From positions 2,633,659 to 2,697,658 of the forward strand of contig CP091278.1 of NCBI GenBank assembly GCA_021650895.1: 64,000 nucleotides of DNA, in the 5' to 3' direction. Made by a program: the position numbers and the translations under genes. Below, one piece after another: positions 1 to 64,000 of this stretch; position 1 is the stretch's first letter; the number at the start of each line of letters is the position of its first letter. Source of the DNA: Candidatus Jettenia sp. (lineage in GTDB: Bacteria; Planctomycetota; Brocadiia; Brocadiales; Brocadiaceae). The notes below the pieces were generated by a model, which was given only the letters and a program-made list of their open reading frames with translations, did no database searches and was not told the DNA's origin.

Positions 1-210
1 AGGATATACAAACCGCGCTCCTCTTTGGGCGCAAAAAGCAGGTCTCGAATGGTTTTTTCGTCTTATGTGCGAACCACGCCGAATGTGGAAAAGATATCTT
101 ATATCAAATACAGTTTTTGCTTGGATGATTTTAAAGGCTTTATTCAGGAAAGTCTAAGCTTTGCGTGGATAAAATTTCATAATTCTGGTAAAGATAAGGT
201 TCCTTTTTAG
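1..210 (+). other. Open frame entering from the left edge, unrecognised
   Basis: The frame starting at base 1 is open to a TAG at 208-210 (69 codons, with an internal ATG at 49). It could be the tail of a gene that begins outside the window. The residues show no recognisable domain, and an antisense frame (355 to 140) is equally open, so coding status is unproven. The rest of the stretch up to 318 shows nothing identifiable. Confidence 0.2.
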
Positions 211-326
211 CAAAGAACCGTTCGGTATTATTGATAGTTGTGTAATCCCAGTGCTTATCAAATGATGCTTTCAAGAGGTAATTTTTGTAGGTATGTTTTT
301 TTTGTCTTAAAAAAGAGATGGAAAGA

Positions 327-524
327 ATGAAAAAGTTAACGATAAAATTGTTCATGATATTTTTGCTATCTACAATGTTTCTCTGTAATGTAGTTGTGGT
401 GTTTAGTGGCAGGGAGCTTCCCTTTGGTGCCGCAGATCCTCTAAATTATCTGGTTTCTCTTGCTAGCAGTACTGCGTATTTAGGTATACGACTTTGGAGA
501 TCAAAAAGAAGCTCAAATACTTAG
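327..524 (+). CDS. Small putative membrane/exported protein
   Basis: This frame of about 65 codons opens with a signal-peptide-like N-terminus: Lys-Lys followed by a hydrophobic run of about 20 residues (roughly 5-25). The tail is basic, with a second weakly hydrophobic stretch near residues 42-55. An earlier in-frame ATG lies at 318; I chose 327 because it puts the lysines at the N-terminus, as in signal peptides, but no strong ribosome binding site decides between them. It stands alone on the plus strand and converges on the tRNA-Asn/accD unit. No family is recognised. It could be a spurious frame in AT-rich DNA. Confidence 0.33.
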   Translation: MKKLTIKLFMIFLLSTMFLCNVVVVFSGRELPFGAADPLNYLVSLASSTAYLGIRLWRSKRSSNT

Positions 525-591
525 AGGTTATCTGAAAAATTAAACTACATTCTTAATGAAGTAGCGGTCTTTGCCTTACGTACAGAAAGCC

Positions 592-625
592 GAAAGCCCT
601 TCAACAATCGTGTTGAAGGGCTTTC
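592..625 (-). terminator. Perfect 15-bp hairpin beyond tRNA-Asn
   Basis: Arms 592-606 and 611-625 are perfect complements around a 4-base loop. The hairpin lies about 10 bases beyond the tRNA 3' end, so it fits a terminator or 3' processing stop for the accD-tRNA transcript. There is only a weak T-rich tail on either strand, so it may work for both directions or be Rho-assisted. Confidence 0.6.
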
Positions 626-634
626 TGTATAAGT

Positions 635-709
635 TGGCTCCCCTGGTAGGATTCGAACCTACAACCAACCGGTTAACAGCCGGCTACTCTACCATTGAGC
701 TACAGGGGA
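635..709 (-). tRNA. tRNA-Asn (anticodon GTT)
   Basis: The reverse strand folds as a complete cloverleaf. The acceptor stem TCCCCTG pairs with CAGGGGA, the D arm carries AGCTCAATGGTAGAG, the anticodon loop CTGTTAA carries GTT, and the T arm contains GGTTCGAATCC. The discriminator base is G, and the 3' CCA is encoded in the DNA (635-637). It lies 10 bases downstream of the accD stop on the same strand and is probably transcribed with it. Confidence 0.96.
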
Positions 710-719
710 ACTTTTTATT

Positions 720-1532
720 TTATTGTAAATAGCCAATTAATCTCGATAATTCTTTTTTCATATCCTGACGATGGATAATCAGGTCTAAAAAACCATGTTC
801 TAACAGGAATTCAGCAGTCTGAAAACCTTTTGGGAGAGAACGCTTTATGGTTTCCTGTATGACTCTGGGACCTGCAAAACCTATTAATGCCTTTGGTTCT
901 GATAGGGTAATATCTGCGAGGGAGGCAAAACTCGCCATTACACCACCTAAAGATGGGTCTGTTAAAACCGATATATAAAGACCGCCTGCCTCTTTAAACC
1001 GGGCGATAGCAGCGCTTGTCTTTGCCATTTGCATTAAGGAGAAAACCCCTTCCTGCATCCGGGCTCCACCCCCTGATCCTGAAATAATTACCAGAGGTAA
1101 TTTCAATTCCGTGGCCTTTTCCGCAAGGCGACTAATCTTTTCTCCAACCACAGAACCCATACTTCCCATGATGAAACTATGATCTGTGACCCCGATCATT
1201 ACCTCTTTGCCATGGATCTGTCCTTTTCCTGCAATTATCGCCTCTTTTAATCCTGTTTTTTTCTGTTCCGAGATGATTCTTTCCGGATAGGTTATCCTAT
1301 CCTGAAAATTGAGTGGATCGCATGGCAACATATTACTCCACATTTCTTCGAAACTGTTTTCGTCAAGCAGTAATCTTAGCCTATCTTTGCCTGATATCCG
1401 AAAATGATAATTGCATTCAGGACAAACAAACATTTTTTCTTCAGCGGTTTTTCTATATACCATGCCCTTACAACCATCGCACCGAGTCCATAAACCATCG
1501 GGCATATCCTTTTTTTTTCTAAAAAAGACCAT
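720..1532 (-). CDS. accD: Acetyl-CoA carboxylase carboxyltransferase subunit beta
   Basis: AccD is the beta half of the carboxyltransferase that moves CO2 from carboxybiotin to acetyl-CoA, giving malonyl-CoA for fatty acid synthesis. The 270-residue protein has the family's N-terminal four-cysteine zinc ribbon (C18, C21, C37, C40). The crotonase-type core follows, with the glycine-rich GSGGGARMQEG segment near residue 150. Length is normal for the family, and the ATG at 1532 places the zinc ribbon correctly. It is the last protein gene of a minus-strand run gap-pgk-rpe-accD, separated from rpe by about 175 bases, so it may have its own promoter. Its partner accA is not in the window. Confidence 0.96.
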   Translation of the reverse strand: MVFFRKKKDMPDGLWTRCDGCKGMVYRKTAEEKMFVCPECNYHFRISGKDRLRLLLDENSFEEMWSNMLPCDPLNFQDRITYPERIISEQKKTGLKEAIIAGKGQIHGKEVMIGVTDHSFIMGSMGSVVGEKISRLAEKATELKLPLVIISGSGGGARMQEGVFSLMQMAKTSAAIARFKEAGGLYISVLTDPSLGGVMASFASLADITLSEPKALIGFAGPRVIQETIKRSLPKGFQTAEFLLEHGFLDLIIHRQDMKKELSRLIGYLQ

Positions 1533-1708
1533 GTAACGCTATTTCTTTGTTTGTAAATTGTCCGTGTATTCCAGAAAACTGCTGAGCATTAGTAATACGT
1601 ATCAAATATTTTAAAACTTCTCAATAATTGAAGTTTATTTTTGTATATATCAATTTGCAATAAATAAAAAGATGCAAATAGTTTATAATTTTTTAATAAA
1701 AAAACAAG

Positions 1709-2404
1709 TTATTTTTTAGATAAAATATATTTCTTTCTTGGCGTTTGTTCTGCTATTTGCCGGAGAGTTTTAATTGCATTACCTGGGTTATCTGTTTTAA
1801 AAATTGCAGATGCTGCAACAATTACATTTGCTCCCTGTTGAACTGCCTGAGAAATTGTTTCTGTTGTAATACCACCATCTATTTCTATATCCATCTCATC
1901 TGGAGAAATAGAGCGTAGTCTTGCAATCTTAGGCAAAACATCCGATATAAATTTTTGTCCGGCAAAACCAGGATTTACTGACATAACAAGCACCATATCA
2001 ACTATATCCAGAAAGTTTTCTACCGAATCAGTTGATGTGTTTGGATTCAGCGATATACCAGCCTTTAATCCTGCGTTCTTAATTAATGAAATAACCTCTT
2101 TTGGTTTTTTTGTAGCTTCAATGTGAAATGTTATTAAATCATTCTTTCCGGCAACTTCCGCAAATGTGGTTATATAACGTTCAGGATGTTCAATCATCAG
2201 ATGAATATCTAAAGGTACTTTGGCAATACGTTTTACTCCTTCTACAATAAATGTTCCCATCGTAATATTTGGAACAAAATGGCCATCCATAACATCTATA
2301 TGGATGAGATCAACGCCAGCCTTTTCCACCTTTTTGATTTCATCTTCCAGGCGTACCGCATTAGCAGCCAGAATAGATGCCGATATTTTAATTTTCGGTT
2401 GCAT
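1709..2404 (-). CDS. rpe: Ribulose-phosphate 3-epimerase
   Basis: This enzyme interconverts ribulose-5-phosphate and xylulose-5-phosphate in the cytosolic pentose phosphate pathway. It is a TIM barrel of 231 residues. Metal and catalytic motifs are in place: HIDVMDGHFVPN (H35, D37, D40), DIHLMIEHP, VMSVNPGF and the late EIDGGI aspartate. The start lies 6 bases after the pgk stop on the same strand, so it should be co-transcribed and perhaps translationally coupled with pgk. The C-terminus carries a short basic extension (KKYILSKK) that is not part of the barrel. Nothing is missing. Confidence 0.96.
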   Translation of the reverse strand: MQPKIKISASILAANAVRLEDEIKKVEKAGVDLIHIDVMDGHFVPNITMGTFIVEGVKRIAKVPLDIHLMIEHPERYITTFAEVAGKNDLITFHIEATKKPKEVISLIKNAGLKAGISLNPNTSTDSVENFLDIVDMVLVMSVNPGFAGQKFISDVLPKIARLRSISPDEMDIEIDGGITTETISQAVQQGANVIVAASAIFKTDNPGNAIKTLRQIAEQTPRKKYILSKK

Positions 2405-2410
2405 ATTCTT

Positions 2411-3610
2411 TTACGCTTTTTTCTTAGATGATAATGATGCAACCCCAGGCAATTCGCTTCCTTCTAATAATTTTAGAAATGCTCCACCACCTGTAGAGAT
2501 AAATGATACTTCATGTGTTTTCCCGGCTTTATGGAATGCCATATCAGTGTCGCCGCCCCCTACAATTGTTGAGGCATGAGAACTTGTTACTGCATCTATC
2601 ATGGCATAAGTTCCCCGACTAAAAGCATCAAACTCGAATGCGCCCATAGGTCCATTCCACACAATCGTTTTTGCATCCTGAAGCGCTTCATAAAATAGTT
2701 TTGTAGTAGCCGGACCAATATCCAATGCGATCCACCTTTCAGGAATTTCCTGATAAGGAACAACCTTTGTTTCTGCCCGGCCGTCAAATTTTTCTGCTAC
2801 AACAAAATCAACGGGTAAATAGAGCTTCGTTCCGTTTTTCCTGGATATATCCATCAGGTTTTTTACTACATCAAGCATGCTATCCTCGACTAAGGATTTA
2901 CCGATACCGAAGCCCTGTGCCTTAAGGAAGGTGAATGCCATTGCCCCACCGATGAGGATTTTATCCATTTTTTTAGAAAGGTTTTCAATAATCTTTATCT
3001 TATCAGAAACCTTTGCTCCTCCTAATAGAGCAACAACGGGTCGCATAGGTTGATTGACAGACTTCTCAAAATAATCTATCTCTTTCTTCAGTAAAAATCC
3101 TGCTGCTGATGGTATAAAACTATCGATACCGACCATTGATGCGTGCTTTCTGTGGCAGTTTCCAAAAGCATCCTGTATAAATACATCACATAAACTGGCT
3201 AACTCTCTTGCAAATGCAGGATCATTTTTTTCTTCACCAGAATGAAATCTTAAATTTTCCAATACAAGTACGTCGCCGTAGTTCATTTCTTCAATCTGTT
3301 TTTTCACCTTGGGTCCAATGCAGTCATCTGCCAGAATTACCTTTACCTTTTCATCGAGGAAGCGTTGTAAACGCCTGGCAACAGGCTTTAAGCTGTATTT
3401 AGGATTTACTTTACCATCGGGCCTACCCAAATGCGAGGCAATGATCACCTTTGCTTTCTCATCGAGCAAAAAGTCAATAGTTGGCAGGGTTGCTCTAATC
3501 CTGGTATCATCAGTAATTTTTCCCTCCTCGTCTAACGGTACGTTATAATCCGTTCGAATCATGACTTTCTTTTTGTGCACATCAAGTTCTTTTATAAATA
3601 ATTTATCCAT
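2411..3610 (-). CDS. pgk: Phosphoglycerate kinase
   Basis: Pgk transfers phosphate between 1,3-bisphosphoglycerate and ADP in glycolysis and gluconeogenesis. The N-terminal substrate lobe shows RTDYNVPLDEEG and ASHLGRPDGK. The C-terminal nucleotide lobe shows GGAKVSDKI and the phosphate-binding VVGGGDT. I start it at the ATG at 3610 (399 residues, normal size); the frame extends two codons upstream to a TTG at 3616, but the ATG reproduces the usual N-terminus. It sits 33 bases after gap and 6 before rpe in one minus-strand unit. Confidence 0.97.
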   Translation of the reverse strand: MDKLFIKELDVHKKKVMIRTDYNVPLDEEGKITDDTRIRATLPTIDFLLDEKAKVIIASHLGRPDGKVNPKYSLKPVARRLQRFLDEKVKVILADDCIGPKVKKQIEEMNYGDVLVLENLRFHSGEEKNDPAFARELASLCDVFIQDAFGNCHRKHASMVGIDSFIPSAAGFLLKKEIDYFEKSVNQPMRPVVALLGGAKVSDKIKIIENLSKKMDKILIGGAMAFTFLKAQGFGIGKSLVEDSMLDVVKNLMDISRKNGTKLYLPVDFVVAEKFDGRAETKVVPYQEIPERWIALDIGPATTKLFYEALQDAKTIVWNGPMGAFEFDAFSRGTYAMIDAVTSSHASTIVGGGDTDMAFHKAGKTHEVSFISTGGGAFLKLLEGSELPGVASLSSKKKA

Positions 3611-3643
3611 AATCAATGAAATTAGTTTAAAAAAGATTTGTGT

Positions 3644-4678
<1,035 letters not shown>

Positions 4679-4821
4679 TTATACCTCACGAAAGCACATA
4701 AGATACATAATGAAGATAAGGTATTTTAGCAGACAGCGCCAGTTTGTCAAGCATTTTAATAATCCTTGAATATCTGTGATTTAGAGAAAATCTTTTCTAT
4801 TAACGGTGTGATAATTAATAC

Positions 4822-4849
4822 TTGAAAATCTATTGGTAACTTGTATAAT
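4822..4849 (+). promoter_or_regulatory. Sigma70-type promoter candidate
   Basis: TTGAAA (4822-4827), a 16-base spacer and a perfect TATAAT (4844-4849) point toward the DUF2156 gene. They predict a transcript start near 4856 and a leader of about 210 bases. Confidence 0.55.
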
Positions 4850-4855
4850 TCAGAT

Positions 4856-5065
4856 AATTTAAATTATTTAAGGCAGTCTATATGGAAAAAATGTAATGAG
4901 AAAAATTCAGCATGTAAAGACAGAGATTGTCTTTGTACGAATTAATAATTATTGGTTCAGATATCCGCAGGGGATATTTGCCATTATTCTACAATGGTTT
5001 GCACTCGATCTCGAACCTCCGTCGTGGGGCCGAGTAAGGTGTAATACCACAGCAGGAGAGAAACT
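4856..5065 (+). promoter_or_regulatory. Structured leader of the DUF2156 gene
   Basis: Between the predicted transcript start and the gene lie three short hairpins in a row: 4961-4966 with 4972-4977 (ATATCC/GGATAT), 4981-4985 with 4993-4997 (CCATT/AATGG), and 5010-5013 with 5031-5034 (CTCG/CGAG) enclosing a GC-rich segment. A 61-codon frame at 4896-5081 also runs through here but has no ribosome binding site or recognisable residues. I do not recognise a known riboswitch. The remainder, 4646-4821, shows nothing else. Confidence 0.3.
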
Positions 5066-6055
5066 ATTTTACAACTTATAGATGTTAATCTATTAGAGGC
5101 GCCAAAACGTAATGTTAGTGTTGAAGAAAAATGTAAGTGTTATGGTTTAAATCGATTAAAGATTGAGGATAAAAAACTTTTTAATAAATATGTAATTCAG
5201 GAAAATGTAAACTTATGTGATTATTCTTTTGCAAACAATTTTATATGGAAGGGTTCGCTGGAGTTACTATGGAAGCTTATTAATGATAATTTTTGTCTCT
5301 TTGGAGTAACATCCAAAGGTATGTGCATGATGCTTCCCCCATTAGGGAAAAACAACATTCAAAACACCTTAAATGAATGCTTTTCAATAATGCGGGAAAT
5401 CAACGATTGCAGTGGCTTCGAATCTTATGTTAATTATGTTTATGAAGATTTCTTGAGTTTTTTTGACACGAGTTCATACCGTATTGTTGAAAGCTATTCA
5501 GACTACATCTACAAAACATCCGACCTCATAAAACTTGCCGGTAGAAAATACGAAAAGAAGAGAAACGAGATAAACTTCTTTAAAAAGCATTACATCACCT
5601 CCTTTGAAAAATTCGGCTCTAAATATATTGCAGGCGCCCTTCTTATGATAGATCAGTGGAAGGCAGAAAAGGTTCAAGAGGCAAACCTCCTGAATCATCA
5701 TGAAATTCATTATCAGTACGGTCTTATTCATGAAGCAGAGGCTGCAAAATGTGCGACCATTTTTTCAGAAGAATTAGGATTAACAGGAGCAATTATTGAT
5801 ATAGATGGCCGAATTGAGGGCGTTACCTTGGGTGAAAAAATCTCAACGCATACCGCTTCTATTCTCATAGAGAAAACCAATAATAATTTTCACGGTATGC
5901 CGCAAGCTATCTACCAGCAATTCTGTGCCAGTGATTTTTCTGATGTGGAATATATCAATGCAGGCGAAGATTGGGGCATTGAAGGCTTGAGAAGGGCAAA
6001 GATGTCTTACCATCCTTGTATGCTGGCAAAGAAGTTTCTTGTTTATGAAAAATGA
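5066..6055 (+). CDS. DUF2156 (phosphatidylglycerol lysyltransferase-like) protein, probable ATT start
   Basis: The protein resembles the DUF2156 / LPG-synthase C-terminal family, a double GNAT fold found in aminoacyl-lipid synthases and in many uncharacterised proteins. Family features are visible: an N-terminal SFANNFIWKG segment, the SDYIYKTSDLIKLAGRKY motif, the KRNEINFFKK segment, and a late AGEDWGIEGLRRAK motif. The first ATG (5321) would remove the family's N-terminal SFANNFIW region, and the frame is open and family-like back to a stop at 5042. There is no ATG, GTG or TTG in that stretch. An ATT at 5066 sits 7 bases after AGGAG (5054-5058) and is my best start (329 residues). Substrate is unknown. 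An upstream sequence error that hides a normal start is the alternative. Confidence 0.75.
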   Translation: MLQLIDVNLLEAPKRNVSVEEKCKCYGLNRLKIEDKKLFNKYVIQENVNLCDYSFANNFIWKGSLELLWKLINDNFCLFGVTSKGMCMMLPPLGKNNIQNTLNECFSIMREINDCSGFESYVNYVYEDFLSFFDTSSYRIVESYSDYIYKTSDLIKLAGRKYEKKRNEINFFKKHYITSFEKFGSKYIAGALLMIDQWKAEKVQEANLLNHHEIHYQYGLIHEAEAAKCATIFSEELGLTGAIIDIDGRIEGVTLGEKISTHTASILIEKTNNNFHGMPQAIYQQFCASDFSDVEYINAGEDWGIEGLRRAKMSYHPCMLAKKFLVYEK

Positions 6056-6189
6056 TGCGGTTGAACTAAAGGTAAATCTTTTGAGTCTTTTTCTATTAAG
6101 CTATATGAAAAAAAGATTATTTTAAACGAAGAGGCATTGGAGTTGCCTTAACAAAAGTTTGTTAATTAACCTTCTCATCTCAAGGATAT

Positions 6190-6320
6190 TAAGAGCCTAT
6201 CCAAAAACAGGGTTTGTCCTTTCCGAAAAAGTGGTGTGCGGATCTTTTGGATCTGTGCACGAAGAGTCCTTAGTTCCTTTGTCGCTTGAAATGGCGCTTC
6301 GGACTTCCGAATAGGCTCTT
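6190..6320. repeat. MITE-like element with terminal inverted repeats
   Basis: The ends AAGAGCCTATcC (from 6191) and cGAATAGGCTCTT (to 6320) are inverted complements. The 131-base element is flanked on both sides by GATAT (6185-6189 and 6321-6325), which looks like a 5-bp target duplication. It encodes nothing and has internal stem potential. It is probably a non-autonomous transposon mobilised by a transposase encoded elsewhere. Confidence 0.55.
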
Positions 6321-6325
6321 GATAT

Positions 6326-6704
6326 CTCACATGTTTTCATGCCATTATTTCCCTTTTTCCTTCATGCGCTAATTTACTAAAAGACATAAAAATCTTGCTA
6401 TTTCTTTTCATTTCTGCTTAAATACTTAGTTACAGTAAAACAATTTTTTTCACCAACCAGCGATGGAAAGAGTTTAGACCTTTGGTATAATTTTTTCGAT
6501 TTTAGTAGGTATTTTTTATAATAAAGCTTTCCTGTAAAAGATAATGACAAGTATTTCTTATTTAGGTATTGTATTTTTTTCACTGGGGCAATTACTTCCT
6601 GTATCACAGAAAGCAAAGGGCTTTGCAATATTTGGTGTGCTTTTACCATCTTATCATCAGTTAAAAACTCATTCAAGGAATCCGGGTATTTTTTCTCTTA
6701 ATTA
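6326..6704. other. AT-rich intergenic stretch upstream of dabA
   Basis: This holds a TATAAT hexamer at 6486-6491 that might serve the dabAB transcript, and a minus-strand frame (6676 to 6398, 92 codons, Lys/Tyr/Leu rich) without ribosome binding site or family resemblance. I do not call that frame a gene. Confidence 0.25.
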
Positions 6705-9359
6705 ATGGAAATGATGTCTGATAAGATTGAGCACGCTATCGAACATGCAAAACATTTAATGCCTGACCAAGGCCCACTCCCATTCTTCGTTCACCACAAT
6801 ACCATTCATCACTTTGAAACATACGATTTCTTTGAAGGCGTTAAACAGGCGGGACGTACTTATGGCGCCAAAGCGTTTATGTCCGAAGAAGAGTTTCTCC
6901 TGGCGTTTGAACGGGGCCGTATTACGGCAGACATTCTTAAAAAGAAGATCAAAGAATATATCGAACATCATAAGCTTACTATTCAACCGGATCTTCTGTT
7001 TAAGCTTATGGCGGAGAAGCCTCATGTTCGCCCGGCACCGGATGCGAGAATTCTACAGTTTGTTAATAACACTGCGTATCAACGCCCAGGTTATTATAAA
7101 GAGGCGATTCAAATCACCCACAATCGGGACATCGACGAGTTGATACAGCCGATTCTCTTTAGGTTTTTATCATCCTATTTCGACTTCGGCCTGGCCTATT
7201 GGCCCATGCCAAACCGGGAGAAAGGGATGTGGCAGTGCTTTTGTGAAATTTACTCGAAAAGCAGTTTCTTCAGCACAAAATTTCTCAAGACCCTGAAACG
7301 AATCGTTACCGGGATGAAACGGTACCGGTACGAAGAGGCTATCGCACTTCTGCTTCAACGTTTGGCTATCCCCGAGGAACACATGGACGGCTATATATTC
7401 CACACCCTGTACCGCTACAAGGGATGGACAGGAACTATTAAATCCCTGGAAACGATGCCGGAATGGATTCCGATCTTGGATGTCAAGGCAGCTTTTAAAG
7501 AGGTTATTCCCATTATTCTCGTCCTTGAACTCGCGGCTATCGAATCCATATGCGACCTACGAGACTTGAAGATTCCGGTCTATAAACCGGAGCCTTTATA
7601 TGACCCGTATTTTGTCGCCTCTATCGTAAGCGCTTTGGGTATCGAAAATAGCAAAGAATTTCCCAAAGAGGTCATACAATTCACCGACGAAAATCGCTTG
7701 GAGATTTGGCAGCGCGCCTACGAAGATACTCTCTACAATCAATTTCTTTCGGCATATCGACAGTGCGCTATTGAGGAAAAACCAAACTACAGGCCTTCGA
7801 ATTATCAGGTCTTCACTTGCATCGATGAACGAGAGGAATCTTTTCGCCGCCATCTGGAACAAATCGACCCTGGTGCCGAGACCTTGAGTGCGGCAGGACA
7901 TTTTGCCCTCGATATGAAGTTTAAGAGTGCATCGGATAAACATTACCGCAAGATGTGCCCACATCCTCTGGTAACACCATCGGTGAAAGTCTATGAAGAG
8001 GCAATAAGGCTTGAAGATGCAATGCCCAAAAAACTGCAGCTTTACGGAGAAGTGCAATGGGCGATTACACAAGCATCCAAAACCCTTTTTGGAAGCTTTG
8101 TCCACACGATTTTCAGCGGTCTCCTTAATTTTTTTCCCTATATCCTGGACGTTCTCTCGCCGAAGTACAGTTCTAAGCTGCGTCGGTATCTGGCAGCCCA
8201 CGAGCCTAAGACACGGTTAGTTTACAAAAAGGAAAATAATGAGAATGAAAAAGGATGGGATCTGCCAGCCCGGATTGCTCGCGCCACGGCGATACTGAAA
8301 GGCGCCGGGTTATCGGATAACTTTTCGCCCTATGTGTTCATACTTGGTCACGGATCGAGTAGCCTCAATAATCCTCATGAAGCTGCTCACGATTGTGGGG
8401 CGTGTGCGGGGGGACGCGGTGCACCCAACGGACGCCTCTTTGCAGCCATTTGCAACGAACCTGAAGTTCGTGCAGGGCTGGCGAAAAACGGTATAATTAT
8501 TCCCGATTGGACTCGATTCATTGGCGGATATCACAACACCTGCAGCGATGAGGTCCTTTTTTTTGACCTTCCCGATTCCATAGAACCGCGTCTGCAAAGA
8601 CATATCGATACAATTCGCCGTGCAGCGGCGTTAAATGCAAAAGAGCGCTGCAGACGATTTGATGAGGTCAAAACGAACCAATCGGAAAAGGTATTTGCCG
8701 ATTACGCCCATGGACGGGCAATGGATCTTACCCAGCCGAGGCCTGAATATGGCCACTGCACCAATGCAATTGCCATTGTAGGACCGAGATATCTAACGCA
8801 AAACCTTTTCTTAGACAGGCGTGCGTTTTTGATTTCCTATAATTATAAGGTGGATCCTGAAGCAAAGTTCCTGAGAGGTATTCTCGGTGCGGTTGGGCCG
8901 GTATGTTCAGGAATTAACCTTGAGTACTATTTTAGCTTTATCGACAACGAGCATTACGGCTGCGGTACCAAACTGCCCCACAACATCACTTCCTTGTTGG
9001 GTGTGATGAACGGACACCTTAGCGACCTGCTATTAGGATTACCGTGGCAAATGGTTGAAGTTCACGAACCCGCACGATTGATTTTAGTTGTTTGCTGCAA
9101 GGTCGAGACGATGGAAACTATCCTCGGAGAGGCTTTTGGATATACCGGACAACCCGGGCACTTCCAGTGTTTGGTAAAACATAATTGGATTACCCTCGCA
9201 GTTCATGATCAGGATCAGGAAAAGCTCTTTTTGTGGGAAGGCGGGTTGGAAGGCCGGTTTGTACCATTTGAAGAGACGGCGGATGTTCCCGAATATAAGG
9301 GTAACGATCCACGGTTTTTCCTCGAACAAGACCATCTTTTGTTTGGTAAAATTACATAG
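6705..9359 (+). CDS. dabA: Inorganic carbon accumulation subunit DabA (DUF2309)
   Basis: DabA is the cytoplasmic, zinc-containing, carbonic-anhydrase-like subunit of the DAB complex. With DabB it is proposed to couple an ion gradient to one-way hydration of CO2, trapping bicarbonate. The 884-residue protein has the four zinc/active-site positions of the family with the right spacing: C372 and D374 in FTCIDERE, H549 in LGHGSS, C564 in DCGACAGGRGAPNGR. Start choice among ATGs at 6705, 6711 and 6714 is uncertain, since no strong ribosome binding site is seen. It ends 9 bases before dabB. Codons are richer in G and C than in adjacent genes, which hints at acquisition. The family is also called UPF0753. 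Confidence 0.93.
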   Translation: MEMMSDKIEHAIEHAKHLMPDQGPLPFFVHHNTIHHFETYDFFEGVKQAGRTYGAKAFMSEEEFLLAFERGRITADILKKKIKEYIEHHKLTIQPDLLFKLMAEKPHVRPAPDARILQFVNNTAYQRPGYYKEAIQITHNRDIDELIQPILFRFLSSYFDFGLAYWPMPNREKGMWQCFCEIYSKSSFFSTKFLKTLKRIVTGMKRYRYEEAIALLLQRLAIPEEHMDGYIFHTLYRYKGWTGTIKSLETMPEWIPILDVKAAFKEVIPIILVLELAAIESICDLRDLKIPVYKPEPLYDPYFVASIVSALGIENSKEFPKEVIQFTDENRLEIWQRAYEDTLYNQFLSAYRQCAIEEKPNYRPSNYQVFTCIDEREESFRRHLEQIDPGAETLSAAGHFALDMKFKSASDKHYRKMCPHPLVTPSVKVYEEAIRLEDAMPKKLQLYGEVQWAITQASKTLFGSFVHTIFSGLLNFFPYILDVLSPKYSSKLRRYLAAHEPKTRLVYKKENNENEKGWDLPARIARATAILKGAGLSDNFSPYVFILGHGSSSLNNPHEAAHDCGACAGGRGAPNGRLFAAICNEPEVRAGLAKNGIIIPDWTRFIGGYHNTCSDEVLFFDLPDSIEPRLQRHIDTIRRAAALNAKERCRRFDEVKTNQSEKVFADYAHGRAMDLTQPRPEYGHCTNAIAIVGPRYLTQNLFLDRRAFLISYNYKVDPEAKFLRGILGAVGPVCSGINLEYYFSFIDNEHYGCGTKLPHNITSLLGVMNGHLSDLLLGLPWQMVEVHEPARLILVVCCKVETMETILGEAFGYTGQPGHFQCLVKHNWITLAVHDQDQEKLFLWEGGLEGRFVPFEETADVPEYKGNDPRFFLEQDHLLFGKIT

Positions 9360-9368
9360 GAGCGCAAC

Positions 9369-11369
9369 GTGGATGAAAAATCTTTGATTACCTACCTTGC
9401 ACATTACTTTGTATTGTTCCCAATTGCCAAGATACTTTTTATAAATATCCAGTATTTTACCAGCAAGCGGGAGCGCGATGAGTGCGTGGTTCGCAAACTG
9501 GTTCACTGGGGAAACATCAGCGATGTTGTTCATCTCGTGGTTGCCGTATGTTTCCTGGGATTCAACGCTGCTCCGGTGGAGATCAAGTCCTACTGTTTTA
9601 TTGGTTGGCCATTTATCGTGCATTGGGACCTCCACACGTTTATCTTTTTGGCATTCACGACGATAATCATTGCAGTCATCGGCCACTTTTCTCTCTTCTA
9701 TCTGCACCGCGATGCATATTATCATAAATTCTTTGCCCTCTATTTTATCTTTCAGTTATCCCTGGCTCTTATCGTTCTTAGTGCCGGCTCCACTTATTTC
9801 TTCATGGGTTGGGAGCTTCTGGGATTTTCTTCGGTGCTTCTTATCGCCTTCTATGAGCATCGTTCTGGCCCGCTTAAGAACGCCATACGGGTGTTGTTTA
9901 TTTATGAGTTAGGAGATATATCCTTGCTTGCCCTGGTCGTGTTACTACTCTTCTTTCACACCGAAGATATGACCATGATGGCATCGGTCCTTGAGAAACA
10001 TGGCTGTGAGTGGGCAATGGTCTTATTGATTATCGCATGCTTCTTCAAGTCGGGTATTTTCCCATGGATCTGGTTACCGCGGGCTATGGAGGGACCGACG
10101 CCATCGAGTGCAGTTTTCTATGGCTCGTTATCAACCCATATTCCCATTTTTCTTCTCCTGCGTTTATGGCCCAGGGAGTGGACACTTCCGGCGTATTGGC
10201 CCGAAGTGTGGTCGATCTTACATCCGGCCAATGCTATCGTCCTTGCGATTGCCATCTGCGTGGTTTCTGCCTGCATCACGACCCATATGAGCAGGCAGAT
10301 ATCCGACGCCAAGAATGCTATCGCATATGCCACCATAACGCAGTTAGCTATCATCTATATCGAGATATTCTTTGGACTTTATACCCTGGCTCTGATTCAC
10401 GTAGTATCCCACGGAATCTATCGCACCTTCGAATTCTTACGCACCCCATCGCTGCTCCACCATTACCACACTATGGAAAAACGGCGACCAAGGATAACGG
10501 ACACCGGACGTCATTTTAAAGCGATCCTTCCCGCGGGATTCAGAAATTGGCTTTATTCACTGACGATCAACGAGTTCGGCTTTTTCCATCGCTCCTTCGA
10601 TTTTATCGACCAGTTTCTTGGTCTGAAATTCCTGCGTTTCAACAGGAAAGCGGCAAAACGCTTCACCATCATGGTTACTGCTGCGTGGATAGGCTTTAGC
10701 ATCATAATGTTCCTTCTCAACCGGAATTTTTTCAACGTAAAACTTATTAGTGACGGCGGCGGGAATACCTTTACAGCTTTCATTATTAACTGGAAATATT
10801 TCAACGCCAAAGATGAGATATTACTGGCCCTAGCGGTTGGTTTCAGCGTACTCACCTTCTATAACATCCGAAAAGTTGGAATGTTCTTCGTTGCCCTCAC
10901 TTGTTCTGCGGCTACTATAGGAGTTGAACACACGCTGCTATTAACAAGGCATATGGACACTTCAAACCAACTTTACTGGATATCTGTGATTGTTTTTGCC
11001 GTTGCCTTTGTGGGATTAGCTGTCTTCTCGGTATATACTTTCTCAAATGGCAACGAGAATTATCAGAACTACACAGCGAAGCTCTCTCGTTCTACCCTGA
11101 CGAACTTGTTGCTGTTTACCCTCGGCCTTGCCATTGTGGGTGTGCCTGGTCTCGGTATCTTCGTAGGTTGGGAAAATCTCATTCACTATGCTTCCCCCGT
11201 CGAGCCTTATATGATCATAAAGGGATTCTTTATCATTAAATTAGATACACTCCTGGTCTTCCTGTTTTACTTCAGCAATTTCCTTGGCTTCTCCGAGCAT
11301 AAGGTGCAGGTACTGCATCATTACAAGCTCGACACCCTGCATCTTCGATGGGTACAGAAACATGCTTAA
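9369..11369 (+). CDS. dabB: Inorganic carbon accumulation membrane subunit DabB (NuoL-like)
   Basis: DabB is the membrane partner of DabA and belongs to the proton-pumping NuoL/MrpA family (proton_antipo_M). It presumably supplies the cation flux that drives CO2 hydration. The protein is hydrophobic throughout, with more than a dozen membrane segments. Family-like features are the WELLGFSSVLLIAFYEHR segment (ion-channel glutamate) near residue 150 and the GIFPWIWLPRAMEGPTPSSA segment. At 666 residues it is longer than many DabB proteins because of an extra C-terminal membrane portion. The start is GTG at 9369, set by AGGAGCG just upstream. It forms a two-gene operon with dabA. No complex I genes lie nearby, which argues against a respiratory NuoL. 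Confidence 0.88.
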   Translation: MDEKSLITYLAHYFVLFPIAKILFINIQYFTSKRERDECVVRKLVHWGNISDVVHLVVAVCFLGFNAAPVEIKSYCFIGWPFIVHWDLHTFIFLAFTTIIIAVIGHFSLFYLHRDAYYHKFFALYFIFQLSLALIVLSAGSTYFFMGWELLGFSSVLLIAFYEHRSGPLKNAIRVLFIYELGDISLLALVVLLLFFHTEDMTMMASVLEKHGCEWAMVLLIIACFFKSGIFPWIWLPRAMEGPTPSSAVFYGSLSTHIPIFLLLRLWPREWTLPAYWPEVWSILHPANAIVLAIAICVVSACITTHMSRQISDAKNAIAYATITQLAIIYIEIFFGLYTLALIHVVSHGIYRTFEFLRTPSLLHHYHTMEKRRPRITDTGRHFKAILPAGFRNWLYSLTINEFGFFHRSFDFIDQFLGLKFLRFNRKAAKRFTIMVTAAWIGFSIIMFLLNRNFFNVKLISDGGGNTFTAFIINWKYFNAKDEILLALAVGFSVLTFYNIRKVGMFFVALTCSAATIGVEHTLLLTRHMDTSNQLYWISVIVFAVAFVGLAVFSVYTFSNGNENYQNYTAKLSRSTLTNLLLFTLGLAIVGVPGLGIFVGWENLIHYASPVEPYMIIKGFFIIKLDTLLVFLFYFSNFLGFSEHKVQVLHHYKLDTLHLRWVQKHA

Positions 11370-11475
11370 TCAAAAGAATGATCCCACCTCCATCTCAATC
11401 CTCTTTTCCTTTGGTATCTGTGTGTATGCGGTACATAAAGTTTGATATTTTGGTTATACGAGAGAAGGTTTTCAT

Positions 11476-12078
11476 ATGAAAAAATATTTTATGGTTACCA
11501 TTCTGATATTTATGGCGGCTAGTTACCAGAAAGGTGGTAACACGATGGAAGAGAAGGTTGCAGGAGCCGGTGTGCCGGAGGAGGGTGAGATGGAAAGAGC
11601 AGATATAAAAAAGAAGAAAGAAAAATATGTAAAACCTGACGAGACAATGTTGAGGAAGATACTGAGTCCTTTACAATACAAAGTAACGCAAAAGAATGAT
11701 ACGGAACCACCCTTCAAGAATGAGTACTGGGACAATAAGAAGGAGGGTATATACGTCGATATCGTATCCGGAGAGCCACTTTTTAGCTCACTCGATAAAT
11801 ACGATTCGGGTACCGGATGGCCAAGCTTTATCAAACCCCTTGAGCCTGCTCATATTGTGGAAAAGAATGACTGGCTCTTATTCTCAAAGCGAACTGAAGT
11901 AAGGAGCAAGTATGGCGATTCCCATTTGGGCCATGTATTTCCTGATGGTCCGAAACCCACAGGACTCCGCTATTGTATTAACTCAGCAGCGCTACGGTTT
12001 ATTCCCAAAGAAGATCTTGAACAAGAGGGCTATGGACAGTATCGGAGTCTGTTTGAGAGCAATTCCGGAGGTAGATAA
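11476..12078 (+). CDS. msrB: Exported peptide-methionine (R)-S-oxide reductase
   Basis: MsrB reduces the R epimer of methionine sulfoxide in damaged proteins. The core (residues about 50-190) has SGTGWPSF, the [10 protein letters not shown] motif and the catalytic [11 protein letters not shown] with C167. The two CxxC zinc pairs of many MsrBs are absent, as in some family members. A hydrophobic N-terminus (residues 5-17) followed by a charged linker suggests export or membrane anchoring. The ATG at 11476 is preceded by GAGAAGG. It follows dabB on the same strand after 106 bases. A separate msrA (50925) also has an exported N-terminus, so both activities may protect envelope proteins. Confidence 0.92.
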
Positions 12079-12587
12079 TTCCTCAATTCAGGGCATCTGT
12101 AAAATTACTTTACCCCTTCGTCCCTCTTTTCAATATTATAAATAACATACCTTATATTCCAATAAAGCAAGCTTCAAGTGTACGGGTAGCGTTGTTGAGC
12201 ATCTTCATTTCCTATTTCTTCACGGGCAATTACCTGGTTTTATTTAAAGTTAATAACCTTTATCTGCTCTTTAAAAAAGCTTGCATCACAGAACTATTCC
12301 AGTAAAATAATACAGCTTTTAGGATGTTTTATTTTTAATAGTTTAGATAAAGATGGTAATTTCTCATCTGTCTCATATATTTTAATGTATACATAAAAAA
12401 CTATGGCTGGACACTTCTTCGGTAGAGTAGAAAAATAGAGACTTGAATAAAGAAAAAGCCCTCCAATTATGGAGAAATAGTTTTGGGAAAAAACTAAACC
12501 ATAACGAGAAGGAGGGCAATATGGGAGTTACCCCATGCGCAGATACTATCACAAATGTAAGCAAATGAAGTGCTGCCGGAGCGCGGA
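12079..12587. other. Intergenic stretch between msrB and the hydrogenase-like relic
   Basis: About 500 AT-rich bases without a credible gene. The only structure seen is the nested palindrome at 12458-12517, listed separately. Nothing resembling a hydrogenase large subunit is present upstream of the relic. Confidence 0.4.
12458..12517. repeat. Nested inverted repeat (60 bp)
   Basis: GCCCTCC (12458-12464) pairs with GGAGGGC (12511-12517), TTATGG (12467-12472) with CCATAA (12499-12504), and AGTTTT (12479-12484) with AAAACT (12490-12495). Together they form one long interrupted hairpin. There is no T tail, so it may be a mobile-element end or an RNA structure rather than a terminator. Confidence 0.45.
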
Positions 12588-13373
12588 ATGTTACCAAGAT
12601 TCGGCTTGCCTATTACTACAACGGTTTTGATACGTGTCCATACAAAAAAGAGCCAGCTCCTTTTCGTTTTCGGGGAAGGATTGAAATAGATAATGAGCGG
12701 TGCAAGCAGTGTAATGTCTGCGTGGATGTTTGTCCTACAGGCGCATATACTTGGATAGAACAAGATGGTAAACAGTATCTGCAGCTCTCCCATGCAAAAT
12801 GTGTTTTTTGTGGAATTTGTGAAGAGATGTGCTCTTATAAGGCTATTGCGATTACCAACAATTTTGAGTTAGCGGCGACACATAAGGAAGGTCTTCTCGT
12901 TAAGGCAGGCTTCGATACAAAAGAATCGGTGGAAGCGCTTGGGAAAAAGCTTAATGAAAAGATCTTTTCTGTATTCAAACACTCACTGCATGTCAGGGAA
13001 GTAGATGTGGGCTCATGTAACGGATGCGAATGGGAGGTTGTTGCATTATATAACAGTCCAGTTCATGATTTACAGAGATTCGGTATCGATGTAGTTGCTT
13101 CTCCGCGTCATGCTGATTGTTTACTGGTAACAGGCCCCCACGAGAAATCTGGAAACTGCTCTTATAAAAACGTATCATGCTACGCCAGAACCAAAGATAG
13201 TTATTGCCTTGGGTGCCTGTGCGAGCAGTGGAGGTATTTTTAGTAATTGTTATGCCACAAAAAATGGAATTGATAACGTTGTTCCTGTAGATATTTATAT
13301 TCCTGGTTGTCCACCCAGACCACAGGCAATTATCTATGGATTCTTGCTTGCATTGGATAGGGTACGTAAATAA
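12588..13373 (+). pseudogene. Frameshifted ferredoxin / group 4 [NiFe]-hydrogenase small-subunit-like fusion
   Basis: Three frames read in series give one protein. It starts MLPRFGLPITTT (12588). After a one-base loss in the A run near 12650 it continues as FRFRGRIEID with two ferredoxin clusters (CKQCNVCVDVCPTG and CVFCGICEEMC), then a NuoB/HycG-type small subunit with SCNGCEWE (proximal 4Fe-4S ligands). A second shift in the C run near 13137 leads to IALGACASSGG and YIPGCPPRPQAI, ending at TAA 13371. This layout matches HycF/HycG-like subunits of group 4 hydrogenases or related complex I-like modules. No catalytic large subunit or membrane subunits are near, so it looks like an orphan or relic. 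Sequencing indels at homopolymers are the other explanation. Confidence 0.75.
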
Positions 13374-13398
13374 TGATGTGTTAGAAAGGTTACCATCT

Positions 13399-14649
13399 AT
13401 GATAAGTAATGATATTCTTTATGAAACAGCGCTTAAGCAGTTTGATACCGTAGCGGAGATACTCAATATAGAAGATGGAATAAGGGAACGTATGAGAAAT
13501 CCAAAGCGTTCTCTTATTGTTTCAGTGCCTGTTAGAATGGATAATGGTAAAACGAAGGTATTTAAGGGCTATCGGGTACAACATGATATTACCTTAGGTC
13601 CTTCTAAGGGTGGTATTCGATATCATCCGAATGTAGACCTTAAAGAGGTTTCTGCGCTTGCCATGTTAATGACATGGAAATGCGCGCTCATGCATATGCC
13701 GTATGGCGGGGCGAAAGGTGGTGTACAATGCAATCCTGAAGAAATGTCACAAGACGAGCTGGAGCGCATGACACGCCGTTTTACTACGGAAATTGTTCAA
13801 ATCATAGGGCCAGATAAAGACATTCCTGCTCCCGACCTCTACACGAATGCGCAAACTATGGCATGGATGATGGATACTTACAGTATGCAGCAGGGTAACA
13901 CAATTCCGGGTGTTGTTACCGGCAAGCCGTTACTCCTTGGTGGTTCGCTGGGAAGGGCGGAAGGCACAGGACGAGGAGTTGCCTATATGGTTATGGAGGC
14001 AGCAAGGGTGTTGTATAAGAACCTCCGTGGTTTACGTGTTGCTATTCAAGGTTTGGGAAATGTTGGTTCTGTAGCTGCCAGGCTTTTAAATGATCAGGGC
14101 TGTACTATTGTAGCCGTGAGTGATATTAGTGGTGGAGTGTACAATCCTCAGGGTATTCTTCTTCCTTACCTCTTACATCATATTAAAGAGAACAAGCATG
14201 TCACTGGTTTGATGGATACAGATGCTATAACAAACGAGGAACTTTTCGAGCTGGATTGTGATGTTATTGTGCCGGCTGCTATAGAAGGGCAAATTACCGA
14301 AAAGAATGCTGATAAGATAAAGGCCAAGATTATCGTCGAAGGTGCCAATGGTCCGACAACACCTGAAGCTGATAAGATATTACAGGACAAAAAGGTGTTT
14401 CTTGTACCCGATATTCTTGCGAATGCCGGAGGAGTAACCGTATCATATTTTGAATGGGTACAGGATATCCAGTACTATTTCTGGAGTGAAGATGATATTC
14501 AAAAGAAGTTGAAGGATGTTATGATAGGTGCATTTAATAGGATATTAGCACTTTCAAATAAAAAAGGTATTGATATGCGCACTGCCGCATTAATGCTCGG
14601 TATAGGCCGTGTTGCAGAAGCTAAAAAGATGCGGGGATTATATCCGTAG
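13399..14649 (+). CDS. gdhA: Glutamate dehydrogenase (Glu/Leu/Phe/Val family)
   Basis: This enzyme interconverts glutamate and 2-oxoglutarate plus ammonium with NAD(P). The substrate domain shows GPSKGGIRYHP and the catalytic-lysine motif MPYGGAKGG. The Rossmann domain shows IQGLGNVGS, with ANAGGVTVSYFEWVQD near the end. I start at the ATG at 13399 (416 residues), preceded by AGAAAGG; the frame extends 21 codons upstream into the hydrogenase-like relic, but those residues do not fit the family. It lies 25 bases after that relic and may share its transcript. Direct ammonium assimilation fits an ammonium-rich lifestyle, but that is inference. Confidence 0.94.
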   Translation: MISNDILYETALKQFDTVAEILNIEDGIRERMRNPKRSLIVSVPVRMDNGKTKVFKGYRVQHDITLGPSKGGIRYHPNVDLKEVSALAMLMTWKCALMHMPYGGAKGGVQCNPEEMSQDELERMTRRFTTEIVQIIGPDKDIPAPDLYTNAQTMAWMMDTYSMQQGNTIPGVVTGKPLLLGGSLGRAEGTGRGVAYMVMEAARVLYKNLRGLRVAIQGLGNVGSVAARLLNDQGCTIVAVSDISGGVYNPQGILLPYLLHHIKENKHVTGLMDTDAITNEELFELDCDVIVPAAIEGQITEKNADKIKAKIIVEGANGPTTPEADKILQDKKVFLVPDILANAGGVTVSYFEWVQDIQYYFWSEDDIQKKLKDVMIGAFNRILALSNKKGIDMRTAALMLGIGRVAEAKKMRGLYP

Positions 14650-14945
14650 GCAATAGTCAAAAGTTTTCGTATGCAATTATTATTACTGTTTAGCCGTTGA
14701 GGCACAAAGAACAAGTAACTGAAAAGTGTTTTTAATTCATGAATTTCAATTTTTATTGATCAATCCGTAATTATCAATCCACAATCCGATTATGGATACC
14801 CATCTTAAGATTTAGAATTAATTCGGCAATCACACATCTAAAATCTGGAATTATAAATTTTATCGTTATTGATAAAAAATTCCTCTTGAGTAGGTATGTG
14901 GTGAAATGTGATATTCTATTGTTCTGGTCTTAGGTCTGAATAGTT
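14650..14945. other. AT-rich intergenic stretch
   Basis: I see no gene here. Possible -35/-10 hexamers (TTGAGT at 14886 and TGATAT 17 bases later) precede the MFS gene but are weak. Confidence 0.3.
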
Positions 14946-16190
14946 GTGGACAAACAACAAGAAAAAACTGCTGTTAGAAAAAGCCTTAACCTTTCCATGA
15001 AAGATGGTGTTGCGTATGCTGCAACAATTGGATTTGGGGATAACTATATAAATCCTTTTGCTGTTGCTCTGGGCGCCAGCAATTTTCAAATTGGCTTATT
15101 GAGTTCCTTTACCCAATTAATTTCTTCATTGGCACAGCTTAAGGTTGCCGATATTACCGAGCGGGTGGGAAGCAGAAAAAAAATGATTGTATTCTTTGTT
15201 TTCTTTCAGGCGCTCATATTACTCCCTATTGCATTCATACCATACCTGCCACAATTTACTCAAATCCATGTGCTTATTTGTTTCTGTACCCTGTATTTAC
15301 TCTTTGCCTCTTTTGCTAATCCTGCCTGGGGGTCGCTTATGGCAAACCTCGTTCCTGGCAGGAAAAGAGGGTTATTTTTTAGTAAACGTGGAAGACTTGT
15401 TGGCATCGTAACGGTAATTAGTGCGTTTCTGGCTGGTTATATTTTGCATCTCTTTAAAAAGGGATCCTTAACGGGTTTTACTATCATATTTCTTATTGCT
15501 ATGATTTCAAGGTACATCTCATGTTATTTCCTGAGTAAGATGTACGAGCCGTCCTTAGAGATAAAACAAGAACACTATTTTTCATTTAAAGAATTTGTAC
15601 AGAGATTAAATATTGGAAATTTTGGGAAATACGTAATTTTCCATAGCTCCTTTAATTTTTCAGTATTTATAGCTTCTCCGTTCTTTCCGGTATTTATGCT
15701 CCGTGATCTTGGATTTTCTTACATTACCTATACGTTTATTACCACAATTGTTCCCCTCGCCAGCATACTGGCTGTGAGTTATTGGGGGCATCGTGCGGAT
15801 GCATTGGGAAATCGAAAAATGATAAGAATATGCAGTCTGGTTGTATCTGTCCTGCCAGCCATGTGGATTTTTTCAAGAAATATATATTTTTTGATAGGTA
15901 TTCAGACCTTGGCAGGCATATTCTGGGCAGGATTCAATCTGTGTTCTTCTAATTTTATGTATGATTCTGTAATTCCTGAAAAACGAACTCGCGTTATTTC
16001 TTATTTTAATACGTTCAACGGCCTTGCGATTTGTGTTGGTACTCTGTTAGGTGGGTTTCTCGCTACGCATATACCTCCTCTGTTTGGTTATCAATTACTG
16101 ACACTTTTTGTTATTTCATCATGTTTAAGAATTATGGTATCTATAATCTTGCTAAGGCGAGTAAAAGAGATTAGAAAAATTGCTTATTAA
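14946..16190 (+). CDS. MFS transporter
   Basis: A 414-residue inner-membrane protein with about 12 hydrophobic segments in the arrangement of the major facilitator superfamily. The loop between segments 2 and 3 carries the basic motif ITERVGSRKKMI, a variant of the family's motif A. A matching loop in the second half reads WGHRADALGNRKMIR, the internal symmetry expected of MFS. Start is GTG at 14946, with AGG about 10 bases upstream. It overlaps the following permease gene by 11 bases, so the two are translationally coupled. The substrate cannot be told from sequence. Confidence 0.85.
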   Translation: MDKQQEKTAVRKSLNLSMKDGVAYAATIGFGDNYINPFAVALGASNFQIGLLSSFTQLISSLAQLKVADITERVGSRKKMIVFFVFFQALILLPIAFIPYLPQFTQIHVLICFCTLYLLFASFANPAWGSLMANLVPGRKRGLFFSKRGRLVGIVTVISAFLAGYILHLFKKGSLTGFTIIFLIAMISRYISCYFLSKMYEPSLEIKQEHYFSFKEFVQRLNIGNFGKYVIFHSSFNFSVFIASPFFPVFMLRDLGFSYITYTFITTIVPLASILAVSYWGHRADALGNRKMIRICSLVVSVLPAMWIFSRNIYFLIGIQTLAGIFWAGFNLCSSNFMYDSVIPEKRTRVISYFNTFNGLAICVGTLLGGFLATHIPPLFGYQLLTLFVISSCLRIMVSIILLRRVKEIRKIAY

Positions 16191-17409
16191 ATCGTTACTT
16201 ATTTTTGCGCTTACCTATAGTATCATCTCTGCCCAAAAGATGAAATGGCATACGCTGGACAGGCCTTCGGGTGCATTGCTCGGTGCTGTATTGATGGTAT
16301 TAACTGGTGTGTTAACATTGGATGAGGCATATCGGGCTATCGATTTCAATACTATTTTGCTCTTACTTGGCATGATGCTGCTTATTGCCTATCTTAAGAT
16401 GGCTAATTGTTTTCATTATCTTTCTTATTTGTTGGTTACTCATGCGAGAAATTCTTTCCTTTTGCTCTGTTTCGTATCCTTTTCCGGCGGTATTCTATCC
16501 GCTCTCTTTGTCAATGATACTATTTGTTTGATGTTTACTCCTCTTTTGGTCCTTGCTTTACATCAAATAAGGCTTAATCCCATTCCCTACCTCATAGCGC
16601 TGGCTACTTCATCTAACATTGGAAGTGTGGTTACTCTGACCGGTAACCCACAAAATATGTTAATAGGTGTTTTTTCTCATATACCTTATGGAGAGTTTAC
16701 CTTACATCTTCTGTCCATAGGGATAGTAAGCCTTATTGCTAATGTACTGATCATTTATGCAGTATTCAGAAAGGATATTAACTTTAAAAAATTGGATTCG
16801 ATTGTACTGGTAAAGCCTGAGCTTGATGTAAGACTTACCATACATTCCCTCCTGGTGCTTTTCTTTATCTTTTTAGGGTTCATTTTTACCGGTAACCTTC
16901 CCCTCTCTGCAATAACGGGCGGACTCGCCTTAATTGTCCTATCAAGAATGAAGCCTCAACACGCCATGGAAAAGGTTGATTGGACGCTATTATTATTTTT
17001 CTGTGGATTGTTTATTGTTATAGGTGGTATTAACAAGGCTGGTCTTTTAGCGCTGACACACAATGCAGTTGCACCTTATCTGGGTGATACAGTATCGGGC
17101 CAAATCGTTCGCTTCAGCATTTTCTCAATCGTTGCTTCCAACCTTGTGTCAAATGTGCCTTTTGTATTATTATCAGCAACGTGGATTGATAAGCTTATTG
17201 ACCCAAAGAGTATGTGGTATGTATTGGCTATGAGCAGTACCTTTGCCGGTAATTTAACGATAGTCGGCTCTGTGGCTAATATGATTGTCTTAGAGCTCTC
17301 GAAGGAATATGTTCATATCGGATTTTGGGATTTTTTCAAGGTAGGATTTATAACTACCGTAACGTCTACTAGTATTGGGATATTTATTCTGATTTTATAC
17401 TGCACATGA
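16180..17409 (+). CDS. ArsB/NhaD-type (SLC13-like) anion permease
   Basis: A 409-residue membrane protein of the ion transporter superfamily that includes ArsB, NhaD and SLC13 carriers. Typical features are the FVNDTICLMFTPLL helix-hairpin, the ATSSNIGSVVTLTGNPQNM motif, and the second-half repeat FAGNLTIVGSVANMIVLE. Start is TTG at 16180, overlapping the MFS stop; the next ATG (16240) would remove most of the first membrane segment. Its 3' end overlaps the convergent radical SAM gene by 26 bases. Direction and ion (arsenite, sodium/proton, dicarboxylate, sulfate) are not determined. Confidence 0.85.
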   Translation: MLIKSLLIFALTYSIISAQKMKWHTLDRPSGALLGAVLMVLTGVLTLDEAYRAIDFNTILLLLGMMLLIAYLKMANCFHYLSYLLVTHARNSFLLLCFVSFSGGILSALFVNDTICLMFTPLLVLALHQIRLNPIPYLIALATSSNIGSVVTLTGNPQNMLIGVFSHIPYGEFTLHLLSIGIVSLIANVLIIYAVFRKDINFKKLDSIVLVKPELDVRLTIHSLLVLFFIFLGFIFTGNLPLSAITGGLALIVLSRMKPQHAMEKVDWTLLLFFCGLFIVIGGINKAGLLALTHNAVAPYLGDTVSGQIVRFSIFSIVASNLVSNVPFVLLSATWIDKLIDPKSMWYVLAMSSTFAGNLTIVGSVANMIVLELSKEYVHIGFWDFFKVGFITTVTSTSIGIFILILYCT

Positions 17410-20323
17410 GACAGTGGCGTTCTATGAGCGGCTGTCCTACAAGAAATGTTTCTTGAATGTAATCACCACATGATATGCATCGTATATTCTTTTGTAAGTC
17501 AGGATATTTACCATAGTATCCTAAAGCTTCTATCTTTGTACGAATAAGCTCTCGCCTTCTTCCAAATCCATAGAAAGTCTCCAGAAATATTTGGATATCG
17601 AAACGTTTCGCTACAATCATGAAAACAGAGAACTCCGCATCTAATTTCTCTAACAAGTTTGTTGTATTAATTTCTGTATAAAGCACTACGGCATTTTTTT
17701 TGTTTTTTGCATCTACTTTGAACATTGTACGATCTTTCCTTTTTAGTAATGTGTGCTTAACATAATGAGCATGAAGATATTCTCCCATTTTTTGTTCTAT
17801 AAAAGATCGTGTAAAATCTGTGTTCCAATACACCCTATAAAGGATGTATTTTACATCCAAAATATTTCCGGGATTGAGAGCAAATTCTTTTACTCTGAAC
17901 CCGCGGCAATGTTGTTGTATATCAGCAAGTTTTTGAGAGAGCGATTCATGGTTTAATAATTCTCCTATTCTTTCTTTTGAGAGAAACGCAAGGTCATAGA
18001 CATTGATGCCATACGTAAAATCTGTAGTCACTTTATCTCCGTCGAAATCTCTCAAATGCCCGGATAGTGAGTGATAATACGGTACAACATCAGGTATCGC
18101 AAGCATGAGTGCACGAGCGACAGCTATTCCGATAAATCTTTTTGGAACCAATCGCATGGATGGTTCTATCTCAGCAATTAATCGCAATATGATTCTATTC
18201 CGTTTGTTATTTGAAATTCGGTGAAGTTCTTCTAAAAGAAAAGGTTGAGAAGCCTTATGGCGGGTAATTTTTTTTATCTGTGCACCGGTTGGGCAAGCAC
18301 CACAGCCGAGGCATTGTGCCTCCACCTGAGGACGGCCCAGGCAATAGTCACGTTCTCTGAAGTGAATTGAGCGCTCATATTCTTCCCACAAAAATTTCTT
18401 TGAGATGCCCAAGTCAATATCATCCCAGGGAAATATATGGTCCTTTCCCTTTGCGCGAAAGTAATGCCCTTCTGATAATCCCAACTCTGTTAAATAAGTA
18501 CGCCAGGTTTTGATTATTTGATTTGGTATGTTGTTATAATAGGTGAAGCCATCTATAATCGATGAACGGACAAGGGCTGGTGTTAATCGTCTGTCGCCCA
18601 TAGCTAGTAATTGTGTAAGCCATGATTCCTCATGTGAAGCGCTTTCCCGGAATTCCATGCCGTGTAGCTTGCATATATGTTCAACCTTCTTTCGTATCTT
18701 CTTTGTATCTTCAAGAACTGTTATGCACGTATGAAATTCTAAAGGGGTATGGGGTGAATAATACAGAGGGGTTAGGCTGAAAATAATACGCACATTGCTA
18801 CTACACATGCTTTTTAAATCTGCCAAGCGTTTTACAAATCTTCCAAATTCTAAGAAATCTTCCTCTTGTTCCAGTCCGGTACTAATCAAAAAAATCTTTA
18901 GTTCTCTGATACCTCTCTCAAATAAAAACTCACACGCCTTGTAGACTTGTTCCTCGGTAAGGTTTTTGTGCAGATAGCGCCGTAATCGTTCGCTGATACC
19001 TTCCATTCCGCAGCTAACCGTTGTCTTTCCAATTATCTGTAACACCTCTACAAGGAAGCGATCTGTGGATAGCAAATCGAATCGTTGGCTTTTCAGGCTA
19101 ATATTGGCTGTTTCCTCATAAAAAGATAAAATCATGGGATACAATTCTTCATGGGTATTAAAATTAAAGCTCAGAAGGTTAACGGTATCGAGTCCTTGAT
19201 GTGCTTTTGCAGACTGCAATCCTTCTAAAAGTTTTAGTAGAGATCGTTCGCGATATGGTTTTCTCTCCCAACTTTCAGCGCAAAAGGTACAAAAGCATGG
19301 GCATCCGTTACTGATTTGCAGGCTTCCCGTGCCCAGGCTTTCCGGATTATACCATATAGGGCATGATTCCATCGTTTTTATCTGATCAAGGTTATATACA
19401 ATTGCGCCTTTTACAGGATATGATACATACGGCTCTTTCGGTACGATCTCCACTAAACCTTTTCCATTCGAAAGGGGAATTTTTGTCTCCTCTTCGCAAA
19501 GAGAGGATGATGGGGAAGGTTTTTCAGCTGGCTTACTACCTGTTTTTTCTCCTAGCCCTTGTTCTGAATAATTTTGTACAATCATCGCATATCGATGTTC
19601 GTATTTATCGGGTTCGTAGAATCCATCTACCTTTCCATGGCAGGAATTTAGAATTTCTGTTTTACTTAAACCCAAGTACTTTCCTTCTTTTACTATCTCC
19701 AAAAATTGTTTTATGGCATGTTCCCCTTCGCCAATAATTACCGCATCTACAAGTCCATAGTTATTCTCAAATCCCTGATCCTTTATGGGTCCGTGTAACA
19801 CTGATGTAACTGCCGAATTGGCACCACCAAGGATAATCAGTGGAATATTAGGCCGGATCATACGTTCATTTTTGAAGATTGGGATACCTGAAAAATGTAA
19901 GAGTCTTGGCAAATTTAATAGCTCGAGTACAAATGAATTACTGATACCGAGTACATCAAATGCACAGGCTGGTTCTTTGGTAGTTATGCCTAACCAAAGC
20001 GGGATTTTTGAATCATTCATTATCTCCATGTCCTTTGGTGGGGGAAGGAAGGCAAAATCTACAAAAACCCCTTTAACCTCTTGGGCAATTTGAGCTATCA
20101 GGGGATGAGAGATAGAGACTGATACATCACGATAGGTTGATAATCTGCAGACAAGAAATCTTAGGTCTGCCTGAGTAAACAAGGCAGCATCCATAGTATT
20201 AGGTTCTCCACCTTTTAACCAGAGTCCACCGAGTGAGAGTAAATGATAGTTTTCCTCATACCACTTTTTGATATCTTGTGAGGATTTTAAACAAGGATAA
20301 GGTTTAATGTCTAATAGAGTCAT
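17384..20323 (-). CDS. Large B12-binding-type radical SAM protein
   Basis: A 979-residue radical SAM enzyme. The 4Fe-4S motif is C341, C345, C348 in NGCPCFCTFC. The upstream third looks like the cobalamin-binding-like domain that often precedes this fold, with IPLIILGGANSAV and VIIGEGEHAI motifs as in YgiQ/MiaB-like relatives. A linker rich in Ser, Glu and Pro (about 260-300) separates the parts. After the radical SAM barrel come an ECLGCGACPTG-like cysteine cluster and, at the very end, a CISCGDYIQ...HCLMC four-cysteine motif, probably metal-binding. Reaction is unknown. It ends inside the convergent permease gene (26-base overlap). Confidence 0.8.
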   Translation of the reverse strand: MTLLDIKPYPCLKSSQDIKKWYEENYHLLSLGGLWLKGGEPNTMDAALFTQADLRFLVCRLSTYRDVSVSISHPLIAQIAQEVKGVFVDFAFLPPPKDMEIMNDSKIPLWLGITTKEPACAFDVLGISNSFVLELLNLPRLLHFSGIPIFKNERMIRPNIPLIILGGANSAVTSVLHGPIKDQGFENNYGLVDAVIIGEGEHAIKQFLEIVKEGKYLGLSKTEILNSCHGKVDGFYEPDKYEHRYAMIVQNYSEQGLGEKTGSKPAEKPSPSSSLCEEETKIPLSNGKGLVEIVPKEPYVSYPVKGAIVYNLDQIKTMESCPIWYNPESLGTGSLQISNGCPCFCTFCAESWERKPYRERSLLKLLEGLQSAKAHQGLDTVNLLSFNFNTHEELYPMILSFYEETANISLKSQRFDLLSTDRFLVEVLQIIGKTTVSCGMEGISERLRRYLHKNLTEEQVYKACEFLFERGIRELKIFLISTGLEQEEDFLEFGRFVKRLADLKSMCSSNVRIIFSLTPLYYSPHTPLEFHTCITVLEDTKKIRKKVEHICKLHGMEFRESASHEESWLTQLLAMGDRRLTPALVRSSIIDGFTYYNNIPNQIIKTWRTYLTELGLSEGHYFRAKGKDHIFPWDDIDLGISKKFLWEEYERSIHFRERDYCLGRPQVEAQCLGCGACPTGAQIKKITRHKASQPFLLEELHRISNNKRNRIILRLIAEIEPSMRLVPKRFIGIAVARALMLAIPDVVPYYHSLSGHLRDFDGDKVTTDFTYGINVYDLAFLSKERIGELLNHESLSQKLADIQQHCRGFRVKEFALNPGNILDVKYILYRVYWNTDFTRSFIEQKMGEYLHAHYVKHTLLKRKDRTMFKVDAKNKKNAVVLYTEINTTNLLEKLDAEFSVFMIVAKRFDIQIFLETFYGFGRRRELIRTKIEALGYYGKYPDLQKNIRCISCGDYIQETFLVGQPLIERHCLMCSIKSE

Positions 20324-20417
20324 AATAAAGCAATTATATCAGTTAAACGACAATAGGAAAAGATACTGGGGGAAGTGTTATATTTTATTGATAACAGGAA
20401 AAAGATATTTCTTTGAT

Positions 20418-20861
20418 TCAGGTGTTTATTCTTTTCCTATCTGGATTTGAGTTTCTTTTAGCAGTTAGTAATTTCTCCTTCGTTTGCCGTCTAAGTGCTA
20501 GCAATTGCCATAAAAAACCAGCAGTAATGGCACCAGTCGTGTCTGCTAACCAATCAGAGATAGTTACAGAACGGTGGGGGGTAAAGTATTGATGGAATTC
20601 ATCTGACATACCGTAAAGAGAGGCGATGCCAATTGCCAGAATAGTCTTATAGAGCATCCTGGTTCCCATGAGAACAGGAGAAAGTGACCAGCATATCATA
20701 AAGCATAATAAACCAAATTCTACAAAATGAATGAGCTTGTCGATATAAGGCGGAAGAGGGACAGAAGAGGTATCTTGAGAAGATGCAATATATATACAAT
20801 AAGCATAAGCTACAGTCAATATGCATCTAAAAATCCAGGGTATTTTAATCTTTATGCTCAT
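20418..20861 (-). CDS. VanZ-like membrane protein
   Basis: A protein of 147 residues from the ATG at 20861, with about four membrane segments. The VanZ-family signature is visible: a YIDKLIHFVEFGLL segment and SDEFHQYFTPHRSVTISDW then LADTTGA. VanZ proteins are small inner-membrane proteins of uncertain role (teicoplanin resistance in enterococci, phosphotransbutyrylase-like names elsewhere). The frame extends 27 codons further upstream inside the NYN gene, but the chosen ATG has AAAAGG at the right distance and overlaps the NYN stop by 17 bases, suggesting coupling. Confidence 0.8.
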   Translation of the reverse strand: MSIKIKIPWIFRCILTVAYAYCIYIASSQDTSSVPLPPYIDKLIHFVEFGLLCFMICWSLSPVLMGTRMLYKTILAIGIASLYGMSDEFHQYFTPHRSVTISDWLADTTGAITAGFLWQLLALRRQTKEKLLTAKRNSNPDRKRINT

Positions 20862-21522
20862 CCTTTTCGATTCCTTTAAATACACGAAGCCAATAGTGAG
20901 TCTCATCGGGAGAGGGCCCTTGGTACTTATAAAGTGGTTCACCTGTACTACAGGGGGGGGGCCCTTTTTTATTCTTTATCTTTGGTATATCTGCTTTCTT
21001 GATATTTGGTTTTAGTTCTTCTGTAGAAATATCTTTAAAAATATCCTTCCAGTATTTTGAATCTTTTTCTGATAAACTATTCTGTTTATCTTCATATTCA
21101 TCACATCCTGGTTTTTTGGTTTTGTTTATAATTTCTAGAATTTCTTTATAGAATATTTTTGGTTCAATAATCTGACAACCACACTTTTTGACATGTCTTT
21201 TTATATCGTTATCATACGTTACAATACGAACATCTTTGGGATTTCGGCACAGGCTTGTAATATTTTTTATTTCGGTATCGGCATTAATGCCAGATTTTGA
21301 ATAAACTACGGTAATGCCGGAGTATGTTTGTTTTTTTGGTAAGATAACTTCAGTACAATTACCATCAAATACGATAATTATTTCATAATGTTTTTTTTCT
21401 TTGTACTTCGAGAGCAATGAAATTACATAGTTACGAACCGGTTCTATATGGTTTCCTTCTACGTACTTCTCTAATTCTGGCACTGTAAATATGAAATTAT
21501 AACCATCAATAATAATTAACAT
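20845..21522 (-). CDS. NYN-domain (YacP-like) RNase candidate
   Basis: The N-terminal 140 residues match the NYN/PIN-like nuclease fold: an initial LIIIDGYNFIF, VFDGN, the acidic ADTEIKNI and VTYDNDIKRH segments. These supply the acidic metal-binding residues of YacP/Rae1-type ribonucleases. The C-terminal 85 residues are charged and low in complexity, with a KYWKDIFKDI motif repeated as HYWLRVFKGI at the end. I start at the ATG at 21522, which overlaps the pyrC stop by 7 bases. A run of nine G at 20953-20961 encodes Pro-Pro-Pro without breaking the frame. RNA target unknown. Confidence 0.8.
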   Translation of the reverse strand: MLIIIDGYNFIFTVPELEKYVEGNHIEPVRNYVISLLSKYKEKKHYEIIIVFDGNCTEVILPKKQTYSGITVVYSKSGINADTEIKNITSLCRNPKDVRIVTYDNDIKRHVKKCGCQIIEPKIFYKEILEIINKTKKPGCDEYEDKQNSLSEKDSKYWKDIFKDISTEELKPNIKKADIPKIKNKKGPPPCSTGEPLYKYQGPSPDETHYWLRVFKGIEKDEHKD

Positions 21523-22805
21523 AAAATTGAGCAATTATCAAAAACTACTTTTCCACCAATGAGGGTGGTTACTACTTTGCCTTTTAACGTCCAGCCATTG
21601 AAAGGGCAATTTCTTGCTTTTGATTCAAATTTTTCGACATCCACGATCCATTCCTTATTCAGATCAATAATAGTAATATCGGCAGGCATACCAACTGCTA
21701 AACTGCCCCCATGAATCTTAAATATTTGAGCCGGATTGGTAGACATTTTTTGAATAACTTTTTTCAGTGATAGAATACCAGGGTGAACAAGTTTCGTAAG
21801 AATAACACTCAGTGCAGTTTCGAGTCCTACAATACCAGATGCGCCATTTTTGATATCCTTATGGGTATGTGGAGCATGATCCGTAGCAATGACATCGACT
21901 ACATCATTATTTGACACGCCGTTTTGGAGTGCTTCTACATCTTCCTGTGAGCGTAAAGGGGGATTGGTTTTGGGTGCATTCCCATCCATATTTTTGAAAT
22001 TTTCGTCCAATAGTAAATGATGGGGAGTGACTTCGCACGTTATCCTTGCAAGATTTCTTTCTTTGGCCTGCTGAATAACCTCCAGAGAACTTTTTAAACT
22101 AACATGCGAGATGTGTAGCCATCCTTTCGCTTGTTCGGTACATTTAATCTCACGGATAATGAAATCAGTTTCATGGCAAAACGGCTTACCTGGAAAATAT
22201 GCCACGTTGTGATTTTCTTTTGCTTTATCCAGAGAAATTTGAGAATCCTCACAATGGGGACTTATAACAATGTTGTTTTGCGCAGCCAATTCACAGGCTT
22301 TTTTCATTAATGTTTCGTAAAATACCGGATTGCCGTCATCAGACAAGGCTCTAACGCGTTTGTCCTTCGATAGTGTTTTAATATCCGTTAGTTCTTCTCC
22401 TAATAATCCTTTTGTAATACACGCCTTTGTATAGATATTGACTACACTCTTTTGGCAAACCTTTTTCATTAAAGAGTCTACCATTTCTATTGAATCAATA
22501 GGGGGAATTGTGTTTGGTTCGCATATCAGAGTTGTATAACCACCCTTTGCAGCAGCCCGGGAACCTGTTTCAATGGTTTCTTTATACTCTAAGCCAGGCT
22601 CGCGAAGATGAGTATGGCAATCGATCAAGCCAGGAACTACATATTTAAGAGTTGCGTCGATAATGGTAACATCGTTATTTACCCTAATATCGCTTGAAAT
22701 CGTTTTAATCTTACCATCCTTGATAAAGATGTCTGCACGACCATCAATTCCTGTTGCAGGGTCTACAACATGACCGCCTTTTATCAACACCTCATTACTT
22801 ATCAT
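21516..22805 (-). CDS. pyrC: Dihydroorotase
   Basis: This enzyme cyclises carbamoyl-aspartate to dihydroorotate in pyrimidine synthesis. The 429-residue protein is a class I (type PyrC/PyrX amidohydrolase) enzyme. It has the zinc motif DCHTHLREPG near residue 60, the GGYTTLICEPNT segment, histidines in ISPHCED and HISHVS, and the late catalytic ATDHAPH. ATG at 22805 has TGGAGC upstream. It is followed with overlap by the NYN and VanZ-like genes in a three-gene chain. The complete set of metal ligands suggests an active enzyme and not an inactive PyrC homologue. Confidence 0.95.
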   Translation of the reverse strand: MISNEVLIKGGHVVDPATGIDGRADIFIKDGKIKTISSDIRVNNDVTIIDATLKYVVPGLIDCHTHLREPGLEYKETIETGSRAAAKGGYTTLICEPNTIPPIDSIEMVDSLMKKVCQKSVVNIYTKACITKGLLGEELTDIKTLSKDKRVRALSDDGNPVFYETLMKKACELAAQNNIVISPHCEDSQISLDKAKENHNVAYFPGKPFCHETDFIIREIKCTEQAKGWLHISHVSLKSSLEVIQQAKERNLARITCEVTPHHLLLDENFKNMDGNAPKTNPPLRSQEDVEALQNGVSNNDVVDVIATDHAPHTHKDIKNGASGIVGLETALSVILTKLVHPGILSLKKVIQKMSTNPAQIFKIHGGSLAVGMPADITIIDLNKEWIVDVEKFESKARNCPFNGWTLKGKVVTTLIGGKVVFDNCSILC

Positions 22806-22864
22806 TTTATTTGCTCCATAAATAATCTTGCCATGCCTCGCATTATCTCTCTAATAGAGATATC

Positions 22865-23509
22865 TTATAAAAATTCTTTTAAAGGACACTGTTCGCAGAA
22901 CTTCTTGGGCTTACAAAACATTTTTCCTATATTTACTAATAAGGCATGGTATTCGTTAAATAATTTTACATCTTTTGGCAGATTTTCCTCAAAGAGAGAT
23001 TTAATCTCATCATAGGAACTCTCTTCAGGAATAAATCCATGCCGTGAAAAAATTCTATAGGTGTATGTATCTACAACAAATGTGGGCAGATTTCCTGCAT
23101 ATAACAGAATAGAATCTGCTGTTTCTGGTCCGATACCTTTCACAGCGAGTAGTTCACTTCGAAGTGTTTGCAAATCCTGAGCAAACAACCTTGATAGGCT
23201 ACCTCCGTAGTCTGAGAATAACCAGTCCATGAACGTTTTTATACGCCTTGCCTTGACATTAAAAAAGCCAGAGGGACGTATAAGCTGCGATAACTCTATT
23301 ACATTCAACTCATGTATTGCTTCTGGAGTGAGCTTCCCGGTATTCTTAAGGTTCCTGATAGCCTTTTCGACATTAGACCAGCTGGTATTTTGTGTTAGTA
23401 TAGCGCCAACAATAATCTCAAAGGGAGTTTCTCCGGGCCACCAGTATTGTGGGCCTAAAGTATCAAACATCTTTTGATATATTTGTAAAAGGACTTTTGC
23501 TTTACTCAT
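22865..23509 (-). CDS. Endonuclease III-family DNA glycosylase (MagIII-like)
   Basis: A 214-residue helix-hairpin-helix base-excision glycosylase. The HhH motif reads LLAVKGIGPETADSILLY, followed by the catalytic-region aspartate in FVVDTYTYR. The N-terminal TPFEIIVGAILTQNTSW segment is typical of the 3-methyladenine/MagIII-like branch. The C-terminal four-cysteine 4Fe-4S loop is present (C-x6-C-x2-C-x5-C type, CKPKKFCEQC). The lysine that makes Nth bifunctional appears replaced at the HhH end (TADS), suggesting a monofunctional glycosylase. ATG 23509 overlaps the stop of the upstream gene by 8 bases; an upstream TTG (23521) is possible. Confidence 0.87.
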   Translation of the reverse strand: MSKAKVLLQIYQKMFDTLGPQYWWPGETPFEIIVGAILTQNTSWSNVEKAIRNLKNTGKLTPEAIHELNVIELSQLIRPSGFFNVKARRIKTFMDWLFSDYGGSLSRLFAQDLQTLRSELLAVKGIGPETADSILLYAGNLPTFVVDTYTYRIFSRHGFIPEESSYDEIKSLFEENLPKDVKLFNEYHALLVNIGKMFCKPKKFCEQCPLKEFL

Positions 23510-24470
23510 CTCCTGTACCAAGTTGTGAGAGAATACCCATTCTCAATAGTGGTAACATAATTTCATGGTGACCTGTGATCTCATACCCATACTGAGTGGG
23601 CCTTTTTAAGACATTTGTTCTTGGTCTATAATGCTGAATCATGTCCATATTTACGGTTGTAAAATTTTCAACCTTATAACCCAGGTTTCTCGCAATACAA
23701 ATTGCCTTGAGAAAGACTTCGGGCATAATAACTGCAGAACCTATATTTAACCATACCCCTCCTTCTAATTCCGAAACGACAGAAGCGAGGATTTTGAAAT
23801 CAATGTGGCTTGATTCTCCTAAGTCTTTTCCGGAAATATTCGGGTGCATGTGGATGGTATCTGTTCCTAATGCAACATGGACGGTGATGGGGATATTTAA
23901 TCGTGCACCCCAGGCCAACAAACTAAGGCCATGATACTCATTTTTTTCTTCATGTATTCTATTTCCCAGCGCCCTTCCAAGTCCTATGTTTTCTGTTATG
24001 CCTTTTGCGGATGCAATTTGAAACGCCCCGGCTGTTTCTTTTGCCATACCAAAACTACCGTCTTTTAAGCTTGCTGCTACGTCTTCAGAAGTTGCTCCGA
24101 TGAGTGAGATTTCGTAATCGTGAATCGCAGCAGCACCGTTCATGGCAAGAGCCGTTACCACATTTCGTTTCATGAGATCTATAATTAATGGTGACAAGCC
24201 GCATTTTATGACATGTGCGCCAATGGCCATTACTACATGATGCTCATTCTGATATGCCTCGACTATTGCATGAATTATTTTCCGAAGGTTTGCTGATGCT
24301 AAAATTTCTGGTAGGGATTTGAAAAAGGCATGTATTCCATCTGAAGGTAAAACAGGCTTGGAAAATACGTTGATACTTGAAAGATTCTTTCGTTCTTTTA
24401 TCGAATATGTCTTAATCTTACTTAAGTCTAAAGGTTTAAACGAAGAATGCTTTTGTTCACGCTGTTTCAC
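23502..24470 (-). CDS. Conserved protein of unknown function
   Basis: I do not recognise this 322-residue protein with certainty. It looks like a cytosolic enzyme with a nucleotide-type fold. Segments of strongly conserved character are VVMAIGAHVIKCGL, NGAAAIHDYEISLIGAT, VALGTDTIHMHPNISG, a LNIGSAVIMPEVFLKA stretch, and NMDMIQHYRPRTNVLKRPT. Several glycine-rich turns plus paired Asp/His could be an active site. A distant resemblance to the NAD-dependent deoxyhypusine synthase fold is conceivable but not supported by a lysine motif I can see. Start is GTG at 24470. It overlaps the glycosylase gene, so the two are expressed together. Confidence 0.7.
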   Translation of the reverse strand: MKQREQKHSSFKPLDLSKIKTYSIKERKNLSSINVFSKPVLPSDGIHAFFKSLPEILASANLRKIIHAIVEAYQNEHHVVMAIGAHVIKCGLSPLIIDLMKRNVVTALAMNGAAAIHDYEISLIGATSEDVAASLKDGSFGMAKETAGAFQIASAKGITENIGLGRALGNRIHEEKNEYHGLSLLAWGARLNIPITVHVALGTDTIHMHPNISGKDLGESSHIDFKILASVVSELEGGVWLNIGSAVIMPEVFLKAICIARNLGYKVENFTTVNMDMIQHYRPRTNVLKRPTQYGYEITGHHEIMLPLLRMGILSQLGTGDE

Positions 24471-24572
24471 CAGCTCTGTTCCTTCCTTGAAGCTAACAGA
24501 TTAACTTTTATCGACGCCAGAATTTTCACACCTTAGGGATTCTTTGATAAATAAGAATCCGCCTCCTTGTCT

Positions 24573-24743
24573 TTAAGGAACAAGAATTGCTTCAACAGGA
24601 CATACGGATACACAACTGCCACAATCAGTACAGGTATCTGCATCAATTATCCTCTTATCTCCTGATTCTGTTATAGCATTTACAGGGCATTCGCTCTCAC
24701 ATGCTCCACAATTTATACAATCATCGGTAACTTTATGGGCCAT
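24573..24743 (-). CDS. 2[4Fe-4S] ferredoxin
   Basis: A 56-residue bacterial-type ferredoxin. The first cluster motif is [12 protein letters not shown] (residues 9-20) and the second is [12 protein letters not shown] (38-49). Each motif supplies three cysteines plus one to the other cluster. The ATG at 24743 is preceded by GAAAGGAGAAATAAA, a strong ribosome binding site. It lies 13 bases after the lpxK stop on the same strand. Such ferredoxins carry low-potential electrons for anaerobic enzymes; the radical SAM enzymes and the anaerobic ribonucleotide reductase activase in this window are plausible users, but this is inference. Confidence 0.93.
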
Positions 24744-24756
24744 TTTATTTCTCCTT

Positions 24757-25848
24757 TCAATTCAAAATAGTGTTGATCTTATTTTCAAAAATTTCATAAC
24801 CTTTTACAATACATATTTCCATCTTTAACGTCCACAATGGGAAATCCCATATATCAGAGTTATCCCGTATTTTTACTTTATCTTTTTGGGTAATAATAAT
24901 TGCGTCTGGTTGTATACCGCCCATTTCTTTATTTAATGCTATAAGTTCAGAAGAGGTATAGTGGTGGTGATCTGGAAATATACGAAGGCCAAGCAGTTCT
25001 GCCCCTAAGCCTTCGATACTCTTTCTGAATGATAGCGGATTACCTATGGCACAAAACGCAAAGACTCTTTTACCCTTTAAATAATTAATATCTAATAGTT
25101 TGGCATCTTTTACCGATTCTAAATACGTAGGTTTGTGAATTGTCTCTATTACAGGAATATATCCCGCAAATTCATGCAAACGATCAACAATAAACCTGAT
25201 TTTATCAGGGGTGCATTGATCTGCATGGGTAAGAATGATCATATCGGCCCTTCTTAGTTCCTTAAGAGGCTCTCGTAACATCCCGCGTGGGACCATGTGT
25301 TCATATCCAAAGGGATTCAGGGTGTCAATAATTACGATATTTAGGTCTCTTGCAAGGCGAAGATGTTGGAACCCATCGTCCAATACTACATATTCAGCCT
25401 TAAAACGCCTGATAGCCTCTAATCCGCTTTTAATCCTATCTTTACTCAATAAATTTGGAATATCAGGAATATTTTCTTTCAGTAAAAGATACTCATCATT
25501 ACAAGCTTTGTTGGCAGGAAAATTATGTTCTTGCTGTAAGTTAGCTGCATAACCCCTGCTGAGAATAACAACTCTTTTGTTTCTTTCTTGTAAATATCTT
25601 GAGATGTATTCAACGGTTGGTGTCTTGCCAGTTCCCCCTGTAGTAATATTTCCCACGCTAATTACAGGGATAGGGAGGTGTATGCTCTTGAAGATACCTT
25701 CCTTATAAAAAAAAATACGAGTTTTAACTACAAACCCGTATATTTTTGAGAGTAGATAGAGCACATTCCGAATTATTCTGAAATGAATATCGGGACTTCC
25801 CTCTACCACAATTTTTACATAATATTCTCTAAAAAGAGAAATAAACAA
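24757..25848 (-). CDS. lpxK: Tetraacyldisaccharide 4'-kinase
   Basis: LpxK phosphorylates the lipid A disaccharide at the 4' position on the inner face of the cytoplasmic membrane. The Walker A motif GGTGKTP is at residues 71-77, preceded by [10 protein letters not shown], and followed by [10 protein letters not shown] and the [12 protein letters not shown] motif characteristic of LpxK. The N-terminus is amphipathic or hydrophobic, as needed for membrane attachment. Start is TTG at 25848 without a clear ribosome binding site, and later starts are possible. The gene shows that this organism makes a lipid A-type outer membrane. It is followed closely by the ferredoxin gene. Confidence 0.93.
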
Positions 25849-25899
25849 ATGGTATAAAAGAAAAAAAATTTAAATTCTGAATCTATACAAATACAGGAT

Positions 25900-26535
25900 T
25901 TATTTTAATGGAACTGACCAATACGCCTCATCTAAAAATTGTTTCCATGAGCGATATTTATCAGAACGAAGTTTCAAACTGAGTATTGGACTATGCTTAG
26001 GTTTAACAGGTTTTCGTGTTAACTTCATTCCTGCCTGTTCAGGGGTTCTGCCACCTTTCTTTTTGTTACATTCCGTACAGGCACATACAATATTTGTCCA
26101 AGTGGTTTTCCCGTGATATGTTTTTGGTACAATATGATCCAAACTAAGTTCAGATGTTGGAAATCGTTGACCGCAGTATTGACATTTATTCTCGTCTCGG
26201 GCAAATATATTACGCCTGTTGAATTTTACATTGGATTGAGGAAGTTTATCATAAAATAAAAGGCGAATAATTTTTGGTACCTCAATTTCAAAAGAAACAG
26301 TTCTGATCCAACTTGCATTATCCTCTTCAGGTAAACCTGATTTTGCTTTGTAAAGAGAGATGTCTCTCCAGTTTTCAAAATTATAGGAACTGAATTTTCC
26401 ATCATCTATGGAAATAACTTCTGCTGTCTCTTTGCATAGTAAAGCAAATGCCCTCTTTGCTGAAACTACATGCAGAGCCATGAAAAACTTATTTAATACC
26501 AGTACACTAGATTCTAATGCAGCAACTTGTTGCAT
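25900..26535 (-). CDS. HNH endonuclease-family protein
   Basis: A 211-residue protein with an HNH domain in residues about 115-175. It shows the first CQYCG zinc pair, the LDHIVPKTYHGKTTWTNIV core (catalytic histidine, then asparagine) and the second CACTECNKKK pair. The N-terminal 100 residues (VLVLNKFFMALHVVSAKRAFALL) are typical of stand-alone bacterial HNH proteins found widely as chromosomal genes, not of a phage or restriction system. ATG at 26535 with GAGG about 10 bases upstream. No methylase or intein is adjacent. The biological role of this subgroup is not established. Confidence 0.87.
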   Translation of the reverse strand: MQQVAALESSVLVLNKFFMALHVVSAKRAFALLCKETAEVISIDDGKFSSYNFENWRDISLYKAKSGLPEEDNASWIRTVSFEIEVPKIIRLLFYDKLPQSNVKFNRRNIFARDENKCQYCGQRFPTSELSLDHIVPKTYHGKTTWTNIVCACTECNKKKGGRTPEQAGMKLTRKPVKPKHSPILSLKLRSDKYRSWKQFLDEAYWSVPLK

Positions 26536-26700
26536 ATTAGTAAATCCTCAATACAAAACAAGTGCATATTGCGGTAAGCCGCAAATAAGTCAATTTACCA
26601 TAGAAATGCTGAGGAGAATACTCCAAAACACGTAAAAAATAGATTTTATAAAAATATCCTAAGTATAGAAGTAAAATTATACCAATCGAACATGTGTAAT

Positions 26701-27531
26701 TCAAGGGAATTGTACTGCTCCAAATTGGTTCAATGTCCCATACCCTTTGCCAGGATTCAATGATTTTTTAATGGCTGCGGTAATAAATTTTTTTGCCTGA
26801 GTAACAGCATCTATTAAGCTGCTTCCCTTTGCCAGGTAAGTAGCTATTGCTGAGGCATAGGTGCATCCTGTGCCGTGGGTATTTTTTGTTGGTATATATT
26901 CACCCTCAATATACTCAAAAGATTTTCCATCGTATAAAATATCAACGACTTTATCCTTATATTTCCCATTATCCCATGATCTTTCTGCATGTCCGCCTTT
27001 TATAAGTATAGAGAGGGGACCCAATTGATGAATACGTCGGGCAGCTTCTTCTGCATGAGAAAAATTCCTTATCTTTAATCCGGAGATATATTCTGCTTCC
27101 GGAATATTTGGCGTTACTATGAGGGATAATGGAAACAATTGTGATGTGAGGACGTGTGTGGCATCAGGAGATAACAATCGCTTTTCATTTTTGGAAATTA
27201 TGACAGGGTCTACGACGATACGTTTAGTGTTATACTCTTTTATTTTTGAACTAACCATTTCCACGGTATCTTTACTCATAAGCATTCCCGTTTTGATAGC
27301 ATCCGTACCTATATCCATCATAACCGCATCTATTTGTTGTCCTATAAAAAATGCTGGTATTTCAAAGATAGAGTGAACACCAAGGCTATTTTGGGCAGTT
27401 AATGCAGTAATGACAGTAGTTGCATATCCTCCCAATGCTGTGATAGTTTTCATATCTGCCTGTATTCCTGCGCCACCTCCTGTATCGGAACCGGCTATGG
27501 TGAGAATTTTAGATAAGGAAGATTGAATCAT
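26701..27531 (-). CDS. thiD: Hydroxymethylpyrimidine / phosphomethylpyrimidine kinase
   Basis: ThiD phosphorylates HMP twice to give HMP-PP for thiamine synthesis. The 276-residue ribokinase-fold protein begins with [20 protein letters not shown] and shows [31 protein letters not shown] and the anion-hole [13 protein letters not shown] motif with the catalytic aspartate-equivalent region. I start at ATG 27531; a TTG four codons upstream is also close to an AAGG. No other thi genes or TPP riboswitch are visible, so this may be a salvage enzyme. Confidence 0.93.
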
Positions 27532-27589
27532 TATTATTATCAATTACCTTAACAAGATACTCATATACACCAAAACTTCTGTTAAGTTA

Positions 27590-27928
27590 TTATTGCGGTA
27601 TTGGTTGATCATCTTCATTTAATTGAGCCTTTTCTTCTTCAGGCATTTGCTCTTGTGTCTTTTGTTCCATCTTGGCCTTCTTTTCAGCCTCTTCCTTAGC
27701 CTTATCTGCTGCCTCACGTTCCTTTTGCCTTCGTTTTTTCTCTGCTTCTCTGAGATCGTATTCGAGTTCTTTATTTAATTTATCGGGATCTGTTTTTGAA
27801 TCATCGACGTAGATATCCGGAGAGGTTTTAAATTCTATATTAACACGATCACTACCGCAACCGACAAGGAAAAACAAGAATATACCACCTGTTAATAATG
27901 CCTGTAAAATACGCCCATGAGTGTGCAT
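27590..27928 (-). CDS. Small lipoprotein with charged helix
   Basis: A 112-residue protein with a lipoprotein signal: a basic start, a hydrophobic core and the lipobox FLVGC with the lipidated cysteine at residue 24. After a 35-residue spacer comes a highly charged Lys/Glu/Ala helix (about residues 55-100), probably a single long coiled helix. It may be a periplasmic or outer-membrane tether. No family is recognised. It sits upstream of thiD by 58 bases on the same strand. Confidence 0.75.
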   Translation of the reverse strand: MHTHGRILQALLTGGIFLFFLVGCGSDRVNIEFKTSPDIYVDDSKTDPDKLNKELEYDLREAEKKRRQKEREAADKAKEEAEKKAKMEQKTQEQMPEEEKAQLNEDDQPIPQ

Positions 27929-28033
27929 ATAAAACCTCCCCCATTCATTAATATAGTGTTATCCCTGTAAAGCTTTTTTGGTAAGTTTTTACCCACATTT
28001 GGCTAAGTTTATGTTATAGAAAAATTTTCATTT

Positions 28034-29092
28034 TCATGAAGTATGTTTTCCTAGTAAGTGCTGTATACTTTCACGAGAAGGCTTATGAATCACTCCTTTT
28101 TCAGTGATAATAGCGGTGATGTTTTTTGCAGGGGTGACATCAAATGCGGGGTTAAAGACGGCAACCCCTTCAGGCGCAGTTCTCCTGCCAAATCCGTTGG
28201 TAATTTCTTCAGGGGAACGTTCTTCAATGGGGATATCATTTCCTGATTTTATGCTTAGATCAAATGTTGAAACAGGCGCTGCAACGTAAAAGGGGATTCC
28301 ATGTTCTTTTGCCAGGATGGAAACTCCATAAGTGCCAATTTTATTTGCGGTATCACCGTTGGCGGCTATTCGATCAGCTCCAACAATTACACCATGTACT
28401 TTTCCCTGTTTCATTACATGTGCTGCCATATTATCACAAATCAGGGTGACGGCTATTCCTGCATGCATAAGTTCCCAAGCCGTTAGTCGTGATCCCTGTA
28501 ACAGAGGACGGGTTTCATCCGCATAGACATGAATACGTTTTCCTTGTTCTTTGGCACGAAATAAAACAGCTAACGCAGTCCCATAATCCGCAGTTGCTAA
28601 GCCGCCTGCATTGCAATGCGTCAGGATACCATTTCCGTCTTTCATAAATCCGGCACCATTTTCTCCAATTTGCCTGCAAATGATCTTATCTTCGTTTTGT
28701 ATCTTGAGCGCTTCTTGTAAGAGCGCTTCTTTTATTTCATGGACAGACCTTTTCTTATTTTCCTGCGCGATACGTTCCATACGGGTAAGTCCCCAAAAGA
28801 GGTTAACCGCTGTGGGACGTGATGAGCCTAAGTAGGTAACGACCTGCCTAAGTTCTTTTAAGAATGTATCCGTATCCTTTGCATGTATACCTTTAATACC
28901 TAAAATAACCCCCATAGCGCCGGCGATACCAATAGCTGGCGCGCCCCTTACCATAAGGGTTTTAATCGCATGCCAAATGCTTTTTATATCCTCACAATAA
29001 ACGAATTTCAATTCATTTGGTAACAGGGTTTGATCAATAAGCCGGATACGACCTTTGATATCCCCTTCCCATTCGATAGTTGGTAACGGCAT
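28034..29092 (-). CDS. mtnA: S-methyl-5-thioribose-1-phosphate isomerase (MtnA/eIF2B-like)
   Basis: MtnA converts the aldose 5-methylthioribose-1-phosphate to the ketose form in methionine salvage. The 352-residue protein has RGAPAIGIAGA near residue 50, the catalytic cysteine in THCNAGGLATADYGTAL and the catalytic aspartate in VGADRIAANGDTANKIGTY. ATG at 29092 is set by GGGAGATGAA directly upstream. The neighbour beyond purE is an HpnG-like nucleoside phosphorylase whose product would also be a 5'-substituted ribose phosphate. This makes the true substrate worth questioning (see findings). Other mtn genes are not visible. Confidence 0.92.
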   Translation of the reverse strand: MPLPTIEWEGDIKGRIRLIDQTLLPNELKFVYCEDIKSIWHAIKTLMVRGAPAIGIAGAMGVILGIKGIHAKDTDTFLKELRQVVTYLGSSRPTAVNLFWGLTRMERIAQENKKRSVHEIKEALLQEALKIQNEDKIICRQIGENGAGFMKDGNGILTHCNAGGLATADYGTALAVLFRAKEQGKRIHVYADETRPLLQGSRLTAWELMHAGIAVTLICDNMAAHVMKQGKVHGVIVGADRIAANGDTANKIGTYGVSILAKEHGIPFYVAAPVSTFDLSIKSGNDIPIEERSPEEITNGFGRRTAPEGVAVFNPAFDVTPAKNITAIITEKGVIHKPSRESIQHLLGKHTS

Positions 29093-29234
29093 TTCATCTC
29101 CCTTGTTTCATATTGAGTATTATCAAAAACTTATCCACAAGAGCTTTCGAGGGAAAGCGTTGGAAATACTTCTCTCATTTTACGCTCTTGGTAGTTTGTA
29201 CTTTTCTTTTTATACAATTGCAATCTCCGCAGGT

Positions 29235-29741
29235 CTATAATAATCCAAATTCTTCTCTTGTTTTTTTATCTTTTCTTGCTACTTCATCTGACAAATTCTT
29301 TTTATAAAGAACCATTTTTTGCCTTAATTGTTCATTTGATATGCTGAGTATCTGCACTGCTAATAGTGCAGCATTGATAGCTCCAGACTTTCCAATACCC
29401 ATGGTAGGCACAGGGATACCTGACGGCATTTGTACCATGGAAAGAAGCGAATCTAATCCGCCAAGTCCAGAAGTTAGCATAGGGACGCCAATAACAGGGA
29501 TCGGGGTTAGACTTGCAATAACTCCTGCTAGATGTGCGGCTCCGCCTGCACCTGCAATAATTATTTCATAGTTCTTTTCTGCCTCTGTTGAATAAGCATG
29601 AGCTCTTTCTGGAGAACGGTGTGCAGATATGATGTTTACATCAAAATCTATCTCAAATTCCTTTAGGATATTTATAGCTTCTCTCATTATGGTAAGGTCT
29701 GAGTCGCTACCCATTACAATACCAATTTTCTTATGTGACAT
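29235..29741 (-). CDS. purE: N5-carboxyaminoimidazole ribonucleotide mutase
   Basis: Class I PurE moves the carboxylate of N5-CAIR to give CAIR in purine synthesis. The 168-residue protein carries the family motifs MGSDSDL, SAHRSPER and AGGAAHLAGVIA, and the GIPVPTMGIGKSGAINAA phosphate loop. AGGTGAATA precedes the ATG at 29741. It lies 20 bases after the phosphorylase stop, so the phosphorylase and purE are probably co-transcribed. purK is not in the window. Confidence 0.95.
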   Translation of the reverse strand: MSHKKIGIVMGSDSDLTIMREAINILKEFEIDFDVNIISAHRSPERAHAYSTEAEKNYEIIIAGAGGAAHLAGVIASLTPIPVIGVPMLTSGLGGLDSLLSMVQMPSGIPVPTMGIGKSGAINAALLAVQILSISNEQLRQKMVLYKKNLSDEVARKDKKTREEFGLL

Positions 29742-29760
29742 TATTCACCTTTATATAATT

Positions 29761-30546
29761 TCATGTTAGCAAAGAGTTATACACTTGTGTAATAAAATTT
29801 GGGAAGAATACTGATAAAGTGTTTGTAGCTAATTTTGTTTGCTTACGGAGCCTGTTAAGGTAAGGGATATGATGAGGTTTATTGAATAAATGGCGTGCTG
29901 TGGCTGGTATATTAACATTTCCACCCTCAGTCACCATATTTTCATCTATTTCCATATCATCCTCTAATCCATCAGAGATGGACCGTATAATAACAAAGGG
30001 AATTCCCATAGCATTAGCTCGTTCTGCTATAGCGAATGATTCCATATCAACGGCTATTGCAGAAGTTTGGTTTCCGATGTGTCTCTTAAGTGTGGATTGA
30101 CGGATTATTTTGTTAACGGTTAAGATGTCTCCACAATGTGATTTAAAGGCATCGTTACTGCATAATTTAACAGCCAGATCTACAACCGGAGTATCGCCAG
30201 GAAATATCGAATCAATATGAATTTCTCCTTCCATTGATTCTTGGAGCGAATAAAGAACCTGTTTTCCTATAACTAAATCTCCAACGTTAACTTGAGAATT
30301 TACACTACCTGCAAAACCAGACGAGACCATTAACTGTATTCTAAAATATTTTGATAAATGTTGGACGGATTCTGATACGTTTTTTCCTATACCTGTCTGA
30401 ACGAGGGTTATTGGAAAACCGCAAAATTCTGATTGATAGAATACTGCATTGGCATGCCGAATCTTTTTTAAAATATTTACCTGTGATTTTAAGGATGATA
30501 TTTCTTGGCTTAATGCAAAAAATATAGCTATCATAGATTTTCTCAT
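29761..30546 (-). CDS. hpnG: HpnG-like nucleoside phosphorylase
   Basis: A member of the purine nucleoside phosphorylase / MTA-SAH nucleosidase superfamily. It shows an initial IAIFFALSQE, the TGIGKNVSESV phosphate region, VSSGFAGSV and the AVDMESFAIAERA active site. A C-terminal tail of about 60 residues (IPATARHLFNKPHHIPYLNRL) is of the kind seen in hopanoid-associated phosphorylases. HpnG removes adenine from adenosylhopane, leaving ribosylhopane. Its gene is divergent from hpnH, whose product makes adenosylhopane, and shc follows hpnH, which supports this call. ATG 30546 is my choice; an ATG at 30597 and one at 30534 are also in frame. An MTA/SAH nucleosidase in methionine salvage is the alternative. 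Confidence 0.8.
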   Translation of the reverse strand: MRKSMIAIFFALSQEISSLKSQVNILKKIRHANAVFYQSEFCGFPITLVQTGIGKNVSESVQHLSKYFRIQLMVSSGFAGSVNSQVNVGDLVIGKQVLYSLQESMEGEIHIDSIFPGDTPVVDLAVKLCSNDAFKSHCGDILTVNKIIRQSTLKRHIGNQTSAIAVDMESFAIAERANAMGIPFVIIRSISDGLEDDMEIDENMVTEGGNVNIPATARHLFNKPHHIPYLNRLRKQTKLATNTLSVFFPNFITQVYNSLLT

Positions 30547-30651
30547 GTAATTAAGAAATGAATAGTAAATGGAATCAAATTTAATTACAATTTTCAATAC
30601 AATTATAAAAAATTATATAAAATTTGCTAGAAGCTGTACTTTAAATAATCC

Positions 30652-30680
30652 TTGACTGTACTCTATAATTGATATAGCAT
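30652..30680 (+). promoter_or_regulatory. Sigma70-type promoter candidate for hpnH
   Basis: TTGACT (30652-30657), a 17-base spacer and TAGCAT (30675-30680) lie 66 bases before the hpnH start. The same TTGAC-N17-TAGCAT arrangement occurs at 59181. Confidence 0.5.
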
Positions 30681-30746
30681 CATGTACTTGTAATTCGTTA
30701 ATTTGGATCACTAGTTCTTCTTTACATAAATGGAGTTCTATCCGTT

Positions 30747-31742
30747 ATGAGGGTATCACTATCATTAAGTTCTTCATTGGCAAGGTATTTAATTAAGAAT
30801 AAATTCTTATCCAGAAAAAAATTCCCTCTGGTATTGATGCTGGAGGTTACCCATCTCTGTAACCTTGCTTGTGAGGGTTGTGGCCGTATACGAGAATACA
30901 AGGAAACGATGCGGGAAATGTTAAGTGTCGAGGAATGTATTGAGGCGGTGAACGAATGTCCGGTACCTGTTGTTTCCATTACCGGGGGAGAGCCTCTCAT
31001 GCATCCGGAAATTGATAAGATTATCAGCAATATTTTGAATAAAAAACGGCATATTTATTTATGTACCAACGGAATTTTATTAGAAGATGCTATAAAAAAA
31101 CTAAAACCAAATAAATATTTTAATATCAATGTCCATATTGACGGTCTTGCTGACACACATGATGCTATTGCCGGAAAAGGAGTTTTTAAACGGGCAACGA
31201 GTGCTATCCGGGAAGCAAAACAGGCAGGGTTTAAGGTTTGTACAAATACCACTATTTATAAAAATACCAGTAAAGATGAAATTAAAGAGTTATTTTCGTT
31301 TTTACAAGGATTAGGAGTGGATGGTATGCTGGTCTCCCCTGGTTTTAGTTTTGAGCATAATGAGAACGAGATATTTCTTTGCCGAAGAGAAGTGCAGGAA
31401 AAATTTGGGTTTATTTACAGAATCTCAAAGAAATATAAAGTATTAAATTCGCCTCTGTATTTAAAATTTTTAAAGGGTGAAAGATCCCTGAAGTGTACGC
31501 CCTGGGGAAATCCAACGAGAAATTATTTAGGTTGGAAAAGTCCTTGCTACCTTATTACTGATACTCATTATAAAACTTTCAATGAATATATGAAGCATAC
31601 GGATTGGAAAAAATATCAGGAAGGAGATGACCCGCGCTGTAAGAATTGTATGATGCATTGCGGTTTTGAGCCTACCGTGGTATTAGAAAGTGGAAAGCGA
31701 TTGTCTGATATTATAGAAATGACTAAATGGAGCTTTAGCTAG
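30747..31742 (+). CDS. hpnH: Adenosylhopane synthase, radical SAM protein HpnH
   Basis: HpnH adds a 5'-deoxyadenosyl radical to diploptene, forming adenosylhopane, the first step of extended (C35) hopanoids. The 331-residue protein has the radical SAM motif CNLACEGC (C38, C42, C45), the SAM-binding ITGGEPLMHP segment and the CTNGILL strand. Near the C-terminus are KCTPWGNPTRNYLGWKSPCY and CKNCMMHCGFEPT cysteines that are conserved in HpnH. Length is normal. It is divergent from the HpnG-like gene, convergent with shc, and its own promoter is visible upstream. Confidence 0.94.
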   Translation: MRVSLSLSSSLARYLIKNKFLSRKKFPLVLMLEVTHLCNLACEGCGRIREYKETMREMLSVEECIEAVNECPVPVVSITGGEPLMHPEIDKIISNILNKKRHIYLCTNGILLEDAIKKLKPNKYFNINVHIDGLADTHDAIAGKGVFKRATSAIREAKQAGFKVCTNTTIYKNTSKDEIKELFSFLQGLGVDGMLVSPGFSFEHNENEIFLCRREVQEKFGFIYRISKKYKVLNSPLYLKFLKGERSLKCTPWGNPTRNYLGWKSPCYLITDTHYKTFNEYMKHTDWKKYQEGDDPRCKNCMMHCGFEPTVVLESGKRLSDIIEMTKWSFS

Positions 31743-31758
31743 AAATAAGAATTTTAAC

Positions 31759-31813
31759 GTTGGGATTCTGTATCATTTCACGGCTCAGAATAACCGTAGT
31801 TCGTATGAAAATA
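31759..31813. repeat. 55-bp dispersed intergenic repeat, copy 1
   Basis: Aligns without gaps to 59234-59288. The best-conserved part is TTCTGTATCATTTCACGRCT (from 31766), and TATGARAATA closes both copies. It lies just after the hpnH stop. It encodes nothing visible. Confidence 0.6.
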
Positions 31814-31833
31814 TTCCTCTATTTTAATCATAC

Positions 31834-31942
31834 GTAGGGCAAACCTTTAGGTTTGCACTTTTGCAAGACATGCATTCAATGGTGCTCATGCAGCGAAACT
31901 TCTCGGTTTGCACGTGTGCAAGGCTAAAGCCCTTTGCCCTAC
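31834..31942. repeat. Palindromic-ended repeat (109 bp)
   Basis: GTAGGGCAAA (31834-31843) is the exact inverse of TTTGCCCTAC (31933-31942). Inside are further near-complementary stretches with GGTTTGCAC repeated directly at 31850 and 31909. It resembles a MITE or REP-like element lying between the convergent hpnH and shc. Confidence 0.5.
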
Positions 31943-31965
31943 TTAATTATTGTATATTTTCTGTG

Positions 31966-34020
31966 CTATGATTTTTGGATAAGATTTCGATATCTGCTTA
32001 ATGCTAATAAAGGAAAATAGTTCCGATACATATGATATTTTAAGTAAAAAACTTTTGGAAAACCTGTTGCTGTAAATTCAGTTTCATCCCAACTTCCGTC
32101 CTCTTTCTGCCCGTTTAGGAGAAATTTTATTCCTCTTTCTACGACGTCTGATTTTATCTCATTGACTGCAAAGAATGCTAATAATGCCCATGCCGTTTGT
32201 GATGGTGTACTCTTACCAATTGCCTTAAGGGATGGGTCATCGTACGATTTTATAGTTTCACCCCACCCTCCGTCTGAGTTTTGAGATTTTCTCAGCCACT
32301 CAATAGCCTTTTTGATGTATGGTTTGTCCATATCCTCTCCAGCGGTTGAGAGTCCGGAAAGCACAGACCACGTGCCATAGATATAGTTTGCGCCCCAACG
32401 TCCAAACCATGATCCGTCTTTTTCTTGCTCTTTTTGAAGAAATTCTATGGCTGATCGAATATTGGTGTAGGTGTTACTAAATCCTACCCGGCCTAAAAAT
32501 TCCAGACATCGGCCTGTTACATCACTGGTGCTTGGATCTAATAATGCATTGAAATCTGCAAAAGGTATATGATTTAAAATCGCCTTATTGTTATTACGGT
32601 CAAATGCTCCCCATCCACCATCATCGCATTGCATAGCCTGAAGCCACTTTAATCCCCGTAAAAAGGTTCTTTCCTTATGCGCACTTTCCGGTAGTGATAC
32701 TCGTTGCAATGCCATAAGTACAGCAGCGCTATCGTCCGTGTCGGGATAAAATTCGTTTGCATATTGAAAGTACCAGCCACTCGGCTCTTCTACCTTGCAC
32801 TTTAAAGTCCAATCTCCGAAATTCCTGACTTCTTTACTCAGGAGCCACTGTCCTGCTTTTTGTAGTGATGGATGGGTGTTGGGAATTCCTGACTCGTGAA
32901 GTGCTATAATTGCCCACGCTGTATCCCAAACAGGTGATACACATGGTTGCAAATAAAGCCTGTCTCTGTCTGCTTCATAAATAATCAGATTCTCCACCTC
33001 TTTCAATTGACTTAGCAATGCGGGATGATCTTCCGGATAGTTAAGACATTTCATCGCAAAAATAGAATTGATAATTCCCGGCCATATAGCTCCTAGCCCA
33101 CCAGAATTATCCATATGATCCAGCATCCATTTTTCCGCCTTTTTCAGAGCTATCTGCCTGATGAACTTAATAGGTTGCTGTTCGTATCTCCTAAAAATGC
33201 TATCGGCATCAATAAAGAAATTATGCCAACACCATCCTGATTGGTTTCTCTTTATTCGGTAAACCACTTTATTGCGTGGGATGAGATAAAGTTCGCTCAG
33301 CAAATCATCGCCTACCGGAATATGTGGTTTTTTTGCAATAGCAATGGAAAGGGGGACAACAATACATCTCGACCAATAAGACATCTCATAAATACTAAAA
33401 TAAAAACCGGGGGGAAATAGTATCATTTCGGCGGGAACTGCCGGCACTGCCTGCCAATCAACTTGTCCAAACATAGCCAAGTAAATTTTCGTAAAACAAT
33501 TAGCCCGCATGATACCACCCATATCCAGGATGCATTTTCTGGCTTTTTGCATAACAGATTCATTAGCAGAATATCCAGCCAATTTTAAGGCAAAATAGGC
33601 CTTCACTGAGGCGCTGATTTCACTCGGTCCTCCATAATAGATATTCCAACCGCCATCAGGAAGTTGATGATCGAGGATTAGCCTTGCAGCTTTTTTTTGC
33701 TTCTCATGGTCTACTTTATCTAGGAAATGCATCAGCATAATATAATCTGATGTTAAGGTGGTATCCGCCTCTAAGATCCCTACCCAATGTCCATCAGTTT
33801 TGTTTTGTTCTCTAAGAATATATTGTTGCGATCTTTGTATAGCGTTATCTAACGGATTTTTTGTTGATAGAGTAGATGCAGGGATACCGGGAAATGTATT
33901 TTCAAATATTAATTTATGTTTCGGTAATTCCGAAATAATGTGTTTTCCATTGCCATTTCCGTTGGATTTATGAATACCCGTTTCTAATCGCTCAAAAAGA
34001 TTAACTAAGAAATTTCTCAT
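31966..34020 (-). CDS. shc: Squalene-hopene cyclase
   Basis: Shc cyclises squalene to hopene and diplopterol at the cytoplasmic membrane. The 684-residue protein has the catalytic acid motif DTDD at residues 427-430 and many QW repeats such as DGGWGAF, DGSWFGRWG, DGGWGE and DGSWDET. The N-terminal 50 residues are a low-complexity extension rich in Gly, Asn and Lys. An AGGAG lies about 11 bases before the ATG at 34020. With hpnH and the HpnG-like gene it gives this locus the core of extended-hopanoid synthesis. Squalene synthase genes are not in the window. Confidence 0.95.
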   Translation of the reverse strand: MRNFLVNLFERLETGIHKSNGNGNGKHIISELPKHKLIFENTFPGIPASTLSTKNPLDNAIQRSQQYILREQNKTDGHWVGILEADTTLTSDYIMLMHFLDKVDHEKQKKAARLILDHQLPDGGWNIYYGGPSEISASVKAYFALKLAGYSANESVMQKARKCILDMGGIMRANCFTKIYLAMFGQVDWQAVPAVPAEMILFPPGFYFSIYEMSYWSRCIVVPLSIAIAKKPHIPVGDDLLSELYLIPRNKVVYRIKRNQSGWCWHNFFIDADSIFRRYEQQPIKFIRQIALKKAEKWMLDHMDNSGGLGAIWPGIINSIFAMKCLNYPEDHPALLSQLKEVENLIIYEADRDRLYLQPCVSPVWDTAWAIIALHESGIPNTHPSLQKAGQWLLSKEVRNFGDWTLKCKVEEPSGWYFQYANEFYPDTDDSAAVLMALQRVSLPESAHKERTFLRGLKWLQAMQCDDGGWGAFDRNNNKAILNHIPFADFNALLDPSTSDVTGRCLEFLGRVGFSNTYTNIRSAIEFLQKEQEKDGSWFGRWGANYIYGTWSVLSGLSTAGEDMDKPYIKKAIEWLRKSQNSDGGWGETIKSYDDPSLKAIGKSTPSQTAWALLAFFAVNEIKSDVVERGIKFLLNGQKEDGSWDETEFTATGFPKVFYLKYHMYRNYFPLLALSRYRNLIQKS

Positions 34021-34205
34021 ATTTTAGAAACTCCTAACAATACTCATAATATCAATTTATTGCCATCTTGATAAATATTAAATAGGTAATTGGACTTAGG
34101 TTAAGCAAATATTGAAGGCAACAAAATAACAGATTTGTAAATCAATTTCAAGAAAAACTTGCCTTAGCTCTTAGCTTTTTATAGTATCTAAATGAGGTAA
34201 TTTAT

Positions 34206-35141
34206 ATGACAATACTCATGTATGACAATATCTTCTTAAAGCACGATACAGGACATGGGCATCCTGAGAATGCCAAAAGGCTTGAAAATACTTTAAAGCA
34301 CCTTAAAGCAACCGGGCTTTGGGACCAATTAAGAATAGAAAAACCTCGTGCTGCTTCTTTAGAAGAAATAGGTCTTATCCATGCAGAAAATTATATTCAA
34401 ACTATTAAACAAATTGCAAATACTGGTGGTGGCCAATTGGATAGTGATACTATAATTTCCGCAGCATCGTATGATGCTGCTGTTCATGCTGTAGGAGCGC
34501 CATTAGCAGCTATAGATTTTATTATGAAAGGCGAAGAGAAAAACGCCTTTTGTCTTATACGCCCACCAGGACATCATGCCACACCCGCAAGGGGTATGGG
34601 CTTTTGCCTCTTTAATAATGTAGCTGTTGCTGCGAAATATATTCAATCCAAGTATAAATTAGAAAGGGTCTTTATCATTGATTGGGATGTACATCATGGT
34701 AATGGTACCCAGGATGCATTTTTCAATGATCCAACGATTTTGTATTTTTCTATGCATCGATATCCTTTTTATCCTGGTTCAGGTAGAAAAGAGGAAAGTG
34801 GCTGGGACAAGGGTGAAGGATTTACAATAAATGTGCCTGTTCCAGCGAATATACCATCTCAAAGGTATATTGAATTATTTACCGATGTTATTAAAAAAAA
34901 TGCAGATCAATTCATTCCTGAATTTATTATTATTTCAGCAGGATTTGATACCTATAAAAAAGATCCTATTGGAGGATTGAACCTCGATAGAGAAGATTTT
35001 AGGATATTAACAGAGATTGTTATAAGAACCGCACAAAAATATTGTAGCGGTAGACTTGTATCATGCCTTGAGGGTGGTTATAATTTGTCGGATCTGCCTT
35101 TATGCATAGAAGCTCACCTCAAAGCACTGCTGCAGGGGTAA
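34206..35141 (+). CDS. Histone deacetylase-family hydrolase (AcuC-like)
   Basis: A 311-residue arginase/deacetylase-fold zinc hydrolase. The catalytic elements are complete: HGHPENAKR, RPPGHHA, the DWDVHHGNGTQD metal site, SAGFDTYKKDP and LEGGYN. Bacterial relatives deacetylate acetylpolyamines, acetoin-pathway proteins or other acetyl-lysines; the class II-like spacing does not settle which. ATG at 34206 with GAGG upstream. Its stop abuts the stop of the convergent rpsT gene with no gap. Confidence 0.92.
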   Translation: MTILMYDNIFLKHDTGHGHPENAKRLENTLKHLKATGLWDQLRIEKPRAASLEEIGLIHAENYIQTIKQIANTGGGQLDSDTIISAASYDAAVHAVGAPLAAIDFIMKGEEKNAFCLIRPPGHHATPARGMGFCLFNNVAVAAKYIQSKYKLERVFIIDWDVHHGNGTQDAFFNDPTILYFSMHRYPFYPGSGRKEESGWDKGEGFTINVPVPANIPSQRYIELFTDVIKKNADQFIPEFIIISAGFDTYKKDPIGGLNLDREDFRILTEIVIRTAQKYCSGRLVSCLEGGYNLSDLPLCIEAHLKALLQG

Positions 35142-35426
35142 TTAAGCTTTTTGTTGTGAAGCAGCTTTTATCTGGTTAAGCTTTTTTGTTAGCTTTGATT
35201 TTTTTCTGTTGGCAGTATTTTTGCGCAAAATTCCTTTTGCAACGCTTTTGTCCAATTTTTTTACTGTTAATCGAAGCTCTGCTGCCGCTGTCTCTGCATT
35301 TCCTTCTTTTAGCAAACTTAAAAATTTCTTTACTTGAGTTTTTAAAACAGATTTATGTGCTTTATTTCTCAAATTATGTTTTTTATTTTGTTTAAGCCTT
35401 TTTTTAGCAGAATTGGTTGTAGGCAT
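35142..35426 (-). CDS. rpsT: 30S ribosomal protein S20
   Basis: S20 is a small, basic, three-helix protein that binds 16S rRNA in the 30S subunit body. The 94 residues start MPTTNSAKKRLKQNKKHN, typical of the family, and are very rich in Lys. GGGAG precedes the ATG at 35426. It is a single-gene unit converging with the deacetylase gene. The 277 bases between it and def show no other gene. Confidence 0.95.
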   Translation of the reverse strand: MPTTNSAKKRLKQNKKHNLRNKAHKSVLKTQVKKFLSLLKEGNAETAAAELRLTVKKLDKSVAKGILRKNTANRKKSKLTKKLNQIKAASQQKA

Positions 35427-35703
35427 TTTATATATTACTCCCTAAACTTAAAAATTACTAAATTAACATTGTTCAATAGATACGTAAAGATTATCGATTT
35501 ATAATTTATGTAATTTATGGTCCAAAGTCAATAGGAAAATGAAAGGGGCTTGCATTTCTTATTGTTTTTTATTATATTGAATTTGAGGTAGTTTAATAAA
35601 CAATTATTTAAAATTCGTGAAAAAATTTTAAGATTACAGCTATAGATACAAAAAATTTGTAATTGCTGTTACATTTGATTTAAACATAAAGAGAAATTGG
35701 AAA

Positions 35704-36216
35704 ATGAATATCATTGTCTATCCTGATCCTGTGCTTCGGCAAAAAGCAAAGCCATTAACAGAAATTAATAAAGAGGTATATCAAAAGGTGGAAAAGATGA
35801 TGGAGTTAATGTGCCAGGCTAACGGAGTTGGATTGGCTGCTCCACAGGTAGGTTGGTCTGTCCGCCTTTTTGTTATCGATGTAAATGATAGCAGGTGTGA
35901 GGATAAAGTATTTATCAATCCAACCATTATAGAAGAAACAGGAGAATTGAGTAAAGAAGAAGGTTGTTTAAGTTTACCGGGTATTATGAGTAAGGTTATT
36001 CGAGCTCAAAAGATTAAAGCACGAGCTTATAATCTTAAAGGACAAAAGATAGAAATAGAGGCAGAAGGGCTTGCTGCACGGGCCTGGCAGCATGAGATTG
36101 ACCATCTTAATGGTTGCCTTTTCATTGATAAGATAAGTCCTGCAAATCATTTATCTATATCTCAACAATTAAAAGAGTTTGAGCGGTCCTATAGCGATAT
36201 CAAAGCTTCTGTGTAA
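35704..36216 (+). CDS. def: Peptide deformylase
   Basis: Def removes the formyl group from the N-terminal methionine of new proteins, using Fe2+ or Zn2+. All three motifs are present: GVGLAAPQVG (41-50), EGCLSLPG with the metal cysteine, and HEIDHLNG with two metal histidines. 170 residues, normal. It lies 57 bases before fmt, the enzyme that adds the formyl group, a common pairing. Confidence 0.96.
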   Translation: MNIIVYPDPVLRQKAKPLTEINKEVYQKVEKMMELMCQANGVGLAAPQVGWSVRLFVIDVNDSRCEDKVFINPTIIEETGELSKEEGCLSLPGIMSKVIRAQKIKARAYNLKGQKIEIEAEGLAARAWQHEIDHLNGCLFIDKISPANHLSISQQLKEFERSYSDIKASV

Positions 36217-36273
36217 TCAGCATTTTGCAATAAGTATAAAACAAACCATCAATACAGGTTGATTTATTAAAGA

Positions 36274-37236
36274 ATGAATGTGGTCTTTGTGGGAACTCCT
36301 GAATTTGCAGTTCCTAGTTTAAGCTCGCTGGCAATATCCGCGCACAAAATTATCGCAGTTGTTACACAGCCGGATAGACCAAAAGGGAGAAGTAAAATGC
36401 CAAGCCCTCCACCAGTAAAGGAGGCAGCGCTTAAATTGGGATTAAAAATTTTACAGCCTGTCAATATCAATAGCGAAGAAGTTGTGAAACAACTTCAATA
36501 TTTCTCACCAGACTGTATCGTTGTTGTTGCATTTGGACAATTTTTATCTCATTCAATCCTCCGGATTCCGAGATATCAATGTATTAATATCCATGCCTCT
36601 TTACTTCCTAAATTTCGTGGAGCAGCTCCCATTCGTCATGCGATTATTTGCGGTGAGAAGATTACTGGTGTCACTGCTGTAGTTATGACAGCCAAGATGG
36701 ATGCCGGTGATATTATTATTCAAAAGGCAACACCAATATTTCCTGATGAAAATGCAGAAGAGCTTGAAAAAAGGCTTGCCTCTATGGGTGCGGAATTATT
36801 AATTGAAGCGCTCAATCTCATAGAAACAGGAAAAGCAACCTACACAGAACAAGATGAGATAAAAGTGAGTTTTGCTCCTAAATTGAAGAAAGAAGACGGG
36901 CTGATTTCCTGGTCTCAGGAAACGGAAAAAATTTACAATCAGATACGCGGCATGACCCCGTCACCAGGGGCCTATACCTATTATCATGGGAAAAATAGCT
37001 CTCAAGAAAAGAAAAGGATTATCATCTTAAAAACACAAATTCATCATGGATCAGAAATCAAAACATCCCTTAGTCCTGGTACATTCGTTGAGATTGCTTC
37101 GTGTGGAATCCATGTAGCTACCGCGGATGGTTCTCTTTGTATTACACGATTACAACCTGAGGGTAAACGTGACATGGATGTGCAAGAGTATGCGCGTGGC
37201 CATAAAATAGCGGTTAACGATATGTTTGTATCATGA
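36274..37236 (+). CDS. fmt: Methionyl-tRNA formyltransferase
   Basis: Fmt transfers a formyl group from 10-formyl-THF to Met-tRNA(fMet). The N-terminal Rossmann domain shows FVGTPEFAVPSL, the QPVNINSEE region, the catalytic NIHASLLPKFRGAAPI motif and a following aspartate (MDAGDI). The OB-fold C-terminal domain is complete, including the IYNQIRGMTPSPGAYT segment. 320 residues. It is co-directional with def and should be in the same transcript. Confidence 0.96.
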   Translation: MNVVFVGTPEFAVPSLSSLAISAHKIIAVVTQPDRPKGRSKMPSPPPVKEAALKLGLKILQPVNINSEEVVKQLQYFSPDCIVVVAFGQFLSHSILRIPRYQCINIHASLLPKFRGAAPIRHAIICGEKITGVTAVVMTAKMDAGDIIIQKATPIFPDENAEELEKRLASMGAELLIEALNLIETGKATYTEQDEIKVSFAPKLKKEDGLISWSQETEKIYNQIRGMTPSPGAYTYYHGKNSSQEKKRIIILKTQIHHGSEIKTSLSPGTFVEIASCGIHVATADGSLCITRLQPEGKRDMDVQEYARGHKIAVNDMFVS

Positions 37237-37408
37237 ACACACGTGTATAGGAAGCAAAGACATCATGGGTAATATGTCATGTATAGTTCTAAAAGAGTTT
37301 TATGTTTATTATACTATCCTATATATTTGCTTAATACATTTTATTGCAGAAAAAATTATTTAGCTTTTCTTTGATCAGCTTAACTTCTCTTACTTAAAGG
37401 CAGGTACT

Positions 37409-37852
37409 ATGGAATTTATTGATAAAAAGGTTGTTTCTATTAATAACCTTATGTTGAAGTTTCGTAAAAAGAAGTGTACTCCAAAAAATTTATTAATTTT
37501 ATTTCCCCACTGTATCCAGAATTCCCAGTGTAAGCAAAATGTTAAAAATGACCTGAGCGAATGTAAGCGTTGTGGGAAATGTAAGATTAAGGATTTATTG
37601 GAATTCTCTGAAAAGTATGGGGTGAATATATGCCTTGCTACAGGAGGACGTGTTGCTCTTCAAAAGGTTATGGCTGAAGATATATATGGAGTAATAGCCA
37701 TTGCCTGCGAAAAAGAACTGAGAACAGGTTTGATGGCAGCTATGTCTAAGGCCATATTTGCAGTGCCTAATTTAAGGCCTCATGGATATTGTAAAGATAC
37801 TGATGTATATCTGGATGAGGTAAGAGAAGCGATTGAGCAATTCCTTCAATGA
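37409..37852 (+). CDS. DUF116 family protein
   Basis: A 147-residue cytosolic protein of the DUF116 family found in anaerobes. Its N-terminal half has a cysteine cluster (HCIQNSQCKQN then CKRCGKCK) that could bind an iron-sulfur cluster or zinc. The C-terminal half has ATGGRVALQKV and VIAIACEKEL segments typical of the family. In many genomes it lies next to fmt or def, as here. Function is unknown. Confidence 0.85.
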   Translation: MEFIDKKVVSINNLMLKFRKKKCTPKNLLILFPHCIQNSQCKQNVKNDLSECKRCGKCKIKDLLEFSEKYGVNICLATGGRVALQKVMAEDIYGVIAIACEKELRTGLMAAMSKAIFAVPNLRPHGYCKDTDVYLDEVREAIEQFLQ

Positions 37853-38053
37853 GACAGATATTCGTTATGAGAGTGTATTTATAGTTTTAAGAGTAATTAG
37901 ATGAAAAAGTTAGCTTATCAGAGGATACAGTTAAATTTACCGGTGCAGTTCTTCAACCTACAGTAAAGAAGCATATAAGATAAATCTGGACAGAACAGGC
38001 TTATTGATTACCAGAAGGCTCTTTACAGAGGAAAGAATGCATGGTGCGTCTTT

Positions 38054-38230
38054 TTACAATACCCCATCTTGCCTGGTTCTATAAAATAAACCTTTTCCTC
38101 CCTGACAATTAATGTATAGTCCTCTTGAATAGCTGGTAAAATGCTGAATTAACAGGTATAGGAAGAAAAAGGCTGTTGAAATCTGTAAAATAAACAATCC
38201 TGCCCTAAGATATTTTCCCGCATTAATCAT
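38054..38230 (-). CDS. Small single-span membrane protein
   Basis: 58 codons from an ATG at 38230 with a strong ribosome binding site (TGGGGAGA, 8 bases upstream). One hydrophobic segment covers residues about 10-28, followed by a basic, glycine-containing tail. A longer in-frame start (38368) would run over the nrdR promoter and has no ribosome binding site. No family is recognised. The flanking stretch 37853-38053 shows nothing else. Confidence 0.5.
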   Translation of the reverse strand: MINAGKYLRAGLFILQISTAFFFLYLLIQHFTSYSRGLYINCQGGKGLFYRTRQDGVL

Positions 38231-38334
38231 AAAAAAATCTCCCCAATATATTGCCTTACTCAATAAGATACTATTTACTTCAGAGAAAAAGCCAGAGAAT
38301 GAGAAGTATTTTTTTTCTTTTTTTAAGAATCCTC

Positions 38335-38365
38335 TTGACTGTCTATATGTGGTATGGTATATAAT
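38335..38365 (+). promoter_or_regulatory. Promoter candidate for nrdR-nrdD-nrdG
   Basis: TTGACT (38335-38340) and TATAAT (38360-38365) are separated by 19 bases; TATATA at 38358 gives a 17-base spacer. Immediately downstream is an AT-rich near-palindrome (38370-38386) where an NrdR box could lie, but I cannot confirm the box consensus. Confidence 0.45.
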
Positions 38366-38448
38366 CAATCTATCAATATATATAATATTTTTAAGCGAAT
38401 AGGATTTAAAAGTAGCTTAATTTCATGTATTTTTTATGGTGGGACTAT

Positions 38449-38958
38449 ATGCAATGTTTATTTTGCAAAGTAGATAACGACAAGGTTATTAATTCTCGTA
38501 CATCTTTGGATGGATTAAGTATTAAGCGGAGACGAGAGTGCTTAAGTTGTGGGCGTCGGTATACAACATACGAGCGGATTGAGGAGAATCCGTTGCGAGT
38601 GGTTAAAAAAGACGGAAGACGTGAGGTTTTTGATCGCAAAAAGATTCTCTCTGGATTATTAAAGGCATGTGAAAAAAGACCTGTATCAACGGATACTTTA
38701 GAAAATACTGTAAATGAAATTGAACGGGAGATTTATAACAAATTTGATCGGGAAGTAGACTCCAGTTTTATAGGGTCGCTGGTAATGCAAAAATTGAGAA
38801 TTCTGGATATGGTAGCTTACGTGAGATTTGCGTCTGTATACAGAGAATTTAAAGATATCTCGGAATTCATAGACGAATTGAAACCATTTATGAGTACTGT
38901 TAAAAAGAAAAAGGAAGATGAAAATGGCAATGTACGAGGCGCATCTGTTAAACATTAG
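38449..38958 (+). CDS. nrdR: Transcriptional repressor NrdR
   Basis: NrdR represses ribonucleotide reductase genes in response to ATP/dATP. The protein (169 residues from the ATG at 38449, with GGTGGG upstream) has the zinc ribbon C3, C6, C31, C34 and an ATP-cone domain starting at VVKKDGRREVFDRKKI. Eight extra upstream codons in frame are not part of the family. It is directly upstream of nrdD and likely autoregulates this operon. Confidence 0.95.
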   Translation: MQCLFCKVDNDKVINSRTSLDGLSIKRRRECLSCGRRYTTYERIEENPLRVVKKDGRREVFDRKKILSGLLKACEKRPVSTDTLENTVNEIEREIYNKFDREVDSSFIGSLVMQKLRILDMVAYVRFASVYREFKDISEFIDELKPFMSTVKKKKEDENGNVRGASVKH

Positions 38959-38973
38959 GCTGGAGGAAGTGGG

Positions 38974-41415
38974 ATGAACACAACAATAGAGAATATCGTA
39001 AAACGTGATGGAAGATTAGTACCTTTTAATGAAAAAAAGATTGCTGATGCGATATTTAAGGCTGCATTGGCGGTGGGAGGCGAGGACCGTGCCTTAGCTG
39101 ATGAACTGGCAGTTGTTGTTACTATGTTTTTGGAAAAGAAATATGCAGGGCAAACTCCAGGCATTGAAGATATACAGGATATTGTGGAGAAGGTGCTCAT
39201 TGAGACGGGACATGCCAAGACAGCCAAGGCTTACATTCTCTATCGTGATAAAAGGGCGAGGGTACGCGAATCCCTTCGTGTGCGGAAACAAAGTAAGAAG
39301 CGGGCTGATACAACTGATGTTTCTCTGATGGTAAATACAGAAACGAAGGATGAAACATTTCCATGGGATAAAAGAAAAATTGCAGATGCCTTGCTCAAGG
39401 AAGCTGACATGTCGGAAGAGGCATCAGACGAAATTGCGAGTGCCGTAGAACAGAGAGTTTTTTCCTCAGGATTAAACCGTATTTCGACATCTCTTATACG
39501 AGAACTTGTGGATAATGAACTCTTTGAAAGAGGGTATAACAAGAAACTCGAAAAACAAGTTGTGATTGGTATGCCTAAGTACGATCTTGATGAATTAATT
39601 ATGTCGAAAAATAAGGAAAACAGTAATATCGCAACGAATAATCCGGAGGCAATCAACCTCGCAATTGCTGAAAATACGTTAAAGCAATTTGCCCTGCAGG
39701 AGGTATTTTCAAAGGACGTTGCAGACGCCCATCTCAGTGGAATGGTACATATTCATGACCTAGGTTATCCAACACGGGTGTATTGTTCCTCTCACTCTCT
39801 GGAATATTTGAAAAAATATGGGCTGACGCTTCAGAATTTAGATACCGAATCTGCGCCTGCAAAGCATGCACGCACTTTGACCGGGCATTTGAATACGTTC
39901 CTGGCTTCTATGCAGGCTTACTACGCCGGTGCTCTCGGAGTAGGATATGTCAATATTATGTATGCCCCTTATCTGGAAGGGATGAGCTATAAGGAGATGA
40001 AGCAAGAGGCTCAGCACCTTATCTTCAGTTGTTCTCAAAGTGCTTTTTCACGCGGAGGCCAGACTTTATTCCTGGACTTCAATATTCATACCGGTGTTCC
40101 AAGGTACTTAAGGAATATTCCTGCCATCGGGCCTGGTGGAAAACCTACCGGCAAAACGTATGGGGAGTATGAAGAAACAGCCAGACAATTTACTCTTGCT
40201 ATGCTGGATGTATGGCGTGAAGGGGACTGCTACGGACATGTTTTTGCTTTTCCGAAGTGTGATTTTCATATTAATGAAGATACCTTTAATGATCCAAAGC
40301 AATACGAGATTTTGGAGTATACATGCCAGATTGCGAGTGAGAATGGTGTTCCGTACTTTATCTTTGACAGAGATGAGATCACACTCTCTGCTTGCTGCCG
40401 TCTACGCACTACCATCGATGATAACTATATGATCCAGCATCCCGAAAGTATGCGTTTTTGCGGATTTCAAAATATTACGATTAATCTTCCTCAAGCCTCT
40501 TATCGGGCCGGTAAAGGTAATTGGGATGCGATGTACAAAGAGATTGACAAAGCTATCGAGATTGCCGTAAAGGCACATTTGCAGAAAAAGAAGTTTGTCA
40601 AGAAGCTGATGCAGAGTCAGGAAATGCCCCTTTGGGAGATTGGTAAGAAAGCCAAGGATGGCCGCCCCTACGTGGATCTGGAAGCTTCGACATACATTGT
40701 GGGTATCTTAGGATTAAATGAATGTTTGCAATTTATGACAGGAAGGGAATTACACGAAGGTGATGACATGATCAGGCAGGGACTGCGGGTGGTCTCTCAT
40801 ATGTATGCGCGTGTTAAGGAAGCGGGAAAGAAACACAATTTAAAATTCTCTTTAGAGGAGTCTCCGGCTGAAAGTGCCAGCAGAAGGCTCGCTAAAGTCG
40901 ATGTAAGAAATTATCCGGAAGCGGCAGATATGGTAAAGGGAAGCATCGAAAGGGACGAGTTCTATTATACCAATAGCGTACATTTGCGTCCGGATGCCCC
41001 TGTGGATATGATAACCCGTATATTCCTGCAGAGTAAATTCCACACCATGATTGAATCAGGCGCTATTATCCATGCGTTCGTTGGTGAAGAAAGACCACCA
41101 GCGTCGAGTATTATGAATCTTGTTAAAAAGACCTTTAAGAATACTCAGGCTGCTCAGGTTACAATTTCTCCTGAATTTACTATTTGCAATGATTGTAAAA
41201 AAGTTACTCAAAAGCTTACCGATATTTGTGTGCATTGTGGCTCCAGGAATGTATATGGTATTTCAAGAATTGTAGGCTATTTTAGCCGTATTAATAACTG
41301 GAATAAATCCAAGATCGGCGAACTGGCAGATAGGCACAAGGGTAACTATCAGGTTAATGATTTATTGCCTAAAGAAAGAGAAGTTTTGACAGAATCTTGT
41401 GTAACAAAATGCTAA
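38974..41415 (+). CDS. nrdD: Anaerobic ribonucleoside-triphosphate reductase
   Basis: Class III ribonucleotide reductase, oxygen-sensitive, makes deoxyribonucleotides using a glycyl radical. The 813-residue protein opens with an ATP cone (IVKRDGRLVPFNEKKIADAI) followed by a second, less canonical ATP-cone-like segment (about 115-190, IADALLKEADMSEEAS). The core has CRLRTTIDD and the late zinc site CNDCKKVTQ/CVHCGS. The radical glycine is G768 in RIVGYFSR. GGAGG lies 8 bases before the ATG. The duplicated ATP cones suggest allosteric control by dATP. It requires NrdG, encoded next. Confidence 0.95.
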   Translation: MNTTIENIVKRDGRLVPFNEKKIADAIFKAALAVGGEDRALADELAVVVTMFLEKKYAGQTPGIEDIQDIVEKVLIETGHAKTAKAYILYRDKRARVRESLRVRKQSKKRADTTDVSLMVNTETKDETFPWDKRKIADALLKEADMSEEASDEIASAVEQRVFSSGLNRISTSLIRELVDNELFERGYNKKLEKQVVIGMPKYDLDELIMSKNKENSNIATNNPEAINLAIAENTLKQFALQEVFSKDVADAHLSGMVHIHDLGYPTRVYCSSHSLEYLKKYGLTLQNLDTESAPAKHARTLTGHLNTFLASMQAYYAGALGVGYVNIMYAPYLEGMSYKEMKQEAQHLIFSCSQSAFSRGGQTLFLDFNIHTGVPRYLRNIPAIGPGGKPTGKTYGEYEETARQFTLAMLDVWREGDCYGHVFAFPKCDFHINEDTFNDPKQYEILEYTCQIASENGVPYFIFDRDEITLSACCRLRTTIDDNYMIQHPESMRFCGFQNITINLPQASYRAGKGNWDAMYKEIDKAIEIAVKAHLQKKKFVKKLMQSQEMPLWEIGKKAKDGRPYVDLEASTYIVGILGLNECLQFMTGRELHEGDDMIRQGLRVVSHMYARVKEAGKKHNLKFSLEESPAESASRRLAKVDVRNYPEAADMVKGSIERDEFYYTNSVHLRPDAPVDMITRIFLQSKFHTMIESGAIIHAFVGEERPPASSIMNLVKKTFKNTQAAQVTISPEFTICNDCKKVTQKLTDICVHCGSRNVYGISRIVGYFSRINNWNKSKIGELADRHKGNYQVNDLLPKEREVLTESCVTKC

Positions 41416-41542
41416 GCTTTAACTGAGAGTTTCAATTGTGGTGAAATGTAACTGATAATCTGCCCAATGAATTTCCGGTGTAGAGTAATTAGTATTGTGG
41501 AAGAATCCAAAAATAGATCAAATTTACCAGATAATATAATGT

Positions 41543-42277
41543 ATGGTTGTACCAATTAAAGGATTTATAGAAAATAGTCTCATTGAATGGGAAGGAAGAA
41601 TTGTTTCAATAATTTTTCTACCAACCTGTAACCTGCGTTGCCATTATTGTCATGCACCCCATTTGGTTCAAACACCAGATGAACTGGAATCCATTCCTGT
41701 TGATACTATCGTTGACAAGATACGACAAAATCTGGGATGGGTAGATGGCGTTGTCATTACTGGTGGTGAGCCGACTTCACATAAGCATCTCGCTGCGCTT
41801 ATTAAGGTATTAAAAGAAACAGGAATTATGGTTCGCCTGGATACGAATGGTACGAATCCCCTTGTACTTAAGGATTTAATCGACAGGGGCCTTCTGGATG
41901 GTGTAGCTATGGATATCAAGGCCCCTCTTCAAAAAGAGAAGTATGAACAAATTTCTGGTGTATCTTGTGACATTGAGGATATTAAAAAAAGCATTTGTAT
42001 TATTATGGAAAGCGGTATTGAGTATGAGTTTCGCACTACCGTATGTCCGTCTCAATTGAACGGTGATGATATTGAGGATATTGCTAAAGCTATTAGGGGG
42101 GCGGAAAGATACATATTGCAATCATTTAAACCAAACCATTGTTTGGATACAAGGATGTTACAGATTACACCATATCCCGTAGAGGCACTGAGGGATTTTG
42201 CAACAAGTGCTGGTAAGTATGTCGATTACTGTTGTGTTCGCGGTGAAGAGGGAAAGGTAGTGGCTCGGAATTGGTGA
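41543..42277 (+). CDS. nrdG: Anaerobic ribonucleotide reductase activating protein
   Basis: NrdG is the radical SAM activase that generates the glycyl radical in NrdD. The 244-residue protein has the motif CNLRCHYC (C29, C33, C36), VVITGGEPTSH and DTNGTNP strands. It is longer than E. coli NrdG and resembles the archaeal/anaerobe type (pyruvate-formate-lyase activase-like). It follows nrdD by 127 bases in the same direction. Confidence 0.92.
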   Translation: MVVPIKGFIENSLIEWEGRIVSIIFLPTCNLRCHYCHAPHLVQTPDELESIPVDTIVDKIRQNLGWVDGVVITGGEPTSHKHLAALIKVLKETGIMVRLDTNGTNPLVLKDLIDRGLLDGVAMDIKAPLQKEKYEQISGVSCDIEDIKKSICIIMESGIEYEFRTTVCPSQLNGDDIEDIAKAIRGAERYILQSFKPNHCLDTRMLQITPYPVEALRDFATSAGKYVDYCCVRGEEGKVVARNW

Positions 42278-42330
42278 TTTTATTATACCATTTGGTTCTT
42301 ATGATAATTTCAGAAAGGGGGTGATTGTGT

Positions 42331-42423
42331 ATGGCAATGAAAAAGTGTGGTACTTCAGGAAAGACGGCAAAAGCAGCAGAAAAGGAAAAGAAGGATACAA
42401 AAAAGAAACCAACAAAGAAATAA
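42331..42423 (+). CDS. Tiny lysine-rich peptide
   Basis: A 30-codon frame: MAMKKCGTSGKTAKAAEKEK then a basic tail. About half the residues are Lys, and there is one Cys. The ribosome binding site is strong (GAAAGGGGGTGAT, about 6 bases before the ATG at 42331), and an intrinsic terminator follows at 42527. This gives it the look of a real transcribed unit after nrdG. No function can be assigned; a DNA/RNA-binding peptide is one guess. Confidence 0.5.
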   Translation: MAMKKCGTSGKTAKAAEKEKKDTKKKPTKK

Positions 42424-42526
42424 TGAATTTTTAGTACTATGGAGAAATTGGTAAGTATATATGCATAGAAAATAATGGTATGTAAATAATTTTGCATGTA
42501 TGTATTGAACCAAATGTATGTATAAT

Positions 42527-42573
42527 AAAGAGGGGTGTTTTAATAAGGTATCCAAAGCACCCCTCTTTTTGTA
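42527..42573 (+). terminator. Intrinsic terminator before smc
   Basis: AAAGAGGGGTG (42527-42537) pairs perfectly with CACCCCTCTTT (42558-42568) and is followed by a T run. It ends the nrdR-nrdD-nrdG(-small ORF) transcript. Confidence 0.8.
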
Positions 42574-42613
42574 TTTGTATATTGTCTTTATATTTTGAAG
42601 TTACGTTACGATT

Positions 42614-45600
42614 ATGAAGCTTAAAAAATTAGAATTATTCGGATTTAAATCTTTTGCTGAAAAGACGGAAATTATTTTTGAAGATGGAATAACAGTTGTT
42701 GTAGGGCCGAACGGGTGTGGAAAGAGCAATATCATTGATGCTGTAAAGTGGGTACTTGGGGAACAGAGCGTAAAATCGCTAAGGGGTAATGAAATGGCAG
42801 ATGTGATCTTTAACGGGACTGATAAGCGCCCATCGCTTGGTTATGCAGAGGTATCCCTGACTATCCAAAATAATAAAGGACTATTACCACTCGAATATAC
42901 TGAGGTTTGTATTACCCGTCGTTTATATACTTCGGGAGAATCGGAGTACCTTATTAACAAACAGGCAAGCCGGTTAAAGGATATTCGAGAGCTTTTTATA
43001 GATACGGGTTTTGGTGCGGATGCCTATTCTGTAATTGAACAAGGCAATGTAGATGCTTTGCTACGGGCGGATTCTCATGAGCGGCGGATATTATTTGAAG
43101 AGGCTGCGGGAATTAGTAAATTTAAATCACGAAAGAAAGCCGCTCTGAGTAAACTAGAGCATGTTGAACAGAATCTGTTGCGGGTTGGCGATATTATCGA
43201 AGAGTTACGGAAGCAACTGCGCTCGGTAAAACTCCAGGCATCCAAAGCGAGAAAATATCAGGAATATGTGGAACAACTAAAACGATTAAAGATAGGGCTT
43301 TCACTGAAGAATTATCGGGAGCTTAAGGATAAGAAGATCACGGTTTCAGAACAAGTAAATCAGATCGAAGAGCAAAATCAGAGAATAGCTACCGATATCG
43401 AAGAGATCGGGTCTCAAATAAACGAAATCGAAGATGACATGAATCAATTAGAACAACAATCAGCGCAGATGCAAACAGAAATGGTAAATCTGGAGGCGCA
43501 GATATCGAAAAATCAGGATAAGATACACTACGACCACGAACGTATTAAAGAGTTAGAAATCCAGCATGAAAAGTATTATGAGCAGCAGGAAAACCTGAAA
43601 AACAAAATACATGAGACAGATAATAGGATCACAGAAACGAAAGGATTATTGAATACATTAGAGCAGGAAATTGTTAAGTTTGTAGATACTCAAAAGATGA
43701 AAGAAACAGCCCAAAAGCAGATTGGCCTGGAATGCGATTTGTTGTACCAGAGTATGGATGAAAAGAAATCTGAAGTTATCACCATACTTCAAAAAGAGTC
43801 TAGTCTTCAGAATGAGATTGGCAGTTTAACTACAGAAAAAGATAGTTTAAAAAGCAGAAGGACGAGGCTTTCGAAAAGACAAGAGGAAATCAGCTCATTT
43901 CTGGATACTTTGGTATCTAAGCACCAAGAGAGTACGAGAGAGAAACATGCACTGATGGAGGAGTTCACCGGTTTAGAACAAAGAGTATCTTCTTCAAAAG
44001 ATCGCATACAGGAATTGATGATTATGATACGTTCTCTGGATGAGCAGATTAATCAACAAAAACAACAGAAGAGCAGCAAGGTATCCCGGCACGAAGTTCT
44101 TATGGATTACGAGATGCGTTCGGAAGGTGTAGAAGCAGGCGCAAAGGCTATTTTAGAAGAATCTAAAAAAGAGCAACCAATGGTAAAGGGTATACGAGGT
44201 ATGGTTGGTGATCTGTTAAAGGTTGATCTGATGTATGCATTGGCTATTGAGACTGCTTTGGGTGATAGAGTGCAGGGTATTATTGTAGATACTACAGATA
44301 ACGCTGTACAGGCGATCACCTTCTTACAAGAGAATCAAAAAGGTCGTGCGGTTTTTTTCCCGTTAGACAGAGCAAAGAACCAATCCTCTGTTCCCGAGGA
44401 AATTTTGCAAAAACCAGGTGTTATTGGTGTTGCCAGGAAACTGGTAAATAGTACAGAAGAGGTTTGTAAGGCAGTTCATGGGTTTTTAAACAATACCATT
44501 ATTGTAAAAGATCTTAACATTGCGCTGGCATTAAACGGTTATATCAATGGGATTTGTTATGTAACACTTGATGGTGAATTATTAGAGCCTGAAGGTACTC
44601 TTAGCGGTGGCAAGAGGCAAGGGCAAGTAGGAATTATATCGCGTAAAAGTGAACTAAAGAAAATCGAAGATGAATTGATTCAAATCCAGCAAACCCTTGA
44701 AAGATTGGAGCAAAATAAACAGAATTACAGCGATGAGCTTGCCGAACTCGAAATAGAAACATCTCAACTGGCAAAAAGGTTGGATCAGGTAAATATTTCA
44801 AAAATCTCTAAAGATAATGAACTTGCTCAGAATGAACAAAAGCAAGATGAGCTTACGGAAGAGAAAAAGATCAATGAGAATGAAATAGAAGAGATAGATG
44901 TGGAAGTCGGGGGGGCTTGTGAACGGGAGACAGCTTTACAGGATGAATTAAAGCTTCTCAACCAGCAGCATGAACGATTGGAGCAGCAGGTTGAGGATGC
45001 GTCCATGCTGGTAAAGGAAAAAGAGCACTTAAAAAAGGATATTCAAGATGAGATAACCACCTTAAAGGTTGGCCTTGCGCAAAACAGGAAAAACAAGATG
45101 GACTGAAGAAAAGTCTGAATAAACTTTGTGCTGAACTACAGGAAGCGCAGGAACTAATCAAGCATATTGCCCATGAGGGTCAAAGCTGTATTCAGAAAAA
45201 ACTGGAGGCAGAAGAGGAAATAAGATGTCTGGGACTCCAGATACAAGAGCTTCAAGCCAGGAAAGTTGCACTGGAAGAGTCAATAGTCTCTCTGAAATCA
45301 AGACGAGAAGAACATGATCTTAAACGTATAGAACTAAAGACAGACCTTGAAGGAAAACAGACAGAACACAAACATATTGAACAGCAATCACAGGAATTAC
45401 GACTGAAGGAAAATGAGTACCATATTCGTATGTCCAATCTGGAGGAGCGCGTTCGGGAAGAGTATCATCTGGAGTTATCAAATTTGGATGCTACCACCGA
45501 CGAAATCAGTTTAGAATTAAATACATTTCAAGATCAACCCGTTAGTACCACCGGTTCACAAGTCGATTTCTGGAATGCAGTTTCCCAGGAGATCGAAGAA

Positions 45601-46236
45601 TTGCAGGGAAAAATCGAAAGGTTAGGAAATGTGAACCTGGAAGCAATCAAAGAACAAGATGAACTAGAGATACGAGAGACCTTCCTGGTGAATCAGAAGG
45701 AAGATCTTGAAAAATCCCATAACGCCTTGCAGGATTTGATAAAAAAAATCAACCATACCAGTCGTGAATTATTCGAGAAAACCTTTTATGAAATTCGTCA
45801 GAATTTCCAGGTAATGTTCAGAAAGCTATTTGGTGGAGGTAAAGCTGATGTAATTCTGGAGGAGAATGTGGATATATTAGAGGCGGGAATAGAGATCATG
45901 GCACAACCACCGAATAAAGAGCTTCGCTCAATCACCCTTCTTTCAGGTGGCGAAAAGGTAATGACCACCGTTGCACTTCTTTTTGCTGTATTCCAAACCA
46001 AGCCAAGCCCTTTTTGTATTCTGGATGAAGTAGATGCTGCCCTTGACGAGAGCAACATCAATCGGTTCTCCCATGTTGTAAAGGACTTTACCAGGGACAC
46101 GCAATTCCTTATTATTACCCATAACAAAGTCACTATGAGTATTGCTGATGTGATGTATGGAATTACTATGCAAGAGCCAGGGGTCTCGAAAAAGGTGGCT
46201 GTTAAATTTGAGGAAATTGAGCGTAAGGTTGCTTGA
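42614..46236 (+). CDS. smc: Chromosome partition protein SMC, interrupted by one frameshift
   Basis: SMC forms the ATP-driven ring that compacts and separates chromosomes. The N-terminal part (830 codons to TGA 45104-45106) has Walker A GPNGCGKSN, the first coiled coil and the hinge near residues 510-670. The C-terminal part continues in another frame from about 45085 and shows LLSGGEKVMTT and the Walker B CILDEVDAALDE. The A run at 45081-45084 (four A) is one base short: adding one A joins the frames into a normal 1207-residue SMC with unbroken coiled coil. Either the base is lost by error in this sequence or the gene is truly broken, which is unlikely for SMC. No slippery heptamer is seen there. 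Confidence 0.93.
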
Positions 46237-46377
46237 AAACATCTTTTAAAATATTTTGGTATAATCTCTCATACAGACCCACCACTGATCGTTCAATATT
46301 TTGTAAGTGATACCTATCCTAATTACCACGTTTTTGTGGCTGGTTGCATTTTCAGGTTAAGAAGCTTTATTTCCTTA

Positions 46378-47236
46378 GAAGTCATCCCAAAACCTAATTT
46401 GAGGTTTATGTAGGTCTCTGATATCATGTATTTTAGGAGGTAAATACATGAGTTAGAGAAAATTAACAGACATACAATGGGAAAAGATATCTGAGCATTT
46501 ACCTGTTCGTAAGAAATCTCCTCAAGGAGGTCGTCCACCAACAGACAACAAAAAGTGTTTTGAAGGAATTTTATGGATACTCTGGACAGGAGCCCCCTGG
46601 AGTGATTTACCCAGTCGATATGGTTCAAAAAGTACTGTCCATAGAAGACTCCAAGAATGGACAGAAAGTGGTACTTTAGAGCATCTCTGGAAGACTTTTT
46701 TAAGCCAATTGCGAGAGAAAGAACAGATTCGATGGAATGAATGCTTTGTTGATGGTACCTTTAGTAGTGCTAAAAAAGGGGAGAAAGATTCGGAAAAACC
46801 AAGCGGGGTAAGGGAACAAAGCTTATGGTATTGGTTGATGGCAAGGGTACTCCGATCGGAATTCGCGTGGACTCGGCGAGTCCATCGGAAGTAAAGCTCC
46901 TTGTGCCTACGCTGAGCACTCTTCATCTTAAAATAGGTCAAATAAAGAGATTGATAGCAGACAAGAGTTATGATAGTAATGCTATTCGTAGGATGCTCAA
47001 AGACAAAGGGATTGAACCTATAATTCCTGCAAGAAAGAATAATCGCAAAGCAACAAATCAAGATGGAAGGAAATTGCGCCGATACAGAAGACGATGGATA
47101 GTGGAGAGGGCAACTGCCTGGCTTCAGAATTTCAGACGATTGGTTGTTCGCTATGAGCGATCGGTATCTATTTATATTGCTTTGGTTCATATGACTTGTG
47201 CTCTTATTGTCTTAAAAAGAGTTTTGGGATAGCTTC
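46378..47236 (+). mobile_element. IS5-superfamily (IS427-type) insertion sequence
   Basis: Terminal inverted repeats GAAGTCATCCCAAAAC (46378-46393) and GTTTTGGGATAGCTTC (47221-47236) match at 14 of 16 positions. The about 859-bp element is flanked by TTA and TAA, in keeping with the TNA targets of this group. It carries one transposase split over two frames. It lies between smc and the Sel1-repeat gene, whose ribosome binding site begins just outside the right end. Confidence 0.82.
46448..47232 (+). pseudogene. IS427-type transposase, two frames, nonsense codon at position 3
   Basis: Frame A (46448-46894) encodes the helix-turn-helix part (LTDIQWEKISEHLP, GGRPPTDNKKCFEGILW) and the first DDE aspartate (CFVDGTFSSAKK). 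Frame B (to 47232) encodes the rest (MVLVDGKGTPIGI, LIADKSYDS, RRRWIVERATAWL). The A6G4 run at 46772-46781 would allow a -1 shift that joins KK to the GKTKRGKGTK segment of frame B, the usual strategy of this group. The start ATG-AGT is followed by TAG (46454-46456), so full-length product is not expected unless another start is used. Probably inactive. Confidence 0.75.
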
Positions 47237-47278
47237 TAAACAAAAACAACAGTTTGGATTTTAAAGGAGGAGAACGAT

Positions 47279-49051
47279 ATGTGGCTAATAGCATTGCGCA
47301 TAACAACAATACTAGTCTTCTTTCTTGCATCCCGCTATGCCTTAAGCAGCCCCGGTAATGTTGATACCGGGTATGGGCATCGCTATAGTCGGGGGGCGGA
47401 CGTTACTGGACCGCCAGAACTCAAGACTGCTGTTGCTGCCTACGACCGGGGTGAATACTCGGATGCTTATCAGCAGTTCTATCCGTTGGCAAATCAAGGG
47501 AATGCCGAGGCTCAGTATTACGTCGGCTACTTGCATGATAAGTTCCATTTGGGAATGATGCAGGATTATACTGTTGCGTTGCAGTGGTACCGAGCGGCAG
47601 CGGAGCAGGGCCATGCCGGGGCACAAATGAGACTTGGCGATCTGTATGCAAGTGGCCGCGGTGTGCCGCGGGATATCCGCGAGGCAGCTCGCTGGTATCA
47701 AATGGCAAAAAGTCAGTCAGATGCCACCTCTGCTTCAAATACTGAGCGGGCACAGGATGAGTTGCAGCGTGTGGATGCCGCACAATCTTTAGGTACGGCG
47801 ATTGCTGCCTATGAGCGTGCTGATTATGCGACAGCCTTTGCTCAGTTTAACAAACTAGCGAATGAACGGAGTAGCAAACCAGGGCGCCGTGATGCGGCCT
47901 ATTATCAGCAATTGGCAAAGGCCCAATATTGGCTTGGTCTTCTCTATGAAAAGGGTCAGGGAGTGGGGCAGGACTATAAACAGGCAGCCAAATGGTACCG
48001 TGCCGCATCGAAATCAGGCAATGCTGATGCTGCGTTCAATCTTGGGGCATTGTATGAACACGGTCGCGGTGTTGCAACGGATTTTAAACAGGCGTTCGAT
48101 CAATATGCTGCCGCTGAGGCTCGTGGCAATCCGAATGCCGCTGCTGCTGTAGAACGCCTTCAACATCAGATTCAACATCCTGGCGATGCTGCCGGACAAT
48201 TGTCAGGGTTTGATACAGCGGTTGCTGCTTATGATAGTATGAAATACGCCTGGGCCATTGAACAATTTCTGCCGTTGGCACAAGCAGGTAATGCCGATGC
48301 GCAGTTGTATCTTGGTGAATTGTATGATCGGGGAAGAAGTATCGATGAATCTGTCCAATGGTACCGCACAGCGGCCGAACAGGGTGATGCTGAAGGGCAG
48401 CATCGGCTCTCGCGAATATATAGTTCCAATTATGTGGACCGTGAAGGCCGCCGTAAATGGACAAACTATGCTGAAGCTGTCCGATGGTGCCGTGCCGCGG
48501 CAGAACAGGGACATCCTGATGCACAGATGGATCTGGGTAGGTACTATCGTGAAGGGCAGGGTGTGGCTAAAGACAGGGAGGAAGCGAACCGATGGTATCA
48601 AATTGCCCATAAGAATACAGAAGGCATCACCCTGCTTATTGAACCACAGTGTGCTACGGTTGCCGGAGTTGCGAAATTTACCGCAGTCTATACTGCGTGT
48701 AATCAGGGCGATAAAGAGGGGGTATTTCAGCAGTTAACCATCCTTGCGAAACAGGGCAATGCTCAGGCTCAGGATTGGCTTGGTTATTTGTATTATCAAG
48801 GGCTAGCAGGCATTCAGAAGCGAAAGATTTATATCGCCGGGACTAACCATGGTTATTTTCAGAGGGCTGCACAGTTAGTTCGTACTGCGGCAGAACAGGG
48901 TTATGCTCCTGCCCAGTATAATCTCGGTATCATTTACGAACACGGCATGGGCATTGCGGCAAATATAACCGAGGCGGTCCGTTGGTATAAGGCAGCATCT
49001 CGCCAGGGCATTGCGCAAGCCAAAGACGCTTTGACACGGTTAGGGAAGTAG
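47279..49051 (+). CDS. Exported Sel1-repeat protein
   Basis: A 590-residue protein with an N-terminal signal peptide (hydrophobic residues about 3-24, cleavage near ALSSP). It is followed by roughly ten Sel1-like (TPR-like) repeats with the consensus A..WY..AA.QG...AQ..LG..Y..G.GV. Clear repeats begin near residues 48, 82, 220, 310, 390 and 530. Sel1 repeats scaffold protein-protein contacts in the periplasm. AAAGGAGGAG precedes the ATG at 47279. It follows directly after the IS right end. Codon use is clearly richer in G and C than that of smc or msrA, suggesting a different origin. Confidence 0.85.
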   Translation: MWLIALRITTILVFFLASRYALSSPGNVDTGYGHRYSRGADVTGPPELKTAVAAYDRGEYSDAYQQFYPLANQGNAEAQYYVGYLHDKFHLGMMQDYTVALQWYRAAAEQGHAGAQMRLGDLYASGRGVPRDIREAARWYQMAKSQSDATSASNTERAQDELQRVDAAQSLGTAIAAYERADYATAFAQFNKLANERSSKPGRRDAAYYQQLAKAQYWLGLLYEKGQGVGQDYKQAAKWYRAASKSGNADAAFNLGALYEHGRGVATDFKQAFDQYAAAEARGNPNAAAAVERLQHQIQHPGDAAGQLSGFDTAVAAYDSMKYAWAIEQFLPLAQAGNADAQLYLGELYDRGRSIDESVQWYRTAAEQGDAEGQHRLSRIYSSNYVDREGRRKWTNYAEAVRWCRAAAEQGHPDAQMDLGRYYREGQGVAKDREEANRWYQIAHKNTEGITLLIEPQCATVAGVAKFTAVYTACNQGDKEGVFQQLTILAKQGNAQAQDWLGYLYYQGLAGIQKRKIYIAGTNHGYFQRAAQLVRTAAEQGYAPAQYNLGIIYEHGMGIAANITEAVRWYKAASRQGIAQAKDALTRLGK

Positions 49052-49382
49052 ACCTATCTTCTTGGCTTTACAACTCTGGCTTTTTCATTGAAGCATGAAT
49101 ATTTAATGGAGCATCCGTTCACAAAGATTCCAATTGTGCATCGTCTTGCTACTCAATAAAGGCAAGCTGTGATGGCGTGCGTATCTTTAATCCTCTCACC
49201 GTCCATCGTGCTATTATGGAAGCAGGTAAGCCGGAAATTGACCGTGTGTGATACTTCCCAATCGAAGCTGGTTAACGTCCCGTATCGGGAGTTGATCTCA
49301 TGCATCTCAAGAGATTGCTCTTCGTTGAGGACATGCTTAAGGTTAATGACCATATGATCCAAACGCTTTGCACGAAGAGATA
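49052..49382. other. Intergenic stretch, weak minus-strand frame
   Basis: A minus-strand frame (49362 or ATG 49353 to 49153, about 66 codons) follows the lipoprotein gene by 20 bases. It has no family resemblance and only a TTG or an unsupported ATG as start. I see no other structure. Confidence 0.2.
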
Positions 49383-49805
49383 TTATTGTCTGATCGACGA
49401 GAAGATTGCAGGAAGCTCTTCACTAGTCTTAACGCGGGAATACTTGATATGCTCATCCGAAAATTTAATATCGTGGTTGGTTTCTTTACAGATGATCCCT
49501 TCGATCTGTGTACGTGTTGTCGTTTCAGGATCAAATCGTATCGTGCGGATGTGATCGTAATCAAGCTGACCCGATTTTGAATCAGGAAGATAAATAGCGC
49601 CGGTCGTAAAATCCACGGCAAAGGCGATAATACCTGGGAGCAAACCGACTAAAAGCCAAGCCCCATCCATTAATGCTACTCCCACATCGATGCGTCCGGC
49701 CTCTTGATTTCTTCGTTCTGGGTATAAGATCGTGCCGCAGGAAGTAACTTGAAAGCTCAACAAGGCAACGATAAAGATTTTTGCTATTTTGTTTAAGGTA
49801 ATCAT
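49383..49805 (-). CDS. YceK/YidQ-like lipoprotein
   Basis: A 140-residue lipoprotein. The signal peptide ends in the lipobox VTSC with the lipidated cysteine at residue 23, then CGTILYPERRNQ, GRIDVGVALMDG, a hydrophobic span and FAVDFTTGAIYLPDS. This is the layout of short polyprotein-signature envelope lipoproteins often annotated as YceK/YidQ family. AAAGGAG lies before the ATG at 49805. It is downstream of the small gene at 50039 on the same strand with 24 bases between them, forming a two-gene unit. Confidence 0.78.
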   Translation of the reverse strand: MITLNKIAKIFIVALLSFQVTSCGTILYPERRNQEAGRIDVGVALMDGAWLLVGLLPGIIAFAVDFTTGAIYLPDSKSGQLDYDHIRTIRFDPETTTRTQIEGIICKETNHDIKFSDEHIKYSRVKTSEELPAIFSSIRQ

Positions 49806-49829
49806 ATTTCTCCTTTGCTCTAGACAATA

Positions 49830-50039
49830 TTATCTATAAACGGCATTATTAATTCCTTGGGCGACACCGCGCAAGGCATCTGCACAGTCGTTAACAACAT
49901 GGCTGATGGCGTTCCCAGCTTTATCCTTGACTTCTTCGACCTCATGATTGAAACGATTTGAACGATTGGATGCCAATACAATTAAAATGCAGATGACAAG
50001 AGTGATAAGAAAAGCAAGTAACTATCGAGTATTTAACAT
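49830..50039 (-). pseudogene. Small membrane protein with in-frame TAG at codon 6
   Basis: From an ATG at 50039 with CTGGAG upstream the frame reads M-L-N-T-R, a TAG (50022-50024), then LLAFLITLVICILIVLA (one membrane span), a short acidic helix (FNHEVEEVKDKAGN) and ends at TAA 49830. Without the TAG it would be a 69-residue single-span protein. It is probably a broken gene upstream of the lipoprotein; readthrough or a downstream non-ATG start are alternatives. Confidence 0.5.
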
Positions 50040-50202
50040 AGATCTCCAGCTTTGTGGACTTTATTTTACACGCCGACATAATAACTGGCAAGGATTAACT
50101 ATGTAGATAATGGTTATTTTTCCGGAGCAAGGCTTATTTGAGATACTCTTGACATAATAAAGGAGTAGCCGGAAGATAGAAGAGAGATGTCTGAGCGATC
50201 AT

Positions 50203-50642
50203 GTGTGTATGTATCTGATGCAATGCTACACGCCAGACCATCGGACAATAAGCGATTTTCGCAAGAATAATCTCAAAGCGATAGAGAAATATTTTGTGGA
50301 TATCGTAAGAATATTCAGTAAGTTGGGGTATACCAGCGTAGGAAAGATATATCTGGATGGGACAAAATGCACAGAGGCAAAGGTAAAGGAATTATTCCTG
50401 GATATTCGTGAGCCTCTTTTACAAGAGATGAGAGAAAAGTTGACATCTGATGAGAGAAGGCGAAAATATTTTATGCGTCAGTATATCATCGAACCAGTCT
50501 TCGGGCATTTGAAATGTAATGTGGGATATCGAAACTTTCTCTTAGAGGGCGGGAAAAGGTCTGTGCAGAGTTTAAGTTGATGGGTATTGGATGGAATTTA
50601 AAAAAGATGCTGAAAAGGGGAATAAGGCCTGCCATGGTATAA
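50203..50642 (+). pseudogene. IS1182-type transposase remnant
   Basis: The frame 50203-50580 has the IS1182-family N-terminal core (TPDHRTISDFRKNNLKAIEK, VGKIYLDGTK). It then jumps to the C-terminal region (EMREKLTSDERRRKYFMRQY, IEPVFGHLK, YRNFLLEGGKR), so the middle is deleted. Near 50570 the frame shifts and the last residues (KLMGIGWNLKKML) end at TAA 50642. No inverted ends were found. Confidence 0.75.
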
Positions 50643-50840
50643 GGTAATACGAGGAAAACAAGCCTTCGTTGTGGTAGTTCATGTCCTTTTTATATTTCTG
50701 AGATAAAGTTATGCTTTGGATAGAAACACGTTAACCTTTTCCTGACTTGTTTATCGATCGTATCTTAATTTGCCTATAATTTTCTTTGTCTCTTATTCTT
50801 ATTTATTGACCATATTCTCGGACAGCCTGTTTAGCCTTGC

Positions 50841-50868
50841 CGAGAGCAATCCAAAGGGGTTGCTCTCG
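50841..50868. promoter_or_regulatory. Strong hairpin upstream of msrA
   Basis: CGAGAGCAATCC (50841-50852) pairs with GGGTTGCTCTCG (50857-50868) with one G-T pair and a 4-base loop. There is no T tail, so it may be a leader structure of msrA or a processing site. Confidence 0.4.
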
Positions 50869-50924
50869 AAAGAAACTGCCAGTGTATTTAAGTCGTTTAC
50901 TATATATTTTCTGTGAGGATTAAA

Positions 50925-51569
50925 ATGAAATATATTATCTTTATCTTGTGTATTATAAGCTATCTGTATTTTTTAAATATTGATTCTAAAGCTCAGAATG
51001 GAGGTCAAATGAGATCTACTCTTCCTGTGGATAATGGAAAGGAAATTGCAACACTTGCGGGAGGATGCTTCTGGTGTCTGGAAGCTTTGTTTTTAGAATT
51101 GCGTGGAGTCGAGAAGGTGGAATCTGGCTATTCCGGGGGTAATGTACCTAATCCTTCATACGATCAAGTTTGTACCGGAACTACTGGCCACGCTGAGGTG
51201 GTTCAGATTACCTTTGATCCTACGATTATTTCGTTTAGAGAACTTCTGGAGGTTTTCTTTACTATACATGATCCTACGACATTGAACCGCCAGGGTGCTG
51301 ATGTAGGCACACAATATCGTTCAGCGATTTTTTATCACACACAAGAGCAAAGGGAGATTGCCGAACACGTGATGAAAGAGTTTCGTGAAGCTAAAATATG
51401 GGATGCACCGATAGTAACTGAAATAAGGGCATTCACAACGTTCTATCGGGCAGAGGAGTACCACCAGGGATATTATAAACGCAATCCTGAGCAACCATAT
51501 TGCCGCATAGTAATTGAGCCCAAAGTGGCTAAGCTTCGTAAGCAGTATCGTGCAAAACTGAAGAAATAA
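50925..51569 (+). CDS. msrA: Exported peptide-methionine (S)-S-oxide reductase
   Basis: MsrA reduces the S epimer of methionine sulfoxide. The catalytic motif [12 protein letters not shown] (cysteine near residue 50) and the [30 protein letters not shown] motifs are present. The N-terminus has a membrane/signal segment (about residues 2-17), so like MsrB at 11476 the enzyme probably acts outside the cytoplasm. I start at ATG 50925, which has GAGG at good spacing; a GTG at 50913 is in frame. 214 residues. Confidence 0.94.
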
Positions 51570-51611
51570 CACCTCAATCCGCTATGTATAAGATTATTTG
51601 ATGCCGTTTTT

Positions 51612-52253
51612 TTACTCTTGTATATTCCCTTCTAAATCATAAGTCCAGGAATAATTATGAGTAGCGTCGAAGATTACTTTTTTGAACCCTAGTTTCTTAA
51701 GCGAGGGTAAAAAACCTGTACCATTAATTACTCTGTATATGAGAGGGTATGACCATGATATATACTCTAGTTTTAAAATGGTTTTTTCTTCCCCGTCTAA
51801 TTGCACATTTACGTACATGTTTTTACCTATAAAATACTTCTCCAGTTTGCCTGCCACTTCTTCCCGTTGTTTTCTCATACATTCCTGGGTTAAGATCGCC
51901 GATACTTTTTCCATTTCTGCTTCTTTCTGCTTCACTTCATTCATGAGCCTTTGTGCTTCGATATATTCAGGAGAATTACGTTTAATAGCCTCCAAATGTA
52001 TTCTTGCATCATAAATTTTTTCCTGAGAAAATTTTAACCAATTTTCATTCGCCTTATATTCATTAATTAATGCCTTCTTGGCTTCAATAAGATGTTCATA
52101 GGGGGTTAATTCTTCTGGCTTGATTTTATTCATGAATGCAGGCCGTTTTATGTTTTTTGTGTCCAATGTAACCATAACAAAAAGAATGCTTACACAAATA
52201 ATAAATAGACCAATTGCCCACTGTCTCTTGTGCTGACGTTTTGATTGATGCAT
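51612..52253 (-). CDS. Membrane-anchored coiled-coil protein
   Basis: A 213-residue protein: a basic N-terminus, one membrane segment (about 12-29), a long charged helix rich in Glu and Lys (60-130, likely coiled coil) and a globular tail with VNVQLDGEEKTILKLEY and KKLGFKKVIF. The tail reads like a small beta domain. No family is recognised. It follows the multi-span protein gene by 21 bases on the same strand, so the two form a unit. Confidence 0.65.
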   Translation of the reverse strand: MHQSKRQHKRQWAIGLFIICVSILFVMVTLDTKNIKRPAFMNKIKPEELTPYEHLIEAKKALINEYKANENWLKFSQEKIYDARIHLEAIKRNSPEYIEAQRLMNEVKQKEAEMEKVSAILTQECMRKQREEVAGKLEKYFIGKNMYVNVQLDGEEKTILKLEYISWSYPLIYRVINGTGFLPSLKKLGFKKVIFDATHNYSWTYDLEGNIQE

Positions 52254-52274
52254 TTTGGTATGCCGTACATTGTT

Positions 52275-53282
52275 TTATTGGTTAGTTTGAGATACTTGTC
52301 TTACGAGTTTGCAAAGATGATAAAAACAAAAATATTCCCATGCGAAAGGTCCAAATCCTAAAAATCCTGCAATAGGCATTTCAAAAATCTTGACGTCCTT
52401 CATAAAGGGAGCTGTATATACCCATTTTGATACAGCCCAGTAATTCCAAAATTCCCACAGGAAACCACAGATATAGCCAGCTATAAACAAGCTCAGTATA
52501 CGCGAGAGCTTGCCTTCTTCTAAATCTCTGAGTAATGAATTTCCTTTACTGGAATATACAATAGGTTCAAATATCATTACATATCCAGTCCATACAAGCC
52601 CAAAGAGATATTGAGCATAGTCTCTGCTTATGAGTAATGGTGCCATAATAAAAAAGAATCCGAGTACAATACTGCCGTAAATAACCCTGTTCGAGACATG
52701 TAAGCTGCTAATCCGAAATCGTTCGAAGAGTCGAAGTGTTTCAATAAGTTCTGTTGTCTGGAACATCCCCGGCATAATCATTCCAAAGGCTAATCCCATC
52801 CCCAGGCAAAGTTCTATTTTATTTTTGGGTAGACCTTGATACTCCCAGTTTGCGAGGTGTAAGTTATAAAATTCAAATAAGAGCCAGAAAGCAATAGACA
52901 GAGGTATTTGAATGTAAAACTCGCGTCTGCGATTACAGAGAAGCGAATTTCCTTTAAGCTTAAAAATAACAGCATCTAAAAACATCACATAGCCTAACCA
53001 ACACAGAGGAGTCGTCCAGATGCTTACTTTATATGCAAAGGAAACACGATGTTGGATAAGTAAACAAAACTCTACAAAACAGATTAACCCAATACCCAGC
53101 CAGCCGTGGTATTTAAAGGCGAATGGCTTTTCACTCATAGCGGTATTTACGGCTGCCTCACGATTTGCCTTGAAATATTTCGTCATAGATTTTTTCCTTT
53201 GAAAAAAGGAGTTGGCAGGAAGCTTCTTCATGTTACTGAGTTCCTTGAAGACAAGAAGGATTTGCTCTTTTGCAATTACCAT
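52275..53282 (-). CDS. Multi-span membrane protein with internal duplication
   Basis: A 335-residue protein with about eight to nine membrane spans. Two halves repeat: GYVMFLDAVIFKLKGNSLL (97-115) matches GYVMIFEPIVYSSKGNSLL (233-251), and WLLFEFYNLHLANWEY (133-148) matches GFLWEFWNYWAVSKWVY (273-289), 136-140 residues apart. The first 55 residues are basic and soluble. Internal starts (for example at residue 33) are possible, since the ATG at 53282 has no clear ribosome binding site. Function unknown. Confidence 0.7.
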   Translation of the reverse strand: MVIAKEQILLVFKELSNMKKLPANSFFQRKKSMTKYFKANREAAVNTAMSEKPFAFKYHGWLGIGLICFVEFCLLIQHRVSFAYKVSIWTTPLCWLGYVMFLDAVIFKLKGNSLLCNRRREFYIQIPLSIAFWLLFEFYNLHLANWEYQGLPKNKIELCLGMGLAFGMIMPGMFQTTELIETLRLFERFRISSLHVSNRVIYGSIVLGFFFIMAPLLISRDYAQYLFGLVWTGYVMIFEPIVYSSKGNSLLRDLEEGKLSRILSLFIAGYICGFLWEFWNYWAVSKWVYTAPFMKDVKIFEMPIAGFLGFGPFAWEYFCFYHLCKLVRQVSQTNQ

Positions 53283-53700
53283 TTTTAAGATTGTTAATGC
53301 AATTTGGATTCTACCTGAACTAAGATAATTATTTCAAGATAAAAAGGCGATTTCTGATCTTTGAAGATATTGGAGATACTAAATCCTTGTCTGGTTTTAG
53401 TCTAAATAAACAATCGTTTACTACGTGTTTTGATATGTTTTGATATTCTCCTGTCTATCAAGCATTCTCAAGGCTTTGAAGGGAATTTCATTCTTGTGTG
53501 TTTGTATCGTTTCTGATATGTTTTTAGGACAAGGTACGAACGTGATGCGAACGAGATTCGACATGAATTCTTAAGGGAAAAATTTTTATAGTTTGAAATG
53601 GTGGGATGGGGGGAGGGAGCGGATTTGAAAAATTTGTAAATTTTTTAATATAGAGTCCCAATCATCTCACAAGGACAAAAACTTAACAGGAGACAAAATC
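53283..53700. other. Intergenic stretch left of the integrative element
   Basis: No gene is seen. It contains a 10-bp tandem repeat (GTTTTGATAT twice, 53427-53446), a short GTACGAACGTG that recurs near 59082, and a purine tract rich in G runs (53600-53622). Confidence 0.35.
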
Positions 53701-54148
53701 ATGCCAAAGGTAAAGTTAGCTGATCCAGAATTAAGGTAGATATTGCCAGGTGTTTAGCTGGAGGTGAGTCACAAGGGAGTATCGCCAGGGGATACGGTGT
53801 TTGTCAATAAAGGATCTCAGCAATATCCCAAGAAGACGAGGTGCGGGAGCTTATTAAGCAAGAGTGTCTGAGGCTGTTAGAGATAGCTCCGGATGCGGTG
53901 CGGAATGTAGTTATTTAGTAAAGGAAATGCCAGCAATCCCTAAGGCGGATGCAAGACAACGGGAGCTAGCATATAAGGCCACGCAAGATGTGTTAAAGGC
54001 CGTAGGTATTTTTCCTAATCCGCAGGTGAACATTCTAGCTGTACACCAAAGCGGCAGTGAAAAAGAATCTGTGATAGAGCCAAGAGTCTTTGATATAATT
54101 CAAAGGGTAACGGCTAGCATGCTGGAATTGCCTAAAGAGGAACAGTAA
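53701..54148 (+). pseudogene. Phage terminase small-subunit-like relic
   Basis: The ATG at 53701 follows AGGAG. The frame must be changed near 53735, has an internal TAA near 53808, and shifts again near 53910. The pieces then read as DIARCLAGGESQGSIARGYG (helix-turn-helix-like), DEVRELIKQECLRLLE, and AIPKADARQRELAYKATQDV with LKAVGIFP. This is the pattern of small terminase or DNA-packaging proteins. Clearly non-functional. Confidence 0.6.
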
Positions 54149-54410
54149 CACGATAATTAATAATTGTGTTACTGAGACTATGTACTGTACGAAAAACATG
54201 CATACTATATATTGTATAGGTATGATTGCCAAGACTGCCAAGTTAATGGCGATTAGGTGGGATTTCTGAATCCGCACTCACGCCAGATGAAATAAAAATA
54301 CCTTGAATGGTGAAATTTTCATAGTAACATACATAAAAAAGATACTTAGAATGAGTCATAGTCATTACAAGATAGTAATAAAGTGGGTGTTTTTATACAC
54401 CTGCAATAGG

Positions 54411-54451
54411 GGCTAGCTACAGACGCTATGACCGTTTGTAGTTAGCCTTTT
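54411..54451 (+). terminator. Intrinsic terminator
   Basis: GGCTAGCTACAGAC (54411-54424) pairs with GTTTGTAGTTAGCC (54434-54447) with two mismatches, followed by TTTT. It ends the transcript of the terminase-like relic; a second small hairpin lies at 54385-54401. Confidence 0.6.
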
Positions 54452-54474
54452 GTGTTTCAGGGGGAAAAGAGATT

Positions 54475-54727
54475 ATGAAGGGGATTATAAAGCACACCTT
54501 AAAGAAGGCAACGCTTGAGTTAGTCTACCAGGTAGTGGACGAAAGAACTACAGAACTTATCCAGAAGATTGACGAAGTAAAAAAGAAACAAGAGGATGAT
54601 TTCCGATACCTTGTCCAGAAGATTGATACCGATATAGGCCAAAGTAAGGAATGAAATTAGCCAATTGAATCAACGAATTGACACCATTATTCAAATGCTG
54701 ATGACGCTAAGAACAGACCAGAAGTAA
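54475..54727 (+). pseudogene. Short coiled-coil protein, frameshifted
   Basis: The ATG at 54475 opens a charged helix (MKGIIKHTLKKATLELVYQV, with a repeated LIQKIDEV/LVQKIDTD heptad). It stops at TGA 54652-54654. Removing one A at 54641-54643 lets it continue as RNEISQLNQRIDTII to TAA 54725-54727, about 84 residues. Probably an element accessory protein broken by a one-base insertion. Confidence 0.5.
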
Positions 54728-54833
54728 CACATTTCACGATTAAGGGGATAGCTTGACGAAGCGAAAAGCCGTATTCTCCAACGGTTTCCCCTTAATTTTT
54801 ATTCTTGGAGAGTTATTTAGGAGAGATGACAAG

Positions 54834-55574
54834 ATGGGAACTCTAAGCGAACTTAAGCTTGATGAAATTGATAGCGAAATAATAAGACTGGAAAAACAAC
54901 TTCCATATTGGAAGTTAATGGCCGAAATATGGAGTTTAGGAAGCCAACTTAATAGCGTTAAAGGTGAGCTTGTTCCCGATGATTGGACACCAGAAACAAG
55001 TTGTTTGCAATCAGATAACACGGGAGTGATCGGACATTATTAAATTTTTCTCTATAAACAAATACGTGAAAAAGAAAAGGAATTACACGAAGCAGGCTTT
55101 GGACTTTCTAGTTACGGAGAGGCTTTATTTAAGATTGAATTTATCAGGGAAGAAATAAGCAGGTTATATAACATAAGACGCAAAAAATTGGAGTTAGAAG
55201 ATACACCAGAGGAGAAGCAGGAGCAAGCCAACGGGCAAGGTGTGCCTGTAGCAAATCCCATAAAAGTATCATTCGATGAAACAAATTATATAGTTACTAT
55301 TAATGGTAAAGAATATCTGTTTAGGGATAAGGGAAAACGTCAACTCTCTAAGGAATACAAGTTTTTTGAATTGTTATACAGAAATCAGTATAGATATATA
55401 AAGAAGGATGAAATCAAAAAAAAGCTAGGATTGGGAACAAGTGCAGATCAACAAGTATTTAACACAAAATCAAATTTGAGCAAAATAATTAAAGATAGTT
55501 CCTATGAGATCGAAAATCAAAAAGAGTATGACAACAGGGGCGGCTATAAATTGCGTTTAAAGCAACAAAATTAG
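54834..55574 (+). pseudogene. Winged-helix-like protein with in-frame TAA
   Basis: One reading frame runs from ATG 54834 (AGGAGAG 8 bases upstream) to TAG 55572-55574 with a single TAA at 55041-55043. The N-terminal part is a helical, charged domain (SELKLDEIDSEIIRLEKQL). Beyond the stop the helix continues (QIREKEKELHEAGFGLSSYG) and the last 100 residues look like an OmpR-type winged helix (YKFFELLYRNQYRYIKKDEI, ending RGGYKLRL). The continuity on both sides of the TAA argues for a nonsense mutation, not for two genes; the second half could still be made from TTG 55188. Confidence 0.6.
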
Positions 55575-55626
55575 AATCTAGTTAGAATTTTGTTAGAATC
55601 CATTTAAGGATATTAGAAGTCATAAT

Positions 55627-55669
55627 AAGGCTGTAGGTCTTGTAAATCAAGGCTTACGGCCTTTTTTGT
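55627..55669 (+). terminator. Intrinsic terminator
   Basis: AAGGCTGTAGGTCTTG (55627-55642) pairs with CAAGGCTTACGGCCTT (55648-55663) using G-T pairs, with a six-T tail. It lies 53 bases after the winged-helix gene. Confidence 0.75.
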
Positions 55670-55765
55670 TTGAATGTTTTCGGAGCTAAAAAATTAGAAT
55701 CCTAGTTAGGATACTTTCCAGGAATTTGGATATTATTTATCTCAATTTTTCTTGGAGAGTAGCAA

Positions 55766-55936
55766 ATGAAAGAAGGTAACAAATTTTATAGCATAGTAAT
55801 TCCAGTAAACCAGCACGAAAGGATGGTGCAATTTAGCCGAAAAAACGGAATCAGTGTGGCCAAGCTCGTTAGGCGGGGAATCGACTTGATGCTTGAGGGC
55901 TGCAAAGATGAAAACTGCAAAGTTGATCGTGTGTAG
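55766..55936 (+). CDS. Ribbon-helix-helix DNA-binding protein
   Basis: A 56-residue protein from ATG 55766 with GGAGAG upstream. It has the RHH (CopG/Arc) pattern: a beta strand FYSIVIPV, then helix MVQFSRKNG, turn ISVAKLVRRGIDLML. The tail ends with two cysteines (GCKDENCK). RHH proteins of this size repress phage or plasmid promoters; here it lies directly upstream of the primase gene, whose expression it may control. Confidence 0.65.
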   Translation: MKEGNKFYSIVIPVNQHERMVQFSRKNGISVAKLVRRGIDLMLEGCKDENCKVDRV

Positions 55937-55981
55937 AATGTGCGGATATTGCCAGGATGCGTTATCGGCGGAGGTGCAAGA

Positions 55982-58131
55982 ATGAACGAAACAGCTACTT
56001 TGTCAGATGTTGCGGTCAGTTTATATCAAAATTCATTCGATAAGGCAGGTAAAAACAGCAATCTTTGTGAGATCATTGACGGCATTAAAAGCGGAAAATG
56101 GCAAAAACAAGTTGAGGCAATCAGGAATGAAAAAGATAAAGCCAAACGAAGCCAGTTAAAGCAAAGACTTCCTGCATTTACTCCAAGCGGTCACTTCCTG
56201 GAACGCAACGTCAACGGGCTACAAAGCCATAGCGGGAGGATTGCTATAGATTTTGATGTGCAGGACAATCCCAAATTCGAGTCAGAGCTTGGGGCGGCAT
56301 GGGATATCTTACAGAAAGACAAATTCACAGAATATGCTTCTCTGTCCGTCTCAGGGCAGGGGCTTTCGTGATCGTTAGGATTGACGGCGACCAGCATGCG
56401 GAAAGCTTTGAGTTTCTCCAGGCATATTACCAAGAGGAATATGGGCTTCACATTGATAAAGCGTGTCGAGACGTGTCCAGGCTGCGCTTTGTCTCTTACG
56501 ACCCTGACCTTTTTCACAATCCTAATTCCGAGATGGTGCTTTTGCCTGTTAAGGAGTCCACACAGGATGCAGGGCATGTCCCAGGCCTTCCCAGCACACA
56601 CAACGGATTGGCAGATGCGGAAATTATGGAGTCCATTATCAGGAGCGGCAAATTGATCGGCGATGATTCTTATCAAGAATGGCTGCGAATTGGACTTGCA
56701 CTAGCGAACACATTCGGCGAGTCAGGCAGAGAATACTTCCAGGCATTGAGTAGCAGAAGTTCTAAATATGATTCATTGGAATGCGATAAGAAGTTTACCA
56801 ATTGTCTTCGGACTAATCGAGGTGAAGTCACGTTTGCCAGTATTGTGCATATAGCCAGGAGTGCGGGTATCGATGTTTCATCCAAGCGCATGACTATTGA
56901 TGAACGGCCGCCAGCATTCAACCTCGCAGACTTGGGGAACGCTAAGCGGCTTGTTGCGCATTATGGCGACAAGATTCGTTACTGCTTTGCATGGAAGAAA
57001 TGGCTGATTTGGGACGGGAAGACCTGGTCTATCGATGATAACGGCCAAATTGTACGGCTTGCTAAGGAAACTGTTAAGCGTATCTATCAAGAAGCGTCCA
57101 TTGCTTCGGACGAGTTAAGAGAGAAAATCGGTAAGTGGGCTATCAAATCAGAGGAAGAGAAAAAGATTAAGGCTATGATCTCCCTTGTGCAAAGCGAAGA
57201 CGGCATCCCAATCTCACCAGGTGAGTTAGATGGTGATCCATTCTTGCTGAATTGTGCAAATGGGACAATAAATTTACGGATTGGTGAATTGAGGTCACAT
57301 AATCCGAATGACTTCATTACGAAGATGATTCCCGTTGAATTTAATCCCGATGCGGCATGCCCAACATGGCTTGAATTTCTTGAGACTATCTTTAATTTCA
57401 ATTATGACGTTATTCGCTTTCTCCAAAGGGCTGTGGAGTATTCGTTGACGGGTAGCACTTCTGAACAATGCCTTTTTCTCCTGCATGGGGGCGGCGCAAA
57501 CGGAAAGTCTACTTTCGTAAAAACTGTAATAAATTTACTGGGTGATTTTGCACAGACTGCCGATTTCGAGACGTTCTTAATCAAGAATAATGGCGATGGC
57601 ATTCGTAATGATCTTGCATGGATGAAGGGGGATTTCCTGAATAGGTCAAGCTACGCTTCCGATATTCAATCTGGCGGCTTTATGTCTGCTAGTAAAGGCC
57701 GTAATCCTTGTGCTTCATTCCGTAATGCAGTTCAAGGCTTTGATAATATTGGTGAGAGCGTGAGAGGCTTTATCGTGGAAAATTTATCTTACCAGGAATG
57801 TATTAGAAGATTTGATTCCGAGTCTAGCCTATTTTATGTCGATTGTTCCTATCACGGTAGTGAGGATTATTACGGCAAGGGAAATTTCTCACTACAAGAC
57901 CATTACAGGCTTTTGGAATTACTGCATGGTATTAGGAGTATGGCAATGGTGAGTCATTACGAATGTGATACCTATAATCAGCTATATTCAAATTGGCGCA
58001 GATACACCTTCGAGAGCTTCAAGGGAAGTAGTAAGGCGGGTGCAGGTCAGGAGAAACCGAAGACGACAGAAATATTGTATACAAACTTTGAACCTAAACT
58101 TAAAACAAGGAGCCTATTCAATGGATTATAA
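55982..58131 (+). pseudogene. Primase/helicase frameshifted and fused to D12 adenine methylase
   Basis: From ATG 55982 (GGAGGTG upstream) comes a BT4734-like primase N-terminal domain (FTPSGHFLERN, GRIAIDFDVQDN). A one-base loss near 56364 (CTTTCG) causes a stop at 56369-56371; the other frame continues FVIVRIDGDQHAESFEF. A D5/P4-type domain and the helicase Walker A GGGANGKSTFVKT (near 57487) follow. After NGDGIRNDLAWMKG (about 57630) the frame runs without a break into the C-terminal part of a Dam-like D12 methylase (FLNRSSYASDIQSGGF, VENLSYQECIRRFD, YGKGNFSLQDHYRL). Its DPPY motif reads DCSY, so the methylase part is inactive. The helicase lacks its Walker B and later motifs. Confidence 0.75.
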
Positions 58132-58204
58132 TGATTTCTTATGCTTTGTTGTATGCTTTGAATTATTACGGCTAATAATCTTTGGATTGCATTGGGCGTG
58201 TTAA
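58121..58204 (+). CDS. Tiny hydrophobic peptide
   Basis: A 27-codon frame, MDYNDFLCFVVCFELLRLII to TGC-TAA end, with a strong AAGGAG about 9 bases before the ATG at 58121. It overlaps the end of the methylase fragment by 11 bases, typical of packed phage genes. One membrane helix. Function unknown. Confidence 0.4.
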   Translation: MDYNDFLCFVVCFELLRLIIFGLHWAC

Positions 58205-58305
58205 CTATGTTTGCGCTTTTCTTGATATTCCAGAATCCATGATAGGCCTAGAAAGAAAAGTGCAATAAAGACTATACCACCAAGCAGAATATAAAGGGTA
58301 TCCAT
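58201..58305 (-). CDS. Small single-span membrane protein
   Basis: 34 residues from ATG 58305: a strongly hydrophobic helix (YILLGGIVFIALFFLGL), then WILEYQEKRKHS, a basic tail, giving N-out/C-in topology by the positive-inside rule. AAGGAAAA lies upstream. It begins one base after the stop of the 58465 gene, so the two form a coupled pair. The size and topology resemble phage holin-like or spanin-like peptides, but this is only a guess. Confidence 0.45.
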   Translation of the reverse strand: MDTLYILLGGIVFIALFFLGLSWILEYQEKRKHS

Positions 58306-58306
58306 A

Positions 58307-58465
58307 CTATTTTTCCTTATTTTGTGGAATGGTAAAGAATGCAATTACAAGCACAATCAAGGCAGTTACTATAACACTTATTGTTGTCGACATGGTAACT
58401 TTTTCGGTAAGTATCTTACCAATTAAAGCAATAGTAATTAAGTATTTTACAATCTTAATTAACAT
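58307..58465 (-). CDS. Small two-span membrane protein
   Basis: 52 residues from ATG 58465 with AGGTAAA close upstream. Two hydrophobic stretches (LIKIVKYLITIALIG and TTISVIVTALIVLVIAFFTI) flank a short ILTEKVTM linker, and the C-terminus is basic (PQNKEK). First gene of a minus-strand pair inside the integrative element, pointing away from the integrase. Unknown function. Confidence 0.45.
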   Translation of the reverse strand: MLIKIVKYLITIALIGKILTEKVTMSTTISVIVTALIVLVIAFFTIPQNKEK

Positions 58466-58620
58466 TTTACCTATTTCACGGCGACGGTCGTCGTTTTTTC
58501 ATAGTTCACCAAACATGTAAGCGTATTATACACCAGATACAAACAGATAGCAAAAGATAAAGAGAGATAAGAATAAATCAAGAATATCCTTAGAATACCT
58601 TTGCAAACAGACAAACGGCA

Positions 58621-59049
58621 GTGAATGTTATTATAAAACATTTAAGGAGCTTTGAGATTTCCAGACTCAATATAGTTCTAATACAAAGATTTTGTACAGA
58701 TGTATTGCAGATAGATAAGGTGAAAGCATCAACGGTGAATCAATATTGTTCTATCCTTAAGCTTATCCTTGATATGGCTATGCAGGAAAGAGTTATTAAC
58801 ACGAATCCTATGCAAGGCTTTAAACGGCTAAAGGTGAATGAAACTTCCAAGAGGATATTGACGAATGAGGAAATAAGGACAATTCTTGACGAATCTATAC
58901 TACCTATAGGAAGTGATTGCATGGCTGTTCTTATTGGTATGTTTACGGGTCTTCGTCTGATGGATGTTATAGGGCTTGAATGGTCAAACATAGATTTTAA
59001 TAACGCTAAGATTACTTTAATACCACAGAAAACAGGAAGAAGCTATTGA
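58621..59049 (+). pseudogene. Truncated tyrosine recombinase (phage integrase)
   Basis: The frame (GTG 58621) holds the core-binding domain (KASTVNQYCSILKLILDMAM, NPMQGFKRLKVNETSKRILT) and the start of the catalytic domain with the first arginine (FTGLRLMDVIGLEWSNID), then stops after PQKTGRSY. The HxxR and tyrosine of the active site are missing, as is the extreme N-terminus. It marks the right end of the element and cannot excise it. Confidence 0.8.
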
Positions 59050-59180
59050 GAAGTTCACAAATCACATGCTTTCTTTGCAAGAGTACGAACGTGGTACGAA
59101 TCAGAAAATAGCATAGTATCATAAGTTACGATATTATAAGAGTTATGTAAAACGTGATTATTTGCGATGAAATAATTCCC

Positions 59181-59209
59181 TTGACACTCAAACAGATTCA
59201 GCATAGCAT
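59181..59209 (+). promoter_or_regulatory. Sigma70-type promoter candidate for comEA-perM-uvrB
   Basis: TTGACA (59181-59186), a 17-base spacer and TAGCAT (59204-59209) lie 90 bases before the comEA-like ATG. The dispersed repeat copy 2 falls in the leader. Confidence 0.55.
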
Positions 59210-59233
59210 CTATTTGATGTTAGGAATTTCAGT

Positions 59234-59288
59234 GTTGAGGTTCTGTATCATTTCACGACTCAGGATGCCTTTATTCCTTATGAGAATA
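59234..59288. repeat. 55-bp dispersed intergenic repeat, copy 2
   Basis: Gap-free match to 31759-31813, best in TTCTGTATCATTTCACGACT. It sits between a promoter candidate and the comEA-like gene, so it is probably transcribed. Confidence 0.6.
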
Positions 59289-59298
59289 AGTTATCTCT

Positions 59299-59685
59299 AT
59301 GTTAGAGAAATTGCCGAATAGTACCTCTCCTACAAAAAAACAGCTCATAATTATTTTCTTTTTAACGACACTATTATTTATTGGAGTTGTGATAAAAGCA
59401 GGTATGGATTACCATTGGTGGCTACCCGAAACAGAGGTAATACGTAACCTTAATCCTGAGGATATAAAAATCAAACTGGATGTTAATAAGGCTCCCTGGT
59501 ATGAGTTGGTTTTACTGCCAAAATTAGGTGAAGTAAAGGCAAAGGCAATTGTGACCTACCGTGAAAAATACGGTGATTTTAAAACCCCGGAAGAATTAGC
59601 AAAGGTAAACGGTATTGGAACATCTATTATAGATGCCATAAGAGAATATATAAAGATTGGATCGGATACGGCTTCTGTAGACTAA
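59299..59685 (+). CDS. comEA: ComEA-like helix-hairpin-helix protein
   Basis: A 128-residue protein with an N-terminal membrane anchor (about 15-35) and a C-terminal double helix-hairpin-helix domain (LDVNKAPWYELVLLPKLG and FKTPEELAKVNGIGTSIIDA). ComEA binds incoming DNA on the outer side of the membrane during transformation; related small HhH proteins serve other roles. The N-terminal SLBB domain of Gram-positive ComEA is absent, as usual in Gram-negatives. It starts a plus-strand run with the AI-2E permease and uvrB. Confidence 0.85.
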   Translation: MLEKLPNSTSPTKKQLIIIFFLTTLLFIGVVIKAGMDYHWWLPETEVIRNLNPEDIKIKLDVNKAPWYELVLLPKLGEVKAKAIVTYREKYGDFKTPEELAKVNGIGTSIIDAIREYIKIGSDTASVD

Positions 59686-59697
59686 AAATAAAGTTTT

Positions 59698-60975
59698 ATG
59701 GAAAAAGAACAAAAGATATTAGACAACATATGGATGCGGGTCGTACTTATCGGTATTTCAATCGTTATTTTTTTATTCTTCTGTTACTTGCTGAGAGGGC
59801 CACTTGTTTCCCTTCTCCTCGCATTCGTTGTTGCTTATATTTTTAATCCTGTGGTTAATTTTTTTGAGCGAAAGCGATGGCCGTTTACCCGAAAATATAT
59901 ACAACGTGAATTTGGAATAATTTTTCTCATTCTTGCTGTTTTGCTATTTACATCAGGATTTCTCGCTTACGCAATACCTAAAACAGCTGATGGGGTTTAT
60001 AGAATAGGTGTTTTAATAAAGGAACGGTATCCAAAGTATTTACACGTCTTTGAGGGATTGATCGAAAGATACGGAGATAAAGAATTTGCTCAATTAGTAA
60101 AACCAATTCTGCAGGAGCAAATTGAAAAAGCGAAATCAACGGAGAATGAAGAACAAAAAAAGCAGGAGCATGCTGAGAAGGCTGAATCAGAAGAGATAAA
60201 AAAACAAAAGGTAAAGGATGTCCTTACTGCTCCGGAGGAGCAAGTTAAAAAAGAGGTTCGGGCGCAAAAAAGACGTTTAGCTGAAGCGATACAGGAATAT
60301 AAAAAATATCTTCCGCAGATTATCAATTTTTTCTTAAGAATTATTAAGAACATTTTTTATGGTACCTTCGGATTCTTTAGTGTTGCGGTAAATTTTATTA
60401 TCTTTAGCGTTGTAGCTATATACTTACTTAAGGACTTTAATGTCCTTATCCAAAAAGTAAAAAATATTTTTCCTTTACCAATAAGAGACAAGGCAATGGC
60501 TCTTTTGTCTAAAGTAAATCATAATCTCCGATTTTATCTGAGAGGCCAAACTATTACTTGCCTTGTTCTTTCCTTCATCTATAGCATTGGTTTAACAATT
60601 ACCGGGATTGATCTAGCGTTTCTTGTTGGTTTTATAGGAGGTTTTGGCAATCTGATTCCCTATGTGGGTACTGCTATTGGTATTTTTTTAGCGTCTATTA
60701 TCGCTCTTTTCGAATTCGGTGATTTCAAACATCTCTTATATGTTATCATAACATTCAGCGTTGGACAATCGCTTGAAGCAACGGTAATAACACCGAGAAT
60801 TATGGGAAAGGAGCTATCTCTGCATCCTGCCCTGGTAATTTTAGCTATCCTGATTTTTGGACAACTATGGGGATTTTTAGGGTTACTGTTAGCGGTTCCG
60901 ATTGTAGCTACGCTAAAAGTTTTTATTGATGAATTTATTTCAATGTACAAATCTTCAAAATATTATACCGGGTAA
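59698..60975 (+). CDS. AI-2E family (PerM/YdiK) permease
   Basis: A 425-residue membrane protein with about eight spans. Family features are the N-terminal pair of spans with [17 protein letters not shown], the long charged loop (about 130-210, rich in Glu, Lys and Gln, longer than usual) and the conserved [14 protein letters not shown] and [11 protein letters not shown] segments. Members export autoinducer-2 or act as sodium/proton carriers. It lies 12 bases after the comEA-like gene and 5 bases before uvrB. Confidence 0.88.
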
Positions 60976-60980
60976 GGTTT

Positions 60981-63008
60981 ATGTCCAGTTTCCAATTAGT
61001 TTCATCATTTACTCCGCAAGGTGACCAGCCTCATGCAATACAACAACTGGTTGAAAGTTACAAAAACAATACGAATTTCCAAACCTTATTGGGTGTGACA
61101 GGTTCAGGGAAGACCTTTACTATGGCAAATGTTATTGCGGCATTGGGAAAACCTACCCTGGTGATGACCCATAATAAGACCCTGGCAGCTCAGCTTTACA
61201 GTGAGTTCAAAAGTTTTTTTCCGGAAAATGCCGTTGGATATTTTGTCAGCTATTATGATTATTATCAACCCGAGGCGTATATTCCACAGCGCGACATCTA
61301 CATTGAGAAAGAATCGACCATCAATCAGGAGATCGATCGGTTACGACTCCTGGCTACGAGTGCCCTCATGTCACGAAGGGATGTTATTATTATTGCTAGT
61401 GTCTCCTGTATCTACGGTTTAGGCTCTCCTGAAGAGTATCAGGAGATGTATGTACATCTTTGTAAGGGTGACTCGATAGAACGAAATAAACTTTTAAGGA
61501 AGCTTATCAGTATCCAATATGAGCGGAATGATATCCAGTTCATTCGCGGCTCATTGCGGGTACGTGGAGATGTGGTAGAAGTATTTCCTGCCTACGAGGA
61601 AATTGCCTATCGTATAGAACTATTTGGCAATGAGGTTGATAAAATTTCTAAAATCAATCCCATGACAGGAAATTTCTTACAGGAAGTACAAGACATATCG
61701 ATCTATCCTGCCAAGCACTTTGTTATGCCGGAAGGAAAGATTGAGGGGGTGGTCAGATCAATCGAATATGAACTCAATGATAGACTTAAGGACCTTCGTT
61801 CAAAAGAAAAATTTTTAGAGGCACAGCGCCTGGAGGCGCGTACCCGCTATGATATGGAAATGCTTCTGGAGGTAGGTTACTGTCATGGTATCGAAAACTA
61901 TTCACGGCATCTGAGCGGCCGTGCGCCTGGAGAAACACCGTATACCCTTTTCGACTATTTTCCCAAAGACTTTTTCCTTATCATAGATGAATCTCATGTT
62001 TCTATTCCACAAATCGGAGGTATGTACCATGGAGATCGGGCACGTAAAGAGGTTTTGGTCGAATATGGCTTCCGTCTACCCTCTGCATTGGATAATCGGC
62101 CTTTAAGATTTGACGAATGGGAATCGAAGATCCATCAAGTTTTATTTGTCTCAGCAACGCCGGGTTCCTATGAGTTGAAAAAATGTCATGGTACCGTAGT
62201 TGAACAAATTATTCGTCCCACAGGACTTGTTGATCCAATAATCTCTGTGAAACCTGCAAAGACGCAGATAGAGGACTTGCTGAGGCAAATCAGGAACAGG
62301 GCACAGAAAAAGGAACGGGTACTGGTAACCACATTAACGAAGCGGCTCGCAGAGGATCTTAGTGAATATATTAAAGAAGAGGGTTTGAAAGGTATGTATC
62401 TTCATTCTGAGCTAAATGCTATAGAAAGGGTAACGATTTTAAGGGATTTAAGGTTGGGGAAATTTGATGTATTGGTGGGTGTCAATCTACTCAGAGAAGG
62501 TTTAGACTTGCCGGAAGTTTCTTTCGTAGCAATTTTGGATGCAGATAAGGAGGGCTTTCTCCGTTCAGAGACCTCGCTAATACAGACTATTGGCCGAACT
62601 GCAAGAAATGTAAATGCTGAGGTGATATTGTATGCAGATGAGATAACAAATTCGATGAAACGAGCAATGGATGAAACCAACCGCCGTCGTACCCTGCAAA
62701 TTGCATACAACAAAAGGCACAATATCACGCCAGCTACCATACAAAAAGAGATCAAGAAGGGCATTGAAGATGAGGTTGCATCGCATAAGATCGTTTATGA
62801 GACTGTTGCTGAAAGTGAAGAAGAATACATTACCCAGGAGTTTGTGAATGAATTGGAAGAAGAAATGCTTAAGGCCGCAGAGACATTGCAGTTCGAGCGG
62901 GCAGCTGAGCTAAGGGATAAAATACAACAGATACGATCAAAGTGCAGCGTGGGCAGTTTATCATCAAAACCGAAACAGGCCACCAAAAAAGTTGCATCGA
63001 AAAGTTAA
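60981..63008 (+). CDS. uvrB: Excinuclease ABC subunit B
   Basis: UvrB is the damage-verifying helicase of nucleotide excision repair. The 675-residue protein has Walker A GVTGSGKT (38-45), the beta-hairpin region [12 protein letters not shown], the DESH helicase motif ([12 protein letters not shown]), [11 protein letters not shown] and QTIGRTARN motifs, and the C-terminal UVR domain ([18 protein letters not shown]) that contacts UvrC. ATG at 60981, 5 bases after the permease stop. A short basic tail follows the UVR domain. Confidence 0.97.
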
Positions 63009-63078
63009 AAAGAGGGGAATTTTAAGGAATATAAGGAATAAAAGAATTCAAAATTTTATAGGTGAACGAACCAGTTTG

Positions 63079-63582
63079 CTAAAACACCTTCCAGATAAAT
63101 ATAATAATCATAGCCAGTCCAATTATTATTTTTACTATTGATCCTCCCAAAAAGCCTGCAAAATTACCTAAGCCAGACTTCAATGCTCCCTTGTAACTCT
63201 TTCCGCCAATAACCTCAAAGACAACAGTGCCTGCAACAGGTCCTAATATCAATCCTATAGGGCCGCCCATATAAAACCCAACTCCGGTGCCTATTATTGA
63301 GCCTATGATTCCCCATTTTGTAGCGCCAAACCTCTTTGCTCCATATACATTCCCAAGATTTTCAAGTACAATAGAAAAAATGGTAAGGAGCGCAAATATC
63401 AGCAATATCATCCACGTAATTTTTTCAAAATGTGTGAATAGAGCATAGAGAAATGCTCCAATCCAAATAAGCGGGATGCTCGGTATTATGGGTACTATAA
63501 TTCCGGCCATACCGACCACCATTATTATGAGCGAAATTACAAATAAGATAATTTCCCAAATTCCCATATTTTGCCCATCCAT
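63079..63582 (-). CDS. DUF456 membrane protein
   Basis: A protein of about 167 residues with several membrane segments and glycine-rich turns: VVGMAGIIVPIIPSIPLIWI, the AKRFGATKWGIIGSIIGTGV motif and GPIGLILGPVAGTVVFEVI then GKSYKGALKSG. This is the DUF456 pattern. The frame extends to a TTG at 63627; ATG 63582 or 63567 fit better. It converges on uvrB with 70 bases between. Function unknown. Confidence 0.82.
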   Translation of the reverse strand: MDGQNMGIWEIILFVISLIIMVVGMAGIIVPIIPSIPLIWIGAFLYALFTHFEKITWMILLIFALLTIFSIVLENLGNVYGAKRFGATKWGIIGSIIGTGVGFYMGGPIGLILGPVAGTVVFEVIGGKSYKGALKSGLGNFAGFLGGSIVKIIIGLAMIIIFIWKVF

Positions 63583-63704
63583 GATAAATACCCAATACAA
63601 GAAATTATTTTTGAAAAAAAGTAACAATACGATAATATATCATTGTAGCTTATGTCCAATAAAATCGCCTGGATAAAGTTAAATATTTGTAAGGTGGAAT
63701 ACTT

Positions 63705-64000
63705 ATGATATGGTTTTTAATAGGAGTGATTGCTGCAATCTGCTCATCAATAGGATTTATACCACAAATCATTCAGGGTATAAAAACTAAATCATTGTCT
63801 GATGTTTCGCCAGCCATGATGACCATTGTAGTAGTAGCAAGCAGTTTGTGGTTAGCCTATGGAATCCACATAAAAAATTCTACCATTATATTTTCAAATG
63901 TATCTACGCTCTCATTTGCTGTAATAACCCTTTTATTGCGTTTTTTATTTAAACCTGAGTTTGCTCAATTAAAGAGAAAATTACTATCAATTTCAATTAA
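63705..64000 (+). CDS. SemiSWEET-like PQ-loop protein, cut by the window edge
   Basis: From ATG 63705 (AAGGTGG upstream) a small membrane protein with three spans is open to the last base (98 codons, no stop in frame). The PQ-loop motif (SSIGFIPQIIQGIKTKSLSD) and a second-span WLAYGIHIKN segment are typical of SemiSWEET sugar transporters, which are about 90-100 residues, so only a few residues are probably missing. Confidence 0.78.
   Translation, partial: MIWFLIGVIAAICSSIGFIPQIIQGIKTKSLSDVSPAMMTIVVVASSLWLAYGIHIKNSTIIFSNVSTLSFAVITLLLRFLFKPEFAQLKRKLLSISI

What the first reader, a model, noticed from the sequence alone, without database searches (positions are those of the whole stretch)
57600..57680. 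In-frame fusion of phage primase-helicase to Dam-like methylase
The helicase stops after its Walker A region (NGDGIRNDLAWMKG) and continues without a stop into a D12 methylase C-terminal part. The likely cause is a deletion between two genes of the element, leaving a chimeric 590-codon frame. The methylase motif DPPY is DCSY, so any product would be inert or dominant-negative.
Basis: partly seen in the sequence, partly recalled or inferred. Interest (0 to 1): 0.5.

Follow-up and report, generated by a model that had tools for sequence, protein, structure and literature searches.

The report
Dead helicase–methylase fusion pseudogene
Two genes of a decayed mobile DNA element were accidentally joined when the DNA between them was lost, leaving a long frame that very probably does nothing; it is an ordinary chimeric pseudogene, found only in this genome among the collections searched.

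Summary
Window 56299-58131 (+) is one open frame of 610 codons joining the front of a P4/D5-type primase-helicase to the back of a Dam/D12 adenine methylase. The joint lies between residues 444 and 446 (57630 | 57634).

One sibling element in the same genome (L015) and five loci of relatives carry both genes separately. The fusion keeps 128 of 304 positions of the P4 helicase C-terminal profile and lacks the methylase SAM-binding motif. No second copy was found in 59 related genomes, a phylum sample of 392, or the phage, plasmid, named-genome and viral searches.

The terminase-like gene and integrase of the same 5.8-kb element are broken too. Two congeners have the site empty, so insertion and decay look recent.

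DCSY is only half degenerate: the two relatives nearest in that region have DCPY.

Verdict: an ordinary chimeric pseudogene made by deletion or recombination. The more interesting side observation is the element family: small, with integrase, primase and possibly terminase-small-subunit-like genes, and in-gene domain swaps.

The parts
53404..59175 (+). Degraded integrative element (about 5.8 kb) that holds the fusion; AAATAA at both edges (53404-53409, 59170-59175; six bases, read by eye)
   Evidence: Flanks are contiguous in the 2 other genomes held of the genus, which have the site empty; collinear with sibling L015 3647-13566
53701..54148 (+). Remnant of a possible terminase-small-subunit-like gene, broken by two 1-nt losses and an in-frame TAA
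   Evidence: Alignment to the open L015 3946-4395; L015 protein vs phrog_2538 terminase small subunit E 0.0012 (weak)
55982..56371 (+). N-terminal primase fragment: ancestral start, 129 codons, premature stop
   Evidence: front half of BT4734-like_N
56363..56366 (+). One-T loss (CTTT here, CTTTT in L015 and L016) that breaks the primase frame
   Evidence: alignment
56299..58131 (+). The 610-codon chimeric frame (about the first 20 codons are out of the ancestral frame)
57487..57513 (+). Walker A motif GGGANGKST of the truncated helicase (motif name recalled)
   Evidence: sequence; aligned in A2
57631..57633 (+). Junction codon 445: helicase homology ends at 57630, methylase homology begins at 57634
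57634..58131 (+). C-terminal 165 codons of a Dam/D12 methylase and its natural stop
57841..57852 (+). Catalytic motif IV position: DCSY instead of D[PACS]PY
58592..59163 (+). Integrase remnant with two deletions (junctions about 58592-58596 and 59032-59043)
   Evidence: sibling integrase of 413 aa in L015

Best explanation
A small integrative element inserted beside a comEA-like gene (name recalled), probably after this species split from its congeners, and then decayed. One lesion removed the DNA from just before the helicase's Walker B region (motif recalled) to the middle of the downstream methylase gene. That is about 2.5 kb if the parent was laid out like L015 and about 1.6 kb if like L045. 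By luck it kept the frame (one chance in three). The result is a chimeric pseudogene: half a P4/D5 primase-helicase and half a Dam-like methylase, neither with a complete active site, behind a frameshift that disconnects it from the primase start. Shown: the joint, the lesions, the separate genes in a sibling and in relatives, the empty site. Inferred: the mechanism (deletion or illegitimate recombination), the order of events, and that no product is made.
For: The joint is sharp: 7 of 11 primase frames end at 444 and 32 of 38 methylase frames begin at 446. In the wider searches the matches that reach the joint mostly end or begin within about 15 residues of it. Sibling L015 in the same genome has a whole primase (767 aa) and a whole methylase (367 aa) as separate genes in the same order; loci L045-L049 of relatives also have both as separate frames. 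The fusion lacks the last 204 primase residues of L015 and the first 111-200 methylase residues of L045, L016 and L015, motif I included. TIGR01613 is matched at 2-129 of 304. No other spanning match: 28 of 59 genomes match, own included, and only the window spans; 88 of 392 phylum genomes, same result, with up to three candidates per genome scored; 0 of 1008 phage records and 0 of 417 plasmid records reach 80% coverage; among 200 loci frames hold the helicase, 84 the methylase, 0 both. Further lesions lie in the primase start, terminase-like gene and integrase. The site is empty in the 2 other genomes of the genus.
Against: The frame is open for 610 codons and the helicase half keeps a coding signature (dN 0.196, dS 0.890 against L015; D5 part 0.118 and 0.674). 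This fits recent death but would also fit a retained protein. For the methylase half dS is saturated or not computable in most comparisons. The 1-nt frameshift could be a sequencing error; no reads were available. No close parent of the methylase half is held (best full-length match about 52% aa), so the exact breakpoint and any microhomology cannot be resolved.
Confidence: 0.94

Rival explanations
1. The joint arose by illegitimate recombination between two co-resident elements rather than by a deletion inside one element (still a pseudogene).
For: The window element is a mosaic: left end 89% and integrase 92% identical to L015, but 58201-58600 97.5% to L016, and the middle of the methylase half nearest L045 of another genome. 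L015 and L016 primases share 98.3% identical DNA up to about codon 305 and then match different helicase families, so in-gene exchange has happened in this family.
Against: Gene order and orientation in L015 make one deletion sufficient; the other mosaic breakpoints can be older or younger than the fusion.
Confidence: 0.3
2. A genuine two-domain protein (helicase fused to a methylase-derived domain) with a new role, for example a DNA-binding interference factor.
For: Long open frame; coding signature in the helicase half.
Against: No second copy; half an ATPase and no SAM site; frameshift upstream; lies inside a decayed element.
Confidence: 0.02
3. Assembly or sequencing artefact.
For: Related repeats exist in the genome; the 1-nt lesion is in a short T run.
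Against: The methylase half is only 48-52% identical (aa) to L015 and L016, so it is not a collapse of them; flanks match congeners; several separate lesions. No reads were available.
Confidence: 0.03

Closest known systems
Phage/plasmid P4-family primase-helicase (TIGR01613; D5_N PF08706; PriCT_2 PF08707)
   Same: PriCT_2, D5_N and Walker A present; parts of the BT4734-like N-terminal domain on both sides of the frameshift
   Different: Ends at position 129 of 304 of TIGR01613; N-terminal domain split by a frameshift
Dam/D12 DNA adenine methylase (PF02086, TIGR00571; solved relatives 2g1p 'DNA adenine methylase' and 2dpm DpnII methylase)
   Same: The C-terminal 165 residues align with the 32 homologous frames that start at the joint at 40-52% identity; the A1 profile matches 2g1p and 2dpm
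   Different: The half with motif I is missing; motif IV is DCSY
Deletion-made chimeric pseudogenes in decaying mobile elements (general kind, recalled)
   Same: Joint seen in one genome, inside an element with several other lesions
   Different: Nothing beyond the accident of keeping the frame
PICI-type phage satellites (for the host element only; PMC6092414, passages seen)
   Same: Integrase, primase module, small size; a possible terminase-small-subunit-like gene at the far end; no match in the genome to two phage structural/packaging families
   Different: Roughly 8-11 kb rather than the 12-15 kb criterion; terminase call weak; helper phage, regulator and att uniqueness untested

Membership tests
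P4/D5 primase-helicase | Complete C-terminal helicase domain | tested here: not met
   TIGR01613 2-129 of 304 in the window against 1-304 in L015; alignment A2
P4/D5 primase-helicase | D5_N and PriCT_2 domains | tested here: met
   PF08706 E 2.6e-41, PF08707 E 5.8e-16
P4/D5 primase-helicase | Continuous reading frame from the primase start | tested here: not met
   Start 55982 stops at 56369
Dam/D12 methylase | AdoMet-binding motif I in the N-terminal half | tested here: not met
   The match begins at residue 112-201 of L045, L016 and L015; motif I lies at about residue 33-61 there
Dam/D12 methylase | Motif IV DPPY | tested here: not met
   DCSY; 35 homologous frames covering it have 27 DPPY, 4 DAPY, 2 DCPY, 2 DSPY
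Genuine helicase-methylase fusion protein | Occurs intact in several genomes | tested here: not met
   No other (limits: three candidates per genome, best 80 of 458)
PICI-type satellite (host element family) | Integrase plus replication module | tested here: met
   L015: integrase phrog_1 E 1e-55, primase phrog_6088 E 1.3e-140; the window copies are broken
PICI-type satellite (host element family) | Absence of phage structural genes | tested here: inconclusive
   No PF05065 or PF03237 match in the own genome (controls ring in 4 and 6 of 14); other capsid families not tested; L053 of another genome has a gene like a phage DNA ejection protein
PICI-type satellite (host element family) | Terminase small subunit (carried by some PICIs) | tested here: inconclusive
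   For: phrog_2538 E 0.0012 (L015), phrog_641 E 0.0048 (L016), phrog_7344 E 4.6e-5 (L053 13859-14620). Against: L053 15828-16295 and L050 582-1121, which resemble the L016 protein, hit no terminase family; phrog_2538 also hits the HTH of the L015 methylase at E 0.054; no Pfam hit for the L016 protein and no terminase among solved structures
PICI-type satellite (host element family) | Size about 12-15 kb | tested here: not met
   L015 about 9.9 kb, L017 about 8.4 kb, L016 at least about 11.3 kb
PICI-type satellite (host element family) | Mobilised by a helper phage | not testable with these tools
   needs culture

The most novel reading that the evidence does not exclude
The dead fusion is a by-product of a real habit. 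These small elements of Brocadiaceae-like Planctomycetota (anammox relatives, inferred) may be phage satellites without capsid genes that diversify by joining unrelated gene halves inside their replication genes. The L015/L016 primases (98% identical DNA to about codon 305, then different helicases) would be the successful case and the window fusion a failed one.
Probability: 0.2. Interest if true: 0.4.

Novelty: new member of a known kind. Interest (0 to 1): 0.12.

Why it matters
By itself little: it is a clear example of how a mobile element dies, and a caution against annotating the 610-codon frame as a two-domain protein. If the host elements prove to be satellites, they would extend that kind to a group for which my four searches listed no paper with such a title; none of the listed papers was read for it beyond passages of PMC6092414.

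Tried and rejected
Real fusion protein: rejected after searches of relatives, a phylum sample, phages, plasmids, named genomes and viral contigs. Three helicase matches that ran past residue 444 (L080 and L128 to 484, L152 to 491) sit in frames that match nearly the whole sibling helicase domain. Phage rows whose match ran past 444 (for example H9, to 480) were not opened.

Microhomology at the joint: 5 and 7 bases shared in two possible parent layouts, null mean 5.1, maximum 12; not above chance. The two integrase deletions have shared words of about 4 bases at their ends, read by eye and not tested statistically.

Terminase small subunit: weak hits in three proteins, none in two others, no solved-structure match. 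Structure prediction was not used: its rule names only window proteins and loci from certain tools, and the sibling loci came from the fetch from genomes.

G031, of the same family, has a contig of 1,633,127 bases, the length of JABTVC010000001.1 (Planctomycetia bacterium H5_AMX3), and another related locus is Candidatus Brocadia sp. AMX1. A Brocadiaceae-like host is an inference.

Literature. PMC6092414 and PMC3036652 were seen as passages only; all other papers as search listings only.

Full report
What is there. ORF 56299-58131 (+) is open for 610 codons. Pfam and PHROGs find primase/helicase domains up to residue ~448 and methylase only after it. Walker A is present, but only positions 2-129 of 304 of the P4-family profile TIGR01613 are matched, against 1-304 in the sibling L015. 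The methylase half is the last 165 residues and the natural stop.

Where the joint is. I compared the two halves with open frames of 36 loci: three siblings of the same genome and the 33 stretches fetched from relatives, which are a selection of the places found. Seven of 11 primase frames end their match at residue 444. The other four (L016, L050, L053, L054) match only residues up to 193-228; L016 is shown to carry another helicase type, the other three were not tested for it. Thirty-two of 38 methylase frames start at residue 446; the other six are fragments that start further in. Codon 445 cannot be assigned. In L015 the two breakpoints are 2,501 bp apart, in L045 about 1.6 kb.

Siblings. 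L015 has both genes whole and separate. L016 has a whole methylase and a primase with a different helicase; the methylase of L017 is itself broken. Loci L045-L049 of relatives have a D5-type helicase frame and a methylase frame apart from each other.

Is it elsewhere. Not found. Relatives: 28 of 59 genomes match, own included, and only the window spans the joint. Phylum sample: 88 of 392 match, own and many of the same relatives included, same result, with up to three candidates per genome scored. Phages: 1008 records match, 0 with 80% coverage. Plasmids: 417 match, 0. Named genomes: 49 loci. Among these 200 loci, 121 frames of 150 residues or more hold the helicase, 84 the methylase, none both.

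Why it is probably dead. The primase start at 55982 stops at 56369 because one T is missing relative to L015 and L016, so the 610-codon frame has no ancestral start. The helicase lacks the last 204 residues of L015, and the methylase lacks motif I. The catalytic motif is DCSY. Of 35 homologous frames that cover it, 27 have DPPY, 4 DAPY, 2 DCPY and 2 DSPY. The two DCPY frames are L045, nearest over the motif by DNA among five compared (70-78% at 57784-57903), and L069, a fragment with the highest identity of the frames that cover the motif (62.5%). The C was therefore probably inherited and only P to S is new. That FXGXG and DPPY are the AdoMet and catalytic motifs is stated in PMC3036652 (passages).

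How old. The helicase half shows dN 0.196 and dS 0.890 against L015 (D5 part 0.118 and 0.674), as expected if it died recently. For the methylase half dS is mostly saturated. The two other genomes held of the genus have the insertion site empty with 91-97% identical flanks. The element is therefore a recent insertion, or was cleanly lost in both others.

The element. The 5.8-kb element is collinear with the ~9.9-kb sibling L015 but has lost DNA in several places. The terminase-like gene has two 1-nt losses and a stop, and the integrase has two deletions. It is a mosaic: L015-like ends, an L016-like stretch at 58201-58600 (97.5%) and a methylase core nearest L045. Deletion within one element is the simplest origin of the joint; recombination between elements remains possible. 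No direct repeat above chance marks the joint.

Context. L015 carries an integrase, a P4-type primase, an ERCC4-type nuclease and a Dam-like methylase. At the far end of L015 and L016 are genes with weak matches to terminase small subunits; the two proteins are only 17% identical, two proteins of relatives like the L016 one hit no terminase family, and HTH cross-matching may explain the hits. The own genome has no match to Phage_capsid PF05065 or Terminase_6N PF03237. This recalls phage satellites, whose criteria I took from PMC6092414 (passages), but the size criterion is not met and helper, regulator and att uniqueness are untested.

Verdict. The feature is an ordinary chimeric pseudogene.

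Noticed in passing
L015 7005-9308 and L016 9697-12171 (same genome): The two sibling primases share 98.3% identical DNA up to about codon 305 and then match different helicase families (D5/P4 type versus phrog_28855): a clean in-gene domain swap.
   Followed up: partly
L015 3946-4395, L016 14924-15412, L053 13856-14620; window 53701-54148: Possible terminase-small-subunit-like genes on the side away from the integrase; weak profile hits only, and none for L053 15828-16295 or L050 582-1121.
   Followed up: partly
L015 10595-11698, L016 7357-8421, L050 6862-7917 (also L017 9223-10119): These methylases carry an extra segment with a helix-turn-helix-like stretch (weak HTH_23 hit in L015) before the part retained in the window. 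In alignment A1 three rows have it, five full-length rows lack it and the window row is truncated; L017 shows it.
   Followed up: no
L017 (reverse coordinates 608-733 and 8874-8999): A 126-bp direct repeat, 97% identical, at both edges of the element, followed by short matches that look like a heavily deleted second copy. A related ~119-bp stretch lies at the left end of the other three elements (window 53422-53539).
   Followed up: partly
L016 3854-3950 and L017 1531-4936: A tRNA-Sec gene near one element, and SelA/SelB-like genes (recalled from the sequences, not tested) near another; the host may use selenocysteine.
   Followed up: no
L053 7429-8289: A protein that matches a phage DNA ejection protein family (phrog_4287 E 2.6e-10) beside the methylase of an element in another genome.
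   Followed up: no
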